Of a stretch of 64,000 bases of DNA, positions 1 to 64,000 are shown piece by piece. Source of the stretch: Maricaulis sp. Lineage in GTDB: Bacteria; Pseudomonadota; Alphaproteobacteria; Caulobacterales; Maricaulaceae. The translations under genes were made by a program, and so were the position numbers. Location: contig JAEPND010000003.1 in the NCBI GenBank assembly GCA_017643585.1, positions 1 through 64,000 on the forward strand, written 5' to 3'. The notes under the pieces are model-generated. The model did no database searches. It was given only the letters and a program-made list of their open reading frames with translations, and was not told the origin of the DNA. Numbering within the stretch: the first letter of the stretch is position 1; each line of letters opens with the position of its first letter.

Positions 1-110
1 AAGAGGTGGAGTGTTGCAACCCCAATCTCTCAACCCAGCCCCGGGTGAACAACCTTCATAGCTTTGACACCTAGTCCACCCCTCGGGGTGAACAATGCCG
101 GAAAGAAAAA

Positions 111-137
111 AGGCCCGCCGGAAACGGCGGGCCTTTT
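111..137 (-). terminator. Rho-independent terminator of the S9 peptidase gene
   Basis: A perfect 9-bp GC-rich stem (ggcccgccg / cggcgggcc) encloses a GAAA-type tetraloop. Read on the minus strand it is followed by a run of Ts (TTTTTTCTTT). It lies just beyond the stop codon of the peptidase gene. A shorter T run on the plus side means it could act in both directions. Confidence 0.85.
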
Positions 138-155
138 CTGTTGAAGTCCGACAGC

Positions 156-2144
156 CTAGAGGCCGCCCGGTCCACATTCGTCACGGAAGAAATTGGTCAT
201 CTCCGTGTACAGCTGAACGCGATGGTCAAAGGTCAGCGTGTTGTCGAAGTGGTCCGCGCCTTCCAGGATCACGAAACGGTGCGGCTTGCCATAGCGCTCC
301 AGCTCGGCCACGACAGCCTCACTGTGATACAGGCGGACACGCTGGTCGAGATCACCGTGCACGACCAGGATCGGCACATTCATCTCGCTTGCGCTTGCAA
401 CCGTATTCAACCCCTCATAACCGCGCTCGAGCAGGTCACGACCCACCCGGTTACGCGTGAAGAAGGCCCGGAATTCGACCGGGTCACCAACACCCGCACC
501 GGCAATCACACACTGGTAGATTTGCGGGGTGCGCGTGGCCGCAGCAAACGACGAATAACCGCCAAAGCTCCAGCCCCACATGGCGAGGCGGTCACGATCT
601 GCCATGCCCTGTTCGACCAGGTAGAGAGCGCCGTCATCCATGTCATCAGACATGGCACGCCCCCACTCGCCAAAGGCAGACGTCCAGTGATCCACACCCA
701 GACCGGTGGTGCCACGGAACAGCGGTTCGAGAACCATATAGCCTTGGCTGGCCAGGAACTGACCCCATTCTTCAAACACCGGCGTGCGGTACGGAACCCA
801 GGGGCCACCGTGCGGCATGATGACCAGCGGGAACGGACCTTCGCCGTGCGGCACGGTCAGATAACCCGGAATAGTGCGACCATCGCGCGCTTCGTATTCG
901 ATGTAACGCACTTCAGCGAGCTGCTCTTCCTCGATGTGAGGACGACGCTGGCCAATCAGCTGGAGGCGTCCATTGGCGAAGAGGTAATAGGTGCCCGGAT
1001 CCAGTTCACTCTCGGTGAAGATCACCATTTCGCCCCCACCCATTGAGCGGGAGGAAATCGTGATCGACTTGCCCGGGAAAGTGACAGCCAGCTGGTCTGC
1101 CAGCGCCTGTTCTTCCGGATCGATATAGGCCACCTGGCGGTGCCCGTCGGCATCGTAATAGACGAAACCAGTGATCTCGCCATTGCGAGCCGGATCGGAG
1201 CTGTACCAGCCATTCTGGATATCCTGGTACGGAATTCCCGGGATCATGTTGTAGCTGAAGACCAGCCCACCGAACTCGCCGGTGACGATGTTGTATTCAT
1301 AGATGCTGGACACATCCTCGCCGCGGTTGGCGCTGACAAATACGCTGTTGGAATTTTGCGGGTCGAACGCGAGGATCGAGAACTGGGTCTCCTGATCTTC
1401 AACATCCACCCGGTTGAATTCCTGCCACTCTGAATCCGCGCTGGTGCCACGCTGCCAGTAGATGGTCTCACGTGTCGCCGGATCGAACGTCCGGGAGATA
1501 CGAATATTGCCGTTGTAGTCCAGACGATAGCCACCGCGCCGGTTATTGCCGCGCAGAACGGTATCCGTGCTGCGATTGCGCAGGTTCATGATGCTGAAAT
1601 CCGGATTCAAGCCGGAAATCGAACGACCGCTGGAACGCAGGTCATCGATGTTCGCATCTTCATAATTCAGTTCCGCCGTGTAGACGAGGATCTCGTTTTC
1701 ACGGTCGGGCAGTGTGGAATAGACCTGAAGGTCATCCCAGAGCGGCTGGAAACGTCCACGGCCATCGGCTCGGACAATTGCCTGCTTGGACTGGAATACA
1801 CCCGAATTCTGGCCCTCGATACGGTCACGCACCTGTTGTACGAACTGAACGCGCAGCAGATCGCTGTTCAGCCACTGAAAGCCGGTGATGTCCATATTTT
1901 CAGAACCAAGTCGAACCGGGTCCCCGCCCAGATCATCGACATCGCGGACTTCGATGTAGTAATCGCCGGTCCGGTTCTGTGCCACGCGGTAAGCCAGACG
2001 CTCGCCATCGGGAGAGAGCGAGACATTGTTCATGACTGGACGAGTGGCGAAATCTTCAATTGTCAGCGCATCTTGGGATGCATGGGCTGACGGCATTGCT
2101 AGCGCGGCGCTTGCGGCCACGAGAAGCGTTCCTAGCAACTTCAT
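156..2144 (-). CDS. Secreted S9 family (prolyl oligopeptidase-type) serine peptidase
   Basis: This 662-residue protein begins with a signal peptide (MKLLGTLLVAASAALAMPSAHA), so it acts in the periplasm or outside the cell. The N-terminal ~400 residues look like the beta-propeller that gates substrate entry in the S9 family. The C-terminal alpha/beta-hydrolase domain carries the nucleophile motif GWSFGGYSS (Ser near 525), an Asp in HGDLDQRV (near 600) and a His in GADHFDN (near 632). The likely role is cleavage of short peptides. The next gene upstream on the same strand is a TonB-dependent receptor, which suggests peptide scavenging, but a terminator-like hairpin lies between them, so co-transcription is not assured. 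The exact substrate cannot be read from sequence. Confidence 0.9.
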   Translation of the reverse strand: MKLLGTLLVAASAALAMPSAHASQDALTIEDFATRPVMNNVSLSPDGERLAYRVAQNRTGDYYIEVRDVDDLGGDPVRLGSENMDITGFQWLNSDLLRVQFVQQVRDRIEGQNSGVFQSKQAIVRADGRGRFQPLWDDLQVYSTLPDRENEILVYTAELNYEDANIDDLRSSGRSISGLNPDFSIMNLRNRSTDTVLRGNNRRGGYRLDYNGNIRISRTFDPATRETIYWQRGTSADSEWQEFNRVDVEDQETQFSILAFDPQNSNSVFVSANRGEDVSSIYEYNIVTGEFGGLVFSYNMIPGIPYQDIQNGWYSSDPARNGEITGFVYYDADGHRQVAYIDPEEQALADQLAVTFPGKSITISSRSMGGGEMVIFTESELDPGTYYLFANGRLQLIGQRRPHIEEEQLAEVRYIEYEARDGRTIPGYLTVPHGEGPFPLVIMPHGGPWVPYRTPVFEEWGQFLASQGYMVLEPLFRGTTGLGVDHWTSAFGEWGRAMSDDMDDGALYLVEQGMADRDRLAMWGWSFGGYSSFAAATRTPQIYQCVIAGAGVGDPVEFRAFFTRNRVGRDLLERGYEGLNTVASASEMNVPILVVHGDLDQRVRLYHSEAVVAELERYGKPHRFVILEGADHFDNTLTFDHRVQLYTEMTNFFRDECGPGGL

Positions 2145-2202
2145 AATTATCCCCTTTCTATGCCTTTGACAGGCTTCTCATTCAAACAGTACTGAAAAAG
2201 AA

Positions 2203-2231
2203 CAAGGCGGAAATCAGTGATTTCCGCCTTG
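2203..2231 (-). terminator. Rho-independent terminator of the TonB-dependent receptor gene
   Basis: An 11-bp perfect stem (caaggcggaaa / tttccgccttg) with a 7-base loop is followed on the minus strand by TTCTTTTTC. It lies 40 bp beyond the receptor stop codon and separates that gene from the peptidase gene. Confidence 0.8.
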
Positions 2232-2270
2232 CCATTCATATCACGACCAAGCGGTCATGAGCTTCTTGAA

Positions 2271-5200
2271 TTAGAAGCTGCGGCGAACGCCGGTGAACCA
2301 CGTACGACCGTAGATGTCGTAGCCCATACCGATAACGTTGTTAGCGGTTTCCGGGATACCTTCACCAGAGTCGACCAGCGGCGGACGCTCGTCGAAGACG
2401 TTACGTGCACCAACAACGAAGTTCCAAACGTCCATGTCGTAAGAGACAGACAGGTCGTGGTAGATCTTCGCATCAGCTTCTTCCACATCACGGAAACCAG
2501 CCGCGAAGTAGACGAAACCGGTCGTCTGGTCAGCGAAGTCCTGCGTACGGATCGGATCGATGTCGTCGTCAGACCATTCGCCAATATAGCGGCCGGTCCA
2601 CGTCGCACTCAGGTCACGCCAATCCAGACGGGTCGTCCAGTTACCCTGCCACAGCGGGTAGCCGTACTCACCGCGGAAGGATTCAGCCGGAGCCGTATCC
2701 TGGTCAGCGAAGATGTCGCGACGGTTGGAAGCGATGTAGGTCGCAACACCGTTGAACGACAGGTCAGCCTGAGAACCGAACAGCGTGAAGTCCGTGTTGA
2801 AACCGATGTTGAAGTCAACACCATCGGTTTCGATCAGACCCACGTTCACGAAACCAGAGTTGATCTGGCTGATGAAGTTACGGGTCGGATCAGAGGACGT
2901 ATTACGCTCGATCAGGGCACAGAACGGAGAGTTCAGATCGGTGGATTCGATCAGACACGCATTGAGGATAAGACCCAAGGTCGGCTCCTCGATGGAATCT
3001 TCGATTTCGATGCTGAAGTAGTTCACAGCAAAGCGGAAATCGAAGCTGTCGTACCACGGCTGCTCGAAGACGATACCTGCAGAGATAGACTCAGAGGTCT
3101 CAGCGTCGAGATCAGCAAAACCACCGGATGCGATCGGAATAGAGGTCGCACCACCGAGACCCAGGTTGTCAACGTCGGCACCCTGCAGGGTACAGTTGTT
3201 GCGAACGCGAGCCTGGTCTGCAGGGTCCAGACCGTTAAAGGTAGATGCTACACACGGATCAGCAAAAGCAGAACCGAAGGAGATCTGACCACCGAGGAAC
3301 TGCTCACGCAGGTTCGGCGCACGGAAGGTCGTACCCCAAGTAGAACGCAGCGTCAGCCAATCCGTCGGGCGGTACATACCCTGAGCACGGTACGTCCAGA
3401 GAGAACCGAAGTTTTCTTCGTCCGTGTAACGTGCAGCAGCGGTGAAGGTGAGTTCCTCAGCGAACGGCTGACCAGCCAGGACCGGGATCTCGGTCTCGAT
3501 GAAGAATTCCTTCGTAGACGTGTTACCGAAGGTATTTGTCTCGTTACGACCAGAACCGGCACCGGTTGAGATCAGGAAGGAGTTCTCGGTGTAGATTTCG
3601 TCCTTGCGGTATTCGAAACCAAACACGAGCGGAACAGTACCAGCCGGCAGGTAAGCAAAGTCACCAGCGAAGGTCGCCTGGAACATGGACTGCTGGATGG
3701 TCGTGCGAGTGATCGCAAGGCCAGCTGCGTAGTCCAGGAATTCCTGAGGCAGGTCACCGTTGATGTAGATGTTCGGGTCCGTGATATCGAGCGGAACACA
3801 CTCTTCATCAGAGATGTAACCGAACAGGTCACCCGGGGTAGATTCACAGGTGTACTCGCCCGGAGCAACTTCCGTAACGCGGTTCAGAGCAGCGTAGGTG
3901 CGCTCTTCGCCCAGCGTCTGCTGGGTGTCGACGCCGACATTGCGGTCAGCAGAAGCCCAGAAGTCATACGTCCAGTTGCCGAGGTTCAGACCGAAGTTCT
4001 CACCACCGAACTCACCGGAAACGAAGTCCATGTTGCCGCGCAGGCCACCAACGACACGGGTCGTGGTTACGTCAACATTGATAGCGCCGGAGATGTTGTC
4101 GATGATCGGAACCCAGACGAGACCGCCCAGGCCAGCACCTTCGAGGATACCGCGGAACGGCTGCGTACAAGAACCAGCGTTCGCCAGGATCGGAGTGTCC
4201 TGAATGAACGGGTTGTCACACTGGATAGCCGGGAAGATCTGGTTACGACCCGCGAAGATCTCCTGGGAACGACCGGAGTGCAGGGCTTCGAAGTAAACTT
4301 CGGCATCACCCAGCGTGTCGATCGCATACTCACCATTGGTGAAGAAGGAGTAGCGGTTCGTACCCTGGATCAGGTCGAATTCGCCCTGGCCAGAGTTGTT
4401 GTTGTAGCGCGGATCATACGGCCAGGTCGCACCGATATCGGTACCCGGACCACCCGGCTGATCTTCAGTCGGATAGTTGAAGAAGCCAGATCCGTTGTCG
4501 AAGTCGAACGCGATGATGTCGAAGTTCGCGCCCAGGCCAGCATCCAGAACAGGGCCGAAGAAGACCTGCAGCGGATCCAGGAACTGATTACCGAAAGCGA
4601 AGTTTGCGCAGAGCTGGTTGATCTCACCGGTGGTCGGGTTGATCTCGATGTCACGCGTACACGGTGCCATCGTCGGGCGCTCTTCACGACGTACTTCGTC
4701 ACGGTTGTAGTATTCGAAGCCGAAGCCGATGAAACCACGGTCGTTGTTCACACCGCCGGAGATGCCGAAGCGACGCTCTTCACCACCGCCCATTTCCGGG
4801 TGGGAGTAGAAGGTGTCGATTTCCAGGCCGTCGAATTCCGTACGCATGATGGCGTTGATAACACCAGCAACAGCGTCAGAACCGTATACGGAGGAAGCAC
4901 CGTCGGTCAGGATGTCGAAACGCTCAACCATACCCGTCGGGATCAGGTTCAGGTCAGGACGGGTCGGCGCGCCACGCACACCAGCCGGTCCAATGCGGCG
5001 GCCGTTCAGCAGGATCAGGGTACGCTCAGCGTCCAGACCACGAAGAGAAACGGTAGAAGCACCCGGACCGGAGTCAGTTACCTGACCGGTGAAGGTGTTG
5101 TCGAACTGCGTACCAGAAGCAACGGAAGTGTTCTGTACGATGGCAGCAGCATCGATGATACCAGCGTCACGTGCGGTGTCGGTGTCGACGACCTGCAGCG

Positions 5201-5405
5201 GAGACGGGCTGGAGAAAGTGTTACGAGCAATACGAGAACCAGTAACGACGATGCGGTCAGCAACCTCGTCCTCTTCCTCTTCCTGCGCGTCCGGCACCTG
5301 CTCTACGTCCTGCGCGAACACAGGCTGAGCGCCCATGGTCAGAGCAGCAACGCCAGCAAGCATCGTAGAGCGCAGCAGACGCTCTTTATCAGCGAAAATT
5401 GTCAC
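2271..5405 (-). CDS. TonB-dependent receptor, large Caulobacter-type outer-membrane transporter
   Basis: The protein has 1044 residues from a GTG start at 5405, preceded by an AGGGG ribosome binding site; an upstream in-frame start would add 28 residues of non-secretory character. A signal peptide (…MLAGVAALTMGAQPVFA) is followed by an acidic linker and a TonB-box-like segment (DRIVVTGSRI). The plug domain follows (ASTVSLRGLDAERTLILLNG, VYGSDAVAGVINAIM), then a long beta-barrel ending in the C-terminal Phe typical of outer-membrane proteins (VRRSF). It imports a large ligand across the outer membrane using TonB/ExbBD energy. The ligand is unknown. The size and the SSPSPLQVVD plug start resemble the peptide/polymer receptors common in this order, and the neighbouring secreted peptidase points the same way. 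Confidence 0.92.
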   Translation of the reverse strand: MTIFADKERLLRSTMLAGVAALTMGAQPVFAQDVEQVPDAQEEEEDEVADRIVVTGSRIARNTFSSPSPLQVVDTDTARDAGIIDAAAIVQNTSVASGTQFDNTFTGQVTDSGPGASTVSLRGLDAERTLILLNGRRIGPAGVRGAPTRPDLNLIPTGMVERFDILTDGASSVYGSDAVAGVINAIMRTEFDGLEIDTFYSHPEMGGGEERRFGISGGVNNDRGFIGFGFEYYNRDEVRREERPTMAPCTRDIEINPTTGEINQLCANFAFGNQFLDPLQVFFGPVLDAGLGANFDIIAFDFDNGSGFFNYPTEDQPGGPGTDIGATWPYDPRYNNNSGQGEFDLIQGTNRYSFFTNGEYAIDTLGDAEVYFEALHSGRSQEIFAGRNQIFPAIQCDNPFIQDTPILANAGSCTQPFRGILEGAGLGGLVWVPIIDNISGAINVDVTTTRVVGGLRGNMDFVSGEFGGENFGLNLGNWTYDFWASADRNVGVDTQQTLGEERTYAALNRVTEVAPGEYTCESTPGDLFGYISDEECVPLDITDPNIYINGDLPQEFLDYAAGLAITRTTIQQSMFQATFAGDFAYLPAGTVPLVFGFEYRKDEIYTENSFLISTGAGSGRNETNTFGNTSTKEFFIETEIPVLAGQPFAEELTFTAAARYTDEENFGSLWTYRAQGMYRPTDWLTLRSTWGTTFRAPNLREQFLGGQISFGSAFADPCVASTFNGLDPADQARVRNNCTLQGADVDNLGLGGATSIPIASGGFADLDAETSESISAGIVFEQPWYDSFDFRFAVNYFSIEIEDSIEEPTLGLILNACLIESTDLNSPFCALIERNTSSDPTRNFISQINSGFVNVGLIETDGVDFNIGFNTDFTLFGSQADLSFNGVATYIASNRRDIFADQDTAPAESFRGEYGYPLWQGNWTTRLDWRDLSATWTGRYIGEWSDDDIDPIRTQDFADQTTGFVYFAAGFRDVEEADAKIYHDLSVSYDMDVWNFVVGARNVFDERPPLVDSGEGIPETANNVIGMGYDIYGRTWFTGVRRSF

Positions 5406-5734
5406 GATCTTACCCCTTTTGACTTTTTCAAACGTTGAGGTCCGTTTTGCCCCCGGAACACCCAACTGGTGGCAGAGTCTCCCCTGCACGCTGGCAGAAA
5501 ATAGCCGAATGCCTTGGCGAGCAAGCCCTTAGTCAGCAAAAACGGGTCGTTCGTTGCATTGCGCGTCCCGGGTGTTGCAATAATGTCATCAAACATTACC
5601 GGGACGGCGACGGGCCGCGCCCAAAGGTAAATATCGACCGCCGAACGGGCGTACTGCAGACAATCTGCAATCATGCAGATCTGGTGCTTGCGTCCCCCGC
5701 TCAGGAAGGCTAAACACCCGGCTCCCAATCGGAT
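5406..5734. other. Intergenic region upstream of the TonB receptor and tRNA-Val
   Basis: I see no convincing gene in these 329 bases. The segment must hold the promoter of the receptor (minus) and that of the tRNA (plus). A short perfect inverted repeat, TAATGT-N6-ACATTA, lies at 5581-5598 and could be an operator; no clear -35/-10 pair is evident. Confidence 0.4.
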
Positions 5735-5809
5735 GGGCGATTAGCTCAGCGGGAGAGCACTTCGTTGACATCGAAGGGGTCACTGGTTCAATCCCAGTAT
5801 CGCCCACCA
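5735..5809 (+). tRNA. tRNA-Val (anticodon GAC), CCA encoded
   Basis: The sequence folds as a full cloverleaf. The acceptor arms are GGGCGAT / ATCGCCC. The D-arm is AGCTCAGCGGGAGAGCA. The anticodon stem CTTCG/CGAAG has loop TTGACAT, giving anticodon GAC. The T-arm contains GGTTCAATCC. The discriminator A and a genomic CCA follow. It stands alone, about 90 bases before apbC on the same strand. Confidence 0.95.
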
Positions 5810-5900
5810 TCCACTTCCTACAGATCCGAACTAAAGCAGCGACAGGCCTTCTGTCTGCGCTCAAATGTGCCTATGTCTCTCGCGCCAATGGAGAGATGAC

Positions 5901-6980
5901 ATGGATGCACGCCTGAAATCCGCCCTTGAGACCGTTATCGAGCGCCAGTCTGGTCGCAATATCGTCGATGCCAAGCGTGTCGACAGTGCCGCTGTCTCGG
6001 GTGACACCGCCACGATCATCCTGACGCCGCCGGTCGCCGGTGAGCCGGATCTGGATCGGCTGCGGGCTGAAATCGAGCCTGCCGTGACCGCGATCGACGG
6101 CGTGGCCCGGGTTCGTATCGTCATGACGGCCCACAAGGGCGAAGGCAAGCCAGCGCCCAAATCGCGTCCGGCACCCGCGCCCACCTCCAGCACCAAGCCC
6201 GCTCGCCATGTCATCGCTGTGGCATCCGGTAAAGGCGGGGTCGGCAAGTCCACCGTGGCCGCCAACCTGGCCGCTGCGCTCGCGAAAGACGGTATGAAGG
6301 TCGGCTTGCTCGACGCGGACATCTACGGCCCGTCGGCGCCGCGTCTGTTCGGATTGAACGACGTGCCGGGACTGCGCAAGACCGAGGCGGGCGTGCAGCC
6401 GATCACGGCGCACGGCGTCGCTATTATCTCCATGGGTTTTGTCGTCAAACCGGGCGCGCCGGTCGTCTGGCGCGGGCCGATGGTCCAGGGGGCCATCCGG
6501 CAATTCATGACCGAGACCGATTGGGGCGATCTCGACGTGCTGATCCTGGACATGCCACCCGGTACCGGCGACGCCCAGCTCGCCATCGCCCAGGACTTGC
6601 CGGTTGACGGGGCGGTAATCGTCTCGACGCCACAGGACCTGGCCCTCGACGATGCACGCAAGGCCATCGGCCTGTTCGAGCAAACCCATGTTCCGGTCCT
6701 GGGCGTGGTCGAGAACATGTCGATTTTCATCTGCCCCCATTGTGGTGAAGGCAGTCATATCTTTGGCTCAGGCGGTGCCAAGGACGAAGCGGCGAAAATC
6801 GGTGCGCAATTCCTCGGCGAAATCCCGCTTCACCCCGACTTGCGGGCGCGTTCGGATGCCGGCGAACCGGTTGCCCTCGACGATGGACCAATTGCGACCG
6901 CCTTCCTGAAGACCGCGCAAGCCGCGCTGGCTGCCGCAGACGAGGCGTCTAAACCGCTGCCCGAGATTGTGTTCGACTAG
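5901..6980 (+). CDS. apbC: Iron-sulfur cluster carrier protein ApbC/Mrp (P-loop NTPase)
   Basis: The protein has 359 residues. I chose the ATG at 5901 because GGAGAG stands just before it; the open frame extends 12 codons further upstream. The N-terminal ~80 residues match the short MIP18/DUF59-type domain. After an Ala/Pro-rich linker comes the deviant Walker A motif SGKGGVGKST (near 110-120), the ILDMPPGTGDAQ segment and the C-terminal CPHCG pair that bridges an Fe-S cluster between two subunits. Mrp/ApbC proteins bind and hand over [4Fe-4S] clusters in the cytosol with ATP hydrolysis. It converges on the btuD gene, overlapping it by 4 bases at the stop codons. Confidence 0.93.
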   Translation: MDARLKSALETVIERQSGRNIVDAKRVDSAAVSGDTATIILTPPVAGEPDLDRLRAEIEPAVTAIDGVARVRIVMTAHKGEGKPAPKSRPAPAPTSSTKPARHVIAVASGKGGVGKSTVAANLAAALAKDGMKVGLLDADIYGPSAPRLFGLNDVPGLRKTEAGVQPITAHGVAIISMGFVVKPGAPVVWRGPMVQGAIRQFMTETDWGDLDVLILDMPPGTGDAQLAIAQDLPVDGAVIVSTPQDLALDDARKAIGLFEQTHVPVLGVVENMSIFICPHCGEGSHIFGSGGAKDEAAKIGAQFLGEIPLHPDLRARSDAGEPVALDDGPIATAFLKTAQAALAAADEASKPLPEIVFD

Positions 6981-7738
6981 TCGATCAGACGCGCGGAATT
7001 CGGCTGCAGGCCGCCATCGATGCAAATGCCGAAGACCTCAGCCAGCAGGTCCGGGCTCAGGCTGGTCCCGGCAGGACCGCTCGCCCGGATATGTCCGTCC
7101 GCCATCACCACGATTTCGTCCGCATAGCGTACGGCCAGGTCAAGTGCGTGAATGGCCATGATCACCAGCGCGCCCTGCTTTGCGATCGCACGCACGATGT
7201 CCATTACCCGCAATTGGTGACGCGGATCGAGTGCCGCGATCGGCTCGTCCAGCAGGACCACATCCGCCCGTGTCGCCAGAACACGCGCCAATTGCGCCCG
7301 CGCCCGCTCGCCGGAGGACAGCGTGTCCACACGACGGTCAGCCAGATGAGCAATATCGGCCGTTCGCATAGCCTGAGTGATCGCGTCCGTGTCACGCTCG
7401 CTCAATCGCCGAAGTGGCTGCAGGAAAGGCGCACGCCCCAGCGCCACAAGGCGCTCGACCTGCAAGGACCAGGCGACAGCCTGGTCCGCGGCGAGATAGG
7501 CAATTCGGCGCGCCCGGGCCCGGTCGGACAATGTCGCTAGAGGTTGGCCGTCCAGCGCGACGGATCCGGTTTCGGGCATCAGTAGTCCGCCAGCCAGCCT
7601 GAGCAGGGTGGATTTACCGGCGCCGTTTGGGCCGACGAGGGCCACGACACGCCCCGCCTCTGCCTCAAGCGATGCCGGTTCGAGTGCCAATGCGCCTTCA
7701 TATCGAGCGCTCACATTGTGCAAGACCAGTCGGGTCAT
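6977..7738 (-). CDS. btuD: ABC transporter ATPase, vitamin B12 uptake (BtuD-like)
   Basis: This 253-residue ATPase of the FecE/BtuD/HmuV class has Walker A (GPNGAGKST), the signature motif LSSGERAR (the usual LSGGE is changed to LSSGE), Walker B (VVLLDEPIAALD) and the His switch (IMAIHALD). It would power the BtuC-type permease. Its start codon overlaps the permease stop by 4 bases (ATGA), so it is translationally coupled as the last gene of the riboswitch-led operon. Assignment to B12 rather than haem or siderophore rests on that riboswitch and the operon context. Confidence 0.88.
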   Translation of the reverse strand: MTRLVLHNVSARYEGALALEPASLEAEAGRVVALVGPNGAGKSTLLRLAGGLLMPETGSVALDGQPLATLSDRARARRIAYLAADQAVAWSLQVERLVALGRAPFLQPLRRLSERDTDAITQAMRTADIAHLADRRVDTLSSGERARAQLARVLATRADVVLLDEPIAALDPRHQLRVMDIVRAIAKQGALVIMAIHALDLAVRYADEIVVMADGHIRASGPAGTSLSPDLLAEVFGICIDGGLQPNSARLID

Positions 7739-8721
7739 AACGCACGCCCCTGCTGACGACGCACCAGCCAGACAAAGAAGGGCGCGCCCAGCAAGGCCGT
7801 CAGCACGCCGAGATAAAGAGGGATACCCGGACCAGATAACAGGCGCGTGCCCAGATCGGCCAGATTCAACAAGGCCGCCCCTGCCAGTGCAGACGGCAGA
7901 ACCAGAGCGGTCGGACGAGAGGCGACAAAGGGCCTCAGCACGTGCGGAACGACCAGCCCGATGAAACCAATGGCGCCGGCAACAGCCACGCCACCGCCCA
8001 CAGCCAGGGCACTTCCCAGGACAATCGCCAGACGCAAGCGGGGCAGATTGACACCCAGGCTCCGAGCGGTCTCCTCACCCAGGCTGAGCGGATCGAGATC
8101 ATTGCGGACCAGCACCAGGATCAGCAGGCCAACCAGGATCAGCGGGGTCGCGAAGCGGACCTCATTCCAACTGGCATCTGCAAGTGACCCCATCAGCCAA
8201 TAGGCGATTTCCGCCAAGGCCCACGGGTTGGGACTGAGATTCATCAACAGGGCTGTCCCCGCCGAAGCCACTGCGCTGACAGCAACACCCGACAGGATCA
8301 GCGTTGTCGAGCTTGCGCGCGGCCCTGCCAATAGTAGCAAAGCGCTGACGCCGACCAGACCGCCAAGGGTCGCAGCGATTGGGACCATAAGCAGCGACAG
8401 ACTGGTCAGACCGAAATAAAGCGCGACAACCGCACCAAGACCGGAGGACGCTGTCACGCCGACAATGCCGGGATCAGCCAGAGGATTACGGAAAAACCCC
8501 TGCAGGGCCGCGCCGCTGGTACCCAGTCCGGCACCAACCAGTGCCCCCAGCAAACTGCGTGGCAACCGCAGTTCCACAAGGATCTGCGTGCCCAGGCTGG
8601 TCTCTCCGCGCGCCACTTGCATCAGAGCCGCCAGCAAGCTGCCATCCCGGCCGACCAGCAGGTTGAACCCGAAAGCCAGTATGGCCAGCCCGAGCAGGAG
8701 CATCAGATGAAGCGCTTTCAT
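7735..8721 (-). CDS. btuC: FecCD/BtuC-family ABC transporter permease, vitamin B12 uptake
   Basis: This 328-residue integral membrane protein has about ten hydrophobic helices. It carries FecCD family landmarks: LRLPRSLLGALVGAGLG near residue 50, then GFFRNPLADPGIVGV, and late in the protein GFIGLVVPHVLRPFV, the region that contacts the ATPase. It forms the cobalamin channel across the inner membrane together with BtuD. It overlaps its upstream and downstream neighbours by 4 bases each, a tightly coupled arrangement. Specificity for cobalamin is inferred from the operon's riboswitch. Confidence 0.9.
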   Translation of the reverse strand: MKALHLMLLLGLAILAFGFNLLVGRDGSLLAALMQVARGETSLGTQILVELRLPRSLLGALVGAGLGTSGAALQGFFRNPLADPGIVGVTASSGLGAVVALYFGLTSLSLLMVPIAATLGGLVGVSALLLLAGPRASSTTLILSGVAVSAVASAGTALLMNLSPNPWALAEIAYWLMGSLADASWNEVRFATPLILVGLLILVLVRNDLDPLSLGEETARSLGVNLPRLRLAIVLGSALAVGGGVAVAGAIGFIGLVVPHVLRPFVASRPTALVLPSALAGAALLNLADLGTRLLSGPGIPLYLGVLTALLGAPFFVWLVRRQQGRAL

Positions 8722-9587
8722 CCTTCGCCCTCCAGCATATCCAGCGCATCCGCGATGCGCTCCGCCGCGTCAATGAGATGCGGACCTGCACACGGCCAGA
8801 AGCCACTAGGAATCTCGACCCGGGCCTCTGCGTCCAGCACGTGCCGGTAGGCCGCGTGATACCGCGCGCGGTTCAGTCGGCCATGATAACCGTTGTCGAA
8901 GAAACTTGTGACGACAAGATCCGTCGACAGACCCAGTACGAGTTCCGGGTCAGAGCGCGTCCATCCGGAGGCACCGCTCATCGTCATCAGGTTTTCTCCG
9001 CCCGCCGCTGTGATCGCAGCGTCAACATAGGTACCGATCCCGGCTGAACCGCCCGAGGAGGACAGGTAGAAGACGCGCGGACGCGTCGTACGGTTCTCCG
9101 CTCTGGCCGCAAGGGCCGCGAGACGCCGATCCAGCTGTGCGATCTGCCGGGCGGCCCTGTCCTCGAGCCCCAGGGCCTGCCCCAGCAGGCGAAAATTCTG
9201 GCGAACGGTCTCGAAATCCTCCCCCCAGGCAAGCTGCAGTGTCTCGATGCCGGCCCGCGCCAGTAGCGGCGACAGGTCGGACGCTTCTCCCGGCCCGAAG
9301 ACCACGTGATCTGCGGAGAGGTGATACAGGCGCTCGGCATCCGCCCAGGCGCGCGGATGGGTCCGCGCCCAATCCGGTGCTGCCGACACCGGTTCATCCA
9401 CCTGCCAGGACAGGGCCTGGATCTCACCGGGTTCCAGCAACGCAATCAGATAGGCATCGGCACAAAGCGAGGCCGAGGCAACACCGGACACCGCCGGTGC
9501 CGCCTCGAATTCCTGTGCCGGGCTAGCCGTGGTTGAAGCGGACGCCAATGAAAGCGCCGCGGCCACGCGTGTGATAGCCGAAGACAT
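8718..9587 (-). CDS. btuF: Periplasmic cobalamin-binding protein (BtuF-like)
   Basis: The protein has 289 residues, started at the ATG at 9587 because GAGGAA precedes it with proper spacing and a signal peptide follows at once (MSSAITRVAAALSLASAS…). The body matches the helical-backbone class of solute-binding proteins: RVVSL-like opening (SGVASASLCADAYLIALL), the DHVVFGPGEASDLSPLLARAG segment and a C-terminal lobe with VVTSFFDNGYHG. It would deliver B12 from the outer-membrane receptor to BtuCD. Its first 21 codons overlap, in another frame, the last codons of btuB, an unusually long 65-base overlap. Substrate is inferred from the operon. Confidence 0.85.
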   Translation of the reverse strand: MSSAITRVAAALSLASASTTASPAQEFEAAPAVSGVASASLCADAYLIALLEPGEIQALSWQVDEPVSAAPDWARTHPRAWADAERLYHLSADHVVFGPGEASDLSPLLARAGIETLQLAWGEDFETVRQNFRLLGQALGLEDRAARQIAQLDRRLAALAARAENRTTRPRVFYLSSSGGSAGIGTYVDAAITAAGGENLMTMSGASGWTRSDPELVLGLSTDLVVTSFFDNGYHGRLNRARYHAAYRHVLDAEARVEIPSGFWPCAGPHLIDAAERIADALDMLEGEG

Positions 9588-11409
9588 CTTGATATTCCTC
9601 GTCGAGCAGGTTTTCTCCTCGCACGTACAGGCTGACATTCTCGCCGATACGCCGACTGATCTGGCCGGAAACCAGGGTATAGGCGTCCAGCGTCACAGGG
9701 GTAAAGGATCCGAAATCGGTGTCAGCCTGCTCGCCGGTATGGTCGAGGCTCGCTGCCGCATACCAGTCGCTGTCGCGCGGCGCCCAGCTGATCGTCAAAG
9801 ACCCCAGCTGTTCAGGCCGCCGGATCTCATCGACGCCGCCCTCCTCGCTGTCCAGGAAACTGGCCGACGCAAAGATCGAGATGGCGTCGCTTACTTCAAA
9901 CTGGCCCTCGAGCTCCAGGCCTTCACGTGAGGACTGGCCGTTGGCATTGCGTGCGGTTGCAGGAAACACACCGAAATCCGTGAAAATCTCATTCTCAAGC
10001 TCGGAACTGAACCAGACCGCGGACCAACGCGCACGCCCATCCATCAGATCCTGTTCAAACCCGATCTCCCAGCCCTGCGAGGTCTCCGGCTGAAGGTCCG
10101 GATTACCGGTGAAGAAGGCCGGAAAGAAACCGTAAAGCTCGAACACGCCTGGATTTTTAACCGCTTCACCAACACTGGCGCGCACGCGGCCGTTCAGGAA
10201 TTGCAGATCATAGGCTGCGCCGACGCGCCAGGTGGTGGCATTGTCAAACAGTTCATTCTGCTCATGCCGCGCGGAGAAACTGACATCGAATGCCGCGATC
10301 GCCAGCCCGTAATCGACGGCAAACGCCGTCGTTTCGATTTCACGGCTCTGGTTGGCCCCATTCCCGGCACCGGCAAAGTTCTCGAGGTCATCGACCTGGT
10401 GTTCCAACAATGCGGTCAAACGATTGCTCACAGAGCCAGCAGACCATTGCGCGGTGATCTGATAGCTCAGCTCATCCCGCGACCCCGCAGAAAAGCCGGA
10501 GCTTGCGCCATCGACCAGGCTCTGCGCTTCGTCCGAAGTGAACTGGTAGGTCAGGCGGTGATCGAGCGTGTAACCGTCCCGGGCCTGTTCGCCCTCCAGG
10601 CCGAGGCGCCCGAACACCTGCTCGCCATGGCGCGCATTGTCGGTATCGTCGAGGCGCCCGTCATAGTCGCGATCGGCATCAGAAGCGGTTTCATAATCGA
10701 TCCAGCGAACCGAGCCATCAACCGACCAGGCCGGACTCAGCGTATAGCGGACACCAAAATGACCATTGCTATTGCGATAGCCATCGGTCTCACCCCCGGT
10801 ACCGGACACGTCGATACCATCGGTTTGATAGTCTCCGATGCCGGCGCGCATACGAAGCGCGTCACCGCCATAGCGCACCCCTGCATTCACGCGGCGGGTC
10901 TCGAAACTCCCCAGCTCGCCGCTCAGATTGAAGGAACGCCCCTCACCCGGCTGGCGGGTGGTCAGTGCGATCACACCGCCGATTGCGTCAGCACCCCAAA
11001 GCGCAGATTGCTCACCGCGCGCGACCTCGATACTGCCAAGGTCATCGAACAGGAAATTCGCGAAATCGGCTTCGCCGGTGAACGGGCTGGCGGCCTCGAC
11101 ACCATCAATCAGCACGAGAACATGATTGGCTTCCGAACCCCGCGCCCGGATTTGCGTTAGCTGCCCCTCCGGCCCAGAGCGCGATACCGCCAGACTGGGC
11201 ACAGACCGAAGAATATCGGCCACAAACAGCGGGCCGCGCGCTTCCAGATCCGCAGCATCAAGCCGGGTGACGCTCGCCGTGCTGTCCTGGGCAAGAACAG
11301 GCACACGCGCCGCGGTCACCAGGATCACATCATCCTGGGCCAAGGTCGGCGCAGAACACAAAACAGAGAAAAATGCTGTCGAACTCAACAGCGTACAGGA
11401 CAATCGCAT
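9523..11409 (-). CDS. btuB: TonB-dependent vitamin B12 receptor (BtuB-like)
   Basis: This 628-residue protein has the size usual for BtuB. It has a signal peptide (MRLSCTLLSSTAFFSVLCSAP), a TonB-box region (DDVILVTAARVPV), a plug domain with RGSEANHVLVLIDGVEA and SALWGADAIGGVIALTT, and a 22-strand-type barrel that ends in YHTRGRGAFIGVRFNHG. It sits directly downstream of a cobalamin riboswitch and is the first gene of btuB-btuF-btuC-btuD. The role is energy-dependent import of cobalamins across the outer membrane. Riboswitch context makes B12 much more likely than a siderophore. Confidence 0.9.
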   Translation of the reverse strand: MRLSCTLLSSTAFFSVLCSAPTLAQDDVILVTAARVPVLAQDSTASVTRLDAADLEARGPLFVADILRSVPSLAVSRSGPEGQLTQIRARGSEANHVLVLIDGVEAASPFTGEADFANFLFDDLGSIEVARGEQSALWGADAIGGVIALTTRQPGEGRSFNLSGELGSFETRRVNAGVRYGGDALRMRAGIGDYQTDGIDVSGTGGETDGYRNSNGHFGVRYTLSPAWSVDGSVRWIDYETASDADRDYDGRLDDTDNARHGEQVFGRLGLEGEQARDGYTLDHRLTYQFTSDEAQSLVDGASSGFSAGSRDELSYQITAQWSAGSVSNRLTALLEHQVDDLENFAGAGNGANQSREIETTAFAVDYGLAIAAFDVSFSARHEQNELFDNATTWRVGAAYDLQFLNGRVRASVGEAVKNPGVFELYGFFPAFFTGNPDLQPETSQGWEIGFEQDLMDGRARWSAVWFSSELENEIFTDFGVFPATARNANGQSSREGLELEGQFEVSDAISIFASASFLDSEEGGVDEIRRPEQLGSLTISWAPRDSDWYAAASLDHTGEQADTDFGSFTPVTLDAYTLVSGQISRRIGENVSLYVRGENLLDEEYQDVFGYHTRGRGAFIGVRFNHG

Positions 11410-11504
11410 ACTACGTCTCCATAGCGATCAGGCCGGCACGATGGCCGGCAGTTGCAAGGAGTCGTCAAAACGGAGTTACCGCGCCTCTCTCGTGTTTTCC
11501 CGCA

Positions 11505-11712
11505 CGATCGGACAGACGACGGTGACGGCAGGTCTTCCGGCTCACGGGTCAATGCGAGTGACGCGCCTTCCCGGGCAAAGCCCAGTGGCATTGTGCGCCA
11601 TCGCTCACCGATTACGGCTGCGGGTACAGCGTCGGACTTGCTTTCCACCGGACATGGCCCGGAAGATTGCGCACCGACTTCCCTATTAGTCCCTCGCGGG
11701 AACCATCACGAG
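11505..11712 (-). promoter_or_regulatory. Cobalamin (AdoCbl) riboswitch controlling the btu operon
   Basis: On the minus strand, in order, the region contains GGTTCCCGCGAGGG, GGTGGAAAGCAAGTCC, a CCCGCAGCC segment, the B12-box core AATGCCACTGGG (complement at 11581-11592) and the very typical GAAGACCTGCCGTCACC (complement near 11522-11538). This order matches the cobalamin riboswitch family. It lies about 100 bases before btuB and starts just past the glycosyltransferase stop codon. Bound cobalamin should lower expression of the uptake operon. Exact ends are approximate. Confidence 0.92.
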
Positions 11713-11737
11713 CCGGAAACTATGCGGATTGTCGGCG

Positions 11738-12643
11738 CTATTCAACCGCCTGATTGCGTCCCAGTTCGGCCAGCTGACCTTCCAGGGAACGAATGCGTTC
11801 GTGCAGAGCCCGCTCGCGCTGTTTCTCCGGCGACTCCAGCAAGGCCTCGAACTCACGCAAATCATTCTGGGTCCGTTGCCAGCGGCGCCAGAGCAGGAAG
11901 ACTTTTGGGCCATCAACCAGATAGCGACGCCACATGCGCTTGGGCTCCTGCACCAGACGGTGCAGCCATTCCAGCCGCGCCTGTTGCATCCATTTGGGCG
12001 CACGATCCGCTTTGCCGCCCAGGAAATCCAGCGAGGCACCCACACACAGGCCCAGCCCGGTGCAATCGCCGCGATCCAGGCAGGCCTCGGCGACCAGTTC
12101 CTGTTGGGGAGAGCCGATACAGAGGAAGGTGAAACGGGCCGGATTGGCAGCAACAAAGGCCGCGCATTCCGCAATCGCCTCAGGCTTGTCACGCAGACCC
12201 ATTGGTGGTTCGTGCCACCGCAAATTGGTCAGGCGATAGCGCTCGCGAACCGCGTCCACCACATCCCGGGAACCGCCCACGACGTTGACCGCATCATCCG
12301 CGGCGATCTCGTCTTCGAACAGGTTTTCGGTCAGGTCTGATCCCGGCGTGACCTCGATTTTCTCACCGGACGCGCGGCCAAGCAGTTCCAGCACACGACT
12401 GTCACACACCGTCAGCCAGGCCTGCGCATATAGACGCGCGAGAACTGTGTCAGTCTCCAGACGGACCAGGTGGTCAACATTCGGCGTCACAACATAGGCG
12501 AAGCCCTGCTGGGCAGGCCTATCCGCCACACGTCGCACAGCGATGTCCATGCCGATCTTGTCAAAGGCCGAGTTCAGGAACCAGATATGGCGAGCGCCTT
12601 TTCGACGTTCTGTTCCGGCACCATCTGCAAGCATTTCCACCAT
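11738..12643 (-). CDS. WecG/TagA/CpsF family glycosyltransferase (GT26)
   Basis: This protein of up to 301 residues shows the family pattern: VVTPNVDHLVRL near residue 50, an internal VVGGSRDVVDAV segment, then FLCIGSPQQELVAEAC and GLCVGASLDFLGGKADRAPKWMQQ followed by LEWLHRLVQEPKRMWRRYL. Family members add N-acetylmannosaminuronic acid or ManNAc to undecaprenyl-linked precursors of polysaccharides at the inner membrane. The C-terminal ~45 residues are charged and helical, probably a coiled coil. An internal ATG three codons in is an alternative start. No other polysaccharide genes are adjacent, so the glycan cannot be named. Confidence 0.88.
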   Translation of the reverse strand: MVEMLADGAGTERRKGARHIWFLNSAFDKIGMDIAVRRVADRPAQQGFAYVVTPNVDHLVRLETDTVLARLYAQAWLTVCDSRVLELLGRASGEKIEVTPGSDLTENLFEDEIAADDAVNVVGGSRDVVDAVRERYRLTNLRWHEPPMGLRDKPEAIAECAAFVAANPARFTFLCIGSPQQELVAEACLDRGDCTGLGLCVGASLDFLGGKADRAPKWMQQARLEWLHRLVQEPKRMWRRYLVDGPKVFLLWRRWQRTQNDLREFEALLESPEKQRERALHERIRSLEGQLAELGRNQAVE

Positions 12644-12783
12644 TCTGGTGCGTCCCGTTTCGTGTCAATTCACCGTCCTGGACGCATTAACTGCAAATCT
12701 CCTGCCGATTTTTTTTGAAGAACGTGCATCCAAGACCGCCTCTGGCGGCATCTAAGGAACGCAAGGGGAAAAGGAGCGGTCAG

Positions 12784-13011
12784 ATGGTGGTGAAATCAGC
12801 AATAATTGCGGGCGCATTGGCGACGATCTCCGCGGTGCCGGTCGCGGTACCCGCGTTTACGGGCACACCTGTTGAACTCGCCATCGGTCCCTTCGAGGCG
12901 AAATTCCAGCAACATATGCGGGTCGATTTTGGCGTTCGCGGCGAATGCCTCGCGCGCGACTGCACCCTCATGGAGCTGGGCATTGGCGACGGTTTCCGTT
13001 TGACGTTCTAG
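12784..13011 (+). CDS. Small exported or membrane-anchored protein, unknown function
   Basis: The 75-residue product starts at 12784 after a good AAGGAG site; a longer open frame exists but its extra 23 residues look untranslated. The N-terminus (MVVKSAIIAGALATISAVPV) is a signal peptide or single membrane anchor. The rest is short, with two cysteines seven residues apart (GECLARDC) that could form a disulphide. No family is recognised. It ends 14 bases from the convergent mnmC stop. Confidence 0.55.
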   Translation: MVVKSAIIAGALATISAVPVAVPAFTGTPVELAIGPFEAKFQQHMRVDFGVRGECLARDCTLMELGIGDGFRLTF

Positions 13012-13024
13012 CCAAGGTCACCTG

Positions 13025-14713
13025 TCAGGCCTGGCGCCTAGCCCGCCGTTTTGCAAAGCGTTGCGGCTCGAATGCCTCCACACCCAGCCGCTCCAGCGCC
13101 CATGGCTCACCACAGATCTGCGATGCCAGCTGTTCCGCCAGCAAGGGCGCATGCGCGAACCCCCGAGACCCGAGAGCGGACAGGACGTATTCGCCTTCGC
13201 CTACAGCCCCGACTACGGGAAGCCGATCGGGGGTCGAGGCCCGACAGCCTGACCAGGACGAGAGCGGATCTGGATCGATGGACTGTGCGATTTCGGGTCG
13301 AAGGTTTTCAAGCGTCGTATGAAAGGCGCGGATTTCCGCCTCATCCTGCCCGGCGTCCCAACCCTTTACATGGGTCGCGCCGAGCACAATCCTGCCCGCG
13401 CCGGCCGGGACGAGATATCCGCCCCAGCTCAGCGGCTGGTGATCGGCGTACGATGCGAAGACACCCACGCGGCCGGAGCTGGCAGCAATATCCCCTTGCA
13501 AGTCGAAGGCGGGGCCCGTGGCGGAAACGACAACTTCCCCGGCTTCCGCCTCGCCCTCAGTTTCCACACTCACATCACCGACAAGACTGTCCACGATTTG
13601 CCTGGGGTGAAACCAGCCCGAACTGCGCATATCCAGCGCACCGTCAGCCCAGCAGTAGTCCTCTCCCATCAACATTGCGAGTTCCGGGAAGCGGCTGGCA
13701 TCCTTCTCATTGCCCGGCAACCGCGTCACACCGGTCGAGTGATAGGCGGGCATGGGGGCATACAACCGGCGGGCAAACTCGAAGGCTGCAAGTGTCGCCC
13801 GCACATGCGGCCGGTCCGCCTTTTCCAGCCGGGGTGTTAGCAAGCCTGCCGGCGCAGATGAAGCGCCCTTTCCGACCCCGTTCGGATCGAGAATCCGGAC
13901 CCCGCAGCCACGCATGCGAAAAGCCCGGGCCAGCGATGCCCCGGCAATCCCGGCGCCGCGAATGCAGATGTCCGGCCGGCTGACCGAGGCCGTTTCGGGC
14001 GTGCCGGGATAGATCGCCTGCAAGCGTTCCCGCTTGCGTCCGAACCCCGGTTGTTTGGACACCTCGAAACCTGCCGCTGCCAGGCCCCGGCGCACGATAC
14101 CTGCTACGGTGAAAGTCCCGACCCGGGCACCGGGCCGCGACAGGCGTCCCAGGTGATTGAGCACCGCTTGCGACCACATGGCCTCGTTTTTCGCCGGCGC
14201 AAAGCCGTCCAGAAACCAGCAGTCCATCTGCGCATGCATCTGTTCAAGCGCCTGTTCGGCCTCGTCGTGGAACACCGTGATGGTGAAACGATCGTTCGGG
14301 AAGACAAGCCGGTGCGGCCCCTTCAGACGACTGGGCCACTGCGCCAGCAATTGGCGTGTCAGCTCGGCCAGTTGCGGCCAGGCTTCGAACGCTTTTTCCG
14401 CCTGCGCCCGGCTGAGCGGATGTTTCTCGATACTGACAAAATGCAGCCAGCCCGCAGAGTTGCCCTGCTCACGCCAGAGCTGCCAGAGCGCCACGGCGTT
14501 CAGACCGGTACCAAAGCCCAACTCGCCCACAACAAAGGCCGATTTTCCGTCCCAGGATTCGGGCAGGTTACAGGCCCTGAGGAATACCTCGCGGGTTTCC
14601 TCGAGCCCGTCTTCAACAGAAAAATAGACGTCGCCGTAATCGCTCGCGCGCGGTCCGCCAGGCTGGCTCCAGTCCAGCTGCGCAGGTTCACACAGGAGCG
14701 TATCTTGCGTCAT
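13025..14713 (-). CDS. mnmC: Bifunctional tRNA wobble-uridine modification enzyme MnmC (methyltransferase + FAD oxidoreductase)
   Basis: This 562-residue protein has two fused domains. Residues ~1-240 are the MnmD SAM-dependent methyltransferase (DVYFSVEDGLEETREVFL, FVVGELGFGTGLNAVAL, WFLDGFAPAKNEAMW). From ~245 comes the FAD-dependent oxidase with the dinucleotide motif GAGIAGASLARAF and a C-terminal GSRGFAHAPLLAEQLAS. Together they convert cmnm5(s2)U34 to nm5 and then mnm5(s2)U34 in tRNA. It is slightly shorter than the E. coli enzyme. The gene begins 3 bases upstream of the next minus-strand stop codon, so it is probably co-transcribed with the hydrolase before it. Confidence 0.93.
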   Translation of the reverse strand: MTQDTLLCEPAQLDWSQPGGPRASDYGDVYFSVEDGLEETREVFLRACNLPESWDGKSAFVVGELGFGTGLNAVALWQLWREQGNSAGWLHFVSIEKHPLSRAQAEKAFEAWPQLAELTRQLLAQWPSRLKGPHRLVFPNDRFTITVFHDEAEQALEQMHAQMDCWFLDGFAPAKNEAMWSQAVLNHLGRLSRPGARVGTFTVAGIVRRGLAAAGFEVSKQPGFGRKRERLQAIYPGTPETASVSRPDICIRGAGIAGASLARAFRMRGCGVRILDPNGVGKGASSAPAGLLTPRLEKADRPHVRATLAAFEFARRLYAPMPAYHSTGVTRLPGNEKDASRFPELAMLMGEDYCWADGALDMRSSGWFHPRQIVDSLVGDVSVETEGEAEAGEVVVSATGPAFDLQGDIAASSGRVGVFASYADHQPLSWGGYLVPAGAGRIVLGATHVKGWDAGQDEAEIRAFHTTLENLRPEIAQSIDPDPLSSWSGCRASTPDRLPVVGAVGEGEYVLSALGSRGFAHAPLLAEQLASQICGEPWALERLGVEAFEPQRFAKRRARRQA

Positions 14714-14716
14714 GGA

Positions 14717-15271
14717 TCAGAGCGATTGGGTGAACTTGGCGAAGGCCATCAAACCCTCAGGCCACGGGCCATGCCCGCTTTCCTCGGTGAAATGCCCCGC
14801 TTCGCCGGCATCGCCGAAACGAACATCCCAGTCACGCGCCCAATGCTCGGCCTTGTCGATAGTACAGGTTTCATCATTGGAGCTGGCCAGCATCAACCCC
14901 TTGAAGCCCAGCGGTTTACGCGGAGCGGGCGCAAAGCCGTGGTTCGGGAAGCGCTCGGCCAGACTGTCGCGCTCCCAGTCAGAGGCGCCCACGAGGAACG
15001 CCCCGGCAATCCGCGATGCATCCAGGCGCGGTGCCGCATGTGCGACCGTCAGCACGCCGACGGAATGAGCGACCAGGATGGCCGGCTTTTCTGCCGCCTC
15101 GACGGCTTCGACCAGCCTGTCGGTCCAGGCCTGCATGTTCGGGCTATCCCAGTCATCCTGTTCGACACGCCGGGCCGTGGACATCTTGTCCTGCCAGCGC
15201 GATTGCCAGTGAAAGGCTGAAGCGTTGCCCAGGCCCGGAATGATGAGGATTTCGCTGTCTTTGATTTTCAT
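14717..15271 (-). CDS. RBBP9/YdeN-family alpha/beta hydrolase
   Basis: This 184-residue protein has the length and motifs of the RBBP9/YdeN serine hydrolases: IIPGLGNASAFHWQSRWQ at the N-terminus, DDWDSPNMQAWTDRLVEAV, the nucleophile elbow VAHSVGVL, and a C-terminal HFTEESGHGPWPEG that supplies the catalytic His. It is cytosolic, with no signal peptide. The physiological substrate of bacterial members is not settled. It stands first in a two-gene unit with mnmC. Confidence 0.88.
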   Translation of the reverse strand: MKIKDSEILIIPGLGNASAFHWQSRWQDKMSTARRVEQDDWDSPNMQAWTDRLVEAVEAAEKPAILVAHSVGVLTVAHAAPRLDASRIAGAFLVGASDWERDSLAERFPNHGFAPAPRKPLGFKGLMLASSNDETCTIDKAEHWARDWDVRFGDAGEAGHFTEESGHGPWPEGLMAFAKFTQSL

Positions 15272-15306
15272 GGCGTCTATCTACGCATTCACGCCGCAAA
15301 AACAAG

Positions 15307-15336
15307 AACGCGGCGCCCCAGGCGGGGCACCGCGTT
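15307..15336 (-). terminator. Rho-independent terminator of motA
   Basis: A 13-base stem (aacgcggcgcccc / ggggcaccgcgtt, one mismatch) with an AGGC loop is followed on the minus strand by TCTTGTTTTT. It lies 30 bases past the motA stop and before the RBBP9-type hydrolase gene. Confidence 0.75.
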
Positions 15337-15364
15337 TCATGGTCATCAACATTGTGAGTTGGGC

Positions 15365-16237
15365 TTAGCCAACCTCATTGGGGATTTCATCCAGTGCTGC
15401 TTCCAGTTCGGCGAAGCTGGGCTGCATCTTGGTCGGGACGCCGCCGCGACCGATCTCGACGGAAATCTGAGCCGCATTGCCGTGCAGGTGCGCGACCAGG
15501 ACATCCTGGATGATTTTGTAGAACTGGTGTTCCTCGTCATAGACCGCCTGCAGGTAGGCCGCGAACGGACCGACAAAGCCATAGGCCAGGAAAACGCCGA
15601 GGAAGGTTCCCACCAAGGCACTGCCGATAAAGCCACCCAGTACCGCCGGCGGGCTCTCGATCGCGCCCATAGTCTTTATCACGCCGAGAACCGCCGCAAC
15701 AATACCAAGGGCCGGAAGACCATCCGCCATAGTCTGCATCGCATGGGCCGGGTCGGCGGCCTCGTGATGGTGCTTCTCCAGTTGCTTCTCCATCGCGTCC
15801 TCGACCTGGTGCGGATCTTCCAGGTTCATCGTCATCATGCGCAGCGTGTCGCAAATGAAATCGACGGCGAAATGATCCTTAAGGATGCGCGGATAGAGCG
15901 AAAAAATGGCGCTCTCGGTCGGGTTATCGATATGGCTTTCAAGCGCAATAACGCCCTTTGTCTTCATCGTTTTTGTTAGCATGAACAATAATGACAACAG
16001 GTCTATATAGTCCTGGGCCTTCCACTTGGCGCCCGCAAAGATCTTGGCGAAATCGCCAAGCGTCTTGGTCACCGTTTTCGGCTTGTTACCGATTAAGAAA
16101 GCACCGACTGCAGCGCCGCCAATCATCATCATCTCGAAGGGCAGCGCCTTGATGATCACATCGAAATGGCCGCCCGCGAGCGCAAACCCGCCGAACACCA
16201 TCACGAACACGACCACAATGCCGATAATCTGGAACAT
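15365..16237 (-). CDS. motA: Flagellar motor stator protein MotA
   Basis: This 290-residue protein matches MotA over its full length. It has four hydrophobic segments, two near the N-terminus (IIGIVVVFVMVFGGFALAGG, MMMIGGAAVGAFLIG) and two late (LPALGIVAAVLGVIKTMG, FIGSALVGTFLGVFLAYGF). The cytoplasmic loop has RMMTMNLEDPHQVEDAM, which engages the rotor. MotA with MotB makes the proton-driven stator. No motB is next to it, as in Caulobacter where the two genes are separate. A CtrA-like direct repeat lies about 85 bases upstream of the start. Confidence 0.96.
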   Translation of the reverse strand: MFQIIGIVVVFVMVFGGFALAGGHFDVIIKALPFEMMMIGGAAVGAFLIGNKPKTVTKTLGDFAKIFAGAKWKAQDYIDLLSLLFMLTKTMKTKGVIALESHIDNPTESAIFSLYPRILKDHFAVDFICDTLRMMTMNLEDPHQVEDAMEKQLEKHHHEAADPAHAMQTMADGLPALGIVAAVLGVIKTMGAIESPPAVLGGFIGSALVGTFLGVFLAYGFVGPFAAYLQAVYDEEHQFYKIIQDVLVAHLHGNAAQISVEIGRGGVPTKMQPSFAELEAALDEIPNEVG

Positions 16238-16319
16238 TTACCCGTCCACCTTGTATATCTCCGGATCTGTTTTTTGTGATCCGATTGAAGCGCACTATGA
16301 CCCGGTAAGCTTAATGTCC

Positions 16320-16336
16320 GGTTGAATAAGGGTTAG
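16320..16336 (-). promoter_or_regulatory. Candidate CtrA-type box upstream of motA
   Basis: On the minus strand the sequence reads CTAACC-N5-TCAACC, a direct repeat with 11-bp periodicity. The CtrA consensus is TTAA-N7-TTAA, often with CC after each half, so each half has one mismatch. It ends about 83 bases before the motA start codon. Assignment to CtrA is inference. Confidence 0.4.
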
Positions 16337-16510
16337 CGAAGGGTTTATTCCGCCCGGAAAATGCACGCTTTCTGCCGGGACAGGCCAGCCATGGTCGCCG
16401 CCCCGGCCCGTTCGCCGACATGCAGCACATGCAAATACGTATTTCACGTGCAGGCCCCTACTCGTTATGACTGGAGCCAGAACCCGCCCTCTGAAAGAAT
16501 CTCCGCTCCG

Positions 16511-17797
16511 GTGCCAGCCCGTTTCGATCCATCCAATCCGTCCTCGGACCCCGAACGCAGAGCCGCATTTCGCCTGCTGTTCCTGTGCCTGATGGCAACC
16601 GGGATCGGCAATAACATGTTGTTCGCCATCCTGCCGCCGCTGGCCCGGGGCCTAGGCGTCGAGGAGTATTGGGTCGGCGCCATCTACACCTTGTCAGCCA
16701 CGTTATTCATGATGATGACACCGATCTGGGGCGCCCTCTCGGATCGGCATGGCCGCAAGCCCTATATCGTGTTCGGATTGAGCGCCTTTGCATGCTCGAC
16801 GCTGATTTTCGCTGCCGCGGCCCTCGCCGGCGAGAACGGGTGGATCCCGCCCCTTGGCGCCATCTTCGCCATGGCACTTGCACGAACCCTGTTCGGCAGC
16901 CTGGGGTCAGCGACCAATCCCGCGGCACAGGCCTATGTCGCGGACCGGACGAGCCCGGAAGAACGCACCGAAGCCCTCGCCGGCCTGACCGCGGCTTTCG
17001 GGCTGGGCGCGGTTATCGGGCCGACCTTGGCTGCAACCTTTGTGGAATGGGTCGGCGTTGCAGCCTTCATGGTCATGATCTCGGTCACTGTGGCCGCCGG
17101 GGCGCTGGGCATATTCATGCGCTTGCCAGAGAAAACCCCGCCACGCGCCCAGAACCGCCCGCTCAACCCGCTCAAACAATTCGCCTTTGGCGCCGATCCG
17201 CGCATTTTCCCCTTCATGGTCTACGGCGCCATCATCTGGATCACCCAGTCGCTCAGCCTGTCCACGCTGGCCTTTTTCCTGATGGACCGGCTGATGCTGG
17301 ACGAGGCGCAGGGGCTGCAGCTCTCCTCGATCGCGCTGGCCGTCGGTGCAGGCGCCCTGATCGTCGCACAGCTGGTCGTCATCCCCGCCCTCAAGGCCAG
17401 CCCGAGGACATTGATGACCCAGGGGGCCGTCATCACGGTCCTGGGTAGTCTATTCATGCTTGTCGCACCCAATTATGGGGGCATGGTTTTTGGTTATCTG
17501 ATGACCAGTTTCGCCTTCGGGCTGGCGCGGTCGGGCTTTGTTGGCGGCGCATCGGTTTCCGTCACACCTGAGGAACAAGGCCGAGCCGCCGGTCTGACCA
17601 CCGCCACGGCGGGCCTTGGCTTTATCATCGGGCCGGTCGGGGGGCTTTATCTCTTCACCGAGCTGGGCATGTTTGCCCCCTATCTGGCTGCAGCCGCGCT
17701 CAGCGTCGTCGCAGCCGCCGTCGCCTGGTTCCATCCGGGAGTAGCGCGGGCGACGGAAGCGGTGAAGGTCAAGCCGGAACCCAAGGCCCCGCTCTAG
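16511..17797 (+). CDS. MFS transporter, TetA-like drug/metabolite antiporter
   Basis: The frame is open from 16361, but the extra 50 residues are hydrophilic, Cys-containing and unlike a transporter. I favour the GTG at 16511, giving 428 residues; the start is uncertain. There are 12 hydrophobic segments. The loop 2-3 motif is GALSDRHGRKP, typical of the drug:H+ antiporter class, and the fifth helix carries GLGAVIGPTLA. The protein would export a small molecule or drug across the inner membrane. The substrate cannot be told. It stands alone on its strand. Confidence 0.85.
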   Translation: MPARFDPSNPSSDPERRAAFRLLFLCLMATGIGNNMLFAILPPLARGLGVEEYWVGAIYTLSATLFMMMTPIWGALSDRHGRKPYIVFGLSAFACSTLIFAAAALAGENGWIPPLGAIFAMALARTLFGSLGSATNPAAQAYVADRTSPEERTEALAGLTAAFGLGAVIGPTLAATFVEWVGVAAFMVMISVTVAAGALGIFMRLPEKTPPRAQNRPLNPLKQFAFGADPRIFPFMVYGAIIWITQSLSLSTLAFFLMDRLMLDEAQGLQLSSIALAVGAGALIVAQLVVIPALKASPRTLMTQGAVITVLGSLFMLVAPNYGGMVFGYLMTSFAFGLARSGFVGGASVSVTPEEQGRAAGLTTATAGLGFIIGPVGGLYLFTELGMFAPYLAAAALSVVAAAVAWFHPGVARATEAVKVKPEPKAPL

Positions 17798-17864
17798 AAA
17801 AAAGCCCTCAGCGTTTCAGTTATATAAACAAACTTCGTGTATCCCGAACCTGAAACGAGGGATC

Positions 17865-19661
17865 ATGACCGCACGTGGACTGACTATACGCTACGTACTC
17901 GCACTTGGCGTCATCGCTCTGATGGCGGCAAGCGTGCTGTCCGTCTCGATGATCGTCGGGCGAGCAGCATCCGAAGATGCGGGTCTCGTCAACATGTCGG
18001 GTCGCCAGCGCATGCTGAGCCAGCGCATTGTGATGCTATCGCAGCAAACGCAGACGGCCACTACCGTGCCGCAACGGGCGAGCGCAGAACAACGCCTTGC
18101 CGACGGTACCGAGCTATTCGCGCGGTCTCATCTCCATCTCGTACGCGCCGCTCAGGCGAGGCCTGCGATCGACACGCTCTACCAGGGCGAGCCCGCCCTG
18201 GACAGCTTGTCGCTGGAATTCATCAACTTGGCGGACCTGGTGCTGCGGGGTGATACCACCAGCATCAGCCTGCGTGAGCTGGGCGAGCGTGGCGAGGCCA
18301 TCCTGCCCCTGCTCGACGACGCCACCAATGCCTTTGCCGACGCGGCGGATGCACGCGTTCTTTTCATGGATCGCATCGAGACGGCCGCCTTCGCCGTTAC
18401 CTTGTTGCTTCTCCTGGTGGTCGGCTGGTTCATCTTCCGACCGGCAGTCTTCTCCATTTAGCAGAGCATGCGGGACCTCAAGGATGCGCGCGATGAAGCC
18501 TTCCGGGCGAACGCCGCTAAAACCAGCTTCCTGGCGCAGATGAGCCATGAAATCCGCACGCCCCTGAACGGTGTCATCGGAATGGCAACCGGCCTAGGCT
18601 CGACCAAACTTGATGATGAACAGCGCAAGATGGTCACGACCCTACAGTCGTCCGGCGAACTGCTTCTCACCGTCGTCAACGACATTCTGGACATCTCCAA
18701 GGTCGAGGCCGGCGAGGTCAAGCTGGAGCAGGCGGACATTTCGCTGGAATAGATCCTCAACTGGATCGATTCAACCTATCGGCCGGCCTGCGCCGCCAGG
18801 GGCCTGAAATGGACGACGCATGTCAGCGAGGATGCCAGAGGCTGGTATCGCGGCGATGCGACCCGCATCCGCCAAATCCTCTCCAACCTGGTCTCGAATG
18901 CCATCAAGTTTACCGAAACCGGTGAGGTCAGCGCCGAAATTCGCACGACGGATGGATCGTCTCCGCAAGCCCCCGCGTTCGAGATCGTCGTTCGGGACAC
19001 GGGAGTCGGGATCCCCGAAGACCGGCTCGCAGCAATCTTCAAACCGTTCGAACAGGCCGACGCCTCGACCACACGGAAATTCGGCGGTACTGGCCTGGGG
19101 CTCGCCATCTCGAAAAAGCTGTCCGAACTGATGGGCGGAAAAATCAGCGTCGAGTCTACGGTTGGAGCCGGAACGGTGTTCACCGTCGCCTTGTTGCTCG
19201 CCCCCGGCGAAGCGCCTATGCCCCAGGAAAGCTTCAAGCATCAATCGCTTGATACACTCGCGGAACGCTTGCGCGCGCTAGTCGTGGATGATGTCGCGAC
19301 CAATCGCCTTGTCATGCAGACCTTGCTGGCGCCCTTGGAAGTTGATGTCACCTGTGCAGCCAGCGGGCAGGAAGCGCTCGACATTCTGAAGAGCGAGCAC
19401 TTTGATTTGGTCCTGATGGATGTGCAGATGCCAGGAATGGACGGTGTGGAAACCACCCAGCAGCTGCGCTTGAGAGAGCAGCGGGCGGGCCGATCGAAGA
19501 CGCCCGTTGTCGCCGTCACCTCCAATGTCCTGCCCGAACAGGTCGCAGCCTATAAATCCGCAGGGCTTGAGGAACACCTGGCCAAGCCGGTAAAGCGGGA
19601 AGAGCTGGTCGAGCTCCTCACCTATTTCCGCAGCGAACAGAAACAGCGCAAGAGCGCCTGA
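17865..19661 (+). pseudogene. Hybrid histidine kinase with NarX/PilJ-type sensor, interrupted by two in-frame TAG codons
   Basis: One frame of 599 codons runs from 17865 to 19661 and is open except for TAG at 18459-18461 and 18750-18752. Conceptual reading gives a first membrane helix, a periplasmic PilJ/NarX-type sensor (DAGLVNMSGRQRMLSQRI), and a second helix (TAAFAVTLLLLLVVGWFIF) that ends right before the first TAG. HisKA ([18 protein letters not shown]) follows, then the second TAG. The ATPase domain has all boxes (NLVSNAIKF, DTGVGIP, GGTGLGLAI), and a receiver domain has LVLMDVQMPGMDG and a late Lys (AKPV). No frameshift is seen. The simplest reading is a recently inactivated kinase; the pieces 17865-18461 (sensor) and 18468-18752 (HisKA) may still be annotated as separate genes. 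Confidence 0.8.
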
Positions 19662-20861
19662 TCACTCCCCGCCGGATCCCACCACGACTTCATACATCTG
19701 GGTGCCCAGATATCCGTCCGGGTCATGGCCATTGGCACGCTGGAAGTCTCTGAGTGCGCGGCGCGTATTGGGTCCGGCGATACCGTCAGGCGTACCGGAA
19801 TTATGTCCCAGCGCGTTCAAGGCTGCCTGCACTTCCCGCGTCTGACTGCGGGTCAGCGGCACATCACCTTCCGGCCAATCGCCAACAAAGGGATCCCCCC
19901 CGGCGATACGATCGGCCAGATGGGCGACGCCCAGCGCATAGGAGGTGGAGTTGTTGTAGCGCTTGATCACGCGGAAATTGGGGAAAGTCAGGAAACCCGG
20001 ACCATTGCGGCCAGCGGGCAATTCCAGTCGCGCAGCCTGCATGAGATGATCCGCTGACCACTCCGCCTCTCCCGCCGGTAACAGGCCACGCATGGCCCAT
20101 TCGCTGACCAGGCGGCTCTGGCTCGGCTCCCAGCTCATCAGGTCGAAATCATCGCCCAGGCGGACCTCGATCACGATCGGGGCGCCGCGTTGCCAGCCCT
20201 CGCTGGACAGCAGATTGGCAGCGGATGCCAGGGCGTCGCCATTATTCGTCCAGATATTGCGCTGACCGTCGCCATCCCAGTCATAGGCCCGCTCGAGATA
20301 GGTGGTCGGGATGAATTGCATCTGTCCCATCGCACCGGCCCAGGACCCCGTCAGTTGCTCGCGGGTGGCGTAACCCTCGTCAATCATCTCGGCGACAGCG
20401 ATCAGCTGAGCCTCGGCCCAGTTCCGACGGCGTCCTTCCCAGGCCAGTGTCGCCAGCGACCGGATCGTGTCGTTATTGCCGGGTATCGCACCATAGGAGC
20501 TCTCCAGCCCCCAGATGGCGACCAGGATCTCTGCCGGAACACCGAAGCGTTCGGAAATGGCGGTGAGCTCGGCACGGGTATCAGCGTGTGCGTCGCGTCC
20601 ATTGCTGATGCGCAGGTCCGAAGCGGCAATGCCAAGATAGGACCAAATCGGCCGCACGAATTCCGGCTGACTGCGGTCGCGCTCGATAATGCGATCATCC
20701 GGCGTCAGCCCCTCAAGCATGGAAGCCGCCGTGTCCGGGTCGGCGCCGGCGGCCAGCAATCTGTCATGAAAGCCTGTGCGCCAGGCGTCGAAACTTTCAT
20801 CCTGCGCCAAGGCCGTGGACGAGGACATCAGAGCTACACTAGCAGCAAGCAGAAACTTCAA
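19662..20861 (-). CDS. Lytic murein transglycosylase, MltB family, with C-terminal peptidoglycan-binding domain
   Basis: This 399-residue protein begins with a TTG preceded by AAGGGA and a signal peptide (LLAASVALMSSSTALAQ). The catalytic domain contains WGLESSYGAIPGNND, with the catalytic Glu near residue 118, then GAMGQMQFIPTTY and a substrate-cleft region. A PG_binding_1 domain covers about 340-395 (VQAALNALGHNSGTPDG). It cleaves the glycan backbone of peptidoglycan to anhydro-MurNAc ends in the periplasm. It begins 6 bases after the stop of a DUF1194 gene, so the three genes look like one operon. Confidence 0.92.
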   Translation of the reverse strand: MKFLLAASVALMSSSTALAQDESFDAWRTGFHDRLLAAGADPDTAASMLEGLTPDDRIIERDRSQPEFVRPIWSYLGIAASDLRISNGRDAHADTRAELTAISERFGVPAEILVAIWGLESSYGAIPGNNDTIRSLATLAWEGRRRNWAEAQLIAVAEMIDEGYATREQLTGSWAGAMGQMQFIPTTYLERAYDWDGDGQRNIWTNNGDALASAANLLSSEGWQRGAPIVIEVRLGDDFDLMSWEPSQSRLVSEWAMRGLLPAGEAEWSADHLMQAARLELPAGRNGPGFLTFPNFRVIKRYNNSTSYALGVAHLADRIAGGDPFVGDWPEGDVPLTRSQTREVQAALNALGHNSGTPDGIAGPNTRRALRDFQRANGHDPDGYLGTQMYEVVVGSGGE

Positions 20862-20866
20862 CGCTT

Positions 20867-21622
20867 TTATCCCTTCCCGAGGATCAAGACCGGATCCAGT
20901 CCGGCGATTTCGATAATAAGCTTGCGACGCAGCGCGTCCACGAAATCCTCATGCTCATTACTGGGCGAAATAAAGGCGCCCGGGCCGGTAATCACGTTAT
21001 TTTCAAAATATTCCGCGACATCGATGCTCACGGTCGGGCGAAACGGGCTTTGACGCTCGGACTGGATGGGTAATCCGTTGATGGTGATATTGCGCACCTC
21101 GGCATCCGCCCGCGCCTGCACCAGGCTGGGCCCGGAGTTCTGGGGACCATCACCGGACAGGTCGATGACCTGGCGCACGCCTTCATACGCATTGGTATCC
21201 ACCAGCTCGACCGAGCTGTTGATGGCAGCCCCGATTGCCGTCCGGCGTCCGGAGATAAAAGGCGATGTGGCCAGCAACGCGGCGAAGGCCAAGGCGTCTT
21301 CCTCGGTTTCGATCACGGTCCAGGGCGCAACAACACGCTGAAAATCCGCGTCCGCCCATTCCAGATAGACAACGGCGATACGCCCGTATCCACCGCTTTG
21401 GATCGCAGAAATGACTTCCGGATCTGCCAGGGCCGCGACATGCCCATTTCGCTGGCGCCGCGCTTCATATTCATCGATCGAGGAGGACACATCGACCGCG
21501 AGCACAAGTTCCAGATCAACCATCTCACGGCCATCCTCGGTGAACTCGACCGGACGCGGTTCATACGCTGGGTCCTGCATCGTCAACAGGAGGGTGGCGG
21601 CAAGGAAGGTGGAGATGATCAC
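20867..21622 (-). CDS. DUF1194 family protein (von Willebrand A-like), second tandem copy
   Basis: This 251-residue exported protein starts at a GTG that overlaps the TGA of the upstream paralogue (GTGA). A short signal sequence (IISTFLAATLLLTM) precedes a vWA-like fold: VDLELVLAVDVSSSIDEYEA carries the metal-binding DxSxS pattern near residue 40, and LSGDGPQNSG looks like a second ligand loop. DUF1194 proteins are common in Alphaproteobacteria but have no settled function; protein-protein contact through the MIDAS-like site is plausible. It is clearly a duplicate of the gene before it. Confidence 0.87.
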   Translation of the reverse strand: MIISTFLAATLLLTMQDPAYEPRPVEFTEDGREMVDLELVLAVDVSSSIDEYEARRQRNGHVAALADPEVISAIQSGGYGRIAVVYLEWADADFQRVVAPWTVIETEEDALAFAALLATSPFISGRRTAIGAAINSSVELVDTNAYEGVRQVIDLSGDGPQNSGPSLVQARADAEVRNITINGLPIQSERQSPFRPTVSIDVAEYFENNVITGPGAFISPSNEHEDFVDALRRKLIIEIAGLDPVLILGKG

Positions 21623-22374
21623 GGCGCCCGACCCAGCTCGACCGGTGATGGCGCTGCGCCCGCAATTTCCAGCACCAGCTTGCGCAGGATGGCGACCCGG
21701 AATTCCTCCTCCGCTCGCGCCGGCAGGACAAAGGCACCCGGGCCGGTAATCACGTTTTCCTCGAAATAGGCATCGAGATTAACCTCGACCGGACGCACCC
21801 AGCGACCGTCACGCTCGGAAATCACAGGCAAGCCGTTGACGACGACACTCTCCTCTTCGGCTAGCGCATGGGCCGTCTCCAGCGACATGCCCTGGTTCTG
21901 GGGACCGTCTCCGGAAATATCGATGATGCGGCGTGGTGCGTCGAAGTTATTGTCCCGGATGCGAGCGACCCCGTCGGCGATGGCTGCGCCGATCGCCGTG
22001 TAATGGCCACGCTCCAGTGGGGCATCCGCAACCCGGGCAGCAAACGCCAGCGCGTCTTCCTCGCTGGCGATCACGGTCCAGTCAGCCGCCGCGCGCTGAA
22101 AGCCGGAATCGGCCCATTCGACATAGGTCACGGCGATGCGTCCCAACGGGCCGCCCTGGATCATGTTGATGACGTCATCCGAGGCCAGGGCCGCAACATA
22201 GCCCTCGCGCTGGCGGCGCGCCTCTTCCTCGTCAACCGAATAGGAAATATCCACTGCAAGCACGAGTTCGACATCGACCTCGATACGTTCTTCCTGAGCT
22301 GCAGCTGCCCCGCCGGAGCCCGCAAGCAAAACGGCCGCGAGTGCGGCCGCCCGATTTTTCACCGAACACATCAT
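21619..22374 (-). CDS. DUF1194 family protein (von Willebrand A-like), first tandem copy
   Basis: I place the start at the ATG at 22374, giving 251 residues, the same length as the paralogue; the longer frame opens with a TTG and no signal. The N-terminus (MMCSVKNRAAALAAVLLAG) is a signal peptide. The body has VDVELVLAVDISYSVDEEEA, in which the DxSxS ligand pattern is kept as DISYS, and IDISGDGPQNQG. The two copies share gene order, length and most motifs, so they arose by tandem duplication. Cell-envelope location and the downstream lytic transglycosylase suggest a role at the cell wall, but this is inference. Confidence 0.85.
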   Translation of the reverse strand: MMCSVKNRAAALAAVLLAGSGGAAAAQEERIEVDVELVLAVDISYSVDEEEARRQREGYVAALASDDVINMIQGGPLGRIAVTYVEWADSGFQRAAADWTVIASEEDALAFAARVADAPLERGHYTAIGAAIADGVARIRDNNFDAPRRIIDISGDGPQNQGMSLETAHALAEEESVVVNGLPVISERDGRWVRPVEVNLDAYFEENVITGPGAFVLPARAEEEFRVAILRKLVLEIAGAAPSPVELGRAP

Positions 22375-22558
22375 GTGGCGAAAATTAGGCAGATGAGACC
22401 TCCGGGGCAACTGACCAAGTTGTAAGCTAACAGTTTCGCCAACATTCCGAACAATCCGTAACGCCCCGGAGAGATCGCGGTTGGAATTGCGGTGTTACCA
22501 ACACGATGCGGTCTTACCCCGGCACTTGGTTCCGGATGATGAACATCCGCTCCGGTCT

Positions 22559-22595
22559 TATGCCCGTCCTTTGCCCGGACGGGCATATTTCTTTC
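22559..22595 (+). terminator. Hairpin with T-rich tail in the leader of the Clp-fold protease gene
   Basis: A perfect 11-bp stem (tatgcccgtcc / ggacgggcata) with a 7-base loop is followed by TTTCTTT on the plus strand. No plus-strand gene precedes it; the nearest downstream start is 140 bases away. It looks like a terminator or attenuator in a leader, or the end of a small RNA. The remaining intergenic sequence between 22375 and 22732 shows no gene. Confidence 0.5.
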
Positions 22596-22732
22596 CTGCA
22601 ACGCGCGCGTGGTTTTTTGGCCACGCCGCGGGATTCCTTGATCCGGGAGACTCGCCTCCCCCCGCTCGCTTCGCTAACCTGATCGAAAGCGCTAAGGAAA
22701 AGAGCGCGTGTCTTGTGTGTAAGGGGTACCCG

Positions 22733-23719
22733 ATGGTGGGTTTGGTAACGGGCATTGGCCTTGTTGGCTGGGGCGGCATTGCCTCGATTGGTGGCTTGAT
22801 CGCCGGAACGCTGGCGCTGCAGCAACGCATGCGCAATGGCCGCATGGAGCGGGAAGAATCCGGCGCCGAGACGCGGAATGATGCCGGCATGCCTTCGGGC
22901 GGCCCGGGTGGCGAGCTCTCCCCTTATGACGCCTACAAGCTGGGCATCGAGCGCAAGACCGCTGAATTCTCGGCTGCCCGCCAGAGCACCGTCATCAAGA
23001 TCGTGCATCATGATCCCAATGAATATGTTGACCACGACACCGCAGTCGACGTCATTGATGTGCTGCGCAAGGCCGGCCCGGACGCGCGCATCGACGTCAT
23101 CCTGCACACGCCCGGCGGTATCAGCTCTGCCACCCAGCAGATCCTGCATGCTCTCCTGAACCACAAGGGACCGAAAACGGCTTTCGTGCCCTATCGCGCA
23201 AAGTCCGCCGGTACGATGATTGCCCTGGCCTGTGACGAGATCGTCATGGGACCAAGCGCCGTGCTGGGTCCGATCGATCCGCAATACAGCTGGCTGCCGG
23301 CGCATTACCTGGCCGAGCTGCCGAGCGAGAAGTCGGCCGACCGGATTTCCGATGAAATGCTGGTTCTGTCCAAGATGGCCAAACAGGCCATGAAGGAGGC
23401 GCGCCGTTTCGCCTGCGAGTATGTCAATGACGCGCACAAGAAAGACGGCACCTGCTCGCTGACGGACGATCTCATTGGCGGCGGTCGCAATCACGACTAT
23501 CCGATCCTGCCGGACGAGGCGAAAGAGTTCGGGCTGAAAGTTCGCACCAACATGCCCGAAGCCGGCTATGGCATCTGTCAGCCGCCGCCCAAGGACGAGC
23601 CTTTCCTGATTGTCTCCATGTTCAATACGGAAGACGGCGAGAAAATCGATCCGGCCAAGGCCCCCAAGCTACCGCTGGACCGCAATGGCTTCCGCCTTGA
23701 TCGCGACGGTTTCCGCTAG
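22733..23719 (+). CDS. Clp-fold serine protease family membrane protein (SDH_sah/SppA-like)
   Basis: The start is the ATG at 22733, eight bases after AAGGGG, giving 328 residues; the 84 codons upstream in frame do not look coding. An N-terminal membrane helix (LVTGIGLVGWGGIASIGGLI) is followed by a Clp/crotonase fold: IDVILHTPGGISSATQQIL, then VPYRAKSAGTMIALACDEIVMG, where the Ser of KSAGT would be the nucleophile, and GPSAVLGPIDPQYSWLPA. This is the SDH family of SppA-like membrane-bound peptidases. It would act on peptides near the inner membrane. No neighbour explains its substrate. Confidence 0.85.
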   Translation: MVGLVTGIGLVGWGGIASIGGLIAGTLALQQRMRNGRMEREESGAETRNDAGMPSGGPGGELSPYDAYKLGIERKTAEFSAARQSTVIKIVHHDPNEYVDHDTAVDVIDVLRKAGPDARIDVILHTPGGISSATQQILHALLNHKGPKTAFVPYRAKSAGTMIALACDEIVMGPSAVLGPIDPQYSWLPAHYLAELPSEKSADRISDEMLVLSKMAKQAMKEARRFACEYVNDAHKKDGTCSLTDDLIGGGRNHDYPILPDEAKEFGLKVRTNMPEAGYGICQPPPKDEPFLIVSMFNTEDGEKIDPAKAPKLPLDRNGFRLDRDGFR

Positions 23720-23830
23720 GTAGTGACCTGATCTCACGGTAGCTCGCTGCGCTCACGCCATTCACTCTCGCAAGCCGCGACCTTTACCCGCGAGGGAGAG
23801 GAATAGTTCTGCATACCAAGGCGAACAATC

Positions 23831-23857
23831 GCGCCGATTCGGGGCATCAATCGGCGC
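23831..23857. terminator. Inverted repeat between convergent genes, possible bidirectional terminator
   Basis: A 9-bp perfect stem (gcgccgatt / aatcggcgc) with a 9-base loop lies between the plus-strand protease gene and the minus-strand 41-codon gene. Neither side has a strong T run, so terminator function is only likely. Confidence 0.4.
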
Positions 23858-23881
23858 TGTTCAGATATCGTCGTGCAGGGT

Positions 23882-24007
23882 TTATTCTTTCCAATATTGT
23901 GACACCAGAAGGGCGATAAAAGAAACCGAGATCACGAAGATAGCCGCTGCCCAGAACACCGCGGCGGAGAACTTGTGCAGTCTGCTAAACCAAGACTTGA
24001 ACTGCAT
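23882..24007 (-). CDS. Predicted 41-residue single-span membrane microprotein
   Basis: A complete 42-codon frame on the minus strand starts with ATG at 24007, preceded by AAGGA seven bases upstream, and ends with TAA. The product has a basic N-terminus (MQFKSWFSRLHKF), one strong hydrophobic helix (AAVFWAAAIFVISVSFIALL) and a short charged tail (SQYWKE). Codon use is ordinary for a small gene, and the ribosome site, amphipathic-basic start and membrane span together make it credible. No family is recognised. It is too short for usual ORF cut-offs and could easily be missed. Confidence 0.6.
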   Translation of the reverse strand: MQFKSWFSRLHKFSAAVFWAAAIFVISVSFIALLVSQYWKE

Positions 24008-24136
24008 TTTCGGGTCCTTAGGCCGGTGCCAGTGAGAATGATTGGCCTGGATCAGGGCGTCAACCGAAAACCGGAATCCAGGTCGGAAAAGGCCTCTCGT
24101 CCTCGCAGCGCGAAAACTCTCCCCTCGGCAGGCAGT

Positions 24137-24164
24137 GCCCTGCTTCGCCGTAGCGAAGCAGGGC
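24137..24164. repeat. Perfect 12-bp inverted repeat, hairpin
   Basis: The arms gccctgcttcgc and gcgaagcagggc enclose a CGTA tetraloop. It lies 31 bases beyond the SDR stop codon (minus strand). No T run follows, so it may be a Rho-type or stabilising hairpin, or a dispersed palindromic repeat. Confidence 0.6.
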
Positions 24165-24194
24165 TATGAGAGCGCCAAGGCAAAACCGGGTGAT

Positions 24195-25142
24195 CTACGC
24201 CACGGCCGGCTGCGGCCAGCGCATGCCGATCAGCGTCTCGCTTTCGCGCCACAAGCGGGCGGCGGCGTTTTCGTCCAGCGCCCGGCCGGCAACCAGAGCA
24301 TCACTGACCCGGCCGCGCGCCTCGCTCATGCCCTGGGGACCATAATAGGCACCGCGCTTGGCCTCCTCGCCGGCCGCAGCCAGAACAGTCGGAATCGCAC
24401 CCCGGGCGGCGTCCTGCGCGAGCAGCGGATTGAGGATCTTGTAGAGCGGACGCCAGAAGCTGCGCGGTCCGGTCGATTGCAGATTGGTGTTGGAATACCC
24501 CGGGTGACACGCATAGGCGGTCACCTTGCTGCCCGATGCGGCCAGCGTGCGATCAAGCTCGAAGGCATACATCAGATTGGCCAGCTTGCTCTGGGTATAG
24601 GCCTTGGTCGGCGTATAGCCATCGCGATGCATCAGGTCGTCGAAATTCAACTGCCCGTATTTGTGCGCGATCGAGCTGACCACGACGATCCGCCCGGCCC
24701 GGGCCTCCAACATATCCACCATCAATGCATTGAGCAGGAAATGCCCGAGATGATTGGTGCCAAACTGCAGTTCGAACCCGTCGGCCGTCTCCAGTTGCGG
24801 CGTCTGCATGATGCCCGCATTGTTGATGATGCTGTCCAGCTCGGGAAAACGCGCCCGCATGTCCTCGGCACAGGCCCGCACCGAGTCCAGGCTGGCCAGA
24901 TCCAACGCCGCCGTTTCAACAAAACCCGTGCCCAGGGGACGTACGATCTCGGCGGCCTGCTCGGCCTTGTCCGGATTGCGTGCGGCAATGATGATATCGG
25001 CGTTCTTCTCCGCCAGCATCTTGGCGGTCTCGAGCCCCAGGCCTGAATTGCCACCGGTGATGAAATGGATTTTCCCGGTCAGGTCGGGAAGCCGCTCGGG
25101 CCGCCAGTCACGAACTTCAAGATCAGAAATATGTCTAGCCAT
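24195..25142 (-). CDS. Short-chain dehydrogenase/reductase (SDR), retinol dehydrogenase/protochlorophyllide reductase-like
   Basis: The ATG at 25142 follows GGAG; this gives 315 residues and drops a 32-residue non-family extension. Classical SDR motifs are present: cofactor loop TGGNSGLGLETAK near residue 25, NNAGIMQTP near 105, VVSSIAHKYG with the catalytic Ser, and YTQSK as the YxxxK pair near 180. The extended loop and the sequence FGTNHLGHFLLNALM resemble the LPOR/retinol dehydrogenase group. It is a cytosolic NADP(H)-dependent oxidoreductase of unknown substrate. The divergent TetR gene 152 bases away is its probable regulator. Confidence 0.88.
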   Translation of the reverse strand: MARHISDLEVRDWRPERLPDLTGKIHFITGGNSGLGLETAKMLAEKNADIIIAARNPDKAEQAAEIVRPLGTGFVETAALDLASLDSVRACAEDMRARFPELDSIINNAGIMQTPQLETADGFELQFGTNHLGHFLLNALMVDMLEARAGRIVVVSSIAHKYGQLNFDDLMHRDGYTPTKAYTQSKLANLMYAFELDRTLAASGSKVTAYACHPGYSNTNLQSTGPRSFWRPLYKILNPLLAQDAARGAIPTVLAAAGEEAKRGAYYGPQGMSEARGRVSDALVAGRALDENAAARLWRESETLIGMRWPQPAVA

Positions 25143-25294
25143 GGGAGGCTCCTCAAATCGGGGCGGTTTGCGTTTGCGGCAAATCGCGTTGAATCTGTGC
25201 CTGAAACCACCAAAGCGTTTCGGGGGGACGCGGCTCAAGCAGCGCCCGACGAGACAAGGTTTACAAATTGGATTCCTTCTGTCAACATTGAACC

Positions 25295-25846
25295 ATGTTT
25301 GATAACGAACAACTCATCGCCGCTTTCCAGACTTTCCTGCGCTACGGCTTCAAGAAGACCTCGATGGAGGACCTGGCCCGGGCCATGGGTGTGTCCCGCC
25401 AGGCGCTGTACAAGCGTTATGGCTCCAAGGAAGCGATTCTCGACCTGGTCACACGGTCTCTGGTCGAAGCGTCCGGTGATGCCGCGCTGGCGGCACTGGC
25501 AGCACCGGAAACACCACTGGGCGACCGGCTTTATCAATGCCTGGATCAGTGGACCGGACAACATGTGGACCCCATGCGATCCTCGCCGCATTCAGGCGAG
25601 GTCCTGGCCATGACCGACCACTCGCCGCAAAGCGCGATCAAACAGCTGGAAGCTAGGCTACGCACGCAAATCGAGGCCTGCCTGCAGCGGGAAGCACCAC
25701 ATCTGAACGCGGCGGATGTGACCTATTCCCTGTTCATTGCGTCCTATGGTCTGCTGTATAAAGCCGAGGACCACGCCGAGTATGAAAGCGGGATGCGACG
25801 GGTGCTGAGCGCATTCGGCCTCGACCAAGCGCATCTGGCCCATTGA
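25295..25846 (+). CDS. TetR family transcriptional regulator
   Basis: This 183-residue protein has the N-terminal TetR helix-turn-helix at about residues 8-50 (FQTFLRYGFKKTSMEDLA…MGVSRQALYKRYGSKEAI). The C-terminal two thirds are the variable ligand-binding helices, of no recognised class. It is transcribed divergently from the SDR gene, the usual layout for a local repressor. Its operator must lie in 25143-25294, but I could not pick out a convincing palindrome there. Confidence 0.88.
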   Translation: MFDNEQLIAAFQTFLRYGFKKTSMEDLARAMGVSRQALYKRYGSKEAILDLVTRSLVEASGDAALAALAAPETPLGDRLYQCLDQWTGQHVDPMRSSPHSGEVLAMTDHSPQSAIKQLEARLRTQIEACLQREAPHLNAADVTYSLFIASYGLLYKAEDHAEYESGMRRVLSAFGLDQAHLAH

Positions 25847-25913
25847 CACCACACCGGCAGGCCTGTATCCACCGCGCTCCTTATCAACTTGAAGTGAAAT
25901 CCAAGGCCGAACG

Positions 25914-26039
25914 ATGAAAGTCCGCAGCTCGATCAAATCGCTGAAAAACCGCCACCGCGATTGCCAGGTCGTGAAGCGCCGCGGCCGTGTCTATGTGATC
26001 AACAAGACCGATCCGCGCTTCAAGGCTCGCGCAGGCTAG
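25914..26039 (+). CDS. rpmJ: 50S ribosomal protein bL36
   Basis: This 41-residue protein, [18 protein letters not shown] followed by [20 protein letters not shown]…, matches the alphaproteobacterial bL36 over its full length. It has one Cys rather than the four zinc ligands of the zinc-binding form, so it is the zinc-independent type. AAGG stands upstream of the ATG at 25914. It is a monocistronic gene ended by a strong terminator. Confidence 0.95.
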
Positions 26040-26080
26040 TCCAGCGATACCGAATTCCGCCTCACGGCGGTTGACGAATA

Positions 26081-26117
26081 CAAACCCGTGCACTTCAAGT
26101 GCGCGGGTTTGTTTTTT
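26081..26117 (+). terminator. Rho-independent terminator of rpmJ
   Basis: A 14-bp stem with one G-T pair (caaacccgtgcact / agtgcgcgggtttg) has a 3-base loop and is followed by TTTTTT. It ends just before the HAD gene, whose own start lies 13 bases further on. Confidence 0.9.
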
Positions 26118-26129
26118 CCGGAGCCAGCG

Positions 26130-26735
26130 ATGACCGTCAAAGCCGTATTGTGGGATCTGGGCAATGTGCTGATTGACTGGCAGCCCGCCCAGCTATACCG
26201 CCAGCATTTCGACGATGAAGCCGAGCTCCGGCACTTCCTCGACAATGTCTGCAACATGGACTGGCATGTCCACCACGATCGCGGCGTGCCCATGGCCGAG
26301 AACCGCAAATCCCTGATCGCGCAATACCCGCACTATGAAAAACAGATCCGGTTGTGGGAAACCGGGCTGGCCGACATGGTCACCGGCACCTTGCCGGGCA
26401 CGCCTGAGGCCATTGAAGCCCTGCATGCCCGCGATGTTCCGCAATACGCCCTCACCAACATGCCGGCGGAGTGGATCGACTGGGTCGTCGAGAGCTTTCC
26501 GTCCATGTCCCGCATGCGTGATGTTGTCGTCTCGGGCCACGAGGGTGTGGTCAAACCCGAGCCGGAAATCTACGCCATCACGGCCCAACGCTTGCCGCAC
26601 GCACCGGGCGAGGTCCTGTTCTTTGATGACCGCATGAAAAACGTCGAGGCGGCACGCGCGTACGGCTTCCTGGCCGAACAGTTCATCGATGGCGACAAGC
26701 TGCATGCTGATCTCCGGACCCACGGCCTGCTCTGA
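26130..26735 (+). CDS. HAD superfamily (subfamily IA) phosphatase
   Basis: I chose the ATG at 26130 behind GGAG, giving 201 residues. HAD motifs appear in order: I, LWDLGNVLIDW (Asp nucleophile; the usual second Asp is Asn, as in the YihX-type group), II, YALTNMP (Thr), III, GVVKPEPEIY (Lys), and IV, FFDDRMKNVEAA (paired Asp). A helical cap lies between motifs I and II. The closest group by motif is the YihX-like glucose-1-phosphate phosphatases, but the substrate is a guess. It is cytosolic. Confidence 0.87.
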   Translation: MTVKAVLWDLGNVLIDWQPAQLYRQHFDDEAELRHFLDNVCNMDWHVHHDRGVPMAENRKSLIAQYPHYEKQIRLWETGLADMVTGTLPGTPEAIEALHARDVPQYALTNMPAEWIDWVVESFPSMSRMRDVVVSGHEGVVKPEPEIYAITAQRLPHAPGEVLFFDDRMKNVEAARAYGFLAEQFIDGDKLHADLRTHGLL

Positions 26736-26878
26736 CGCGTGCAAATTAACGTGGACGTCAAGGTAAGTTTCCGGTTCACTTTCTCTGATTTTGCCCCATT
26801 ATCTCTCCCATACAGGCTGACGGGTGGAGCCAACCCCTGCGGCCGGGTGCCAATGGCACTGTCGATAAGGAGGAGACG

Positions 26879-28057
26879 ATGGATCTCAACTTCACCCCGG
26901 AAGAGGAAGCCTTCCGCGCGGAAGTCCGGCAATTCCTGAAGGATAACCTGCCGGAAGAGCTCGCAACCAAGGTCCGCAACGGACTTGAGTTCACCAAGCA
27001 AGACATCGAGCAATGGCATGCCATCCTGCAGACCCGCAACTGGCTGGCCGCGACCTGGCCCGTGGAACATGGCGGCCCCGGCTGGAATGCCACGCAACGT
27101 CATATCTTTGACGAAGAGCGGTCGCTCGCCAATGCGCCCACCGTGGTGCCCTTCGGCGTCGGCATGCTGGGACCGGTTCTGCTGAAATTCGGCACCGAGG
27201 AACAAAAGGCCACGATCCTGCCGCGCATTCTCGACGGCACGGACTGGTGGTGTCAGGGCTATTCAGAGCCGGGCGCCGGCTCTGATCTGGCCAGCCTGAA
27301 GACCCGCGCCATCCGTGACGGTGACGACTACATCATCAATGGTCAGAAAACCTGGACCACGCTGGGCCAGCACGCTGACAAGATCTTCTGCCTGGTCCGC
27401 ACCTCGACCGAGGGCAAGCCGCAGGAAGGCATTTCCTTCATTCTGGTCGACATCAACACGCCCGGCATCGAAATGCGTCCGATCCGCCTGCTTGAGGGTG
27501 GCTATGAGGTCAATGAAGTCTTCTTCACCGATGTCCGCGTCCCGGCGGCCAATCTGGTCGGCGAGGAAAACCAGGGCTGGACCATCGCCAAATACCTGCT
27601 GACGCACGAGCGCACGGGCATTGCGGGTGTCGGCTATTCGACCCAGGCGCTGATCGAGCTGAAATCTCTCGCCAAAAAGCTCAAGCGACGTGGCAAGCCG
27701 CTGGCAGAGGATCCGATCTTCATGTCCAAAGTCACCGAAGTCGAGATCGACCTGGAAGCGATGCGGATCACCAATCTGCGCATGCTGTCCGGTGGCGGCG
27801 CGATGGGCACGGTATCATCCATGCTGAAGATCAAGGGCACGGTTATCCGCCAGGCGATCAATGACCTGGCCCGTCGCGCGCTGGGTCCAGCAGCCTGCCC
27901 CTTCCCGTCCGAGGACGTGCTGGGCAATCTGGCGGTCGCCCCGCCGGAAGCGGCCAACAATGCGGCGAGCTATTTCAACAACCGCAAGCTCTCCATCTTC
28001 GGTGGATCCAACGAGATCCAGCGCAATATCATCACCAAAGAACTGTTCATGGGTTAG
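26879..28057 (+). CDS. Acyl-CoA dehydrogenase family protein, first of a pair
   Basis: This 392-residue flavoprotein follows a perfect AAGGAGGAG site. It has the three-domain ACAD pattern: an N-terminal helical domain, the beta domain with WWCQGYSEPGAGSDLASL and the FAD-contacting QKTWTTLGQHAD, and a C-terminal helical bundle ending FGGSNEIQRNIITKELFMG. It oxidises an acyl-CoA to the 2,3-enoyl-CoA and passes electrons to ETF. The second ACAD gene starts 4 bases after its stop, so the two probably form a hetero-oligomer, as in FadE-type sterol or branched-chain degrading pairs. No Glu base is obvious at the usual place. Confidence 0.92.
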   Translation: MDLNFTPEEEAFRAEVRQFLKDNLPEELATKVRNGLEFTKQDIEQWHAILQTRNWLAATWPVEHGGPGWNATQRHIFDEERSLANAPTVVPFGVGMLGPVLLKFGTEEQKATILPRILDGTDWWCQGYSEPGAGSDLASLKTRAIRDGDDYIINGQKTWTTLGQHADKIFCLVRTSTEGKPQEGISFILVDINTPGIEMRPIRLLEGGYEVNEVFFTDVRVPAANLVGEENQGWTIAKYLLTHERTGIAGVGYSTQALIELKSLAKKLKRRGKPLAEDPIFMSKVTEVEIDLEAMRITNLRMLSGGGAMGTVSSMLKIKGTVIRQAINDLARRALGPAACPFPSEDVLGNLAVAPPEAANNAASYFNNRKLSIFGGSNEIQRNIITKELFMG

Positions 28058-28061
28058 GGCA

Positions 28062-29126
28062 ATGGATTTCAATCATACCGAAGACCGGCGCATGATCTCC
28101 GATAGCCTGCGCCGCTATCTCGCTGAACAATACGACAACGAATACCGCAACAAGATCGCCTATGAAGCGCCCTATCACGATGCGTCCAAGTGGGCGGAAC
28201 TCGCGGAACTGGGCATTCTCGGTGCACTCGTCTCCGAGGCTGATGGCGGTTTTGGCGGTGACGGTTTCGACATCTCTGTTGTGTTCGAGGAACTGGGTCG
28301 TGGCCTGTGTGCCGAGCCGATGCTGGCCAATCTGATGGCCCTGCGCCTCTATGCAGCCTTTGGACAGTCGGAGCGGGTTGATGGCATCATTGGCGGCAGT
28401 GAACGCGCTGCGCTGGCCGTATGGGAAACCGATGCCTTCTCGACGCTGGACGACATCGCGATGACGGGCGGTGACAAGCTGTCCGGCCGCAAGACGGTGG
28501 TCTATGGCGGTAACAGCGCCGATCACCTGCTTGTGGTCGCGAGGACCGCCGCAGGCAAGTTCGGTCTCTATGAGGTCGCAGCAGCGGACACGGAGACCCT
28601 CTCCTACGCTATGATCGATGGCGGCGGCGCGGCCGAGATCGTGCTCGACAATACGTCGGCAAAGCTGATCTCCGACGACGCTGCGGACGCAATCAACGCC
28701 GCGCTGGATGCCGGCCGCCTGGCCCTGTGTGCCGAAGCAGTCGGCATCATGGATATGCTGCGTGACACCGTGAAAGACTATCTCATGCAGCGCCAGCAAT
28801 TCGGTCGCCCGATTGCCATGTTCCAGGCCCTGCAGCACCGGCTGGTCGATTTCTCCATCGAGATCGAACAAGCCCGCTCCATCGTCATCCTCGCCAGCTC
28901 GAAGCTGGATGCAAAGGATCGCGCCCTGCACATCGCCCGGGCCAAGAACCTCATCGGTCGTGCGGGCAAGCTGGTTGCCGAAGAAGCCATCCAGATGCAT
29001 GGCGGTATCGGCATGACCTGGGAATATGCGCCATCGCACTACGCCAAGCGCCTAACCATGCTTGATGCCCAGCTGGGCGATACTGAAGACCAGCTGCGCA
29101 CCGTCATGGAGCTGGAGCACGCCTGA
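28062..29126 (+). CDS. Acyl-CoA dehydrogenase family protein, second of a pair
   Basis: This 354-residue protein starts at 28062, four bases after the first ACAD gene. It keeps the ACAD fold (GILGALVSEADGGFGGDGFD near the N-terminus, QRQQFGRPIAMFQALQHRL in the C-terminal domain, QMHGGIGMTWEYAPSHYAKR near the end). Its middle domain is shorter and lacks the usual FAD-binding YxxSEPxAGSD segment. That is what is seen in the partner chain of two-gene alpha2beta2 ACADs, in which the cofactor site is shared. It is probably inactive on its own. Confidence 0.9.
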   Translation: MDFNHTEDRRMISDSLRRYLAEQYDNEYRNKIAYEAPYHDASKWAELAELGILGALVSEADGGFGGDGFDISVVFEELGRGLCAEPMLANLMALRLYAAFGQSERVDGIIGGSERAALAVWETDAFSTLDDIAMTGGDKLSGRKTVVYGGNSADHLLVVARTAAGKFGLYEVAAADTETLSYAMIDGGGAAEIVLDNTSAKLISDDAADAINAALDAGRLALCAEAVGIMDMLRDTVKDYLMQRQQFGRPIAMFQALQHRLVDFSIEIEQARSIVILASSKLDAKDRALHIARAKNLIGRAGKLVAEEAIQMHGGIGMTWEYAPSHYAKRLTMLDAQLGDTEDQLRTVMELEHA

Positions 29127-29135
29127 CCCTGTTTG

Positions 29136-29164
29136 CTAGACCGCCGCACCTCCCGGCGGTCTAG
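29136..29164. terminator. Hairpin between the convergent acyl-CoA dehydrogenase and lipase genes
   Basis: An 11-bp perfect stem (ctagaccgccg / cggcggtctag) with a 7-base loop includes the lipase stop codon. There is no T run, so it is weak as an intrinsic terminator but is the only structure in the gap. Confidence 0.45.
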
Positions 29165-30324
29165 CGCTCAGCAGGCTCGCTCGTTTCGGCCAGAACCGAC
29201 GGTGAGGCATTGAGCCGTTTGCGCCGTGCCCGTCGCTCGAGCGCGTAATAGGCCAGCTTTTCCGAATACTTGCTGATATCATGGTGCGCGAGGGGCGTGC
29301 GTAAGCGTTCCAGCCAGCTCATCCGGCCATCTACCAGACTCGACCAACGATCGCCGATCGTCGGTCCACTGCGAAGCTTGAGCCCCGGATAGGCATGCAG
29401 CCCCGAAGGATCGACGATGCGTTGCGCATTCGACAAGTGACGCTGATCGCCCATGTGCCGATAGTCGTTGAACTTGTTGAAGTGTGGCACCAGCCAACGG
29501 GTGAAGCGAGACCATCTCAGGGCCCGCGTCACGCCTTTCATCATCCAGCCAGGTGGCGGAATGGCAGGCACACCATCCGACGCATTCACGACCCGATACA
29601 AGGGCGTATAGATCTGGTCGAAGAACATCTCATTGCCGATACGCGGCGCGCCGAACGTATAACAGGCCCCCTCCGACCGGTTGGCGATGTAGCGCGTAGC
29701 GACCACGGCCAGCGCACCGCCCAGGCTGTGCCCTGTAACAAATACCGGTAAATCCGAATGCGCCCGGATCACCTCATTGATCATGTCGCGAACCGGCAGG
29801 AAGGCGTTGAGGAAACCGGAATGGACCCGCGGCTCCTCGTCGGTATCACCCTTCACCGTTGTCATCGCCAGATTGAGATCGGTCCTCAGATCCGCTAGGC
29901 GCTTGGGCTCGGTGCCACGAAAGGCCAGGACCAGCATGTCCGTTTTCTCGGCATCGGTCTTGGCGGTCAGATCGACCCGCGCAATGAAGGCCTGGGTGTC
30001 AACATTCAACCCATCGCGAATATCGAAAATCTTCTCCAGCTTGAAGCCCACAAGCCCCAGCTTGGTCTCCAGTTCCACACGCGCCGGTTCGCCCTGCCCG
30101 GGCACCAGGAGCTGGTTGATTGCCGCAATAATGGTGGGTACATCCCGCTCGCTTGCGAGCGCTTGTGCAAGCGCCTTCACTTCGTCCGGTCCCGCCTGTC
30201 GATCAAAGGGCAGATAGGCCAGCCATGACATGACCGACATCAACCACGCCGTCCGGTCGGAATAAGCTGCTCGCTTGCTGGGGCTCTTGAGGAGCGCATC
30301 CTCGACATAGAAGTCGAAATCCAT
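29161..30324 (-). CDS. Lipase family protein (class 3 alpha/beta hydrolase)
   Basis: This 387-residue protein has the class 3 (fungal-type) lipase pattern: LVLAFRGTEPKRLADLRTDL (oxyanion region), the pentapeptide GHSLGGAL with Ser near residue 199, then CYTFGAPRIGNEMFFDQIY, and an Asp in NASDGVPAIPP. No signal peptide is seen, so it is probably cytosolic or released by another route. The C-terminus is basic (RRARRKRLN). It hydrolyses lipid esters; the substrate is unknown. It is followed upstream by a desaturase gene on the same strand, 83 bases away. Confidence 0.87.
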   Translation of the reverse strand: MDFDFYVEDALLKSPSKRAAYSDRTAWLMSVMSWLAYLPFDRQAGPDEVKALAQALASERDVPTIIAAINQLLVPGQGEPARVELETKLGLVGFKLEKIFDIRDGLNVDTQAFIARVDLTAKTDAEKTDMLVLAFRGTEPKRLADLRTDLNLAMTTVKGDTDEEPRVHSGFLNAFLPVRDMINEVIRAHSDLPVFVTGHSLGGALAVVATRYIANRSEGACYTFGAPRIGNEMFFDQIYTPLYRVVNASDGVPAIPPPGWMMKGVTRALRWSRFTRWLVPHFNKFNDYRHMGDQRHLSNAQRIVDPSGLHAYPGLKLRSGPTIGDRWSSLVDGRMSWLERLRTPLAHHDISKYSEKLAYYALERRARRKRLNASPSVLAETSEPAER

Positions 30325-30407
30325 ATCGCATCACCCTGCCAAACACACCACTCAGGGGAGACGTTATAGATAATTCAACCTAGATTTGAAAGCCAGAGGC
30401 GGTTTCG

Positions 30408-31322
30408 CTACTCTGCCGGGGCGGGATCCGGCTCGATTGGACCTTGTGTAGGCCTTAGGCCCTCATGATGGCGGGCCGCCTTTTCCTCCAGCACCGACCG
30501 CAGACGATTATACAGGCGCTGATAGTTGTAGAAGGGCACGGATGGCCAGAGGTGATGCATCAGATGCCAGTTCTGCCAGAGGAAGAGGACGTTCCAGCTC
30601 GTGAAGCCGATATTGCGGGTCGCGGAATACCGGCCGGTCTCCTTGAACGGATGATGCGGCAACCATTGGAACATGATGATCAGCATGTTCATCGCGATGA
30701 AAACTGCCCCGTAGACCAGGCCGACAAACACCCAGCCGAAAACGCCGAGCGCCAGCGACCAGAAGACTATGCACTGCAGCCAGTTGGCCAGATGGTGCTG
30801 GACCTTCTCCGACCGCGTCATGATCTGGTCCGCATTTACATAACCCCGTGCCAGCGACGGATCCCGGAAGATCTGCTTGAGGAGCAGGATGGGAACCGGC
30901 TGCAGCGCCGTTGAAATCAGGTTGCGCAGAAGCAGGCGGGGAAAGCTGAGCTTCACATAGATGTCCGGATCCTTCTCGGTGTTAACGAAGGAATGGTGGT
31001 GTTTGTGCGTGCGTTGCAGCAGCGGCCAGGTGGCAAACAGCATCAGCGAACCATACCAGCCGATTGCCGTGTGGACCCACGCCCAGTTCCGATCCCGAAC
31101 AATGTTTCCATGTACGCTTTCATGCACCAGGGTGTAATGCGCGTAGGTCGTGAAGCCGATCGGCAGGACAAGCCAGCCCAGAGCCACGGCGCCGGAAAGC
31201 ACCAAGTAGATCATGCTCCAGTGCACACCCACCAGGACCCCCAGAAAGGCCAGCGTCGGCCACGCCACCTCAGGCGTCAGCGCCTTGGCTTCGTGTTTTT
31301 CATTGATCCGAACATCGCTCAT
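30408..31322 (-). CDS. Fatty acid desaturase family membrane protein
   Basis: This 304-residue membrane protein carries the three His boxes of the di-iron desaturase/hydroxylase family: HESVHGN near 68, HKHHHSF near 106 and HLMHHLWPSVPFY near 255. Four to five hydrophobic segments flank them. It would introduce a double bond or hydroxyl group into a lipid chain or carotenoid with O2 and electrons from ferredoxin or cytochrome b5-like donors. The short loops and HHLWP end also fit beta-carotene ketolase/hydroxylase relatives, so substrate is open. Confidence 0.87.
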   Translation of the reverse strand: MSDVRINEKHEAKALTPEVAWPTLAFLGVLVGVHWSMIYLVLSGAVALGWLVLPIGFTTYAHYTLVHESVHGNIVRDRNWAWVHTAIGWYGSLMLFATWPLLQRTHKHHHSFVNTEKDPDIYVKLSFPRLLLRNLISTALQPVPILLLKQIFRDPSLARGYVNADQIMTRSEKVQHHLANWLQCIVFWSLALGVFGWVFVGLVYGAVFIAMNMLIIMFQWLPHHPFKETGRYSATRNIGFTSWNVLFLWQNWHLMHHLWPSVPFYNYQRLYNRLRSVLEEKAARHHEGLRPTQGPIEPDPAPAE

Positions 31323-31439
31323 GAGATTATTTAAACAGCGTTCATAAAATGAATCAAGACCCTATCGAGCGCCTTAAATCTCCTCAATCTTCTGGGAGGA
31401 TGACTGGACGTCACAGCTCGCTCGGCTATCCTTCTGGCC

Positions 31440-32003
31440 ATGATTACGTTTTTTGCCAGCCTGGTCCTGCTCGCGCAGGATGTCGATACGGTCCAGATCG
31501 AACCCAGCATCCCCTTCCAGACGGCAGACGAGCGCCTGGAAGAACGACTGGACGCGCTGGCGACAGCTGATGAGCGTGCCGCGGCCCCGCTGATCGACGA
31601 AATTCACGCCTTGTGGGCCCATTCCGGCTCGGACACGATCCAGCTGTTGATGGATCGCGGCTTTGCAGCCGAAGTAGCCGGCAATGAGGACATCGCTGCG
31701 CGCATGTATGACCACGTCAACCGGTTGGCGCCAGACTATGCCGAAGGCTGGCTGGCGTCCGGACGCGTTGCCATGGCCTTCGAGGACTGGGCCTTTGCCC
31801 TGGAGACCGTGAACACCGCGCTCACGCTGGAACCACGCCGTTACGACGCCTATTTCTCGATCGGCCGCGTCCTGGAACAGGCCGAAGAGTGGGATGCCGC
31901 CCTTGAAGCCTATGAGGAAACCCTGGCCATCTACCCGACTTTCGAACCGGCGGTGGAAGCTCGCGACCGGCTCGCAGCCGCGCTGGCCGGGCGGGCGCTT
32001 TAG
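31440..32003 (+). CDS. Exported tetratricopeptide repeat protein
   Basis: This 187-residue protein starts with a short signal sequence (MITFFASLVLLAQ). Two or three TPR units follow (IAARMYDHVNRLAPDYAEGW; WAFALETVNTALTLEPRRYD; WDAALEAYEETLAIYPTFEP). TPRs mediate protein contacts, probably in the periplasm here. The stop codon is followed at once by the ATG of a hydrolase gene, so the two are co-translated. A GCTATCCT box lies about 12 bases before the ATG with no ribosome site, hinting at leaderless transcription. Confidence 0.85.
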   Translation: MITFFASLVLLAQDVDTVQIEPSIPFQTADERLEERLDALATADERAAAPLIDEIHALWAHSGSDTIQLLMDRGFAAEVAGNEDIAARMYDHVNRLAPDYAEGWLASGRVAMAFEDWAFALETVNTALTLEPRRYDAYFSIGRVLEQAEEWDAALEAYEETLAIYPTFEPAVEARDRLAAALAGRAL

Positions 32004-32939
32004 ATGATGCTGACGGCCATCCTGACTGGTGGCTTCCTGCTGACCCTGGCAATCGGCTTCGCCATTGCCCGTTCCATCCAGTCCAAAATCGAGACCGAGC
32101 ACCCGCCTGCTGGCGAGTTCATCGACGTTGATGGCGTCCGGCTTCACCTGCGCCAGACCGGGCCACGCGATCGCGAACCCATTCTGGTGCTGCATGGCGC
32201 GGCCTCGAATCTGGAAGAGCCCTATTCCGCGCTTTCCGAGACCTTCAGGAATGAACACGTTATCTGGCTGGATCGCCCCGGCCTGGGATGGAGCGACCGG
32301 CCTGACACGGACTGGTCGCCGAGCGCCGAAGCCGCACTGATCATTGCGCTGCTGGACAAGCTTGGCATTGAACGCACGCTTGTCCTCGGCCATTCCTGGG
32401 GCGGTGCGATCTCGATGCGGCTGGCGCTGGACCACCCGGACCGGGTCAGCGCTCTTGTGCTCATCGCGCCCGCGCTCGGTGCATGGATCGGGGATGCCGC
32501 CTGGTTCAACAAGGCCAGTTTCTGGCCGGTCATCGGCCCGCTGTTCACCCGGCTTCTTGTGCCCCTGAGCGGCAAACCAAACCTGCGCTCGGGCGCCGTC
32601 AACGCCTTCCATCCTGAACCCGTGCCAGAGGGTTACGCCGAAACGACCAGCCTCGCCCTCTTGTTGCGCAAGCCGAACTGGCTGGCCAATGCCCGCGACA
32701 TGGCAGATGTAAACCGGCACCTGGAACAACAGGAACCGCATTATCACAAGGTCGAGCACAGGACGATTTTCCTTGCGGGAAAGGCGGATACGGTATTGTG
32801 GAGCCACCGTCATTCCGGGTTGACCGCCAGTCGAATGAAGAATGCGGAACTCCGCTGGATTCCGAACGCAGGCCATAATCTGCATCACCATCAACAGGAT
32901 GCCGTAGCCGCGGCCATCGCTGATGTCCGGGGCGACTAG
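32004..32939 (+). CDS. Membrane-anchored alpha/beta hydrolase
   Basis: This 311-residue protein starts right after the TPR gene stop. An N-terminal hydrophobic helix (AILTGGFLLTLAIGFAIA) anchors it. The hydrolase core shows VLHGAASNLEEPY (oxyanion), DRPGLGWSDRP, the nucleophile elbow GHSWGGAIS near residue 132 and a terminal WIPNAGHNLHHH with the catalytic His. The substrate is unknown; the family includes esterases, epoxide hydrolases and haloperoxidases. Confidence 0.9.
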   Translation: MMLTAILTGGFLLTLAIGFAIARSIQSKIETEHPPAGEFIDVDGVRLHLRQTGPRDREPILVLHGAASNLEEPYSALSETFRNEHVIWLDRPGLGWSDRPDTDWSPSAEAALIIALLDKLGIERTLVLGHSWGGAISMRLALDHPDRVSALVLIAPALGAWIGDAAWFNKASFWPVIGPLFTRLLVPLSGKPNLRSGAVNAFHPEPVPEGYAETTSLALLLRKPNWLANARDMADVNRHLEQQEPHYHKVEHRTIFLAGKADTVLWSHRHSGLTASRMKNAELRWIPNAGHNLHHHQQDAVAAAIADVRGD

Positions 32940-33027
32940 CCAGCCTGCAGATTCTTGTGCCGCAGCGGCTTGAGAACGCACGCCTCAGAGCCTAGTTTCG
33001 CGAACGCATTCCTAACGAGGTTCCGAC

Positions 33028-33315
33028 ATGGCTTTCACCGATTCCGCACCTGAAACCGGCTCCATCGACCAGTCCGACAGCATTGGCGGCGCGGCGCGCG
33101 AGCAGATCAAGGCTTTCGTGGCGCGTATCGAACGTCTCGAAGAGGACAAGGCCAACGTCATGGCTGACATGAAAGAGGTCTATGCAGAGGCCAAATCCAT
33201 GGGTTTTGACACCAAAATCCTGCGCAAGGTGATCTCGCTGCGCAAGATCGATGTGCGCGATCGCCAGGAAGCTGAAGCGCTGCTGGAACTCTATCTCGGC
33301 GCTGTCGAAAGCTGA
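33028..33315 (+). CDS. gapR: GapR-type DUF2312 nucleoid-associated DNA-binding protein
   Basis: This 95-residue protein has the GapR/DUF2312 signature REQIKAFVARIERLEEDKA then DMKEVYAEAKSMGFDTKIL and LRKIDVRDRQEAEALLELYL. In Caulobacter, GapR dimers or tetramers clamp overtwisted, AT-rich DNA and help gyrase and topoisomerase IV ahead of replication and transcription. Length and motifs match closely. A promoter-like TTGAGA-N14-GCCTAGTTT precedes it by about 30 bases. Several paralogues occur in related genomes, so this may not be the only copy. Confidence 0.9.
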   Translation: MAFTDSAPETGSIDQSDSIGGAAREQIKAFVARIERLEEDKANVMADMKEVYAEAKSMGFDTKILRKVISLRKIDVRDRQEAEALLELYLGAVES

Positions 33316-33340
33316 TTCCGCTGACGGGAAAGTGAATTCA

Positions 33341-33393
33341 GTCTCCTGTCCACGCAGCCTAGTTTGACACCCGGGGCGCAAGGGACAGGAGAC
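33341..33393. repeat. 11-bp perfect inverted repeat around a promoter-like box
   Basis: The arms gtctcctgtcc (33341-33351) and ggacaggagac (33383-33393) are perfect complements 31 bases apart. The space holds a CCTAGTTT box (33358-33365), and the right arm contains the ribosome site of the next gene. It could be an operator centred on the transcription start or a structure that hides the ribosome site. Confidence 0.55.
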
Positions 33394-33397
33394 GATC

Positions 33398-33826
33398 ATG
33401 CGACAGCTCATAGCTGCACTCACACTTATTGCCGCGACCACATCCGCGGCCTTCGCCCAGGATGAGGCTGATGTCGACGGCGTTCGCGCCGCGGTCATGG
33501 CCTATTTCAACGCCGGCAATACCGGTGATCCGGATCTGGCCCGCGAGGCGTTCTACACCTCAACCGGCGACATGTTCATCTATCGCAATGACGAGGATGG
33601 CGAGCGCGTCGACACCATGAATCTGGGTGACTTTGCCGCCCGTTTCGGTCGCGCCATGCCTGACCGGACGGTCACTTTCCACGACATCACGATGGCCGAA
33701 GGCCGTGTCGCCTCGGCCCATATTACCATTGACTGGGCAGACGGCCGTTTCGTTGACGACATGTTCCTGCTTTACAAGATCGATGGGCAGTGGAAGATCG
33801 TCGCAAAGGCTTTTGCTTGGCACTAG
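33398..33826 (+). CDS. Exported NTF2-like/SnoaL-like fold protein (DUF4440-type)
   Basis: This 142-residue protein has a signal peptide (MRQLIAALTLIAATTSAAFA) and a single NTF2-like domain: VRAAVMAYFNAGNTGDPDLA at the start of the cone and a terminal sheet FVDDMFLLYKIDGQWKIVAK. Such domains bind small molecules or act as hydrolases or isomerases; no catalytic set is evident here. It is probably periplasmic. It precedes a basic, hypothetical gene by 7 bases and may be co-transcribed with it. Confidence 0.8.
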   Translation: MRQLIAALTLIAATTSAAFAQDEADVDGVRAAVMAYFNAGNTGDPDLAREAFYTSTGDMFIYRNDEDGERVDTMNLGDFAARFGRAMPDRTVTFHDITMAEGRVASAHITIDWADGRFVDDMFLLYKIDGQWKIVAKAFAWH

Positions 33827-33833
33827 AGGCGTA

Positions 33834-34289
33834 ATGCCCCGCGAGATCGACGACAAGAAGACCCGCAAGGCGCTCCGGCGCCTGGCCCGCGCCAAGCGCG
33901 CGGCCACGGAGTCCGATGGCGACGACACGCGATTATCAGAATGGGAAGACGAATTTCTCGGCTCGCTGGAAGAGCGACTCGAGAAATTCGGCTCTGCCTT
34001 CAACGACCCGGACAAGGGCAATCTGGAAGACGCCCTCTCCGGTCGCCAGTCGGTGAAGCTGCGTGAGATCGAGAAAAAGGCCAAGGGCAAGGGGCGCAAG
34101 CCCATGTCACGGGGCTCCGGCTTCAAGCGCAAGACGCCGACCTATTCCTCGCGCAACCGCGAGATCAATGATGACCTGCCCGACGAGGTCGTCGCCACTC
34201 CGTCTGAGACGGCTTCGCCCGGCACCGCACCGAAACCGGTCGCGGGCTTCAAACCCATTGTCATAGACGGCGGCAAGCTGAAGGACTGA
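33834..34289 (+). CDS. Hypothetical basic protein, likely intrinsically disordered
   Basis: The ATG at 33834 lies 7 bases after the NTF2-like stop and gives 151 residues. The sequence is rich in Lys, Arg, Glu and Ser, with a helical charged N-terminus (KKTRKALRRLARAKRAATE) and a disordered tail. The middle, KAKGKGRKPMSRGSGFKRKT, looks able to bind nucleic acid. No family or catalytic motif is recognised. Confidence 0.7.
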   Translation: MPREIDDKKTRKALRRLARAKRAATESDGDDTRLSEWEDEFLGSLEERLEKFGSAFNDPDKGNLEDALSGRQSVKLREIEKKAKGKGRKPMSRGSGFKRKTPTYSSRNREINDDLPDEVVATPSETASPGTAPKPVAGFKPIVIDGGKLKD

Positions 34290-34438
34290 GCCGCAGAGAC
34301 GTGCAGCGACAGGGCATGCACGCTGGCGATGTCGTCAGGTATGCGACATGACTCAGCTTTCAACTTCTATTAAACTTGCCTACGTTTTGTGAGCGCTGGA
34401 GATCGGCACAGCTGGTATGGCCAATCGGAGACCCATGA

Positions 34439-34915
34439 ATGCTGAAACAGATCGCGATGCTGCAGAGCCTCGAGACGGGAATCATTGACCGTCTGGACGA
34501 CGCTCTCGACCTTGGCCTTGAGAGCCAGGGCGGTCGCGCTGCGTTCAAGTCAGCCATGCGGGAACTCAATTCCGCCACCAAGCTCAAGAGCAAGCTGATC
34601 TATGCCCCGCTGCTGGAAGACCCCGCGACACGCGACTATATCCGCCAGCTAGATTTCAAACTCTTCGGCTTGACCGAACGCATTGAAGTCCTGCGGTCTT
34701 ATCTGGAGCTCTCGATGGAGAACCAGGAACGGGACGCTGACATGATTGAACTGACCGTGCACAGGCTCCGTCGGCGCCTGCTCGTCTTGTTCAAGAAGGA
34801 ATCCGCCCTGCGCCCGATCTATACGCATTGGCATGATCGGAACGCGCCGCCCAAACGCGCCGCATCTACCGGCCGCCGGACAACAGCCACGACAGCCCCG
34901 GATTTGATCCACTAG
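34439..34915 (+). CDS. Hypothetical helical protein, unknown function
   Basis: This 158-residue protein starts at 34439, with GGAG about 9 bases upstream. It is alpha-helical by composition, with heptad-like Leu spacing in FGLTERIEVLRSYLELSMENQE and a basic stretch VHRLRRRLLVLFKKE. The C-terminal ~25 residues are Thr/Arg/Ala-rich and disordered. There is no signal peptide or membrane span. I recognise no family. It converges on the PPK2 gene with a 4-base overlap. Confidence 0.7.
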   Translation: MLKQIAMLQSLETGIIDRLDDALDLGLESQGGRAAFKSAMRELNSATKLKSKLIYAPLLEDPATRDYIRQLDFKLFGLTERIEVLRSYLELSMENQERDADMIELTVHRLRRRLLVLFKKESALRPIYTHWHDRNAPPKRAASTGRRTTATTAPDLIH

Positions 34916-35670
34916 CGCGCCAAGCTGTCGTCCTTCAGCATATGCGGCTGGAAACGGAAGACGATATCCCGGTCAGGGGCCTGGTCCTCTCGCATTGGCC
35001 CCGGATGCGGCACGGAACGCAGGATATCCCGGATCACATTGATGCGGGCTTTGTACTTGTTATCTGCCCTGACAATGCCCCAGCGACCATGCTCATGATC
35101 ACTGCGCTCGAGCATATGATCACGCGCCACCGTATACGCATCGTATTTCGCTAGCGCGACGGCATCGACCGGGCTGATCTTCCAGTTTTTCAGCGGGTCG
35201 GTTCGGCGCGCCTCCAGCCGTGCCGCCTGTTCCTCGCGCGAGACGTCCAGATAGTATTTCAACAACACGCTTCCGGCCTCGACCTGCATGCGCTCGAAGG
35301 GCACGACCTGGTCCAGAAACCCGTCCCGCTCCTCACGCGTGCAAAAGCCCATCACCGGCTCCACACCGGCACGATTGTACCAGGAACGATTGAAGATCAC
35401 GCACTCCCCTGCACTGGGCAGGTGCGGCACATAACGCTGGAAATACCAGCTGCCGCGATCACGTTCGCTGGGTTTTCCGAGTGCAACCACGCGGGTGTCG
35501 CGTGGGCTGAGATGCTCGGTGATGCGTTTGATCAGACCATCCTTGCCAGCCGCATCGCGGCCTTCCAATACGATCACGAGGCGGTGGTTTGCGGCGATGA
35601 GATGGCGCTGCATCGCGACCAGCTCGATCTGCAGGTCGTGCAATAACGCGCGATATTCGTCCTTGTTCAT
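34912..35670 (-). CDS. ppk2: Polyphosphate kinase 2 family protein
   Basis: I start this at the ATG at 35670, giving 252 residues; the frame runs on upstream but overlaps the divergent ASCH gene. PPK2 motifs are plain: Walker A EGRDAAGKDGLIKRI, then PSERDRGSWYFQRYVPHLP, FNRSWYNRAGVEPVMGF (lid-type basic region) and WKISPVDAVALAKYD. PPK2 enzymes transfer phosphate between polyphosphate and nucleotides. The length and single domain fit class I PPK2 (NDP phosphorylation), though class II/III cannot be ruled out. No ribosome site is clear at the start. Confidence 0.9.
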   Translation of the reverse strand: MNKDEYRALLHDLQIELVAMQRHLIAANHRLVIVLEGRDAAGKDGLIKRITEHLSPRDTRVVALGKPSERDRGSWYFQRYVPHLPSAGECVIFNRSWYNRAGVEPVMGFCTREERDGFLDQVVPFERMQVEAGSVLLKYYLDVSREEQAARLEARRTDPLKNWKISPVDAVALAKYDAYTVARDHMLERSDHEHGRWGIVRADNKYKARINVIRDILRSVPHPGPMREDQAPDRDIVFRFQPHMLKDDSLAR

Positions 35671-35716
35671 GCCCGCACTATCATGGGTATATGCGCCATT
35701 GGGCAAGGGGGCAGAG

Positions 35717-36190
35717 ATGACACCGCTGCAACAGGAATTCTGGCAGGCGTTCCGCACAGCCACCGGCGAGACGTGCGAAACGCCGTCCGAGATCTCCGCT
35801 TTCGGAGACAGCCCCGCCATGGCCGATGAGTTGCTCGCACTGATCCTGTCCGGCCAGAAAACCGCGACCTGTTCGCTCGCCCGCTGGTATCGAGGCCCCG
35901 ATGCGGAACCCCTGCCCAAACCCGGCAATTTCGCCCTCGTCCTGGATGGTCAGGACCAGCCGCGCTGTGTCCTGCGCATCACCTCGGTCGAGATCAAGCC
36001 GATCCGCGAGACAGATGCCCAATTCGCCTGGGATGAAGGCGAGGGAGATCGCACGCTGGAAGACTGGATGCAGGGCCATTGCGCCTTCTGGGAGCGCGAG
36101 GCCGACCGCGAAGGCTTCAGCTTCTCCACTGATATGGACGCTGTTTATGAGCGGTTCGAGCTGGCCTGGGTGCCGGCGCCCGTCGCCTGA
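35717..36190 (+). CDS. ASCH domain-containing protein
   Basis: This 157-residue protein starts at the ATG at 35717 and is divergent from ppk2 by 46 bases. The ASCH fold is recognised from ALILSGQKTATCSLARWYRG, in which Lys and Thr line the pocket, and from LRITSVEIKPIRETDAQFAW, DEGEGDRTLEDWMQGHCAFW. ASCH proteins resemble PUA domains and bind RNA or nucleosides; E. coli YqfB is an amidohydrolase for acetylcytidine. The exact role here is unknown. Confidence 0.88.
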   Translation: MTPLQQEFWQAFRTATGETCETPSEISAFGDSPAMADELLALILSGQKTATCSLARWYRGPDAEPLPKPGNFALVLDGQDQPRCVLRITSVEIKPIRETDAQFAWDEGEGDRTLEDWMQGHCAFWEREADREGFSFSTDMDAVYERFELAWVPAPVA

Positions 36191-36197
36191 AACGACA

Positions 36198-36227
36198 AAG
36201 GCCGGCGATCCCCAGATCACCGGCCTT
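36198..36227 (-). terminator. Rho-independent-type terminator of the sigma-54 regulator gene
   Basis: A 12-bp stem with one mismatch (aaggccggcgat / atcaccggcctt) and a 6-base loop lies 25 bases beyond the regulator stop. On the minus strand TTTGTCGTTT follows, a weak T run. The convergent ASCH gene may share it. Confidence 0.6.
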
Positions 36228-36252
36228 CACATCCCCCGACATGTATCGTCGA

Positions 36253-37695
36253 TCAGCCCGTGGCGCGCACGCCATCCACGTCCAGATCGTATTCGCGGAC
36301 CTTGCGATAGAGCGTCGAACGCCCCACACCCAGCCGGCGTGCCACCTCGCTCATGCGACCGGCATAATTCTCGATTGCGAACTCGATGAGATCGCGCTCG
36401 ATATCTTCCAGAGAGCGCAGATGACCCCCGTCATCCATGATCTCCACTGGCGCTGCAAACCCGGCCGCGACGTCCGCGAGCACGTCAGCGCCCGTCACCG
36501 GAGCCTCTGTCTCGATAGACGGCGTCAGGCCGGAGATTTGCGGGAAGTCCTCAGGCTTGAGGTAGTCCGTATCGGCCAGGACCACGGCGCGGAAGACCGA
36601 GTTCTCAAGCTGACGAACATTGCCCGGCCAATCGTAACTGGACAGCAGGGCGTGCGTTTCCGGCGCCGCATCCAGGATCGACTTGTTTTCCTGCGCGTTG
36701 AAACGCCCGATGAAGTAACGCACCAGCGCCGGCACATCTTCCTTGCGTTCCTTGAGCGAGGGCACCTCGATCGGGAAGACATTCAGACGATAGAACAGGT
36801 CCTCGCGGAACTGACCCGCTGCGACTTGCTCTGCCAGATCCCGGTTGGTCGCGGAGATGATCCGCACATTGACCTTGACCGGACGCTTGGAGCCGACCGG
36901 ATCGACCTCGCCTTCTTGCAGGGCCCGCAAAAGCTTGACCTGCATGTCCAGCGGAAGTTCGCCGATCTCGTCCAGGAATAACGTACCACCATCGGCTTCC
37001 TGGAATTTGCCTGCATGCTTGCCGACAGCCCCGGTGAACGCGCCCTTCTCGTGACCAAAGAGCGTTGATTCCACCAGATTTTCCGGAATTGCACCGCAGT
37101 TCACCGCGACAAAGGGCTCTCCGGCCCGTTTGCTTGCCGCCATGATGGATTGCGCAACCAGCTCCTTACCCACACCACTCTCACCGGTGATCAGGATCGG
37201 GATATCCGACTGGGCAGCGCGTTCGCCCAGGCGCACGACCTGCTGCATCGCCGGTGCACCGGCAATCATGTCGGAAAAGCCCAGCCGACCCTCGACCTTC
37301 TTGGTCAGGCGTTTCACCTCACCAGACAGGTTCTGGACCTTCAGGGCATTGCGAATGGATACGGTAATGCGCTCCGGGCTGGCCGGCTTCACGAAGAAGT
37401 CCGCCGCGCCGCCGCGCATAGCCGCAACAACCGTCTCGATACCGCCCGATGCGGTCAGGACAATAACGGGGAGGTCCGGATTTTTGTGCTGAACAGCCTC
37501 GAGCGTCTCCATGCCGTCCATACCCGGCATGATCAGATCGAGCAGCATCACATCAACTCCCCCGGATGCGATGCGGTCCAGGGCGTCTTCGCCACTTTCC
37601 GCGGTCTCGGCCCTGAAACCCTGCTTTTCGATCACCGCCTGTAACAGGCGGCGTTGTGTCGGATCGTCATCGACGATCAGAACAGATTTCACCAT
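36253..37695 (-). CDS. Sigma-54-dependent response regulator (REC-AAA+-Fis HTH)
   Basis: This 480-residue protein starts at the ATG at 37695 (a GTG lies one codon earlier). A receiver domain covers 1-120 (VLIVDDDPTQ; phosphorylated Asp in MLLDLIMPGMDG; Lys in FFVKPAS). The AAA+ domain has Walker A GESGVGKE near 172 and an intact GAFTGA loop near 219 that contacts sigma-54, so it should activate transcription. A Fis-type helix-turn-helix ends the protein (GRMSEVARRLGVGRSTLYRK). The domain order is that of NtrC/FlbD/TacA-like regulators. No cognate kinase lies next to it. The targets cannot be read here. Confidence 0.93.
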   Translation of the reverse strand: MVKSVLIVDDDPTQRRLLQAVIEKQGFRAETAESGEDALDRIASGGVDVMLLDLIMPGMDGMETLEAVQHKNPDLPVIVLTASGGIETVVAAMRGGAADFFVKPASPERITVSIRNALKVQNLSGEVKRLTKKVEGRLGFSDMIAGAPAMQQVVRLGERAAQSDIPILITGESGVGKELVAQSIMAASKRAGEPFVAVNCGAIPENLVESTLFGHEKGAFTGAVGKHAGKFQEADGGTLFLDEIGELPLDMQVKLLRALQEGEVDPVGSKRPVKVNVRIISATNRDLAEQVAAGQFREDLFYRLNVFPIEVPSLKERKEDVPALVRYFIGRFNAQENKSILDAAPETHALLSSYDWPGNVRQLENSVFRAVVLADTDYLKPEDFPQISGLTPSIETEAPVTGADVLADVAAGFAAPVEIMDDGGHLRSLEDIERDLIEFAIENYAGRMSEVARRLGVGRSTLYRKVREYDLDVDGVRATG

Positions 37696-37897
37696 CACCC
37701 ACGCCTTTTCGGTCGCTTATATTTTCGCCGGGCCTTAGGCCTCACCGCCATCGCTGACGGGGCGTCTATGCGAACCGTTATGGGACACTTGTCTAAAAAT
37801 CGCGTGAAAGCGTCGGCAACGAAGGGTTAAGCATAATACTCAGGGCTTTGTTGTGATATGCTCATCCCCGCTAGCGAGGGGTGGGAGCACGCCGAAC

Positions 37898-38710
37898 ATG
37901 TCGACACAAGAACCGGCCTGGAGATTTCCGGAGAAAGACGGGTTTTCGCGCATCGCGCCGGAACACCGCATGGCCGTGGTGCACAGCCTGCCCGGCATGA
38001 TCGTGTGGCCTATCCTTCTCTTTGTCCTGTTTATCGCCTTCTCTGCAGTCGTCGGCGCAACCTGGCAGATGTTCTCGCTGGACCGGGATCCGGCCCTCCT
38101 CAACACGGTGATCTATACGGCCTCTGCGGCAGCCTATGCCTCTCTTGCCCTGGCCATGTGGATCCGGTTTTCAGGTTATGGCGCAGCCCGGTCTGCCTTC
38201 TCCATAATGCCTGTGAAGTTTTCCGAGATTGGCCTGGCCATTCTCGTGCTGCTGTTTGTCATCACGATTGGCGGCCGGCTGTCCGTGATGTTTCATGAAT
38301 ACGCCATGGTCGACACCAGCCTGACCCTGTCGGGCGGCGCAGCTCCGGAAGACCTGACCAATGTTGACGATGTCACCCAGTCCGGCGCGGCATTGTGGGC
38401 CATCGTGCTGCTATCGGTCATCGCTGCGCCCATCGTGGAAGAGATCCTGTTTCGCGGGTGGATGCTGCCCATGCTGATGGCGCGCGGGGTTCCCACCCTC
38501 TTTGCCATCCTGATCTCGTCCGTCGCTTTCGGTCTGATCCACACGCCGCAAGGTCTGCTGGTCATGACCACCACGACCTTCCTGGGCATCGGGCTGGGCA
38601 TCGCCCGCGTTGTGACCGGACGCGTAGCCGCGCCGGTGCTGGGCCATATGGCCAATAATGCATGGGCCGTATTCGTCGTCCCCCAATTGCTCGGTTTGCA
38701 GTCCGGTTGA
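37898..38710 (+). CDS. CPBP family intramembrane metalloprotease
   Basis: The protein has 270 residues from the ATG at 37898, with about seven hydrophobic spans. The CPBP (Abi/Rce1) motifs are present: the paired Glu box EEILFRGWM near residue 181, SSVAFGLIHTPQG with a His, and a late GHMANNAWAVF. These proteins are intramembrane prenyl-endopeptidase-like metalloproteases; bacterial substrates are mostly unknown and some members protect against bacteriocins. It is monocistronic. Confidence 0.9.
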   Translation: MSTQEPAWRFPEKDGFSRIAPEHRMAVVHSLPGMIVWPILLFVLFIAFSAVVGATWQMFSLDRDPALLNTVIYTASAAAYASLALAMWIRFSGYGAARSAFSIMPVKFSEIGLAILVLLFVITIGGRLSVMFHEYAMVDTSLTLSGGAAPEDLTNVDDVTQSGAALWAIVLLSVIAAPIVEEILFRGWMLPMLMARGVPTLFAILISSVAFGLIHTPQGLLVMTTTTFLGIGLGIARVVTGRVAAPVLGHMANNAWAVFVVPQLLGLQSG

Positions 38711-38747
38711 GATTGACGCCCTGCCCGTGCGGGTCTAGCGCTAGGGC

Positions 38748-39698
38748 ATGACAAAAACAAAAGTCTCCCCGATGAAACGCCCGCCTGCTCCGCTCAAGGA
38801 GTTTGCCGGCGCCAAACCGCCGGCTCCGGCCTGGTTCGCCAAAGCCCTTGAAACCCCCGTCGATACCGGCATGTCCGTAGTCGAGGACGCCACCATTCAC
38901 TGGAAAGCCTGGGGCGAGCGTGGTCAGCCCGGCCTGGTGCTGGTGCATGGCGGTGTGGCTCACAAGGACTGGTGGGACAGTATCGCGCCCTTCCTGGCGC
39001 CGACCCGCCGCGTCGTGGCGCTGGACCTGTCCGGCATGGGTGACAGTGATCACCGCGAAAAATACCGCATGGATCTTTACGCCAAGGAAGTCATGACCGT
39101 GGCCCGCGAGGGCGGCGCCTTCGACGCAGGCGCGCCCTATGTCGTCGGTCACTCCTTTGGCGGTTTTGTCAGCCTGGCCACGGCCATGGAATACGGCGAG
39201 GCATTGCGCGGCGTCGCCATTCTAGACAGTCCGATCCGCCCGCCAGAGGAACAGCGTCGCTCCAGCCCGCCCAGCCGCGGCGGCAATACCTATGCGACCT
39301 TCGAGGCCGCTCTGGAACGCTTCCGCCTGCTGCCGGAACAACCGTGCGAGAATGCTTTCCTGCTTGACCATATCGCCCGTCAGTCCCTGAAACAGGCAAC
39401 GCGCCCGGATGGCACGACAGGCTGGACGTGGAAGTTTGACCCGCATCTCTGGGAAAAGCTGGAGTACGACCGCAAACCGCCGGCCGAGCTGGCGGCATCG
39501 CTGAAAACCCGCGTCGCGCTTTTCCGCGGCGGCGACAGCATCCTGGTCAATGACGAGATCTGGGCCTTCATGCGCGAGACGTTCGGGCCTGAGACCTCAA
39601 TGATCTCGATCCCGAACGCCCAGCACCACCTGATCCTGGACCAGCCAATCGCCGTCGCCTCGGCGCTGGAAGTGCTGACAGGTCCGGGCTGGGGCTAG
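38748..39698 (+). CDS. Alpha/beta hydrolase
   Basis: This 316-residue protein has the alpha/beta-hydrolase core: LVLVHGGVAHKDWWD (oxyanion), LDLSGMGDSDHREKY, the nucleophile elbow GHSFGGFVSL near residue 132, an acid in FRGGDSILVNDE, and the catalytic His in PNAQHHLILDQP. The substrate is unknown. No ribosome site precedes the ATG; instead a TTGACG and a TAG-containing box lie close upstream, so it may be transcribed without a leader. Confidence 0.9.
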   Translation: MTKTKVSPMKRPPAPLKEFAGAKPPAPAWFAKALETPVDTGMSVVEDATIHWKAWGERGQPGLVLVHGGVAHKDWWDSIAPFLAPTRRVVALDLSGMGDSDHREKYRMDLYAKEVMTVAREGGAFDAGAPYVVGHSFGGFVSLATAMEYGEALRGVAILDSPIRPPEEQRRSSPPSRGGNTYATFEAALERFRLLPEQPCENAFLLDHIARQSLKQATRPDGTTGWTWKFDPHLWEKLEYDRKPPAELAASLKTRVALFRGGDSILVNDEIWAFMRETFGPETSMISIPNAQHHLILDQPIAVASALEVLTGPGWG

Positions 39699-39702
39699 TT
39701 TC

Positions 39703-39811
39703 CTTCCCCATTCATGGGGAAGTGGGCTCGCCGTAGCCTTGGCGAAGGCGAGCTAGAAACCCCTCCGGCTCGTCGCTGCGCTCCGACCCACCTCCCCTTG
39801 GAAAGGGGAGG
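39703..39811. repeat. Palindromic intergenic repeat with two hairpins
   Basis: Two perfect stems, cttcccca-TTCA-tggggaag (39703-39722) and cctcccctt-GGA-aaggggagg (39791-39811), flank a segment with GGCTCGTCGCTGCGCTCCGA. The structure, with mirrored C-rich and G-rich arms, looks like a dispersed palindromic element. Related fragments (CTCGCTGCGCTC near 23745, CTCGCTTCGCT near 22668) occur elsewhere in the window. It could also end transcription between the hydrolase and bolA genes. Confidence 0.5.
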
Positions 39812-39815
39812 AAAA

Positions 39816-40079
39816 TTACGGCGCGCTCGCCTTGATTGCGAGGGCATGCACCGGGCCGGCCAGTTCCTCGGCCAGGGCCTCGTTGATCATTCGGTGAATG
39901 GCGACACGGTTCTGACCCTTGAAACGGTCAGCGACAATTTTCACTGTGAAATGACTTTGACCACCCGGGCGGGCACCGGCATGTCCGGCGTGCAGATGGC
40001 TGTCATCGATCACATCCAGCTCGGCCGGCGTGAAGGCGGCTTGCAGCTTGGTTTCGATCAGGACGCGGACATCAGACAT
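39816..40079 (-). CDS. bolA: BolA family protein
   Basis: This 87-residue protein matches BolA: a variable start, then LDVIDDSHLHAGHAGARPGG (with the conserved His after the DDS motif), SHFTVKIVADRFKGQNRVAIHR and a terminal HALAIKA. BolA proteins bind monothiol glutaredoxins with a [2Fe-2S] cluster and act in Fe-S and iron regulation. The bolA-dnaJ-cobS grouping is a known alphaproteobacterial neighbourhood. It is divergent from the DnaJ-like gene, with starts 64 bases apart. Confidence 0.93.
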   Translation of the reverse strand: MSDVRVLIETKLQAAFTPAELDVIDDSHLHAGHAGARPGGQSHFTVKIVADRFKGQNRVAIHRMINEALAEELAGPVHALAIKASAP

Positions 40080-40142
40080 TTTTGATCTCTTTTCTCGTCG
40101 CTTTCATTGCCGCTTTACCAGCGAGCCCCCATACTTAGAAAC

Positions 40143-40757
40143 ATGGCTGAAGCATTCAACTATAAACCGCGTTTCAAGGACATCCGGATCAAGCCGCCCA
40201 AGGACGAGCCGGCGCCGGAGGAACGTGTGTGCGAATGGCCCGGCTGTAACAAACATGGCGACAGCCGTGCGCCCAAGTCCAATGACCAGCTCAACGACTT
40301 CTACTGGTTCTGTCAGAGCCATGCAGCTGAATACAACAAGTCGTGGAACTTCTTCGAAGGAATGAGTGAAAGCGCCGCCCAGTCCTTCCGCGAGAGCGCG
40401 GCCTATGGCCATCGTCCGACCTGGAGCTGGCGTAATACGCACTCGGCATCGGCGAAGGCCTCCAAGGCGTCGAAGAATTTCCAGGACGGTTTCTCCGATC
40501 CCTATGGCATGTTCGGCGACCGCAAGGAGCCCGAGCGCGAGGCGGACACAGGTCCCCGCATGGGCCGTCTGCAGACCAAGGCGCTGGAGACCATGTCGCT
40601 TGACCCGGACGTGAAACCTTCTGCAGTGCGCAAGCGTTATGCAGAACTGGTGCGCCAGTTCCACCCGGATTCCAATGGCGGCGACCGCTCCTCCGAGGAA
40701 CAACTGGGACGCGTCATCGCGGCCTACCAGATTCTCAAGAATTGCGGCATGGCGTGA
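40143..40757 (+). CDS. DnaJ domain-containing protein
   Basis: This 204-residue protein starts at 40143. The N-terminal two thirds are the alphaproteobacterial-type extension with a Cys pair (RVCEWPGCNKHGDSRAPKS) and a hydrophilic linker. The J domain lies at the C-terminus (residues ~140-204), with the HPD tripeptide in VRQFHPDSNGG near 172, so it should stimulate DnaK ATPase. This architecture sits beside cobS in many alphaproteobacteria and may assist the CobST machine. A TACTTAG box 9 bases before the ATG suggests a close promoter. Confidence 0.9.
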   Translation: MAEAFNYKPRFKDIRIKPPKDEPAPEERVCEWPGCNKHGDSRAPKSNDQLNDFYWFCQSHAAEYNKSWNFFEGMSESAAQSFRESAAYGHRPTWSWRNTHSASAKASKASKNFQDGFSDPYGMFGDRKEPEREADTGPRMGRLQTKALETMSLDPDVKPSAVRKRYAELVRQFHPDSNGGDRSSEEQLGRVIAAYQILKNCGMA

Positions 40758-41354
40758 CTAGACCGGTGTTGATGGCGGATCGAAGGCCACGGCATAGCCA
40801 TCCTCCAGGTGACGCACGACACGCCCGGTCAGAACGCCAATGCGGAGTTCAAGGCCGATGCGCGGCCTGTTTTCACTGAGAAATGCGACGCCCGTAAGCG
40901 AAATGTCCTTGATGTGGGCGATTTCGCTCAAACCATCCGCAAATTCGACCAGATCGGCACCGTCCCCCTGACCGCACCGCTCGCTCGCGCGACGCTCATC
41001 CGTATGCAACCGCTCACGATTGAACTGGAGCATGATCTGACTGGCCAGTCGCTTCTTGGCTTCATCGCAGATGGTAAAGCGCATCCCGAAATCAAAAGGA
41101 TCGGCACGCACCACCTTGCCTGCGATACGACCGATACAAGCAACGTCAATGACGACTTCCTCTCCGAGAGCGGGAACCGATCGCGTTTCAACGCAGGCGC
41201 CTCCCGGGGACAGATCAATTATCATACAATGCATCGGGTGTCCCCCATCGGCGCAAATCCGCCCATGAAGCGCCACTGCTGTTCGCGCATGGGCGCGACG
41301 TTCGTGCGGGGTCTCCGATTCCGGCACAACAGAAACAATGGTTTGTGATGTCAT
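40758..41354 (-). CDS. PilZ domain protein, apparently with two PilZ units
   Basis: This 198-residue protein has an N-terminal PilZ unit with the c-di-GMP-binding pattern RRAHAR (RxxxR) and DLSPGGAC (D/NxSxxG), followed by a second, shorter unit with HIKDISLTGVAFL near 145-160. In the second unit the RxxxR arm is only weakly recognisable (DERRASER). PilZ domains are the cytosolic receptors of cyclic-di-GMP that tune motility and surface attachment. It stands alone on the minus strand between dnaJ and cobS. Confidence 0.87.
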   Translation of the reverse strand: MTSQTIVSVVPESETPHERRAHARTAVALHGRICADGGHPMHCMIIDLSPGGACVETRSVPALGEEVVIDVACIGRIAGKVVRADPFDFGMRFTICDEAKKRLASQIMLQFNRERLHTDERRASERCGQGDGADLVEFADGLSEIAHIKDISLTGVAFLSENRPRIGLELRIGVLTGRVVRHLEDGYAVAFDPPSTPV

Positions 41355-41615
41355 AGCTGATCCCTCATCTGGCTGCCGCTTCTTTGAAAGTGAGACAACC
41401 CACCTTCAACCCGTCCACGATGTCGGGAACATCTTTCGAAATCACATCAAGTTAGAAGTAAAATTTGATTCAAATTTTCCGAGATTGAAACCGCGTCCAG
41501 CGATAGCGGGTACTGTGACCAGAGCGAAACCTGCCCTTCCCCCGCATCGGCAGCGTGCTATAGATCTACTCATCTTATTCGTTGGCCCAGCCACCTCCCC
41601 AAGAAGACCGGTTCC

Positions 41616-42599
41616 ATGAGCGATAGTTTCCCCCTCCAGGCGCCTGACGCCATTGCAGATACCAAAGCGCTGTTCGGTTTCGATGCCGGCTTCGAGGTCC
41701 CGATGTTCTCGCAGCGCGACGAGCACACGCCGATCATTGACGAGAACTATGTCTTCGACCCGGCGACCACGCGCTCCATCCTGGCGGGGTTTGCCTATAA
41801 TCGCCGCGTCATGATCCAGGGCTATCACGGCACCGGTAAATCCACCCATGTCGAACAGGTCGCCGCCCGGCTCAACTGGCCGATGGTGCGCGTTAACCTG
41901 GACAGCCATGTCAGCCGTATCGACATGGTCGGCAAGGACGCCATCGTCCTTAAAGACGGCAAGCAGATCACCGAATTCCAGGAAGGCATCCTGCCGTGGG
42001 CCCTGCAGCGCCCGGTCGCCCTCCTGTTTGATGAATATGATGCCGGTCGTCCGGACGTGATGTTCGTGATCCAGCGCGTGCTGGAAGCCTCCGGCTCTCT
42101 GACCCTGCTGGACCAGACCAAGGTCATCCGCCCGCACCCGCATTTCCGCCTGTTCGCCACCACGAACACGATCGGTCTGGGTGATACCACCGGCCTCTAT
42201 CACGGCACGCAACAGATCAACCAGGGCCAGATGGACCGCTGGTCCATCGTCTCGACGCTGAACTACCTGTCGTTCGAGACCGAGAACAAGATCGTCCTGG
42301 CCAAGATGAAAAAGATTGCAGCGGCCGATGGCGGCGAGGACATGGTCGCCAACATGGTCAAGGTCGCGGATCTTTCCCGCGAAGCTTTCATCAATGGCGA
42401 TATCTCCACCGTGATGAGCCCGCGTACGGTGCTGACCTGGGCAGAGAACTACGAGATCTTCAACGATCTCGGCCACGCCTTCCGCCTCACCTTCCTGAAC
42501 AAGTGTGACGAGCTGGAACGCCCGGTCATCGCGGAAATGTACCAGCGCGTCTTCGCAGAAGACCTGCCCGAAGCCCCGATCAAGGCCGAGGTGGCTTAG
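41616..42599 (+). CDS. cobS: Aerobic cobaltochelatase subunit CobS (AAA+ ATPase)
   Basis: This 327-residue AAA+ protein has Walker [15 protein letters not shown] near 70, Walker [14 protein letters not shown] near 140, a sensor 1 segment [14 protein letters not shown] and the arginine-finger region of MoxR-like ATPases. With CobT it forms a large ring that drives cobalt insertion by CobN in aerobic B12 synthesis. No cobN or other cob biosynthetic gene is near, and this genome imports B12. CobS and CobT may serve another chelation role; the bolA-dnaJ-cobS order is typical. Confidence 0.94.
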
Positions 42600-42675
42600 G
42601 GGCGGGCCGCTATCGCAGCCCTTGGACGACTGATCTACTCAGGGTAGTCTAGACCCGCCAATTCGGGAGGTCTTG

Positions 42676-43752
42676 ATGTACAGAATTTTGCTGGCGGGTG
42701 CTGCCTCGCTTGCACTTTGCGAGGCCGCAAACGCATGCTCGGTTCTGCCAGACATCCGTCCCTATGCCGAACGGATCGCGTCACTTCAAGAGGCCCGGCT
42801 CGCTCCGTTGATAAGAGACGCCGCATTCATTGAAATCGCCATTCCGATCGCTCACTATCCGCAAGCGGCATTGGATGAGCGCGACCTTCGCCGGATGCCT
42901 CACACTTTCAGGTTTGTCGTTGTCGAACAATTGAAGGGGCAGGGCCCTAGTTCATTTGAGGCCCAGCTCGCAAACGGAGACTATACTGCGCCACCGGACG
43001 ACGCACGGCACCCATGGATGACAAACCGACTGGCTACCCCATACCAAACGGTTTTCTCAACCTGGTTTTGGGACGCTGGCCGAGCGCCGGAGCCGGGCTT
43101 CATTATTGGTGGCAATGGCGATTGTGCCGACGGCTACACCTTCGTGCTCGACCTCGACTATCTCGTCATTCGAAACGAAGCGGGTCAGATCCTGTCGGCT
43201 CACCCCTTCAACTCGCCGACGGACGAATGGGTCATTGCGGTTCGAACCGCCCTCGCCTCACCCGAAGTCGATTTCCCCTGGTCACGCCCCCTGCGCGAAC
43301 ATTTGCGCCATCAGCCCTGGGGCGGGGAGGTCTTGACGGTCGAGGATTGCACCCGCCCTGTCACTCGCAGCGCAGGACTGTTCTCCAGCGACCGGTCCCG
43401 GGACTGGGTTGATGACGGCATTCCGCCGGATATCGAGAGTTTCCAGGACACTCAACAACAGAGTCCAAGCCAGAGGCTCTCCGAGGAGACCGATGCCGAG
43501 CTCACCGAGAGGCTGCGGGCTGACTGGGCCTACTTTGATTCAACCCGCTATCAGCGCTTTCCATTCGACCGTGACACCTGCCAGGTTGGCGCGCGATACC
43601 TGCGCTTGCTGACTCATCAGCTTTTCCCAATCTCCGACGACGAGATCGTCGACTTCACTGGCTATGCCAGCCAGATGCGCCTGACTGGAGACATGCAGAT
43701 ATCGCTGTCTGAGGTGATGACCTTGATGAGTGAGGTAAGTGGCGGCAACTAG
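42676..43752 (+). CDS. Secreted hypothetical protein, unknown function
   Basis: This 358-residue protein starts at the ATG at 42676, five bases after GGGAGG. A signal peptide (MYRILLAGAASLALCEAANA) precedes a mature protein with a few Cys residues (ACSVLPD; GGNGDCADGY; VEDCTRP; DTCQVG) that may pair in the periplasm. The middle contains a segment VVVEQLKGQGPSS… GDYTAPPDD, as in proteins with a Cys-rich secreted N-terminal domain of unknown type. No enzyme motif is recognised. The codon use looks a little less GC-biased than that of cobS, so lateral origin with the neighbouring block is possible. Confidence 0.8.
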   Translation: MYRILLAGAASLALCEAANACSVLPDIRPYAERIASLQEARLAPLIRDAAFIEIAIPIAHYPQAALDERDLRRMPHTFRFVVVEQLKGQGPSSFEAQLANGDYTAPPDDARHPWMTNRLATPYQTVFSTWFWDAGRAPEPGFIIGGNGDCADGYTFVLDLDYLVIRNEAGQILSAHPFNSPTDEWVIAVRTALASPEVDFPWSRPLREHLRHQPWGGEVLTVEDCTRPVTRSAGLFSSDRSRDWVDDGIPPDIESFQDTQQQSPSQRLSEETDAELTERLRADWAYFDSTRYQRFPFDRDTCQVGARYLRLLTHQLFPISDDEIVDFTGYASQMRLTGDMQISLSEVMTLMSEVSGGN

Positions 43753-44465
43753 TCCCGCCGCGCCATTGCCATCAGCACGGTTCGGCGCATGCGTATGATC
43801 AAGAGGACCAGGCCGGCAAACACGGTGAACATGGCCAGGGCCGCTGCGGAGATGATCAGCGGGTGATTGAAATTATCCCGCTCCTCATAGTCCATGATGT
43901 GCAGCATCCACAGGAAATCAAACAGGCGCCAGCGATCATTGCGGTGGGTGACCACTTGGCCCGTCGCCGGTGACACATAGGTCCGCGTGCCTTCCCCATC
44001 CTCGAAATTGACCTGCCAGACCGGGCCCGGCCGTCCATATTCGCGGGGCGGGTCGACGAGGAATTCCACCGACACGATCTCCGGCTCCGCGATATGATCC
44101 GCCAGCGCGACACGACGTGCGGTCTCCTCGTCGATGGGTGACAGCAGCGCCCCGTTGCGAGCATCCACCATCAGGGTCGCACCCACAAGGGGTTCGACAT
44201 GATAGACGGGCTGACCCATCCAGCTGGACAGGGTGACGGTGTGGGCCTGTTCGGCACCGGATCCGGCCAGGGCCTCGGCCGGGCTGATCAGGTCCGCCAT
44301 GTCCAGCGCACTGACAGCCTGTGGTGCAACCAGGTGCTCGCCACGAACTTTCTCGATATCCAGCACGGCCATGCCGAAACCGCCAACGATCCAGAGAATG
44401 ATCTGGATCCCGACAATCAATGCCAGCCATTTGTGGATGCGGACGGCCCAGCGCTGGATAGTCAT
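43749..44465 (-). CDS. PepSY domain membrane protein in the copper operon
   Basis: This 238-residue protein has an N-terminal span (IHKWLALIVGIQIILWIVGG) and a C-terminal span (ISAAALAMFTVFAGLVLLIIRM) with a PepSY-type domain between them (YHVEPLVGATLMVDARNGAL; FEDGEGTRTYVSPATGQVV). RWAVRIHKWLAL matches PepSY_TM flavin-reductase-like proteins. In copper islands such proteins sit beside multicopper oxidases; electron transfer or assembly is likely. Its ATG overlaps the stop of the CusF-like gene by one base. It ends the operon and overlaps the convergent hypothetical gene by 4 bases. Confidence 0.85.
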   Translation of the reverse strand: MTIQRWAVRIHKWLALIVGIQIILWIVGGFGMAVLDIEKVRGEHLVAPQAVSALDMADLISPAEALAGSGAEQAHTVTLSSWMGQPVYHVEPLVGATLMVDARNGALLSPIDEETARRVALADHIAEPEIVSVEFLVDPPREYGRPGPVWQVNFEDGEGTRTYVSPATGQVVTHRNDRWRLFDFLWMLHIMDYEERDNFNHPLIISAAALAMFTVFAGLVLLIIRMRRTVLMAMARRD

Positions 44466-44803
44466 CAGTGCTGGTGGTGCTCGTCGTGTTCGATCTCGGC
44501 AGCGATGACTTCCAGGCCGTTATCGCCATTGATCGCTGTGATGGTCAGGGCCGCTCCGGGTTCGAAGATCGAGATATCGACGTCATCCGCGACCCGGAAT
44601 TCCATCACCATGGCCGGCATGCTGAGCTCCGCCATCGCTTCATGGCGCAACAATGTCGTGCGATTTTCCACGTCCACCGTGCGAACATCGGCCGCCACGG
44701 TCGAGCTGCCCTCGACAGCGTGATGGCTATGCCCATGACCGTGATCATGGTCCGCAGGAATGGTGGTGCTCGTCAGGACGAGCGCAAGCGTTGAAACGAT
44801 CAT
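44465..44803 (-). CDS. CusF/CopK-like periplasmic copper-binding protein
   Basis: This 112-residue protein has a signal sequence (MIVSTLALVLTSTTIPA), then a His-rich stretch (DHDHGHGHSHHAVEG) and a small beta domain resembling CusF (LSMPAMVMEFRVADDVDISI), with Met-rich M-x2-M pairs that can bind Cu(I). The C-terminus is again His-rich (EIEHDEHHQH). It lies between the multicopper oxidase and PepSY genes with 4-base or less spacing. It would bind periplasmic copper and hand it on to the oxidase or an exporter. Confidence 0.85.
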   Translation of the reverse strand: MIVSTLALVLTSTTIPADHDHGHGHSHHAVEGSSTVAADVRTVDVENRTTLLRHEAMAELSMPAMVMEFRVADDVDISIFEPGAALTITAINGDNGLEVIAAEIEHDEHHQH

Positions 44804-44807
44804 CTAA

Positions 44808-46139
44808 CTACCCTTCTGAAATCCCGTCGCGCGCCAGCTCGGATGCCGAAGCCAGTCGCGCCTCCCCTTCCGGATTGGAATACCAGCCCGGATCTGCATC
44901 TCCGGTCAAGCCGGGCCTGACCTTGAGAATGGTGAACATGCCGCCCATCGTGATGTAATCCCGTGGTCCGCGGGCGCCGATCATGGGCAACGAATTTTCC
45001 GGAATGGGCATGTGGCCCATCTCCAGATGCGCGCCCATTTCGCCCATGCCGTCATGGCCCATCGTCATGTAGGTCGGCAGCAGCCCACCAACGGCGCGGT
45101 CAACGCGGCGCGCATCAACGCCGGTCATGTTGGGCAGGTCGTGGCCCATCTGGTTCATCACGTGGTGGGTCATGTGACAGTGCATGGCCCAGTCTCCCGG
45201 ATTGTCAGCAACGAACTCCACCGTGCGGGTCGAGCCGGTCGCGACCAGGACGGTCGTGTCCGGGTGCCGGGCCGTTTCCGGAATGACCCCGCCATCGGTC
45301 TCGGTGATGGTGAAGGCATAACCGTGCAGGTGGATCGGGTGGTGATCCATGGCCGAGAGATTGCCAAAGCGCAGTCGCACGCGCTCACCCTGTGCCGCCA
45401 CAAGCGGCGATGTGCCGGGATAACATTTCGCGTTCATGGTCAGGATATTGAAATCCGCCATCGCATTGGGATCAGGCCGCGACGCGCCGGCCGGCAATGA
45501 CCATTCCGACAGCATGATGGCGTAGTCCCGGTCCGGCAACGGGCCTTCCGGGCGGCGAGGATGCACAACCATCATGCCCATCAGCCCCATCGCCATCTGG
45601 GTCATTTCGTCATGATGGGAGTGGTACATGAAGGTGCCGTGCTGGCGAAAGGTCCACTCGTAAATGAAGGTTTCGCCGGGGTGGATGGCACGCTGGTTCA
45701 GCCCGCCCACACCATCCATGCCCGACGGAAGGATCACGCCGTGCCAGTGCACGGTCGTGGAGGCCGGCAAGCGATTGGTGACATAGATGCGGACCTTGTC
45801 GCCCTCAACCGCCTCGATCGTGGGGCCGTGGGTTCGGCCGTTATAGCCCCAGGTCGTCGCGCGCAGACCCGGAGCAAATTCATGCTCGACCTCCTCGGCA
45901 ACCAGGTGAAAGACCTTCACGCCATTGACGACGCGATGCGGGAGCGTGGCACCGTCCGGTGTCACCACCGGTCGGTAGTCCTGGCCAGGGCGACCCGGGG
46001 CATAGTCGCCAGCGGGGTCGACGGTTACGGAATGGGCGGCGCGGGGCGCGGGCTGGGCGGCGGCGCGACCACCGCTCAATCCTGCTGCAGCCAGGCCGGC
46101 ACTGCCGACCAGAAGGGCGTCTCGTCTGGATATGGGCAT
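44808..46139 (-). CDS. Multicopper oxidase, periplasmic, Tat-exported
   Basis: This 443-residue protein begins with a twin-arginine signal (ISRRDALLVGSAGLAAAGL). The four copper ligand boxes are present: TTVHWHGVI near 130, MYHSHHDEMTQM near 178, HPIHLHGYAFT near 275 and MHCHMTHHVMNQMGH near 320, which together form the type 1 and trinuclear sites. His- and Met-rich loops follow (MTMGHDGMGEMGAHLEMGHM), as in CopA/CueO-type Cu(I) oxidases. It oxidises Cu(I) to less toxic Cu(II) in the periplasm. It overlaps tolC-like gene by one base. Confidence 0.93.
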   Translation of the reverse strand: MPISRRDALLVGSAGLAAAGLSGGRAAAQPAPRAAHSVTVDPAGDYAPGRPGQDYRPVVTPDGATLPHRVVNGVKVFHLVAEEVEHEFAPGLRATTWGYNGRTHGPTIEAVEGDKVRIYVTNRLPASTTVHWHGVILPSGMDGVGGLNQRAIHPGETFIYEWTFRQHGTFMYHSHHDEMTQMAMGLMGMMVVHPRRPEGPLPDRDYAIMLSEWSLPAGASRPDPNAMADFNILTMNAKCYPGTSPLVAAQGERVRLRFGNLSAMDHHPIHLHGYAFTITETDGGVIPETARHPDTTVLVATGSTRTVEFVADNPGDWAMHCHMTHHVMNQMGHDLPNMTGVDARRVDRAVGGLLPTYMTMGHDGMGEMGAHLEMGHMPIPENSLPMIGARGPRDYITMGGMFTILKVRPGLTGDADPGWYSNPEGEARLASASELARDGISEG

Positions 46140-47479
46140 CAGTGATCTCCCGCATCAGCTGACGGGCCTGCAGCGACAGGCATGATGGAAACGGCACCCG
46201 GGGAACCGCCGGCGGCAAGCTGGCGAACAGCGATATCGGCCTGATGCGCCGCAGCGTGTGCGTCGATCCAGGCCAGACCGGCCCGCGTTCGGGTCTCGAA
46301 TGCGTTCAACAGTTCGAACACACCCAGCTGCATGGCGTTGTATTGCAGCAGCGTCTGTTCCAGCAGGGCCTCGCTGGCGGGCAAGAGATCGTCATCGACC
46401 CGCGTGGCCTGCTCCACCGCGAGTGCGTGGACGGAGCGTGCATTTGTCAGAGCCGCCACGATATCTGCCGTCAGCGCGGCATGTCGCTCGAGGGCCTGTT
46501 CGGCACGCAATCTTGCCGCGGCGCGCCTGTGCTGGCCCTGATCGAAAAGCGGCAGCGAGATTTCCGCCATCCAGCCACGCGCCCACTCCCGGTCTTCCCG
46601 CTCGGCGGCAAGGCCGATCTCTGCATGGTCAAGCAGGCTGGCCCAGTTTTCCAGTCCAGCTGCCCGCGAGACGGCTTCTACCTGCGCGCGCGATCGTGCC
46701 AGTGGCAGGCTGGCATCGAGGACTTCATCCTCGCCCGGCAGAATGGCCGGTACCGGAGCAGGAAGCGCCACCGGCAGCTCCTCCAGCCGTACGCCTTGCC
46801 CTGTCAGGCGCTCTAGCGCGAAACGGGCTGCTTCGGCCTGCAGCTGGGCCGTCGCATATTCAAGCTGGACATTGATCAGCATGTTGCGCTCGCGGACACG
46901 GGCGATCGCGGGCCGGTTTCCCGCCGCATCGAGCTCCTCGGCGATCGTCATTGCCGCTTCGGCCGCTTCAAGAATGCGCGCGTAAAGGTCCAGGCGCTGC
47001 CGGGCAGCGACCGCTTCGACCCAGGCGCGCTCCACATCAGCGGTGAAATCAACGAGCCGCAACAGGGCTTCGCTGCGTTCGGCCGCATAGGCCGCGCGCG
47101 CTGTACGTGCCCGCCACGGCGTTGCCGCAACTCCCAGCACGGAGGCGCGAAGATCAACGTCGAGAACCCGGCCATGATCGCCACCGGGCAGGCTGACAAC
47201 TTCAAAAATCGGGTTGCCTGGCCGTGAAAGTGCGTTCAGCTCGGCCGCAGACACGCCCGCCTGCAAGAGATCCGCACGCACAGAGCGGTTATGGACCAGG
47301 GCCAGGTCCACGGCGGCTGGCGCGGTATCGAGCGAACCGGAACCATTGAGCGCGAGCTGAGTCCGCTGAGCGGCCTCGTCCATCACATCCGACGCAACCT
47401 GATCGGGATCAAGCGTGGCGCACCCGCCCAGGAGCGCGGCGGCCATTGCGAAAACCGCTAGAGGTTTGTTGCACAACAT
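46139..47479 (-). CDS. TolC/CusC-family outer-membrane efflux lipoprotein
   Basis: This 446-residue protein has a lipoprotein signal ending in the lipobox LLGGCAT. The body is helical with two outer-membrane-efflux-like repeats (VDLALVHNRSVRADLLQAGV and RARTARAAYAAERSEALLR). It is the first gene in the operon, downstream of a CsoR-type operator, and a CusC-like role in copper or silver extrusion is plausible. No RND pump or membrane fusion protein is in the operon, so it must work with partners encoded elsewhere, or the family here has changed role. Confidence 0.9.
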   Translation of the reverse strand: MLCNKPLAVFAMAAALLGGCATLDPDQVASDVMDEAAQRTQLALNGSGSLDTAPAAVDLALVHNRSVRADLLQAGVSAAELNALSRPGNPIFEVVSLPGGDHGRVLDVDLRASVLGVAATPWRARTARAAYAAERSEALLRLVDFTADVERAWVEAVAARQRLDLYARILEAAEAAMTIAEELDAAGNRPAIARVRERNMLINVQLEYATAQLQAEAARFALERLTGQGVRLEELPVALPAPVPAILPGEDEVLDASLPLARSRAQVEAVSRAAGLENWASLLDHAEIGLAAEREDREWARGWMAEISLPLFDQGQHRRAAARLRAEQALERHAALTADIVAALTNARSVHALAVEQATRVDDDLLPASEALLEQTLLQYNAMQLGVFELLNAFETRTRAGLAWIDAHAAAHQADIAVRQLAAGGSPGAVSIMPVAAGPSADAGDH

Positions 47480-47493
47480 GACCTTGCCCTATC

Positions 47494-47510
47494 ATACCCC
47501 CCGGGGGTAT
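47494..47510. promoter_or_regulatory. CsoR-type copper operator between the copper operon and csoR
   Basis: The sequence ATACCCC-CC-GGGGGTAT is an almost perfect GC-centred palindrome, like known CsoR operators (GTATACCCCC-type with mirrored G run). It lies 14 bases from the TolC-like start and 10 bases from the csoR start, so one repressor could cover both promoters. Regulation by copper is inferred from the neighbouring CsoR gene. Confidence 0.75.
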
Positions 47511-47519
47511 ACAAGAAAC

Positions 47520-47816
47520 ATGGCCATCACAACGTCACCCCCAACAGGGTCCCGCGAAAAGTCGCTGGCCCGCCTCAAGCGGATAGAAGGACAGGTGCGC
47601 GGCGTGGCCCGCATGCTCGAGGAAGACCGCTATTGCATTGATGTTCTGACCCAGCTCTCGGCGGTCAAATCGGCATTGGGCGCCGTTGAGCGGGAAATTC
47701 TCAAGGACCATTCCCGGCACTGCGTGGCGCACGCCATCGACAGCGGAAATGCGGCCGATCAGCACGAGAAGATGAACGAGCTGATCGAGCTGCTTGCTAA
47801 ACACTATCGCCTCTAG
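47520..47816 (+). CDS. csoR: CsoR/RcnR family metal-sensing transcriptional repressor
   Basis: The ATG at 47520 gives 98 residues. The family core is clear: RLKRIEGQVRGVARMLEEDRYCIDVLTQL. The Cu(I) ligand set Cys39, His64 and Cys68 matches the Cys-x24-His-x3-Cys pattern of CsoR, so copper is the likely effector rather than nickel or formaldehyde. It is divergent from the TolC-like/multicopper oxidase operon and an operator lies between them. Copper binding should release the operon. Confidence 0.93.
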   Translation: MAITTSPPTGSREKSLARLKRIEGQVRGVARMLEEDRYCIDVLTQLSAVKSALGAVEREILKDHSRHCVAHAIDSGNAADQHEKMNELIELLAKHYRL

Positions 47817-47838
47817 GCGTGACACCGGCCCCCGCGCG

Positions 47839-47846
47839 CCTAGTTT
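47839..47846 (+). promoter_or_regulatory. Promoter -10-like box 7 bases before the deacetylase start codon
   Basis: CCTAGTTT lies so that a transcript would start near the A of the ATG at 47853. TGACAC stands 15 bases upstream as a possible -35 element, and there is no ribosome binding site. Alphaproteobacteria such as Caulobacter make many leaderless mRNAs, so this is plausible. A GCTAGTTT box has the same position before cobT. Confidence 0.45.
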
Positions 47847-47852
47847 ATCGCC

Positions 47853-48752
47853 ATGCGCGTTTTTTACTCCGACACCTTCAACCTGCCCCTGCCGGACCGG
47901 CACCGCTTTCCCAACACCAAGTATGCGATGTTGCGGGAGACGCTGATCCGCGAAGCGGTGGTGTCCGAGGACATGCTCGAACTGTCACCGCTGGTCGAGC
48001 GGGCGGATGTGCTGCGCGCGCATGACGCGGCCTATGTCGACGCCTTCGAACGCGGGGCGCTGGACGAGAAGGCCATTCGCCGCATCGGCTTTCCCTGGTC
48101 AGAACAATTGGTCACCCGCACGCAGGCCACTGCTGGCGGTGCCGTGGCAGCCGCGCGTGCGGCCCTGGACGAAGGCATCGCCGGACAGCTGGCAGGCGGG
48201 ACACATCACGCGCATCGCGATTTCGGGTCGGGCTATTGCATCTATAACGACTTCGCCATCGCCGCCCTGAACCTGGTCGAGACAGGCGCAGCCGCACGTG
48301 TGGCGATCATCGATCTCGATGTCCACCAGGGTGACGGCAATGCCGCCATCCTGGCCGGACACGAGCGGACATTTGTCTTTTCGATGCATGGCGAAAAGAA
48401 CTTCCCCTTTCGCAAGCATGACAGTGACCTAGACGTGCCGCTGGAGGACGGAATGGAGGATGCGGCCTTTCTGGCAACGCTCGAGGAACACTTGCCAGCG
48501 GTGTTCGCCTTTGCGCCGGACATTGTGCTCTATCAGACCGGGGTCGATGGTCTGGCCGAAGACAAGCTCGGCCGCCTCGCCCTCACCCATGGCGGGCTGA
48601 AACAGCGCGATCGCATGGTCCTGTCCGCCTGCCAGGCGCGGGGGATCCCCGTGTCCATGGGGATTGGTGGCGGGTATGCGGACCCGATCGAGGCCTCTGT
48701 TGAGGCCTATGCCAACACCTACCGCGTCGCGGCAGAGCTCTACGGTTTCTAG
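47853..48752 (+). CDS. Histone deacetylase family (class II/acetoin utilization-type) amidohydrolase
   Basis: This 299-residue protein has the zinc amidohydrolase pattern of the arginase/deacetylase fold: GGTHHAHRDFGSGYCIYND (active-site His pair), IIDLDVHQGDGNAAI (zinc ligands Asp and His), FAPDIVLYQTGVDGLAEDKLG (the third zinc Asp) and GIGGGYAD near the end. Substrates of bacterial members include acetylated polyamines and short acyl-lysines. It converges on the flavoprotein gene, overlapping it by 4 bases. Confidence 0.92.
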   Translation: MRVFYSDTFNLPLPDRHRFPNTKYAMLRETLIREAVVSEDMLELSPLVERADVLRAHDAAYVDAFERGALDEKAIRRIGFPWSEQLVTRTQATAGGAVAAARAALDEGIAGQLAGGTHHAHRDFGSGYCIYNDFAIAALNLVETGAAARVAIIDLDVHQGDGNAAILAGHERTFVFSMHGEKNFPFRKHDSDLDVPLEDGMEDAAFLATLEEHLPAVFAFAPDIVLYQTGVDGLAEDKLGRLALTHGGLKQRDRMVLSACQARGIPVSMGIGGGYADPIEASVEAYANTYRVAAELYGF

Positions 48753-49693
48753 CGCTTGGTCGCCGTGACGACCGCATCGGCCAACGCCCGGCCGCTGAGA
48801 AACGCGGCCTCGACCCGCGCCGCCAGGCACCAATCCCCGGCGAGACCAAGCTGGAGCGCGTCATCCCACAAACAGGCCTGGCCCAGCGGACGCTCGACCT
48901 TGGCATAACGCCAGCGATGCACATCCGCATGCACCGGCTTTGGCACGCTCACCCCGGCGGCGGAACCAAATTGCTCCAGCAGGGGCGGCAGGATCGCCTC
49001 AGGTGCCTCCTCCAGATGTTGTCGTGACCAGCCGGCGCTGGCCTGGACAACCCAGCGCTCGGCATCACCTTCGCGCTGTGGCCGTGACGTTTCCCGCGCC
49101 GCCCAGGCAATGTCACCGGCGCGCTGGATTACCGACTGCGTGTTCGGCAGGGCCTCATCAAAAACGAACATCCCCGTCCAGCACGGCGCGATGTCCACGT
49201 CCTCAAGCCCCGGAAACGCCGCGCCATGGCTGGCGAGGAGATCAAGGGCCTGCACGACAGGCACAGCCAGCAGGACGATGTCAAAGCTCTGCGCTTCGCC
49301 CGTCTCCAGTGACAAAACCCAGCCCGTGCCCTCCCGGCGCATCTGCACGACCCGCTGTCCCGTGCGAACATCAAGGCCGTCGAGCATCGGCTTGACCAGC
49401 CCGCTCATGCCCGGCGTGCCGGTCCACCAGGTCTCGTCCCCGCTGGCGGGGTTGGCCCAGTGCGCCGCGCGCCCGAGCCCGGCCGCGTGATCCAGATAGG
49501 CCGCGAAGCCGGCATCGCGCGCTGTCACGAACTGGGCCCCGTGGTCGAAGCCACCATGCGCGCTGCGGCGTGTCGCCAGGCGACCGCCTGTGCCACGGCT
49601 CTTTTCGAATACCACCGGGTTCAAACCGGATTTGCGGAGTTGGAACGCACAGCTTAATCCGGCCATGCCTGCACCAATGATCGCAAGCGTCAT
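48749..49693 (-). CDS. Renalase-like FAD-dependent NAD(P)-binding oxidoreductase
   Basis: This 314-residue protein has the Rossmann FAD motif LAIIGAGMAGLSCAFQL, the second motif FEKSRGTGGRLATRRSAHGGFDHGAQF typical of renalase and its bacterial relatives, and the C-terminal FAD contact GLAGDWCLAARVEAAFLSGRALAD. Bacterial renalases oxidise isomers of NAD(P)H that block dehydrogenases, so a metabolite-repair role is likely. No signal peptide is seen. Confidence 0.88.
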   Translation of the reverse strand: MTLAIIGAGMAGLSCAFQLRKSGLNPVVFEKSRGTGGRLATRRSAHGGFDHGAQFVTARDAGFAAYLDHAAGLGRAAHWANPASGDETWWTGTPGMSGLVKPMLDGLDVRTGQRVVQMRREGTGWVLSLETGEAQSFDIVLLAVPVVQALDLLASHGAAFPGLEDVDIAPCWTGMFVFDEALPNTQSVIQRAGDIAWAARETSRPQREGDAERWVVQASAGWSRQHLEEAPEAILPPLLEQFGSAAGVSVPKPVHADVHRWRYAKVERPLGQACLWDDALQLGLAGDWCLAARVEAAFLSGRALADAVVTATKR

Positions 49694-49733
49694 CTCTGCC
49701 TCATTGTTTCTGCGGCTAAACCTAGCGCGGGCG

Positions 49734-50582
49734 CTAGCGGAAGAAACCCAGGATCATGCGGGGCGCTTCATTGGCGATCCCCAGCGCCTGAACACCCAGC
49801 TGTTGACGCACCATCATGGCGTTCAGCTTGGCGCTTTCCTCGCCCCGATCGGCATCGACCAGATGGCCAATACTTGCCTCGGTCACATCAGCCTGTTTCT
49901 GCAACAACACCTTCTGGACTTCCAGTGTTCGCAAGGATGTCCCCAGGCGCGACACGGCCGCGTTCACATCCGTCATCGAGGTATCAAACGTATCGATCAT
50001 GGTCTGGTCAGGCTGGGTCAGGATATGCGTCGTATCCGGATACGGCAGCGTGCCGGTCAGCGCGACATCCACAATTCCGCCGCCATCGCTCATGTCCTCG
50101 GCGGCGATCGTCATCGTGTCGCCCGGCGAGGGTCCGGTGACCACGCTGAGATCGTCCGCTCCCGCTTCCAGGATATTGATACCATTAAACGAAGCCGCCT
50201 CCACGAGACGCGTCATCTCATTGCCCAGCGCAACATATTCACCCATCAGATTGCGCCAGCTGGCTTCGTCAAGACTGGTATCGGTGGCAGCGACCAGCTT
50301 GCTCTTCATTTCAATCATGATGTTGGAAATGCCGTCAGCAGCGGCAAGCGCGACCTCGACCACACCGGTGGCAGCATCAATGGAGCGCATGGCCGTCTCG
50401 CGCCCGCCATTGGACGCACGCATGCCCTGGGCCAGGGCCCAGATCGTGCCATTATCCTTGGCACTGCCGACTTTCAGCCCCGTTGCAATCCGAGTCTGGA
50501 CCTCGAGCGTGTCTCGGGTCAGACGATCCAGATGCTGCAACGCTGCATTCGTGTCGGCCATGGAATGAACCGAAAAGCCCAT
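49734..50582 (-). CDS. Flagellin, orphan
   Basis: I place the start at the ATG at 50582, giving 282 residues; a GTG start 18 bases earlier adds a non-flagellin extension. The N-terminal D0/D1 (FSVHSMADTNAALQHLDR, TGLKVGSAKDNGTIWALAQG) and C-terminal D1/D0 (TSLRTLEVQKVLLQKQAD, KLNAMMVRQQLGVQALGIA) are conserved. The protein ends MILGFFR, an unusual tail for flagellin. The variable middle is short. It is exported by the flagellar apparatus and polymerises into the filament. No flagellar genes are adjacent. Confidence 0.9.
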   Translation of the reverse strand: MGFSVHSMADTNAALQHLDRLTRDTLEVQTRIATGLKVGSAKDNGTIWALAQGMRASNGGRETAMRSIDAATGVVEVALAAADGISNIMIEMKSKLVAATDTSLDEASWRNLMGEYVALGNEMTRLVEAASFNGINILEAGADDLSVVTGPSPGDTMTIAAEDMSDGGGIVDVALTGTLPYPDTTHILTQPDQTMIDTFDTSMTDVNAAVSRLGTSLRTLEVQKVLLQKQADVTEASIGHLVDADRGEESAKLNAMMVRQQLGVQALGIANEAPRMILGFFR

Positions 50583-50677
50583 CCAGCCAACTCTCGCCAC
50601 CTACGGTATCTGCCGGTTTTCCGGTCAGATCTCTGGCCCCGCTTATACGGGTGCCAGCCTTCAGTGTGCCGAAACAG

Positions 50678-50694
50678 GGTTAGCAGAAGGTTGA
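50678..50694 (-). promoter_or_regulatory. Candidate CtrA-type box upstream of the flagellin gene
   Basis: On the minus strand it reads TCAACC-N5-CTAACC, the same direct-repeat layout and one mismatch per half as the box before motA. It lies about 96 bases before the flagellin start. Both genes are flagellar, which supports shared control; CtrA itself is inference. Confidence 0.42.
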
Positions 50695-50736
50695 TGCAAT
50701 TGACCGTTCTTGCCCCTCGCAATTGCCCACGAAACC

Positions 50737-50744
50737 GCTAGTTT
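50737..50744 (+). promoter_or_regulatory. Promoter -10-like box 7 bases before the cobT start codon
   Basis: GCTAGTTT ends 6 bases before the cobT ATG, with no ribosome site in between, the same layout as before the deacetylase gene. It suggests leaderless transcription; a -35 element is not obvious. Confidence 0.4.
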
Positions 50745-50750
50745 GCCAGT

Positions 50751-52652
50751 ATGAGCAAGCCGCCCGCAGATCCCGACGCTTTCAAACGTGCCCTCTCGAT
50801 TACCACCCGCGCTATCGCGGGTGACAAGGATGTTGATGTGCGTTTTGGCGGCGATGTGGCCGGACTGAATGGCGGTCGGATCGTCCTCCCCAATCCGGGC
50901 ACCGAGCCCTCGCCCCGCGCTGCTGCCGCTGTTCGCGGACGTGCTGATGCGCTGGCCCTGCGCCTGGCGCACCACAATGAAAGCGAACACGTCAAATCCC
51001 TGCCGCCGGGCGCCACGGCCCGCGCGATCTTCCACGCGGCAGAGCAGGCCCGTGTCGAGGCGATTGGCGCACGTGAACTGGCAGGGGTCGCCGAAAACCT
51101 GGACGCCTCTCTGGTACAGCGTTGCAAGCAAAAGGGCTGGCAGCGGGTCGAGGATCGCCAGGGCGCGCCGATGGAAGAAGCCATCGCCATGCTGATCCGC
51201 GAGCGCATCTCCGGTCGCCCCGCCCCGATCGAGGCCCTCGGCCTGATGACTACCTGGCGGGATCAGCTGGAAAACCTGGCCGGCCTGTCGCTCGACGCCC
51301 TTGCCGGCAATGCGGATAACCAGGCGGCCTTTGCCGAAGCCCTGCGCACCGTAATCCAGGATCTCGACCTTGCCGACGAGCTGGGCGGCGATCCGGAAGA
51401 GAGCGAAAATCCTGACGACGAGGATGAAGGCGTCGATCGCGAGCAGCGCACAGGCGAGGACGAACAGCCTGATGGCGATGATGGCGGCGATCCGGATACG
51501 CCTGATGCCTCTGGCACGGCGGCCGACGAGGACGAGATCACGGCCGACACCGATGATCTCGACACCCGTGTCGAAGCCATGGATGACGACGGCGCGGCCC
51601 AGACCATGATGCGCCCGAACTGGCGCCCGTCCGATGACATGAATGCCAAGGCCTACAAGGTCTTCACGCGCGAGTTTGACGAGGTCGTCCATGCGACGGA
51701 CATGTGCGAGACGGAAGAGCTGGAACGCCTGCGCCGATATCTCGACAACACGCTGAAAGGGCTCGACCAGGTCGTTGGCCGCCTGGCCAACCGGCTGCAA
51801 CGCCGGTTGATGGCCCAGCAGGAGCGTGCCTGGAAGTTTGATCTCGAGGAAGGCGTTCTCGACGGCTCACGCCTGGCCCGGGTCATCGCCGACCCGACCC
51901 TGCCGCTCTCCTACAAGCAGGAAAGCGACACCGAGTTCCGCGATACTATCGTGACTCTGCTGATCGACAATTCCGGGTCCATGCGCGGTCGACCGATTAC
52001 CGTCGCGGCCGCTTGCGCCGATATCCTGGCACGCACGCTGGAGCGCTGTAACGTCAAGACCGAGATCCTCGGCTTCACCACCAAGGCCTGGAAAGGCGGA
52101 CAGTCCAAGGAGAAATGGCTCAAGGAGGGCAAGCCCCAGCATCCGGGTCGTCTCAATGATCTGCGCCATATCATCTACAAGGCTGCCGATACGCCCTGGC
52201 GCCGGGCGCGGGTCAATCTCGGCCTGATGATGCGCGAAGGCCTGCTCAAGGAAAACATCGATGGCGAGGCCCTGATGTGGGCCTGGAAACGCCTGGCCAC
52301 CCGCCCGGAGCAACGTCGCATCATGATGGTGATCTCGGACGGTGCCCCGGTCGACGACGGCACCCAGTCCGCCAATTCCGCCGGCTATCTGGAAAAACAC
52401 CTGCGCGAGACGATCGCCATGATCGAGAAACGCTCGGAGGTGGAATTGCTGGCGATCGGCATCGGCCACGATGTGACCCGATGGTATCGCCGTGCCGTCA
52501 CCATCAATGATGTCGACCAGCTCGGCGGCGCCATCACCGACCAGCTGGCGGCGTTGTTTGACGAGGATGGCGGAGCTGTCGCGAACCTTTCTGGCGGGGC
52601 AGGTCCGGCGATGAAACGGATCGATTTCACCTCGATCGCCGGACGGGTTTAG
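50751..52652 (+). CDS. cobT: Aerobic cobaltochelatase subunit CobT
   Basis: This 633-residue protein has the CobT layout: a helical N-terminal region, a long acidic stretch at about 215-285 ([20 protein letters not shown]), and a C-terminal von Willebrand A domain with MIDAS motif [13 protein letters not shown] near 405 and the second ligand loop [12 protein letters not shown]. It pairs with the CobS ring to load cobalt with CobN. It lies 8.2 kb from cobS, separated by a copper block. It has no ribosome site and may be leaderless. It overlaps the convergent membrane-protein gene by 4 bases. Confidence 0.94.
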
Positions 52653-53023
52653 GCCAGAGCCGCCTGCCACAGCAAAATCCCGCCAATCGGAAAGAAGAAC
52701 GCCCAGGACAGGTGTTTTCCGCGCGACAGGATGAGTGCCATCACGCCGCAAAAGACGAATGTCCCGCCCAACACGCCCAGCGTCAGCTGACGGAATTCGG
52801 CCACAGCCAGCTGGTCCAGCACCAGGATGGCGGCCAGGGCGAACCACATCACTGTCAGCAAATGCCAGCCCGCCTTCAGTGTCACCCGGCTCATGGTGCG
52901 ACTTCCCAAAATGGCAGGCAGGTCCTCGCGCGCCACGATCGGCGCGATCAGACGCTGCCCTCCCAGGACGGAATGGAACAGGCCGACAAGCACAAGCAGG
53001 ACTGCGGCGATCAAACTGAGCAT
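52649..53023 (-). CDS. Small integral membrane protein, unknown function
   Basis: I place the start at the ATG at 53023 behind GGAGG, giving 124 residues; a TTG lies 4 codons upstream. Four hydrophobic helices are visible ([73 protein letters not shown]). A His at the first helix and [13 protein letters not shown] between helices 1 and 2 are the only polar landmarks. No family is recognised. Confidence 0.78.
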
Positions 53024-53127
53024 GGAAGCCTCCAAACAGGATGTCTGCGGATCCTAGCGGAGATTTCCATACAGGGATGGATGAGCGTTATGTCTGCGGT
53101 GTGTCGTCGCGGTGCGCGAACGACCGT

Positions 53128-54882
53128 CTAGCACCCCGGACAATGGTGGAAACTGTTGGGATGTTCCCAGGTCACCTCACCATCCACGACCGTCATCCAC
53201 GGCGTCACCGTGAGGATATCAGCGTGTTCGATGGTCATGATATCGCCGGAGAAAATGGTGAAGTCGGCGCGCTTGCCCTCCTCGATCGAGCCGAGCTCGT
53301 CCTCGCGGAAGGAGGCATAGGCCGGCCAGAGCGTGAAGAGTTTGAGCGCGTCATCCCGTGACAGCGCCTCGTCCGGACGCCAGTTCTCGCCCTGGAAACC
53401 GGAGAGGTCAGCCCGGGCCACGGCCGCATAGAATTCGATGCGCGGATCGCCCTGTTCGACCGGTGCGTCGGAGCCGCCGGTCAGGTGGGCCCCATGATCC
53501 AGCAGGGTCTGCCAGGCATAGGCGCCGTCCAGACGGTCCTCGCCCAGGCGGGCCGGTGCGAAGTGCAGATCACCAATGGCGTGGGACGGCTGCATAGATG
53601 CGATCACGCCCAGCTCGGCAAAACGCGCGAAATCATCCGGGTGCACGATCTGGGTATGCTCATCACGCCAGCGATGTTCCGGCAGGGCGCGTTCATCGGC
53701 CGGGACCTGGGCCTGGGCTTCCTCGACCCAGTCCAGCAGCAGGCGATTGCCTCGGTCACCGATGGCATGGACATTCATCTGGATGCCATTGCGCAGTGCC
53801 TCGATGAAAACACCCACCGTCTCGTCCGGCTCGGCAATGTTGAGACCGGAGGTTTCCGGGCGATCGCTATAGGGCGACAACAGCGCTGCGCCACGCGAGC
53901 CCAGCGCGCCGTCCATGTAGAGTTTCACCGCGCGGGTAATCACCATGCCATCATCGGCAATGCGCGGCACCTCCCGCGCCAGTTCGGCAAACCCGCCCGG
54001 ATTGATGGAGACATAGACGCGAGTGGACAGGCGGTCCGCTTCGGCCAGCCCCTCGATCATCTCGACATCGGCGTAAGGGACCGACATGTCATGCGCCCCA
54101 GCCCAGCCCAGGCTGGCCAGGCGCTGAGAGCCCTCGGCGTAGATATCCGCGCGCTCCGCACCGGTGGGCGCAGAGACCAGCTGGCTGACCGGATACATCG
54201 CTGTATCGATCAACATGCCCGTCGGTTCTCCGGCCTCGTCAAACAGGATTTCGCCGCCTTCAGGCGCGATGCTGTCACGTGTGATCCCGCCCGCTTCCAG
54301 CGCCGCTGAATTGGCGACCAGGGCATGACCGTCAGCGCGCACGAGAATCACCGGATTGTCTGGCGAGACCGTGTCCAGATCGTCCCGATTCGGGAAGCGT
54401 CCTTCCGGCCAATGTGTCTCGATCCAGCCCCGGCCGAAAACGACCGCACCCGAGTCAGCCTCGCCCACACTGGCCGCGACACGAGCGACCAGATCCTCGA
54501 TCGAGGTCACCGAATCCAGATTCAATGTCCGCTCACGCGAGCCCACGCCAAGAACATGTACATGGCTGTCGGTGAAACCCGGATACATCGCACCGCCATT
54601 GAGATCGACGATGCGGGTCTGTTCACCGAGATAGGACTGGGCCTGCGCCTCGTCGCCCGCATAGAGGATTCGTCCGTCCCGTGTGACCACAGCCTCAACC
54701 ATCGGCTGGTCATCGTCCGCGGTATAGATTTCCCCGCCCCAGAAAATCATGTCGCCAACGGTCGCAGAGGCGCTCGCCTGCGGCGTGTTTACTGCGGCAT
54801 CACTGGCGGTGTCGGTGGGGGCTTGCCCGCAGGCCGCCAGTGAAATCGCCGCGGCAGAAGCCAGCCAGAAAGACAGACGCAT
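53128..54882 (-). CDS. Amidohydrolase family lipoprotein (YtcJ-like)
   Basis: I start at the ATG at 54882 behind GAGGGA; this gives 584 residues with a lipoprotein signal (FWLASAAAISLAACG). The metal-dependent amidohydrolase fold is shown by GFTDSHVHVLGVG near 105-115, the HAIGDRGNRLLLDWV His box, LPEHRWRDEHTQIVHPDD, and GGSDAPVEQGDPRIEF, which supplies the conserved Asp. The YtcJ-like group acts on N-substituted or hydantoin-like amides; the natural substrate is unknown. It is anchored in the envelope, so it may process imported compounds. Confidence 0.9.
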   Translation of the reverse strand: MRLSFWLASAAAISLAACGQAPTDTASDAAVNTPQASASATVGDMIFWGGEIYTADDDQPMVEAVVTRDGRILYAGDEAQAQSYLGEQTRIVDLNGGAMYPGFTDSHVHVLGVGSRERTLNLDSVTSIEDLVARVAASVGEADSGAVVFGRGWIETHWPEGRFPNRDDLDTVSPDNPVILVRADGHALVANSAALEAGGITRDSIAPEGGEILFDEAGEPTGMLIDTAMYPVSQLVSAPTGAERADIYAEGSQRLASLGWAGAHDMSVPYADVEMIEGLAEADRLSTRVYVSINPGGFAELAREVPRIADDGMVITRAVKLYMDGALGSRGAALLSPYSDRPETSGLNIAEPDETVGVFIEALRNGIQMNVHAIGDRGNRLLLDWVEEAQAQVPADERALPEHRWRDEHTQIVHPDDFARFAELGVIASMQPSHAIGDLHFAPARLGEDRLDGAYAWQTLLDHGAHLTGGSDAPVEQGDPRIEFYAAVARADLSGFQGENWRPDEALSRDDALKLFTLWPAYASFREDELGSIEEGKRADFTIFSGDIMTIEHADILTVTPWMTVVDGEVTWEHPNSFHHCPGC

Positions 54883-54936
54883 GGTGTTCCCTCCCCTTGT
54901 GTCGGGAGGCAGGCTAGCCCTCAAGCGCCCAAACAA

Positions 54937-54964
54937 CAACGCCCGCTGCAAGCAGCGGGCGTTG
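54937..54964 (-). terminator. Rho-independent terminator of rpmB
   Basis: The perfect palindrome caacgcccgctgc / gcagcgggcgttg forms a strong hairpin with a 4-base effective loop. On the minus strand TTGTTTGGG follows, a moderate T run. It lies about 25 bases past the rpmB stop. Confidence 0.8.
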
Positions 54965-54988
54965 ATAATTCCGTTTCCGGAGAAGCTG

Positions 54989-55273
54989 TTAAGCCCGGTT
55001 GGCCTTCTTCAGCTCGCGCTTGATCTTCAGAGCGCGATCAGAAAGCTGCTCGTCGCGAGCTTTCAGAAGGAAGGCGTCCAGTCCGCCGACATGGTCGACG
55101 CTGCGCAGAGCTTTAGCAGCAATGCGCAGTTTGAAACCGCGACCCAGCTTGTCAGACGTCAGGGTGACATCGCACAGGTTCGGCAGAAAACGGCGGCGGG
55201 TTCTGTTGTTCGCGTGGGAAACATTGTTTCCCGTCATTACACCCGTACCGGTCAAATCGCAGCGACGCGCCAT
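54989..55273 (-). CDS. rpmB: 50S ribosomal protein bL28
   Basis: This 94-residue protein starts at the ATG at 55273 behind AAAGG. It matches bL28: [37 protein letters not shown], and the alphaproteobacterial C-terminal extension ([20 protein letters not shown]). It binds the large subunit near the exit of the tRNA. It is monocistronic and ended by a clear terminator. Confidence 0.96.
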
Positions 55274-55463
55274 AGTCGCACCTTTCAAACAATTATATTC
55301 TTTGCGCAGAGGCCTTGCAGCCAAAGCGGGAGCGGGCGAAATAACGGAGTGGACCGGCTGCGTCAAGCTTGTGGCGTTCATCTTGCAGTCGGTTTTGAAG
55401 TATTATTGCAGTTGGGTGCATGTATAAAAGGGTCGGCGGGGCCGGACTTAGGGAGAGTAAAGC

Positions 55464-56270
55464 GTGAAAAAAGCACTGATTCTTGCGACAGGACTGGCTC
55501 TGGCAACAAACGCGATACCAGCATCCGCTGACGATGCAGCCAATGTCACGAGCGCGAATTCGCAAGGCGTGACAGTGCAATACGCTGGCTCTGTGATGAT
55601 CTTCCAGGTCGCCAATATCGTCATTTCCAGCACGTTCCAGGAAGAGACCTACCAGGCCTCCGCACGGTTCACCGCTGCGGGGCTGGCTGCGCTGTTCACC
55701 GATGCGGATATCGAGGCTGGCGTCAGCGGCTATCGCGAAGGCCCGCGCCTGCAGCCCTGGCGCTACAGCCACCTGAACCACGCCAGTTCCAAGAATCGAA
55801 TCGTCGGCATCGATTTTCCCGAAGGTGTCGCGACCCCGGACATCAATCCGCCCTTTGGCAATATGGGTGAGCCACCAGCCTCGGCCGAGGAACGCGCCGG
55901 CGCTGCTGACCCGCTCTCCACCCTGTTGAGCGTGGGCCTGGGGTCGGTTGCTGACGAGAACGGCCATTGTGACGGCACCCTGGCGGTCTTTGATGGTCGC
56001 GCGCGGTACAACCTGCGTTTCGAATATGGCGGCGAAGACAATGTTCGCACCCGTGCCTGGCGCGGCGATGCCCAGGTCTGCCACGCGTATTACGAACCGA
56101 TCTCGGGTTATGAGGAAGACGAGTTCCCGTCCGATGATGTAATCGCCGAACCCATCACCATGTGGTTTGCGCCGGTCGAAGGCACCAATATCCACGTCCC
56201 GGTCCGTATTCGCACCAATGCCGGTTTTGGCGGCGCGACCATCACGGCACGCTCAATCCAGGCCCACTAG
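55464..56270 (+). CDS. Exported DUF3108 family protein
   Basis: This 268-residue protein has a signal peptide (MKKALILATGLALATNAIPASA). The mature part matches the DUF3108 layout of an alternating beta barrel-like repeat: VTVQYAGSVMIFQVANIVIS near 40-60, a central KNRIVGIDFPEG and CDGTLAVFDGRARYNLRF, then WFAPVEGTNIHVPVRIRTN near the end. The family fold resembles periplasmic lipid carriers. Function is unknown. It is monocistronic. Confidence 0.85.
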   Translation: MKKALILATGLALATNAIPASADDAANVTSANSQGVTVQYAGSVMIFQVANIVISSTFQEETYQASARFTAAGLAALFTDADIEAGVSGYREGPRLQPWRYSHLNHASSKNRIVGIDFPEGVATPDINPPFGNMGEPPASAEERAGAADPLSTLLSVGLGSVADENGHCDGTLAVFDGRARYNLRFEYGGEDNVRTRAWRGDAQVCHAYYEPISGYEEDEFPSDDVIAEPITMWFAPVEGTNIHVPVRIRTNAGFGGATITARSIQAH

Positions 56271-56342
56271 TCGACTGGGTGTGAATCTCGCAAACTCCGG
56301 TCATTGGCCCTAGATAGGCAGTGATCAAAAAGGGATGGCGAG

Positions 56343-59126
56343 ATGGCCATGAGATCTGGCGCGCCGGAGAATATCACCGCCGCGCTTGGCCCCACCAATA
56401 CAGGCAAGACGCACCTCGCGGTCGAACGCATGCTGGCCTATGGCTCGGGCATGATCGGCCTGCCTCTGCGCCTGCTTGCGCGGGAGATCTATGACCGCGT
56501 CGTAGCCGCCAAGGGCGCCAGCCTGGCCGCCCTGATCACCGGCGAAGAGAAAATCGTCCCGCGCACGGCACGCTATTTCATCTGTACGGTCGAATCCATG
56601 CCGATGACCCGCCAGGTGGACTTTGTTGCCATTGACGAAGTGCAGCTCGGCGCTGACCGCGAGCGCGGTCATGTCTTCACTGATCGCATGTTGTATGCCC
56701 GCGGCAGCCAGGAGACGATGCTGCTGGGTTCGGACACAATGAGCGGCATGATCCGCTCGCTGGTTCCAGATGCGGAACACGTCGAGCGTGAGCGTTTCTC
56801 CCAGCTCAGCTATACCGGCCCGGCCAAGCTGACCCGCCTGCCCCGCCGCTCCGCCATTGTCGCCTTCTCCTCGGAGTCCGTTTACGCCATCGCCGAGTTG
56901 ATGCGCCGTCGTCGCGGCGGCGCTGCGGTGGTCATGGGAGGCCTCTCGCCGCGCACCCGCAACGCCCAGGTCGAGCTCTACCAGTCCGGCGAGGTTGATT
57001 TCATGGTCGCCACCGATGCCATCGGCATGGGGCTGAACATGGAGATCGAACATGTCGCCTTTGCCGAGAGCCGCAAGTTTGACGGTCTCAAACACCGCCG
57101 GCTGACCTCTGCCGAGCTGGGACAGATTGCCGGCCGCGCCGGGCGTTTCCGCGCGGACGGCACTTTTGGCGAGACGGCGGAATGTCTGGAGTTTGACCCG
57201 GATATTGTCAGCGCCGTTGAAAACCACAGCTTCGCCCCGGTCGAACGCCTGCAATGGCGCAATCCGGATCTGGACACCTCCAGCATCGAACGCCTGCGCT
57301 ATACGCTGAACAAACCCGCCTACAATCCCGCGCTGGAGCGCGTGCGTGAAGCCAGCGATGAACGCGCGCTCAACATCCTGGCCGAGGACAGCGAGATCGC
57401 CGACCGAACCCGCTCGCCCGGCCTGGTGGCACGCCTGTGGGATGTCTGCCGGCTACCGGATTTCCGCAAGGCGACCATCGATGCGCATGCGCGGCTGGTG
57501 AAATCCATCTACATGCATCTCAGCGATGGCAATGGTCGGCTGCCCAACAGCTGGATGCAGGCTCAGTTCGACCGCCTGGACAAGACCGCCGGCGATGTCG
57601 ACGCCCTGGCCTCGCGGCTCACTTTCGTCCGCACCTGGGCCTATGCCGCCCACCGGGCCGACTGGACGGAAAAGCCGGAACACTGGCGCGAACGTGCCCG
57701 CCTGGTCGAGGACCGCCTGTCGGATGCGCTGCATGAAAGATTGATGCAACGCTTCGTCGATCGGCGCACCCAGGCCCTGGTCAAGGGCTTGCGGGATGAC
57801 AAACACCTGCTCGCCGGGGTATCAGCCGCGGGAGAAGTAACGGTTGAGGGACACTATGTGGGTCGGTTAAAGGGTCTTACCTTTGAACCCGACGCGCAGG
57901 GGAAGGACCTCAGCGCACGCGCACTACGCTCCGCAGTCCTGCGAGCCCTGCGACCGGAAATGGACAGACGATTGAGTGAACTGACGAATAGCATCGCCGT
58001 AAACCTTTCCATTGAAGAGGACGGCCATCTGAAATCCGGCGAGGATGTCATTGGCAAGCTGGTGGCCGGAGCCGACCTGCTGCAACCGGCGATCAAGAGC
58101 CTGGGCGGAGAACTTGGCTCGGCCGAGAACCAGGCTGCCGCCAAGGCTGCCCTGCGCGATGCGGTCGACATGAAGGTCCGCGAGACCCTCAAACCCCTGT
58201 TTGTCCTGCGCGGCGCGTCCGATCGCAGCGACATTCCGGGATCGGCTCGTGGAGTGGCCTGGCAGCTCTATGAGGCAGGCGGCGCGATTGTCCGTTCGGA
58301 AATTTCCGACGATATCGCTGCACTTGACCAGGACGCGCGACGCTCCCTGCGGCAGCTGGGTGTGCGCATCGGCCAGCACATGATCTACATGCCGATGTTG
58401 GTGAAGCCTGCACCGTCTCGCCTCTTCGCTTTGCTTCGCGGAGTGTTCAATGGCGAGGTTGATCTCAGCTGGCTGCCGGCTCCGGGCCTGACATCCGTTG
58501 CCAATGACCGTGCCCATTCCCGGGCGGACTATGCCGCCGTCGGCTTTTACCCGTGCGGATCGCGCGCCGTGCGTTTTGACATGCTCGAGCGCCTGGCCGA
58601 CGAGATCCGTGAAGCCCGCAAGACGATGGAAAAGGGCCGCTTCCCGCTGACCGCCAATATCATGGCGCTGATGGGATGTTCCGTTGAGGACGCCCGCGGC
58701 GTGCTCTCGGCGCTGGGCTATAAACGCTATCAAAAGGGTCCGGACCCGGAAAAAGCCGAAGGCGAGATCTGGGGATCCAAGCCCGGGCGACGTCCTGCAG
58801 GGGCTGCACCGAAAAAGCAGGCCAGGCCTGCCCCGGCAGCCGCGCCCATGGACCCGGATAATCCCTTCGCGGCCCTGGCAGCGCTGAAACCGGTTGAGGA
58901 ACCGAAAAAGCCGGCCAAGAAGAAAAGGCGCCGCAAGCCGAAGAAAACGGAAACGGCAACAACACAGGAAACGGCTCAACAGGTTGAGGACGCCACCGTT
59001 CAGGCCGCGCCGGCTGCGGAGGTCGCGACCGAGATGGCCGCCGAAACCCAGGCTCAGCCAGCCACTGACACCTCGGCACCGCCGAACGAAGCTGTTGTCG
59101 CGGATACCCCCAGCGCGCAGGAATGA
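56343..59126 (+). CDS. SUV3-like DExH helicase with Lys/Ala-rich tail
   Basis: This 927-residue protein resembles the mitochondrial SUV3 helicase family. Helicase motifs: I GPTNTGKTHLAVERM near 16, II VAIDEVQLGADRERGH near 97, III LLGSDTMSGMI, IV/V VATDAIGMGLNMEIEHVAF, and VI QIAGRAGRFRADG. A helical region and an RNA-binding region fill the middle. The last ~95 residues are Lys-, Ala- and Glu-rich and disordered (KKPAKKKRRRKPKKTETATT). The role is likely RNA unwinding in decay. It overlaps the S4-domain gene by 4 bases (ATGA), so they are co-translated; the pair is conserved in related genomes. Confidence 0.9.
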   Translation: MAMRSGAPENITAALGPTNTGKTHLAVERMLAYGSGMIGLPLRLLAREIYDRVVAAKGASLAALITGEEKIVPRTARYFICTVESMPMTRQVDFVAIDEVQLGADRERGHVFTDRMLYARGSQETMLLGSDTMSGMIRSLVPDAEHVERERFSQLSYTGPAKLTRLPRRSAIVAFSSESVYAIAELMRRRRGGAAVVMGGLSPRTRNAQVELYQSGEVDFMVATDAIGMGLNMEIEHVAFAESRKFDGLKHRRLTSAELGQIAGRAGRFRADGTFGETAECLEFDPDIVSAVENHSFAPVERLQWRNPDLDTSSIERLRYTLNKPAYNPALERVREASDERALNILAEDSEIADRTRSPGLVARLWDVCRLPDFRKATIDAHARLVKSIYMHLSDGNGRLPNSWMQAQFDRLDKTAGDVDALASRLTFVRTWAYAAHRADWTEKPEHWRERARLVEDRLSDALHERLMQRFVDRRTQALVKGLRDDKHLLAGVSAAGEVTVEGHYVGRLKGLTFEPDAQGKDLSARALRSAVLRALRPEMDRRLSELTNSIAVNLSIEEDGHLKSGEDVIGKLVAGADLLQPAIKSLGGELGSAENQAAAKAALRDAVDMKVRETLKPLFVLRGASDRSDIPGSARGVAWQLYEAGGAIVRSEISDDIAALDQDARRSLRQLGVRIGQHMIYMPMLVKPAPSRLFALLRGVFNGEVDLSWLPAPGLTSVANDRAHSRADYAAVGFYPCGSRAVRFDMLERLADEIREARKTMEKGRFPLTANIMALMGCSVEDARGVLSALGYKRYQKGPDPEKAEGEIWGSKPGRRPAGAAPKKQARPAPAAAPMDPDNPFAALAALKPVEEPKKPAKKKRRRKPKKTETATTQETAQQVEDATVQAAPAAEVATEMAAETQAQPATDTSAPPNEAVVADTPSAQE

Positions 59127-59413
59127 GCGAACCGGAATCGCACGCCCAGCGCATTGACCTCTGGCTGTGGCATGCCCGCTTCTACAAGACGCGCACCCTG
59201 GCCAGTCGTGTTGTCGCTGATGGACGCGTCCGCCTGACCCGCACAGGCCAGGTTCGTCGCATTTCCAAGGCTTCGGCAACCCTGGCCGTGGACGATGAAT
59301 TGACCTTCCCGCGGAATGGGAAGATTGTTCGCATCAGAATTCTGGCCCTGTCGACACGGCGCGGGCCGGCCAATGAGGCCCAGTCGCTTTACGCGTTACT
59401 CGAAACGGACTGA
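59123..59413 (+). CDS. S4 RNA-binding domain protein (HslR/Hsp15-like)
   Basis: This 96-residue protein has an N-terminal S4 domain (QRIDLWLWHARFYKTRTLASRVVADGRVRLT), as in HslR/Hsp15, which rescues stalled 50S subunits with nascent chains. Basic residues follow in the second half. Its ATG overlaps the helicase stop by 4 bases. Sequence support for RNA binding is strong; the exact target is inferred. Confidence 0.9.
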   Translation: MSEPESHAQRIDLWLWHARFYKTRTLASRVVADGRVRLTRTGQVRRISKASATLAVDDELTFPRNGKIVRIRILALSTRRGPANEAQSLYALLETD

Positions 59414-59437
59414 GTCCAGACGGCAAAAGAGGGCAGG

Positions 59438-59884
59438 ATGAGCTTTCTGAAAAAAATCTTCGGCGCCAAGGCGACCACCAGCAATCCGGAAATCGATCCG
59501 CACGTGGCCGCCACGGCTCTGTTGGTCGAGGCCGCGCTGGCTGACGGGATTTATGCCGATTGCGAGCAGGACCAGATCCTGACCACGCTGGGCGCGGCCT
59601 TCAACCTGGAGACAGAAAAAGCCAAGACCGTGCTCGACCAGGCCGAGGAGCTGGCGGAGACCGCCGTCGACCATCACCGCTTCACCAAGGTGGTCAAGAC
59701 CTGCCTGAGCGAACAGGAGCGCATCGCCCTCATCGAGGAATTGTGGATGGTCGCCCTGGCCGATGGCGAGAAGTCGCCGTTCGAAGACGCCTTCGTTCGA
59801 CGCATCGCGCCCTTGCTGGGAATCGATGATCGCGAGCGGGTTTTTGCGCGCTCTCGTGCAGAAGCCAAGGCACGCGCCCGTTGA
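59438..59884 (+). CDS. TerB-like/DjlA-type helical protein
   Basis: This 148-residue protein has the TerB family pattern: VAATALLVEAALADGIYADCEQ, VDHHRFTKVVKTCLSEQERIAL, IEELWMVALADGEKSPFEDA, with paired acidic residues (ADG) that may bind a metal. The N-terminal residues MSFLKKIFGAK are amphipathic and may touch the membrane. TerB-type proteins occur in tellurite and stress modules, but no other ter genes are nearby. Function is unknown. Confidence 0.88.
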   Translation: MSFLKKIFGAKATTSNPEIDPHVAATALLVEAALADGIYADCEQDQILTTLGAAFNLETEKAKTVLDQAEELAETAVDHHRFTKVVKTCLSEQERIALIEELWMVALADGEKSPFEDAFVRRIAPLLGIDDRERVFARSRAEAKARAR

Positions 59885-59946
59885 CAAAGCGCCCGCGACG
59901 TCCCATGTCGCGCCCGCACTGTTTCTCCGACTGAAGTCCGCCGCCC

Positions 59947-60288
59947 ATGACCTATATCGTCACTGACGCCTGCGTCCGCTGCAAATACACCGATTGTGTT
60001 GAAGTCTGCCCCGTGGATTGTTTCTACGAGGGTGAGAATTTCCTCGTCATCCATCCAGACGAATGCATCGATTGTGGTGTGTGCGAGCCGGAATGTCCGG
60101 TCGAGGCCATCAAGCCTGACACAGAAGACGACAAGGACGGCAAGTGGCTGGCCGTGAATTCCAAGTTCGCGGAAATCTGGCCCAATATCACCTTGCGCAA
60201 GGATCCGCCGGCTGACGCAGATGCGATGGCTGAAGAGACCGGCAAGTTCGAAAAATACTTCTCGGAAAAGCCAGGCGAAGCAGGCTAG
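59947..60288 (+). CDS. fdxA: Ferredoxin FdxA (7Fe-8S type)
   Basis: This 113-residue protein has the paired cluster pattern of bacterial FdxA: a first motif [17 protein letters not shown] and a second [16 protein letters not shown], binding one [3Fe-4S] and one [4Fe-4S] cluster. The C-terminal ~50 residues with [17 protein letters not shown] match the FdxA family extension. It carries electrons in the cytosol. The ferredoxin-CarD-RpoH order is a conserved alphaproteobacterial neighbourhood. Confidence 0.95.
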
Positions 60289-60316
60289 TCTGTTTCCCTG
60301 CGGAAATCGATCCAAT

Positions 60317-60345
60317 TTGAGATTTTCTGATTAATGTGTTATACA
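60317..60345 (+). promoter_or_regulatory. Strong sigma-70-type promoter of carD with an overlapping palindrome
   Basis: TTGAGA (60317-60322), 17 bases, then TATACA (60340-60345) make a near-consensus -35/-10 pair. An inverted repeat, AATGTGT-N8-ACACATT, spans 60333-60354 and covers the -10, a typical place for repressor binding. The carD start is at 60504, so the leader is about 150 bases. Confidence 0.65.
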
Positions 60346-60503
60346 TGACACATTGATGGGCTGTGCGGGTGGCACGGCCCCCTTTTCTACGTGGTGACCC
60401 GTGCACTGAAATTGCCGTTCTGGAGTCCCGGCCAAGCCGGCTCTCATGGGACGCTCAGTGGCTTGTTGCCGTCATCCGGAAAAGGCCCGAAGAGAGAGCT
60501 TCA

Positions 60504-61022
60504 ATGACGAAAAAAACCGCCAACGACAACAAATCATTCAAACAAGGTGATTTCATCGTGTACCCGGCCCATGGCGTCGGTCAGGTCACAGGCGTGGAGA
60601 AGGACAGTGTCGCAGGTTTCGACATCGAGGTTTATGTCGTCACTTTCGAACAAGACAAAATGACGCTCCGCGTGCCGACCGCCAAGGCGGACGCATCCGG
60701 CATGCGCCCGTTGTCCAGCGACAAGATTGTCAAGGACGCCATGAAGACACTGAAGGGCAAGGCCCGCGTCAAGCGCACCATGTGGAGCCGTCGTGCTCAG
60801 GAGTATGAAGCCAAGATCAATTCCGGCGACCTGATCATGATTGCCGAAGTTGTACGCGACCTGCATCGTGCGGAAGACCAGCCGGAGCAGTCCTACTCCG
60901 AGCGCCAGCTCTATGAGAGCGCGCTGGACCGGATGGTTCGCGAGCTTGCTGCTGTCGAGAATATCGAACACGACGCAGCCCGCGAAATGCTGTCAGAGTC
61001 GCTGCTGAAAAAAGCCGCTTAA
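60504..61022 (+). CDS. carD: CarD/CdnL family transcriptional regulator
   Basis: I chose the ATG at 60504 after GAGAGAG, giving 172 residues. The N-terminal Tudor-like RNAP-interaction domain has KQGDFIVYPAHGVGQVTGVE and FEQDKMTLRVPTAKADASGM; the C-terminal helical DNA-binding domain has WSRRAQEYEAKINSGDLIMI and RQLYESALDRMVRELAA. CarD/CdnL binds RNA polymerase beta and stabilises open complexes at housekeeping promoters. In Caulobacter CdnL supports growth and is degraded on starvation. The leader is long and the promoter strong. Confidence 0.94.
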   Translation: MTKKTANDNKSFKQGDFIVYPAHGVGQVTGVEKDSVAGFDIEVYVVTFEQDKMTLRVPTAKADASGMRPLSSDKIVKDAMKTLKGKARVKRTMWSRRAQEYEAKINSGDLIMIAEVVRDLHRAEDQPEQSYSERQLYESALDRMVRELAAVENIEHDAAREMLSESLLKKAA

Positions 61023-61043
61023 GGCTTCACATATCCTGTTTGA

Positions 61044-61076
61044 AAACGCCCGGCAGTGCCGGGCGTTTTTATTTTT
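61044..61076 (+). terminator. Rho-independent terminator of carD
   Basis: The stem cgcccggc / gccgggcg with a 3-base loop is followed by TTTTTATTTTT. It separates carD from rpoH, so rpoH needs its own promoter. Confidence 0.92.
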
Positions 61077-61111
61077 GCCATGCGCTGTGATCCAGTTTGG
61101 ATCCAGCAACG

Positions 61112-61131
61112 TATCCTTCCGAGAAAGGATA
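61112..61131 (+). promoter_or_regulatory. Hairpin covering the rpoH ribosome binding site
   Basis: TATCCTT (61112-61118) and AAGGATA (61125-61131) form a 7-bp stem around a CCGAGA loop. The right arm contains the AAGGA ribosome site, 7 bases before the rpoH ATG. Weak A-U-rich stems over ribosome sites are typical of RNA thermometers. Whether the transcript includes the left arm is unknown. Confidence 0.4.
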
Positions 61132-61136
61132 GCGAC

Positions 61137-62045
61137 ATGGCCACACCGTCTTCTTCCCGCACGACCGCTTCCGGCTCTCCGGAGCTGAGCCAGCAGCGTT
61201 TCATCAAGTCTGCGATGAAACAGGACCTCTTGTCCCGGGAGGAGGAACTGGACCTCGCCCGGCGCTGGAAGGAGCACCGGGATGAACGGGCCATGCACCG
61301 CCTGACCGAAGCCCACATGCGCCTGGTGATTGCCCTCGCGGCGAAGTACCGCCGTTACGGCCTCCCTTATGCCGACCTCATCCAGGAAGGCAATATCGGC
61401 CTGATGAAGGCGGTTGAACGCTTCGATCCGGAACGCGATGTACGGTTCTCGACCTATGTCAGCTGGTGGATCCGCTCCTGCATCCAGGATTACGTCCTGC
61501 GCAACTGGTCCATCGTGCGTACCGGCACGACGTCGGCGCAGAAGTCCCTGTTCTTCAACCTGCGCCGCCTCAAGGCCCAGATCGGCGCTTTGGACAGCAA
61601 CACGCTGACCCCGGATCACAAGAACTGGATCGCCCAGCAGCTGGGCGTACGCCACCAGGATGTTGAAGCCATGGCGGATCGTCTGGCGGCCAATGACCGC
61701 TCTCTCAATGCCCCGGTGGGTGAAGACGAGGCGGGTCAGTGGCAGGACCTGCTCGCTGATGAACGCGCCACGCCGGATGAGGAATACATGCATAGCCACG
61801 ACAGCGCTCAGCGCTCGGCCTGGCTGCATGATGCCATCGACACGCTGAATGACCGTGAACGCTATATCATCGAAGAGCGCCGCTTGAGCGAAAGCGGTTC
61901 CACCCTGGAAGCTCTCGGCCGTACGCTGGGAATTTCCAAGGAACGTGTTCGCCAGATCGAGAGCGTGGCGATGAACAAGCTGCGCAATGCCCTGACCAGC
62001 ACGGTCGGCGACCCTGAAGAATCCGGCCTGATCCCGACCGCCTAG
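61137..62045 (+). CDS. rpoH: RNA polymerase sigma-32 (heat shock) factor RpoH
   Basis: This 302-residue protein has sigma-70 region 2 (KYRRYGLPYADLIQEGNIGLMKA; FSTYVSWWIRSCIQDYVL), the RpoH box QKSLFFNLR between regions 2.4 and 3, region 3, and region 4 with the HTH (EALGRTLGISKERVRQIE). RpoH directs transcription of chaperone and protease genes on heat shock. The gene lies behind the carD terminator. Its ribosome site is within a small hairpin. It converges on the nuclease-like gene with a 4-base overlap. Confidence 0.96.
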   Translation: MATPSSSRTTASGSPELSQQRFIKSAMKQDLLSREEELDLARRWKEHRDERAMHRLTEAHMRLVIALAAKYRRYGLPYADLIQEGNIGLMKAVERFDPERDVRFSTYVSWWIRSCIQDYVLRNWSIVRTGTTSAQKSLFFNLRRLKAQIGALDSNTLTPDHKNWIAQQLGVRHQDVEAMADRLAANDRSLNAPVGEDEAGQWQDLLADERATPDEEYMHSHDSAQRSAWLHDAIDTLNDRERYIIEERRLSESGSTLEALGRTLGISKERVRQIESVAMNKLRNALTSTVGDPEESGLIPTA

Positions 62046-62812
62046 TCGCCGAGCACTTCAATCCGGTACGGGTTGGGCGGGACAATCATCGGACCATTTT
62101 CCTCGCGGATCACTCCGCGAACTCGGATTCTCCTGTCTTGCAGGCCCGCAAAATCCCCCAAGGCCTGGGCAAAGCCGGGGGCAGCCTCTGCATCGATGCG
62201 CACCGTGAAATCTGTCCGGTAATCACTGCCGAAGTTCAGATAGACGCGACCATTGCCCAGTTCCGCGACATCGGTGACTCGCCCCTCGACGACCTGGATC
62301 GTGCCCATATCCTGGATCAATACATCCGGATCAACATCGCGCAGACGGGTTTCATAATCGCCCCAGACGCCGGCGTCTGCAGCGCGCGCCTCGGCTTCGA
62401 CCGCTTGCCAGCGCGGCAAGCGGTCAGCAGCATCCGCATAGGGATAGAGTTGCACCAGCCCCTCTTCGAGCAAGATCGAGTGGAGGTCGACCTTCTGCAG
62501 CCCCTCTCGCAGCCAGAGCACACCGATGCGGCGTTGATAACGGTCTGTCGTCTCGGAGAGGAATTCGACCTCCACGGCACGCCCCCGCATCAGATCGTCC
62601 AGATAGGCCTGCACCCGATCCGGCACGGGAGTTGTGAGCGACGCCAATCGCAGTTCCACCGCCCGCTCCTCGACCTGAAGGGAAATACTGAGCGGGCCCG
62701 ATACCTCCGTCACCTCAGCCTCGAACAGCTGGGCGGTTCGGGCACCTGCCTGGCCACACGCGGCAATAACAAGACACACAACAAACAATGCGGGTTTGAA
62801 AATCGTCGTCAT
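62042..62812 (-). CDS. Staphylococcal nuclease-like (SNase) domain lipoprotein
   Basis: I start at the ATG at 62812 behind GGAGA, giving 256 residues. A lipoprotein signal (FVVCLVIAACG) precedes an SNase-like OB fold at about 30-155: LSISLQVEERAVELRLASLT, RGRAVEVEFLSETTDRYQRR, VDLHSILLEEGLVQLYPY and ADAGVWGDYE. Of the catalytic Arg/Glu set, the first Arg and Glu (normally RxxGIDxPE) are replaced here (LRLASLTTPV), so nuclease activity is doubtful. A second small beta domain follows (VVEGRVTDVAELGNGRVYLN), similar to DUF-type SNase partners. Envelope-anchored. Confidence 0.8.
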   Translation of the reverse strand: MTTIFKPALFVVCLVIAACGQAGARTAQLFEAEVTEVSGPLSISLQVEERAVELRLASLTTPVPDRVQAYLDDLMRGRAVEVEFLSETTDRYQRRIGVLWLREGLQKVDLHSILLEEGLVQLYPYADAADRLPRWQAVEAEARAADAGVWGDYETRLRDVDPDVLIQDMGTIQVVEGRVTDVAELGNGRVYLNFGSDYRTDFTVRIDAEAAPGFAQALGDFAGLQDRRIRVRGVIREENGPMIVPPNPYRIEVLGD

Positions 62813-62887
62813 GGCTCTCTCCATCACGCGTAATATACCCTTTATGCGTGTATTCCATCGTGACGCCCGTCACGAAAATGAATTGAG

Positions 62888-62910
62888 TTAACCTTTCCTT
62901 TTAACCTTTC
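62888..62910 (+). promoter_or_regulatory. Direct repeat of TTAACCTTTC upstream of the MCP-like gene
   Basis: Two exact copies of TTAACCTTTC start at 62888 and 62901, 13 bases apart. TTAACC is the CtrA half-site, but the CtrA spacing is normally 11. It lies about 55-75 bases before the MCP-like start and may hold a cell-cycle regulator or form an upstream promoter element. Confidence 0.4.
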
Positions 62911-62962
62911 GGCGCATCCTTGCGTCGAATCTTTTCGCGACTCACTAATCAGGACGCGCGCC

Positions 62963-63508
62963 ATGAACGCCTTCGCTTACGACGACACCCAGGAAACTTC
63001 CGCAGACAACACCGACATGCACGAGATTGCCGAGGCAGTGGGTGAAACGGCAGCCCGCGCCTCGCAAGGCGCTGAAGCAGCCCAGGTCGCCTTTGACGCC
63101 ATGAACCAGGTCGAGGAAAGCTCCCAGGTTCTCGAGCGCCGGGTAGAAGCCCTGACCGACGCGTCCCAACGCATCAACGCCATCCTGTCCACGATTGAAG
63201 CTATCGCCAGCCAGACCAACCTCCTGGCGCTGAACGCCACGATCGAGGCGGCCCGCGCAGGTGAAGCCGGTCGTGGTTTCGCAGTCGTTGCCGGTGAAGT
63301 TAAGGCCCTGGCCGGACAGACCGCCAAGGCGACCGAAGACATTGCCAGCCGCATTTCGGCGCTCGACAATGAAGTGAAGGAAATCCTCGACGGCGTTCGT
63401 GGTTCCGGCGTTTCTGTCGCCCGCGGCAAGGAAGCCGTAGACCAGATGACCGCCGCGACCCAGGAAGTCGCCCACCAGCTCGACAGCCTGCGCGAACGCG
63501 TTCGCTGA
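62963..63508 (+). CDS. Soluble methyl-accepting chemotaxis signalling domain without sensor
   Basis: This 181-residue protein contains only the cytoplasmic signalling hairpin of MCPs: the long antiparallel coiled coil with the most conserved tip [20 protein letters not shown] and [20 protein letters not shown]. There is no membrane span, HAMP or sensor domain, and the N-terminal ~45 residues are acidic and low in structure. Such short forms might form mixed arrays with CheA/CheW, or they act as scaffold. It has a strong terminator downstream and lies behind a TTAACC repeat. Confidence 0.85.
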
Positions 63509-63533
63509 TCCACTGGCCTATTCCAGTTTCAAA

Positions 63534-63561
63534 CGGCTCGCCTCGGCGGGCCGTTTTTGTT
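63534..63561 (+). terminator. Rho-independent terminator of the MCP-like gene
   Basis: The stem acggctcgcc / ggcgggccgt with one mismatch and a short loop is followed by TTTTTGTTTG. It lies 25 bases past the stop codon. Confidence 0.88.
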
Positions 63562-63603
63562 TGTCGTGAGCATTGGCAGGGTTTGCCCGACCGGTCGGCC
63601 GTT

Positions 63604-63639
63604 AAAAAGAAAAACGGCGCGCCAGATCCTGGCGCGCCG
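63604..63639 (-). terminator. Rho-independent terminator of the methyltransferase gene
   Basis: An 11-bp perfect stem (cggcgcgccag / ctggcgcgccg) with an ATC loop is followed on the minus strand by TTTTTCTTTTT. It lies 32 bases beyond the methyltransferase stop. Confidence 0.92.
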
Positions 63640-63671
63640 CCTTGTTTGATGGGCTGAGTGCCGGGCCGAAC

Positions 63672-64000
63672 CTATTCCGGCTTGCGGAAGCGCAGGGTCA
63701 TGCGATCGGATTCACCGATCGCCATCGTGTCCGGATTATTCGTGGTCGTAGGCGGCAGGCGCCAGACATAACTGTCAGCCGGATCATTGGGGTTGGCATT
63801 AATCTCGCTGCTGGCTTCCAGCACGAAACCGGCCCGCTCGAACGCGGCCACAACATCACTTTGCTTGAGATAGCCATTATCGCCGGTCGCGAAGCTGGCC
63901 TCCGCGCCTTCCGGTGCGCGGTGCTGAACCACCCCGACAACACCGCCGGGGGCCAGCGCGTCGAAAACCTCTGCGAGGGCGGTGTCGATCATTGGCTCCT
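63672..64000 (-). CDS. Class I SAM-dependent methyltransferase (COG4798-like), C-terminal part, cut by window edge
   Basis: The frame is open from its stop at 63672 to the right edge of the window, so only the last ~109 residues are present and the start lies beyond. The part seen contains VFDALAPGGVVGVVQHRAPEG, SEINANPNDPADSYVWRLPP and a terminal GESDRMTLRFRKPE, which match the predicted methyltransferases of COG4798, usually exported. The SAM-binding motif would be in the missing N-terminal part. Confidence 0.8.
   Translation of the reverse strand, partial: EPMIDTALAEVFDALAPGGVVGVVQHRAPEGAEASFATGDNGYLKQSDVVAAFERAGFVLEASSEINANPNDPADSYVWRLPPTTTNNPDTMAIGESDRMTLRFRKPE

Follow-up and report, generated by a model that had tools for sequence, protein, structure and literature searches.

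A hybrid histidine kinase gene of Maricaulis sp. interrupted by two TAG codons is very probably a recent nonsense pseudogene

The window analysed here (bases 1-64000 of contig C33) belongs to a Maricaulis sp. genome of 3.10 Mb (3,096,523 bases, 46 contigs, 99.95% complete) and contains a locus which is very probably a recently inactivated nonsense pseudogene of a membrane-bound hybrid histidine kinase. On translation, the frame at 17865-19661 of the forward strand turned out to comprise 596 sense codons and three stops, namely TAG at 18459-18461 (codon 199), TAG at 18750-18752 (codon 296) and the original terminator TGA at 19659-19661. Besides these three, the frame contains no stop, and the remaining five frames across the same stretch have 6 to 32 stops apiece. 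The initial annotation had described a single frame with all kinase modules, broken by the two TAG codons only, and both the translation and the Pfam search agree with it. It had also given a length of 599 codons, which is right for the extent of the frame but includes the three stops.

When the frame was read through both TAG codons, four domains exceeded their curated Pfam cut-offs: PilJ (residues 35-104), HisKA (218-283), HATPase_c (330-445) and Response_reg (472-585). With HisKA, HATPase_c and Response_reg all above the cut-offs, the gene is a hybrid histidine kinase by ancestry. It has the same four domains as the PilJ-type hybrid histidine kinases (PF13675 + HisKA + HATPase_c + Response_reg) and differs from them in the two stops, and the three pieces retain these domains when they are scanned individually. 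The purine-rich motif GAGGGA at 17857-17862 (+), which resembles a ribosome-binding site and may act as one, lies ahead of the native start. Piece 1 (17865-18458, +) begins with ATG and encodes 198 aa with the PilJ-type sensor (PF13675) and two membrane spans, as judged by eye, and the first TAG is placed just after the second span. Piece 2 (18462-18749, +) contains HisKA (bases 18516-18713) with the region of the phospho-accepting His, and the second TAG falls between HisKA and the ATPase domain. Piece 3 (18753-19658, +) holds HATPase_c and Response_reg. In the alignment with the orthologues, inspected by eye, the H box, the N box, the G boxes and the Asp, Thr/Ser and Lys positions of the REC domain are all kept.

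Full-length orthologues of the kinase exist in 7 of the 18 other genomes of the genus (G003, G004, G005, G006, G008, G014 and G015). They share 48-71% identity, are stop-free inside and show no length break. All seven are open at both TAG sites, and this absence of the in-frame stops from intact orthologues is a feature of nonsense pseudogenes; both TAG codons are private to one of the eight genus genomes having the gene. The initial annotation had suggested looking for CAG, GAG or AAG at both sites in relatives. Codon 296 is Gln in all seven orthologues (CAG in six, CAA in G004), and codon 199 is variable (S, Q, Q, A, E, T and N), so the second stop strikes an invariant position and the first one where the residue is free to vary.

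In the remaining 11 of the 18 genomes, the best match to the whole frame starts at residue 177 or later and is thus without the sensor. With the sensor piece as query, the seven genomes with a full-length orthologue again give a match; the other 11 give none, and three of them are less than 90% complete (65, 69 and 89%). Because the sensor piece is unmatched in these 11 genomes, the kinase gene seems dispensable in the genus. Across the family, the sensor piece is matched in 17 of 137 genomes, own genome counted. The gene has the same neighbours on both sides, named by eye as MFS-type and transglycosylase, in the six relatives whose flanks were read (G003, G004, G005, G006, G008 and G014). An intact second copy, named in the initial annotation as something that would speak against its description, was rejected for this assembly, since the sensor piece matches its own genome once; the own-genome matches to the whole frame start at residue 149 or later among the matches listed. 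In the contig scan, 589 relatives were ranked, and no match among the best 80 reaches into residues 1-174 of the kinase. A literature search on a Maricaulis histidine kinase gave, among the papers listed, none whose title or abstract names the two.

To judge the age of the stops, we compared the three pieces with G004. The differences at codon positions 1/2/3 are 0.30/0.21/0.55 in piece 1, 0.13/0.05/0.52 in piece 2 and 0.24/0.14/0.57 in piece 3, which is the pattern of coding genes in all three pieces. Of the 205 residues on which the seven other sequences all agree, 6 carry sense changes in the window copy; the intact G004 copy, by the same rule, also has 6 of 205, and the other six orthologues have 3, 1, 8, 9, 2 and 1. 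Relaxed constraint is expected of old pseudogenes and not required of young ones; as the window copy departs from the conserved residues no more than its intact sister copy, the stops appear to be young. Counted against three agreeing outgroups, the single-lineage changes of the window copy and G004 are 13 and 6 in piece 1, 2 and 2 in piece 2, and 12 and 12 in piece 3; the excess in piece 1 is small and lies in the direction of relaxation. The kinase differs from G004 by 0.20/0.13 at first/second codon positions, faster than its immediate neighbours with 0.07/0.03 and 0.05/0.04, although another gene, at 13025-14713, comes close to this speed (0.17/0.13). The fast divergence is not caused by the stops, as the kinase of G004 is open.

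A simulation, in which random neutral substitutions were placed on the G004 copy, gave a time frame for the inactivation. With 40 substitutions, six or fewer conserved changes had a probability of 0.15-0.18, and with 60 one of 0.005-0.007; the probability of exactly two stops was 0.07-0.19 for 20-40 neutral substitutions. For the same 20-40 substitutions the probability of no indel was 0.14-0.02, under an assumed indel rate of 0.1 per substitution. In this simulation, two stops together with the observed level of change are compatible with less than about 60 neutral substitutions after the gene was inactivated, and from these probabilities the inactivation is probably recent. Recent inactivation, the first option offered by the initial annotation, is supported. 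Two points count against a pseudogene: the lack of visible relaxation would also fit a gene still in use, and two stops without an indel need luck or a short time.

The initial annotation had found it odd that both nonsense changes are identical. In the codons of the window kinase, 57-63% of single-base nonsense changes lead to TAG, varying with the transition weight, and in the codons of the G004 orthologue the proportion is 45-47%. Squared, these values mean that both of two stops are expected to be TAG about 20-40% of the time. Among the simulated two-stop outcomes, TAG occurred twice in 19-24% at 20 or more substitutions, with one value of 18%. Because TAG accounts for 45-63% of the expected nonsense changes, two TAG codons of two are unremarkable, and the supposed oddity disappears.

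What the gene can still produce depends on the start codons behind each stop. In working relatives, going by the families, the PilJ-type sensor would regulate how the HisKA histidine is autophosphorylated by the HATPase domain, followed by relay to the attached REC. In the window, two point mutations would have created the TAG codons, and translation from 17865 would stop after the membrane sensor. Re-initiation at ATG 18468, two codons (6 bases) past the first TAG, is conceivable and would give a HisKA stub at most; by eye, no clear ribosome-binding site is seen before this ATG or at the six inner start codons inspected. Within 18753-19130 there is no in-frame ATG, GTG or TTG, and only the rare start codons CTG, ATC and ATT occur. 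The first usual start in piece 3 is codon 423 at 19131, which is within the ATPase domain, so the ATPase-REC part is left without a usual start before residue 423. With this gap and the early stops, the product would presumably neither phosphorylate itself nor relay, and the missing start of piece 3 argues for absence of a functional product. The gene is accessory in the genus, and its loss would thus be tolerated.

The start codons also bear on the suggestion, made in the initial annotation, that the pieces are used separately. The three pieces would then be made one by one and cooperate like CheA3/CheA4 of Rhodobacter sphaeroides, which the part of PMC3591291 cited here describes as a split kinase, so that such kinases do exist. 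The breaks in the window gene sit between domains, and the spacing of ATG 18468 behind the first TAG may permit re-initiation. The likeness to CheA3/CheA4 would be that the phospho-accepting part and the ATP-binding part sit on different chains (PMC3591291); the difference is that the ATP-binding part of the window kinase has no usual start and its orthologues are single-chain. A split histidine kinase needs its own translation start for each part, and when the usual starts ATG, GTG and TTG are considered, none precedes the bulk of the ATPase domain (330-445) in piece 3. We rejected the split kinase on this missing start, and with 0 of 7 orthologues split and no clear ribosome-binding site at the inner starts, its probability is extremely low.

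Broken genes elsewhere in the genome were sought in a stop survey of 1,238,520 of 3,096,523 bases (40%). The stretches were chosen and not random, contigs C14 and C33 entered the sample because they hold broken kinases, and the survey filter was codon usage, not homology. As natural terminators, 657 long non-overlapping ORFs use TAG (241), TGA (287) and TAA (129). On the 1.24 Mb, the survey yielded rows for 54 TAG, 30 TGA and 32 TAA; a usual start within 12 codons past the stop is missing in 21, 13 and 3 of them, respectively. The share of TAG rows is somewhat above that of TAG among natural terminators. A stricter survey gave 20 TAG, 11 TGA and 7 TAA on 478 kb of this genome, and 11, 9 and 5 on 400 kb of G004. 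The surplus of TAG deserves little weight, because by eye most of the survey hits are frames on the opposite strand or places where a gene ends naturally, the sample is non-random and CAG is frequent in this genome (30.8 per thousand, compared with 6.7 for CAA). Three candidates (C11:221179, C11:497837 and C45:23383) had no match in the family scan and were dropped, as was C11:447337, where an RNA phosphodiesterase domain ends just ahead of the stop. It turned out that the sample contains at least eight broken genes, window kinase included (six by TAG, one by TAA and one by TGA), which is a rough lower bound and not a census.

Among these is a second hybrid histidine kinase at C14:74-1801 (-), with one TAG at the Gln of the F box; at this site the G004 copy, 95% identical, reads CAG (Gln), G010 likewise has Gln and G003 has Arg. 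A sensor gene from C11:183447 onward (+), whose start we presume from its motif to be CHASE4-like, is broken by TAG and by a frame-shifting net loss of 10 bases relative to G004. Its TAG site is variable, with A, E, D, S or G among 11 relatives, and the frame is open over 641-770 codons in 16 other genomes of the genus. In a kelch protein gene at C45:35409-36740 (-), TAG replaces a Trp which is TGG in all three relatives compared, two of these three having a stop elsewhere, at one end of the matched stretch. A conserved protein at C11:214163-214918 (-) has TAG (214655) at a site that is His/Tyr in all three relatives compared; 13 other genomes match it, one with TGA in the match. The RND-type transporter at C22:110496-113558 (+) has TAG inside its domain, and its pieces, scanned apart only and from the own-genome sequence alone, match adjoining parts of one Pfam model. 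The TAA case is a LytS-type histidine kinase at C45:25780-26958 (-), where G004 has GAA. The G004 frame has three stops (one perhaps ahead of the start) and several indels of its own, and decay of the gene thus seems to be under way in both species. In the TGA case, a cyclophilin-like gene at C43:114463-115095 (+) is stopped within its domain; it is unmatched in all 18 other genomes of the genus and is possibly a failed acquisition.

The replaced residues differ between the TAG-broken genes, so TAG is not read as one single amino acid in this genome, and the overall pattern resembles common nonsense decay more than a recoding of TAG. That other genes are interrupted within their frames by TAG, TAA or TGA at unrelated residues was counted in favour of the window locus being a pseudogene. 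Reassignment of TAG to Gln was raised by the C14 kinase, as TAG stands at a Gln of relatives in two genes, at codon 296 (7 of 7) and in this kinase (G004 and G010). It was rejected on the TAG codons at Trp, His/Tyr and variable sites, the 241 of 657 long ORFs terminated by TAG and the lack of a CUA tRNA; besides, release factor 1 scores over its cut-off and is stop-free inside, and the seven orthologues have no internal TAG. There is hardly any chance that this reading is correct. The search for an amber suppressor, proposed in the initial annotation, found the CUA anticodon (CTA) in none of the 37 tRNA loci (30 + 7) of the draft assembly; Ile-GAT and Ala-TGC tRNAs are also missing from these 37 loci, and some tRNA genes may thus be absent from the draft. 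A sequencing or assembly error at both TAG sites is very unlikely. The assembly is a draft of 46 contigs, but two substitution errors within 300 bases, both giving stops with no other damage, would be improbable, and similar stops occur in other genes, although an error-rich assembly would give the same.

Read-through, another option of the initial annotation, supposes that both TAG codons are leaky and are read, e.g., by a Gln tRNA, often enough to give a little full-length kinase, with the stops as a dosage brake. The codon-position bias and the conserved residues kept in all three pieces are in its favour, and Belinky et al. 2021, in the part of the paper cited here (PMC7918605), make the case for widespread bacterial in-frame stops under purifying selection (dN/dS below 1), with a TAG/CAG example, and interpret them as frequent read-through. 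The window gene resembles these cases, since its frame is otherwise constrained and one TAG occupies a CAG/Gln position. In the same part of the paper, however, the stops are common to two or more species, whereas the window TAGs occur in one genome. The published stops are also inferred to be mostly short-lived. Two stops in series would multiply the loss, release factor 1 is intact, TAG ends many long ORFs, and the TAG codons of other genes stand at Trp, His/Tyr or variable residues, one such gene also being frameshifted. Programmed read-through would involve a dedicated suppressor tRNA, of which none was found, although the draft could miss one and a normal tRNA could misread the stop; it would also involve a stop conserved in relatives, all seven of which have sense codons at both sites. 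The sole sign for read-through would be the sequence constraint, which a young pseudogene may explain equally well. We consider leaky stops improbable, and quite improbable the further idea that they keep a useful kinase at trace level as a brake of short duration, with other sensors such as the C14 hybrid kinase throttled likewise.

As a recent nonsense pseudogene, the locus can be compared with what is reported for prokaryotes. In the portion of Liu et al. 2004 cited here (PMC522871), pseudogenes make up 1-5% of most prokaryote genomes, and the histidine-kinase-like ATPase family PF02518 is among the top pseudogene families. The window kinase is like the nonsense pseudogenes in this portion of the paper in having premature stops beside intact relatives, and differs in being apparently very young, with no frameshift and no visible relaxation. 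It would be a clear young case of signalling-gene loss in a bacterium, and, as several sensor genes are broken in this genome, could help to date how signalling genes are pruned. Proof of read-through would make the locus relevant to the question of how frequently internal stops leave bacterial genes functional. What's more, the sister species G004 has a histidine kinase paralogue (C1:16160-17293, -) with one TAG in the matched stretch, which may lie mid-gene or be the natural end.
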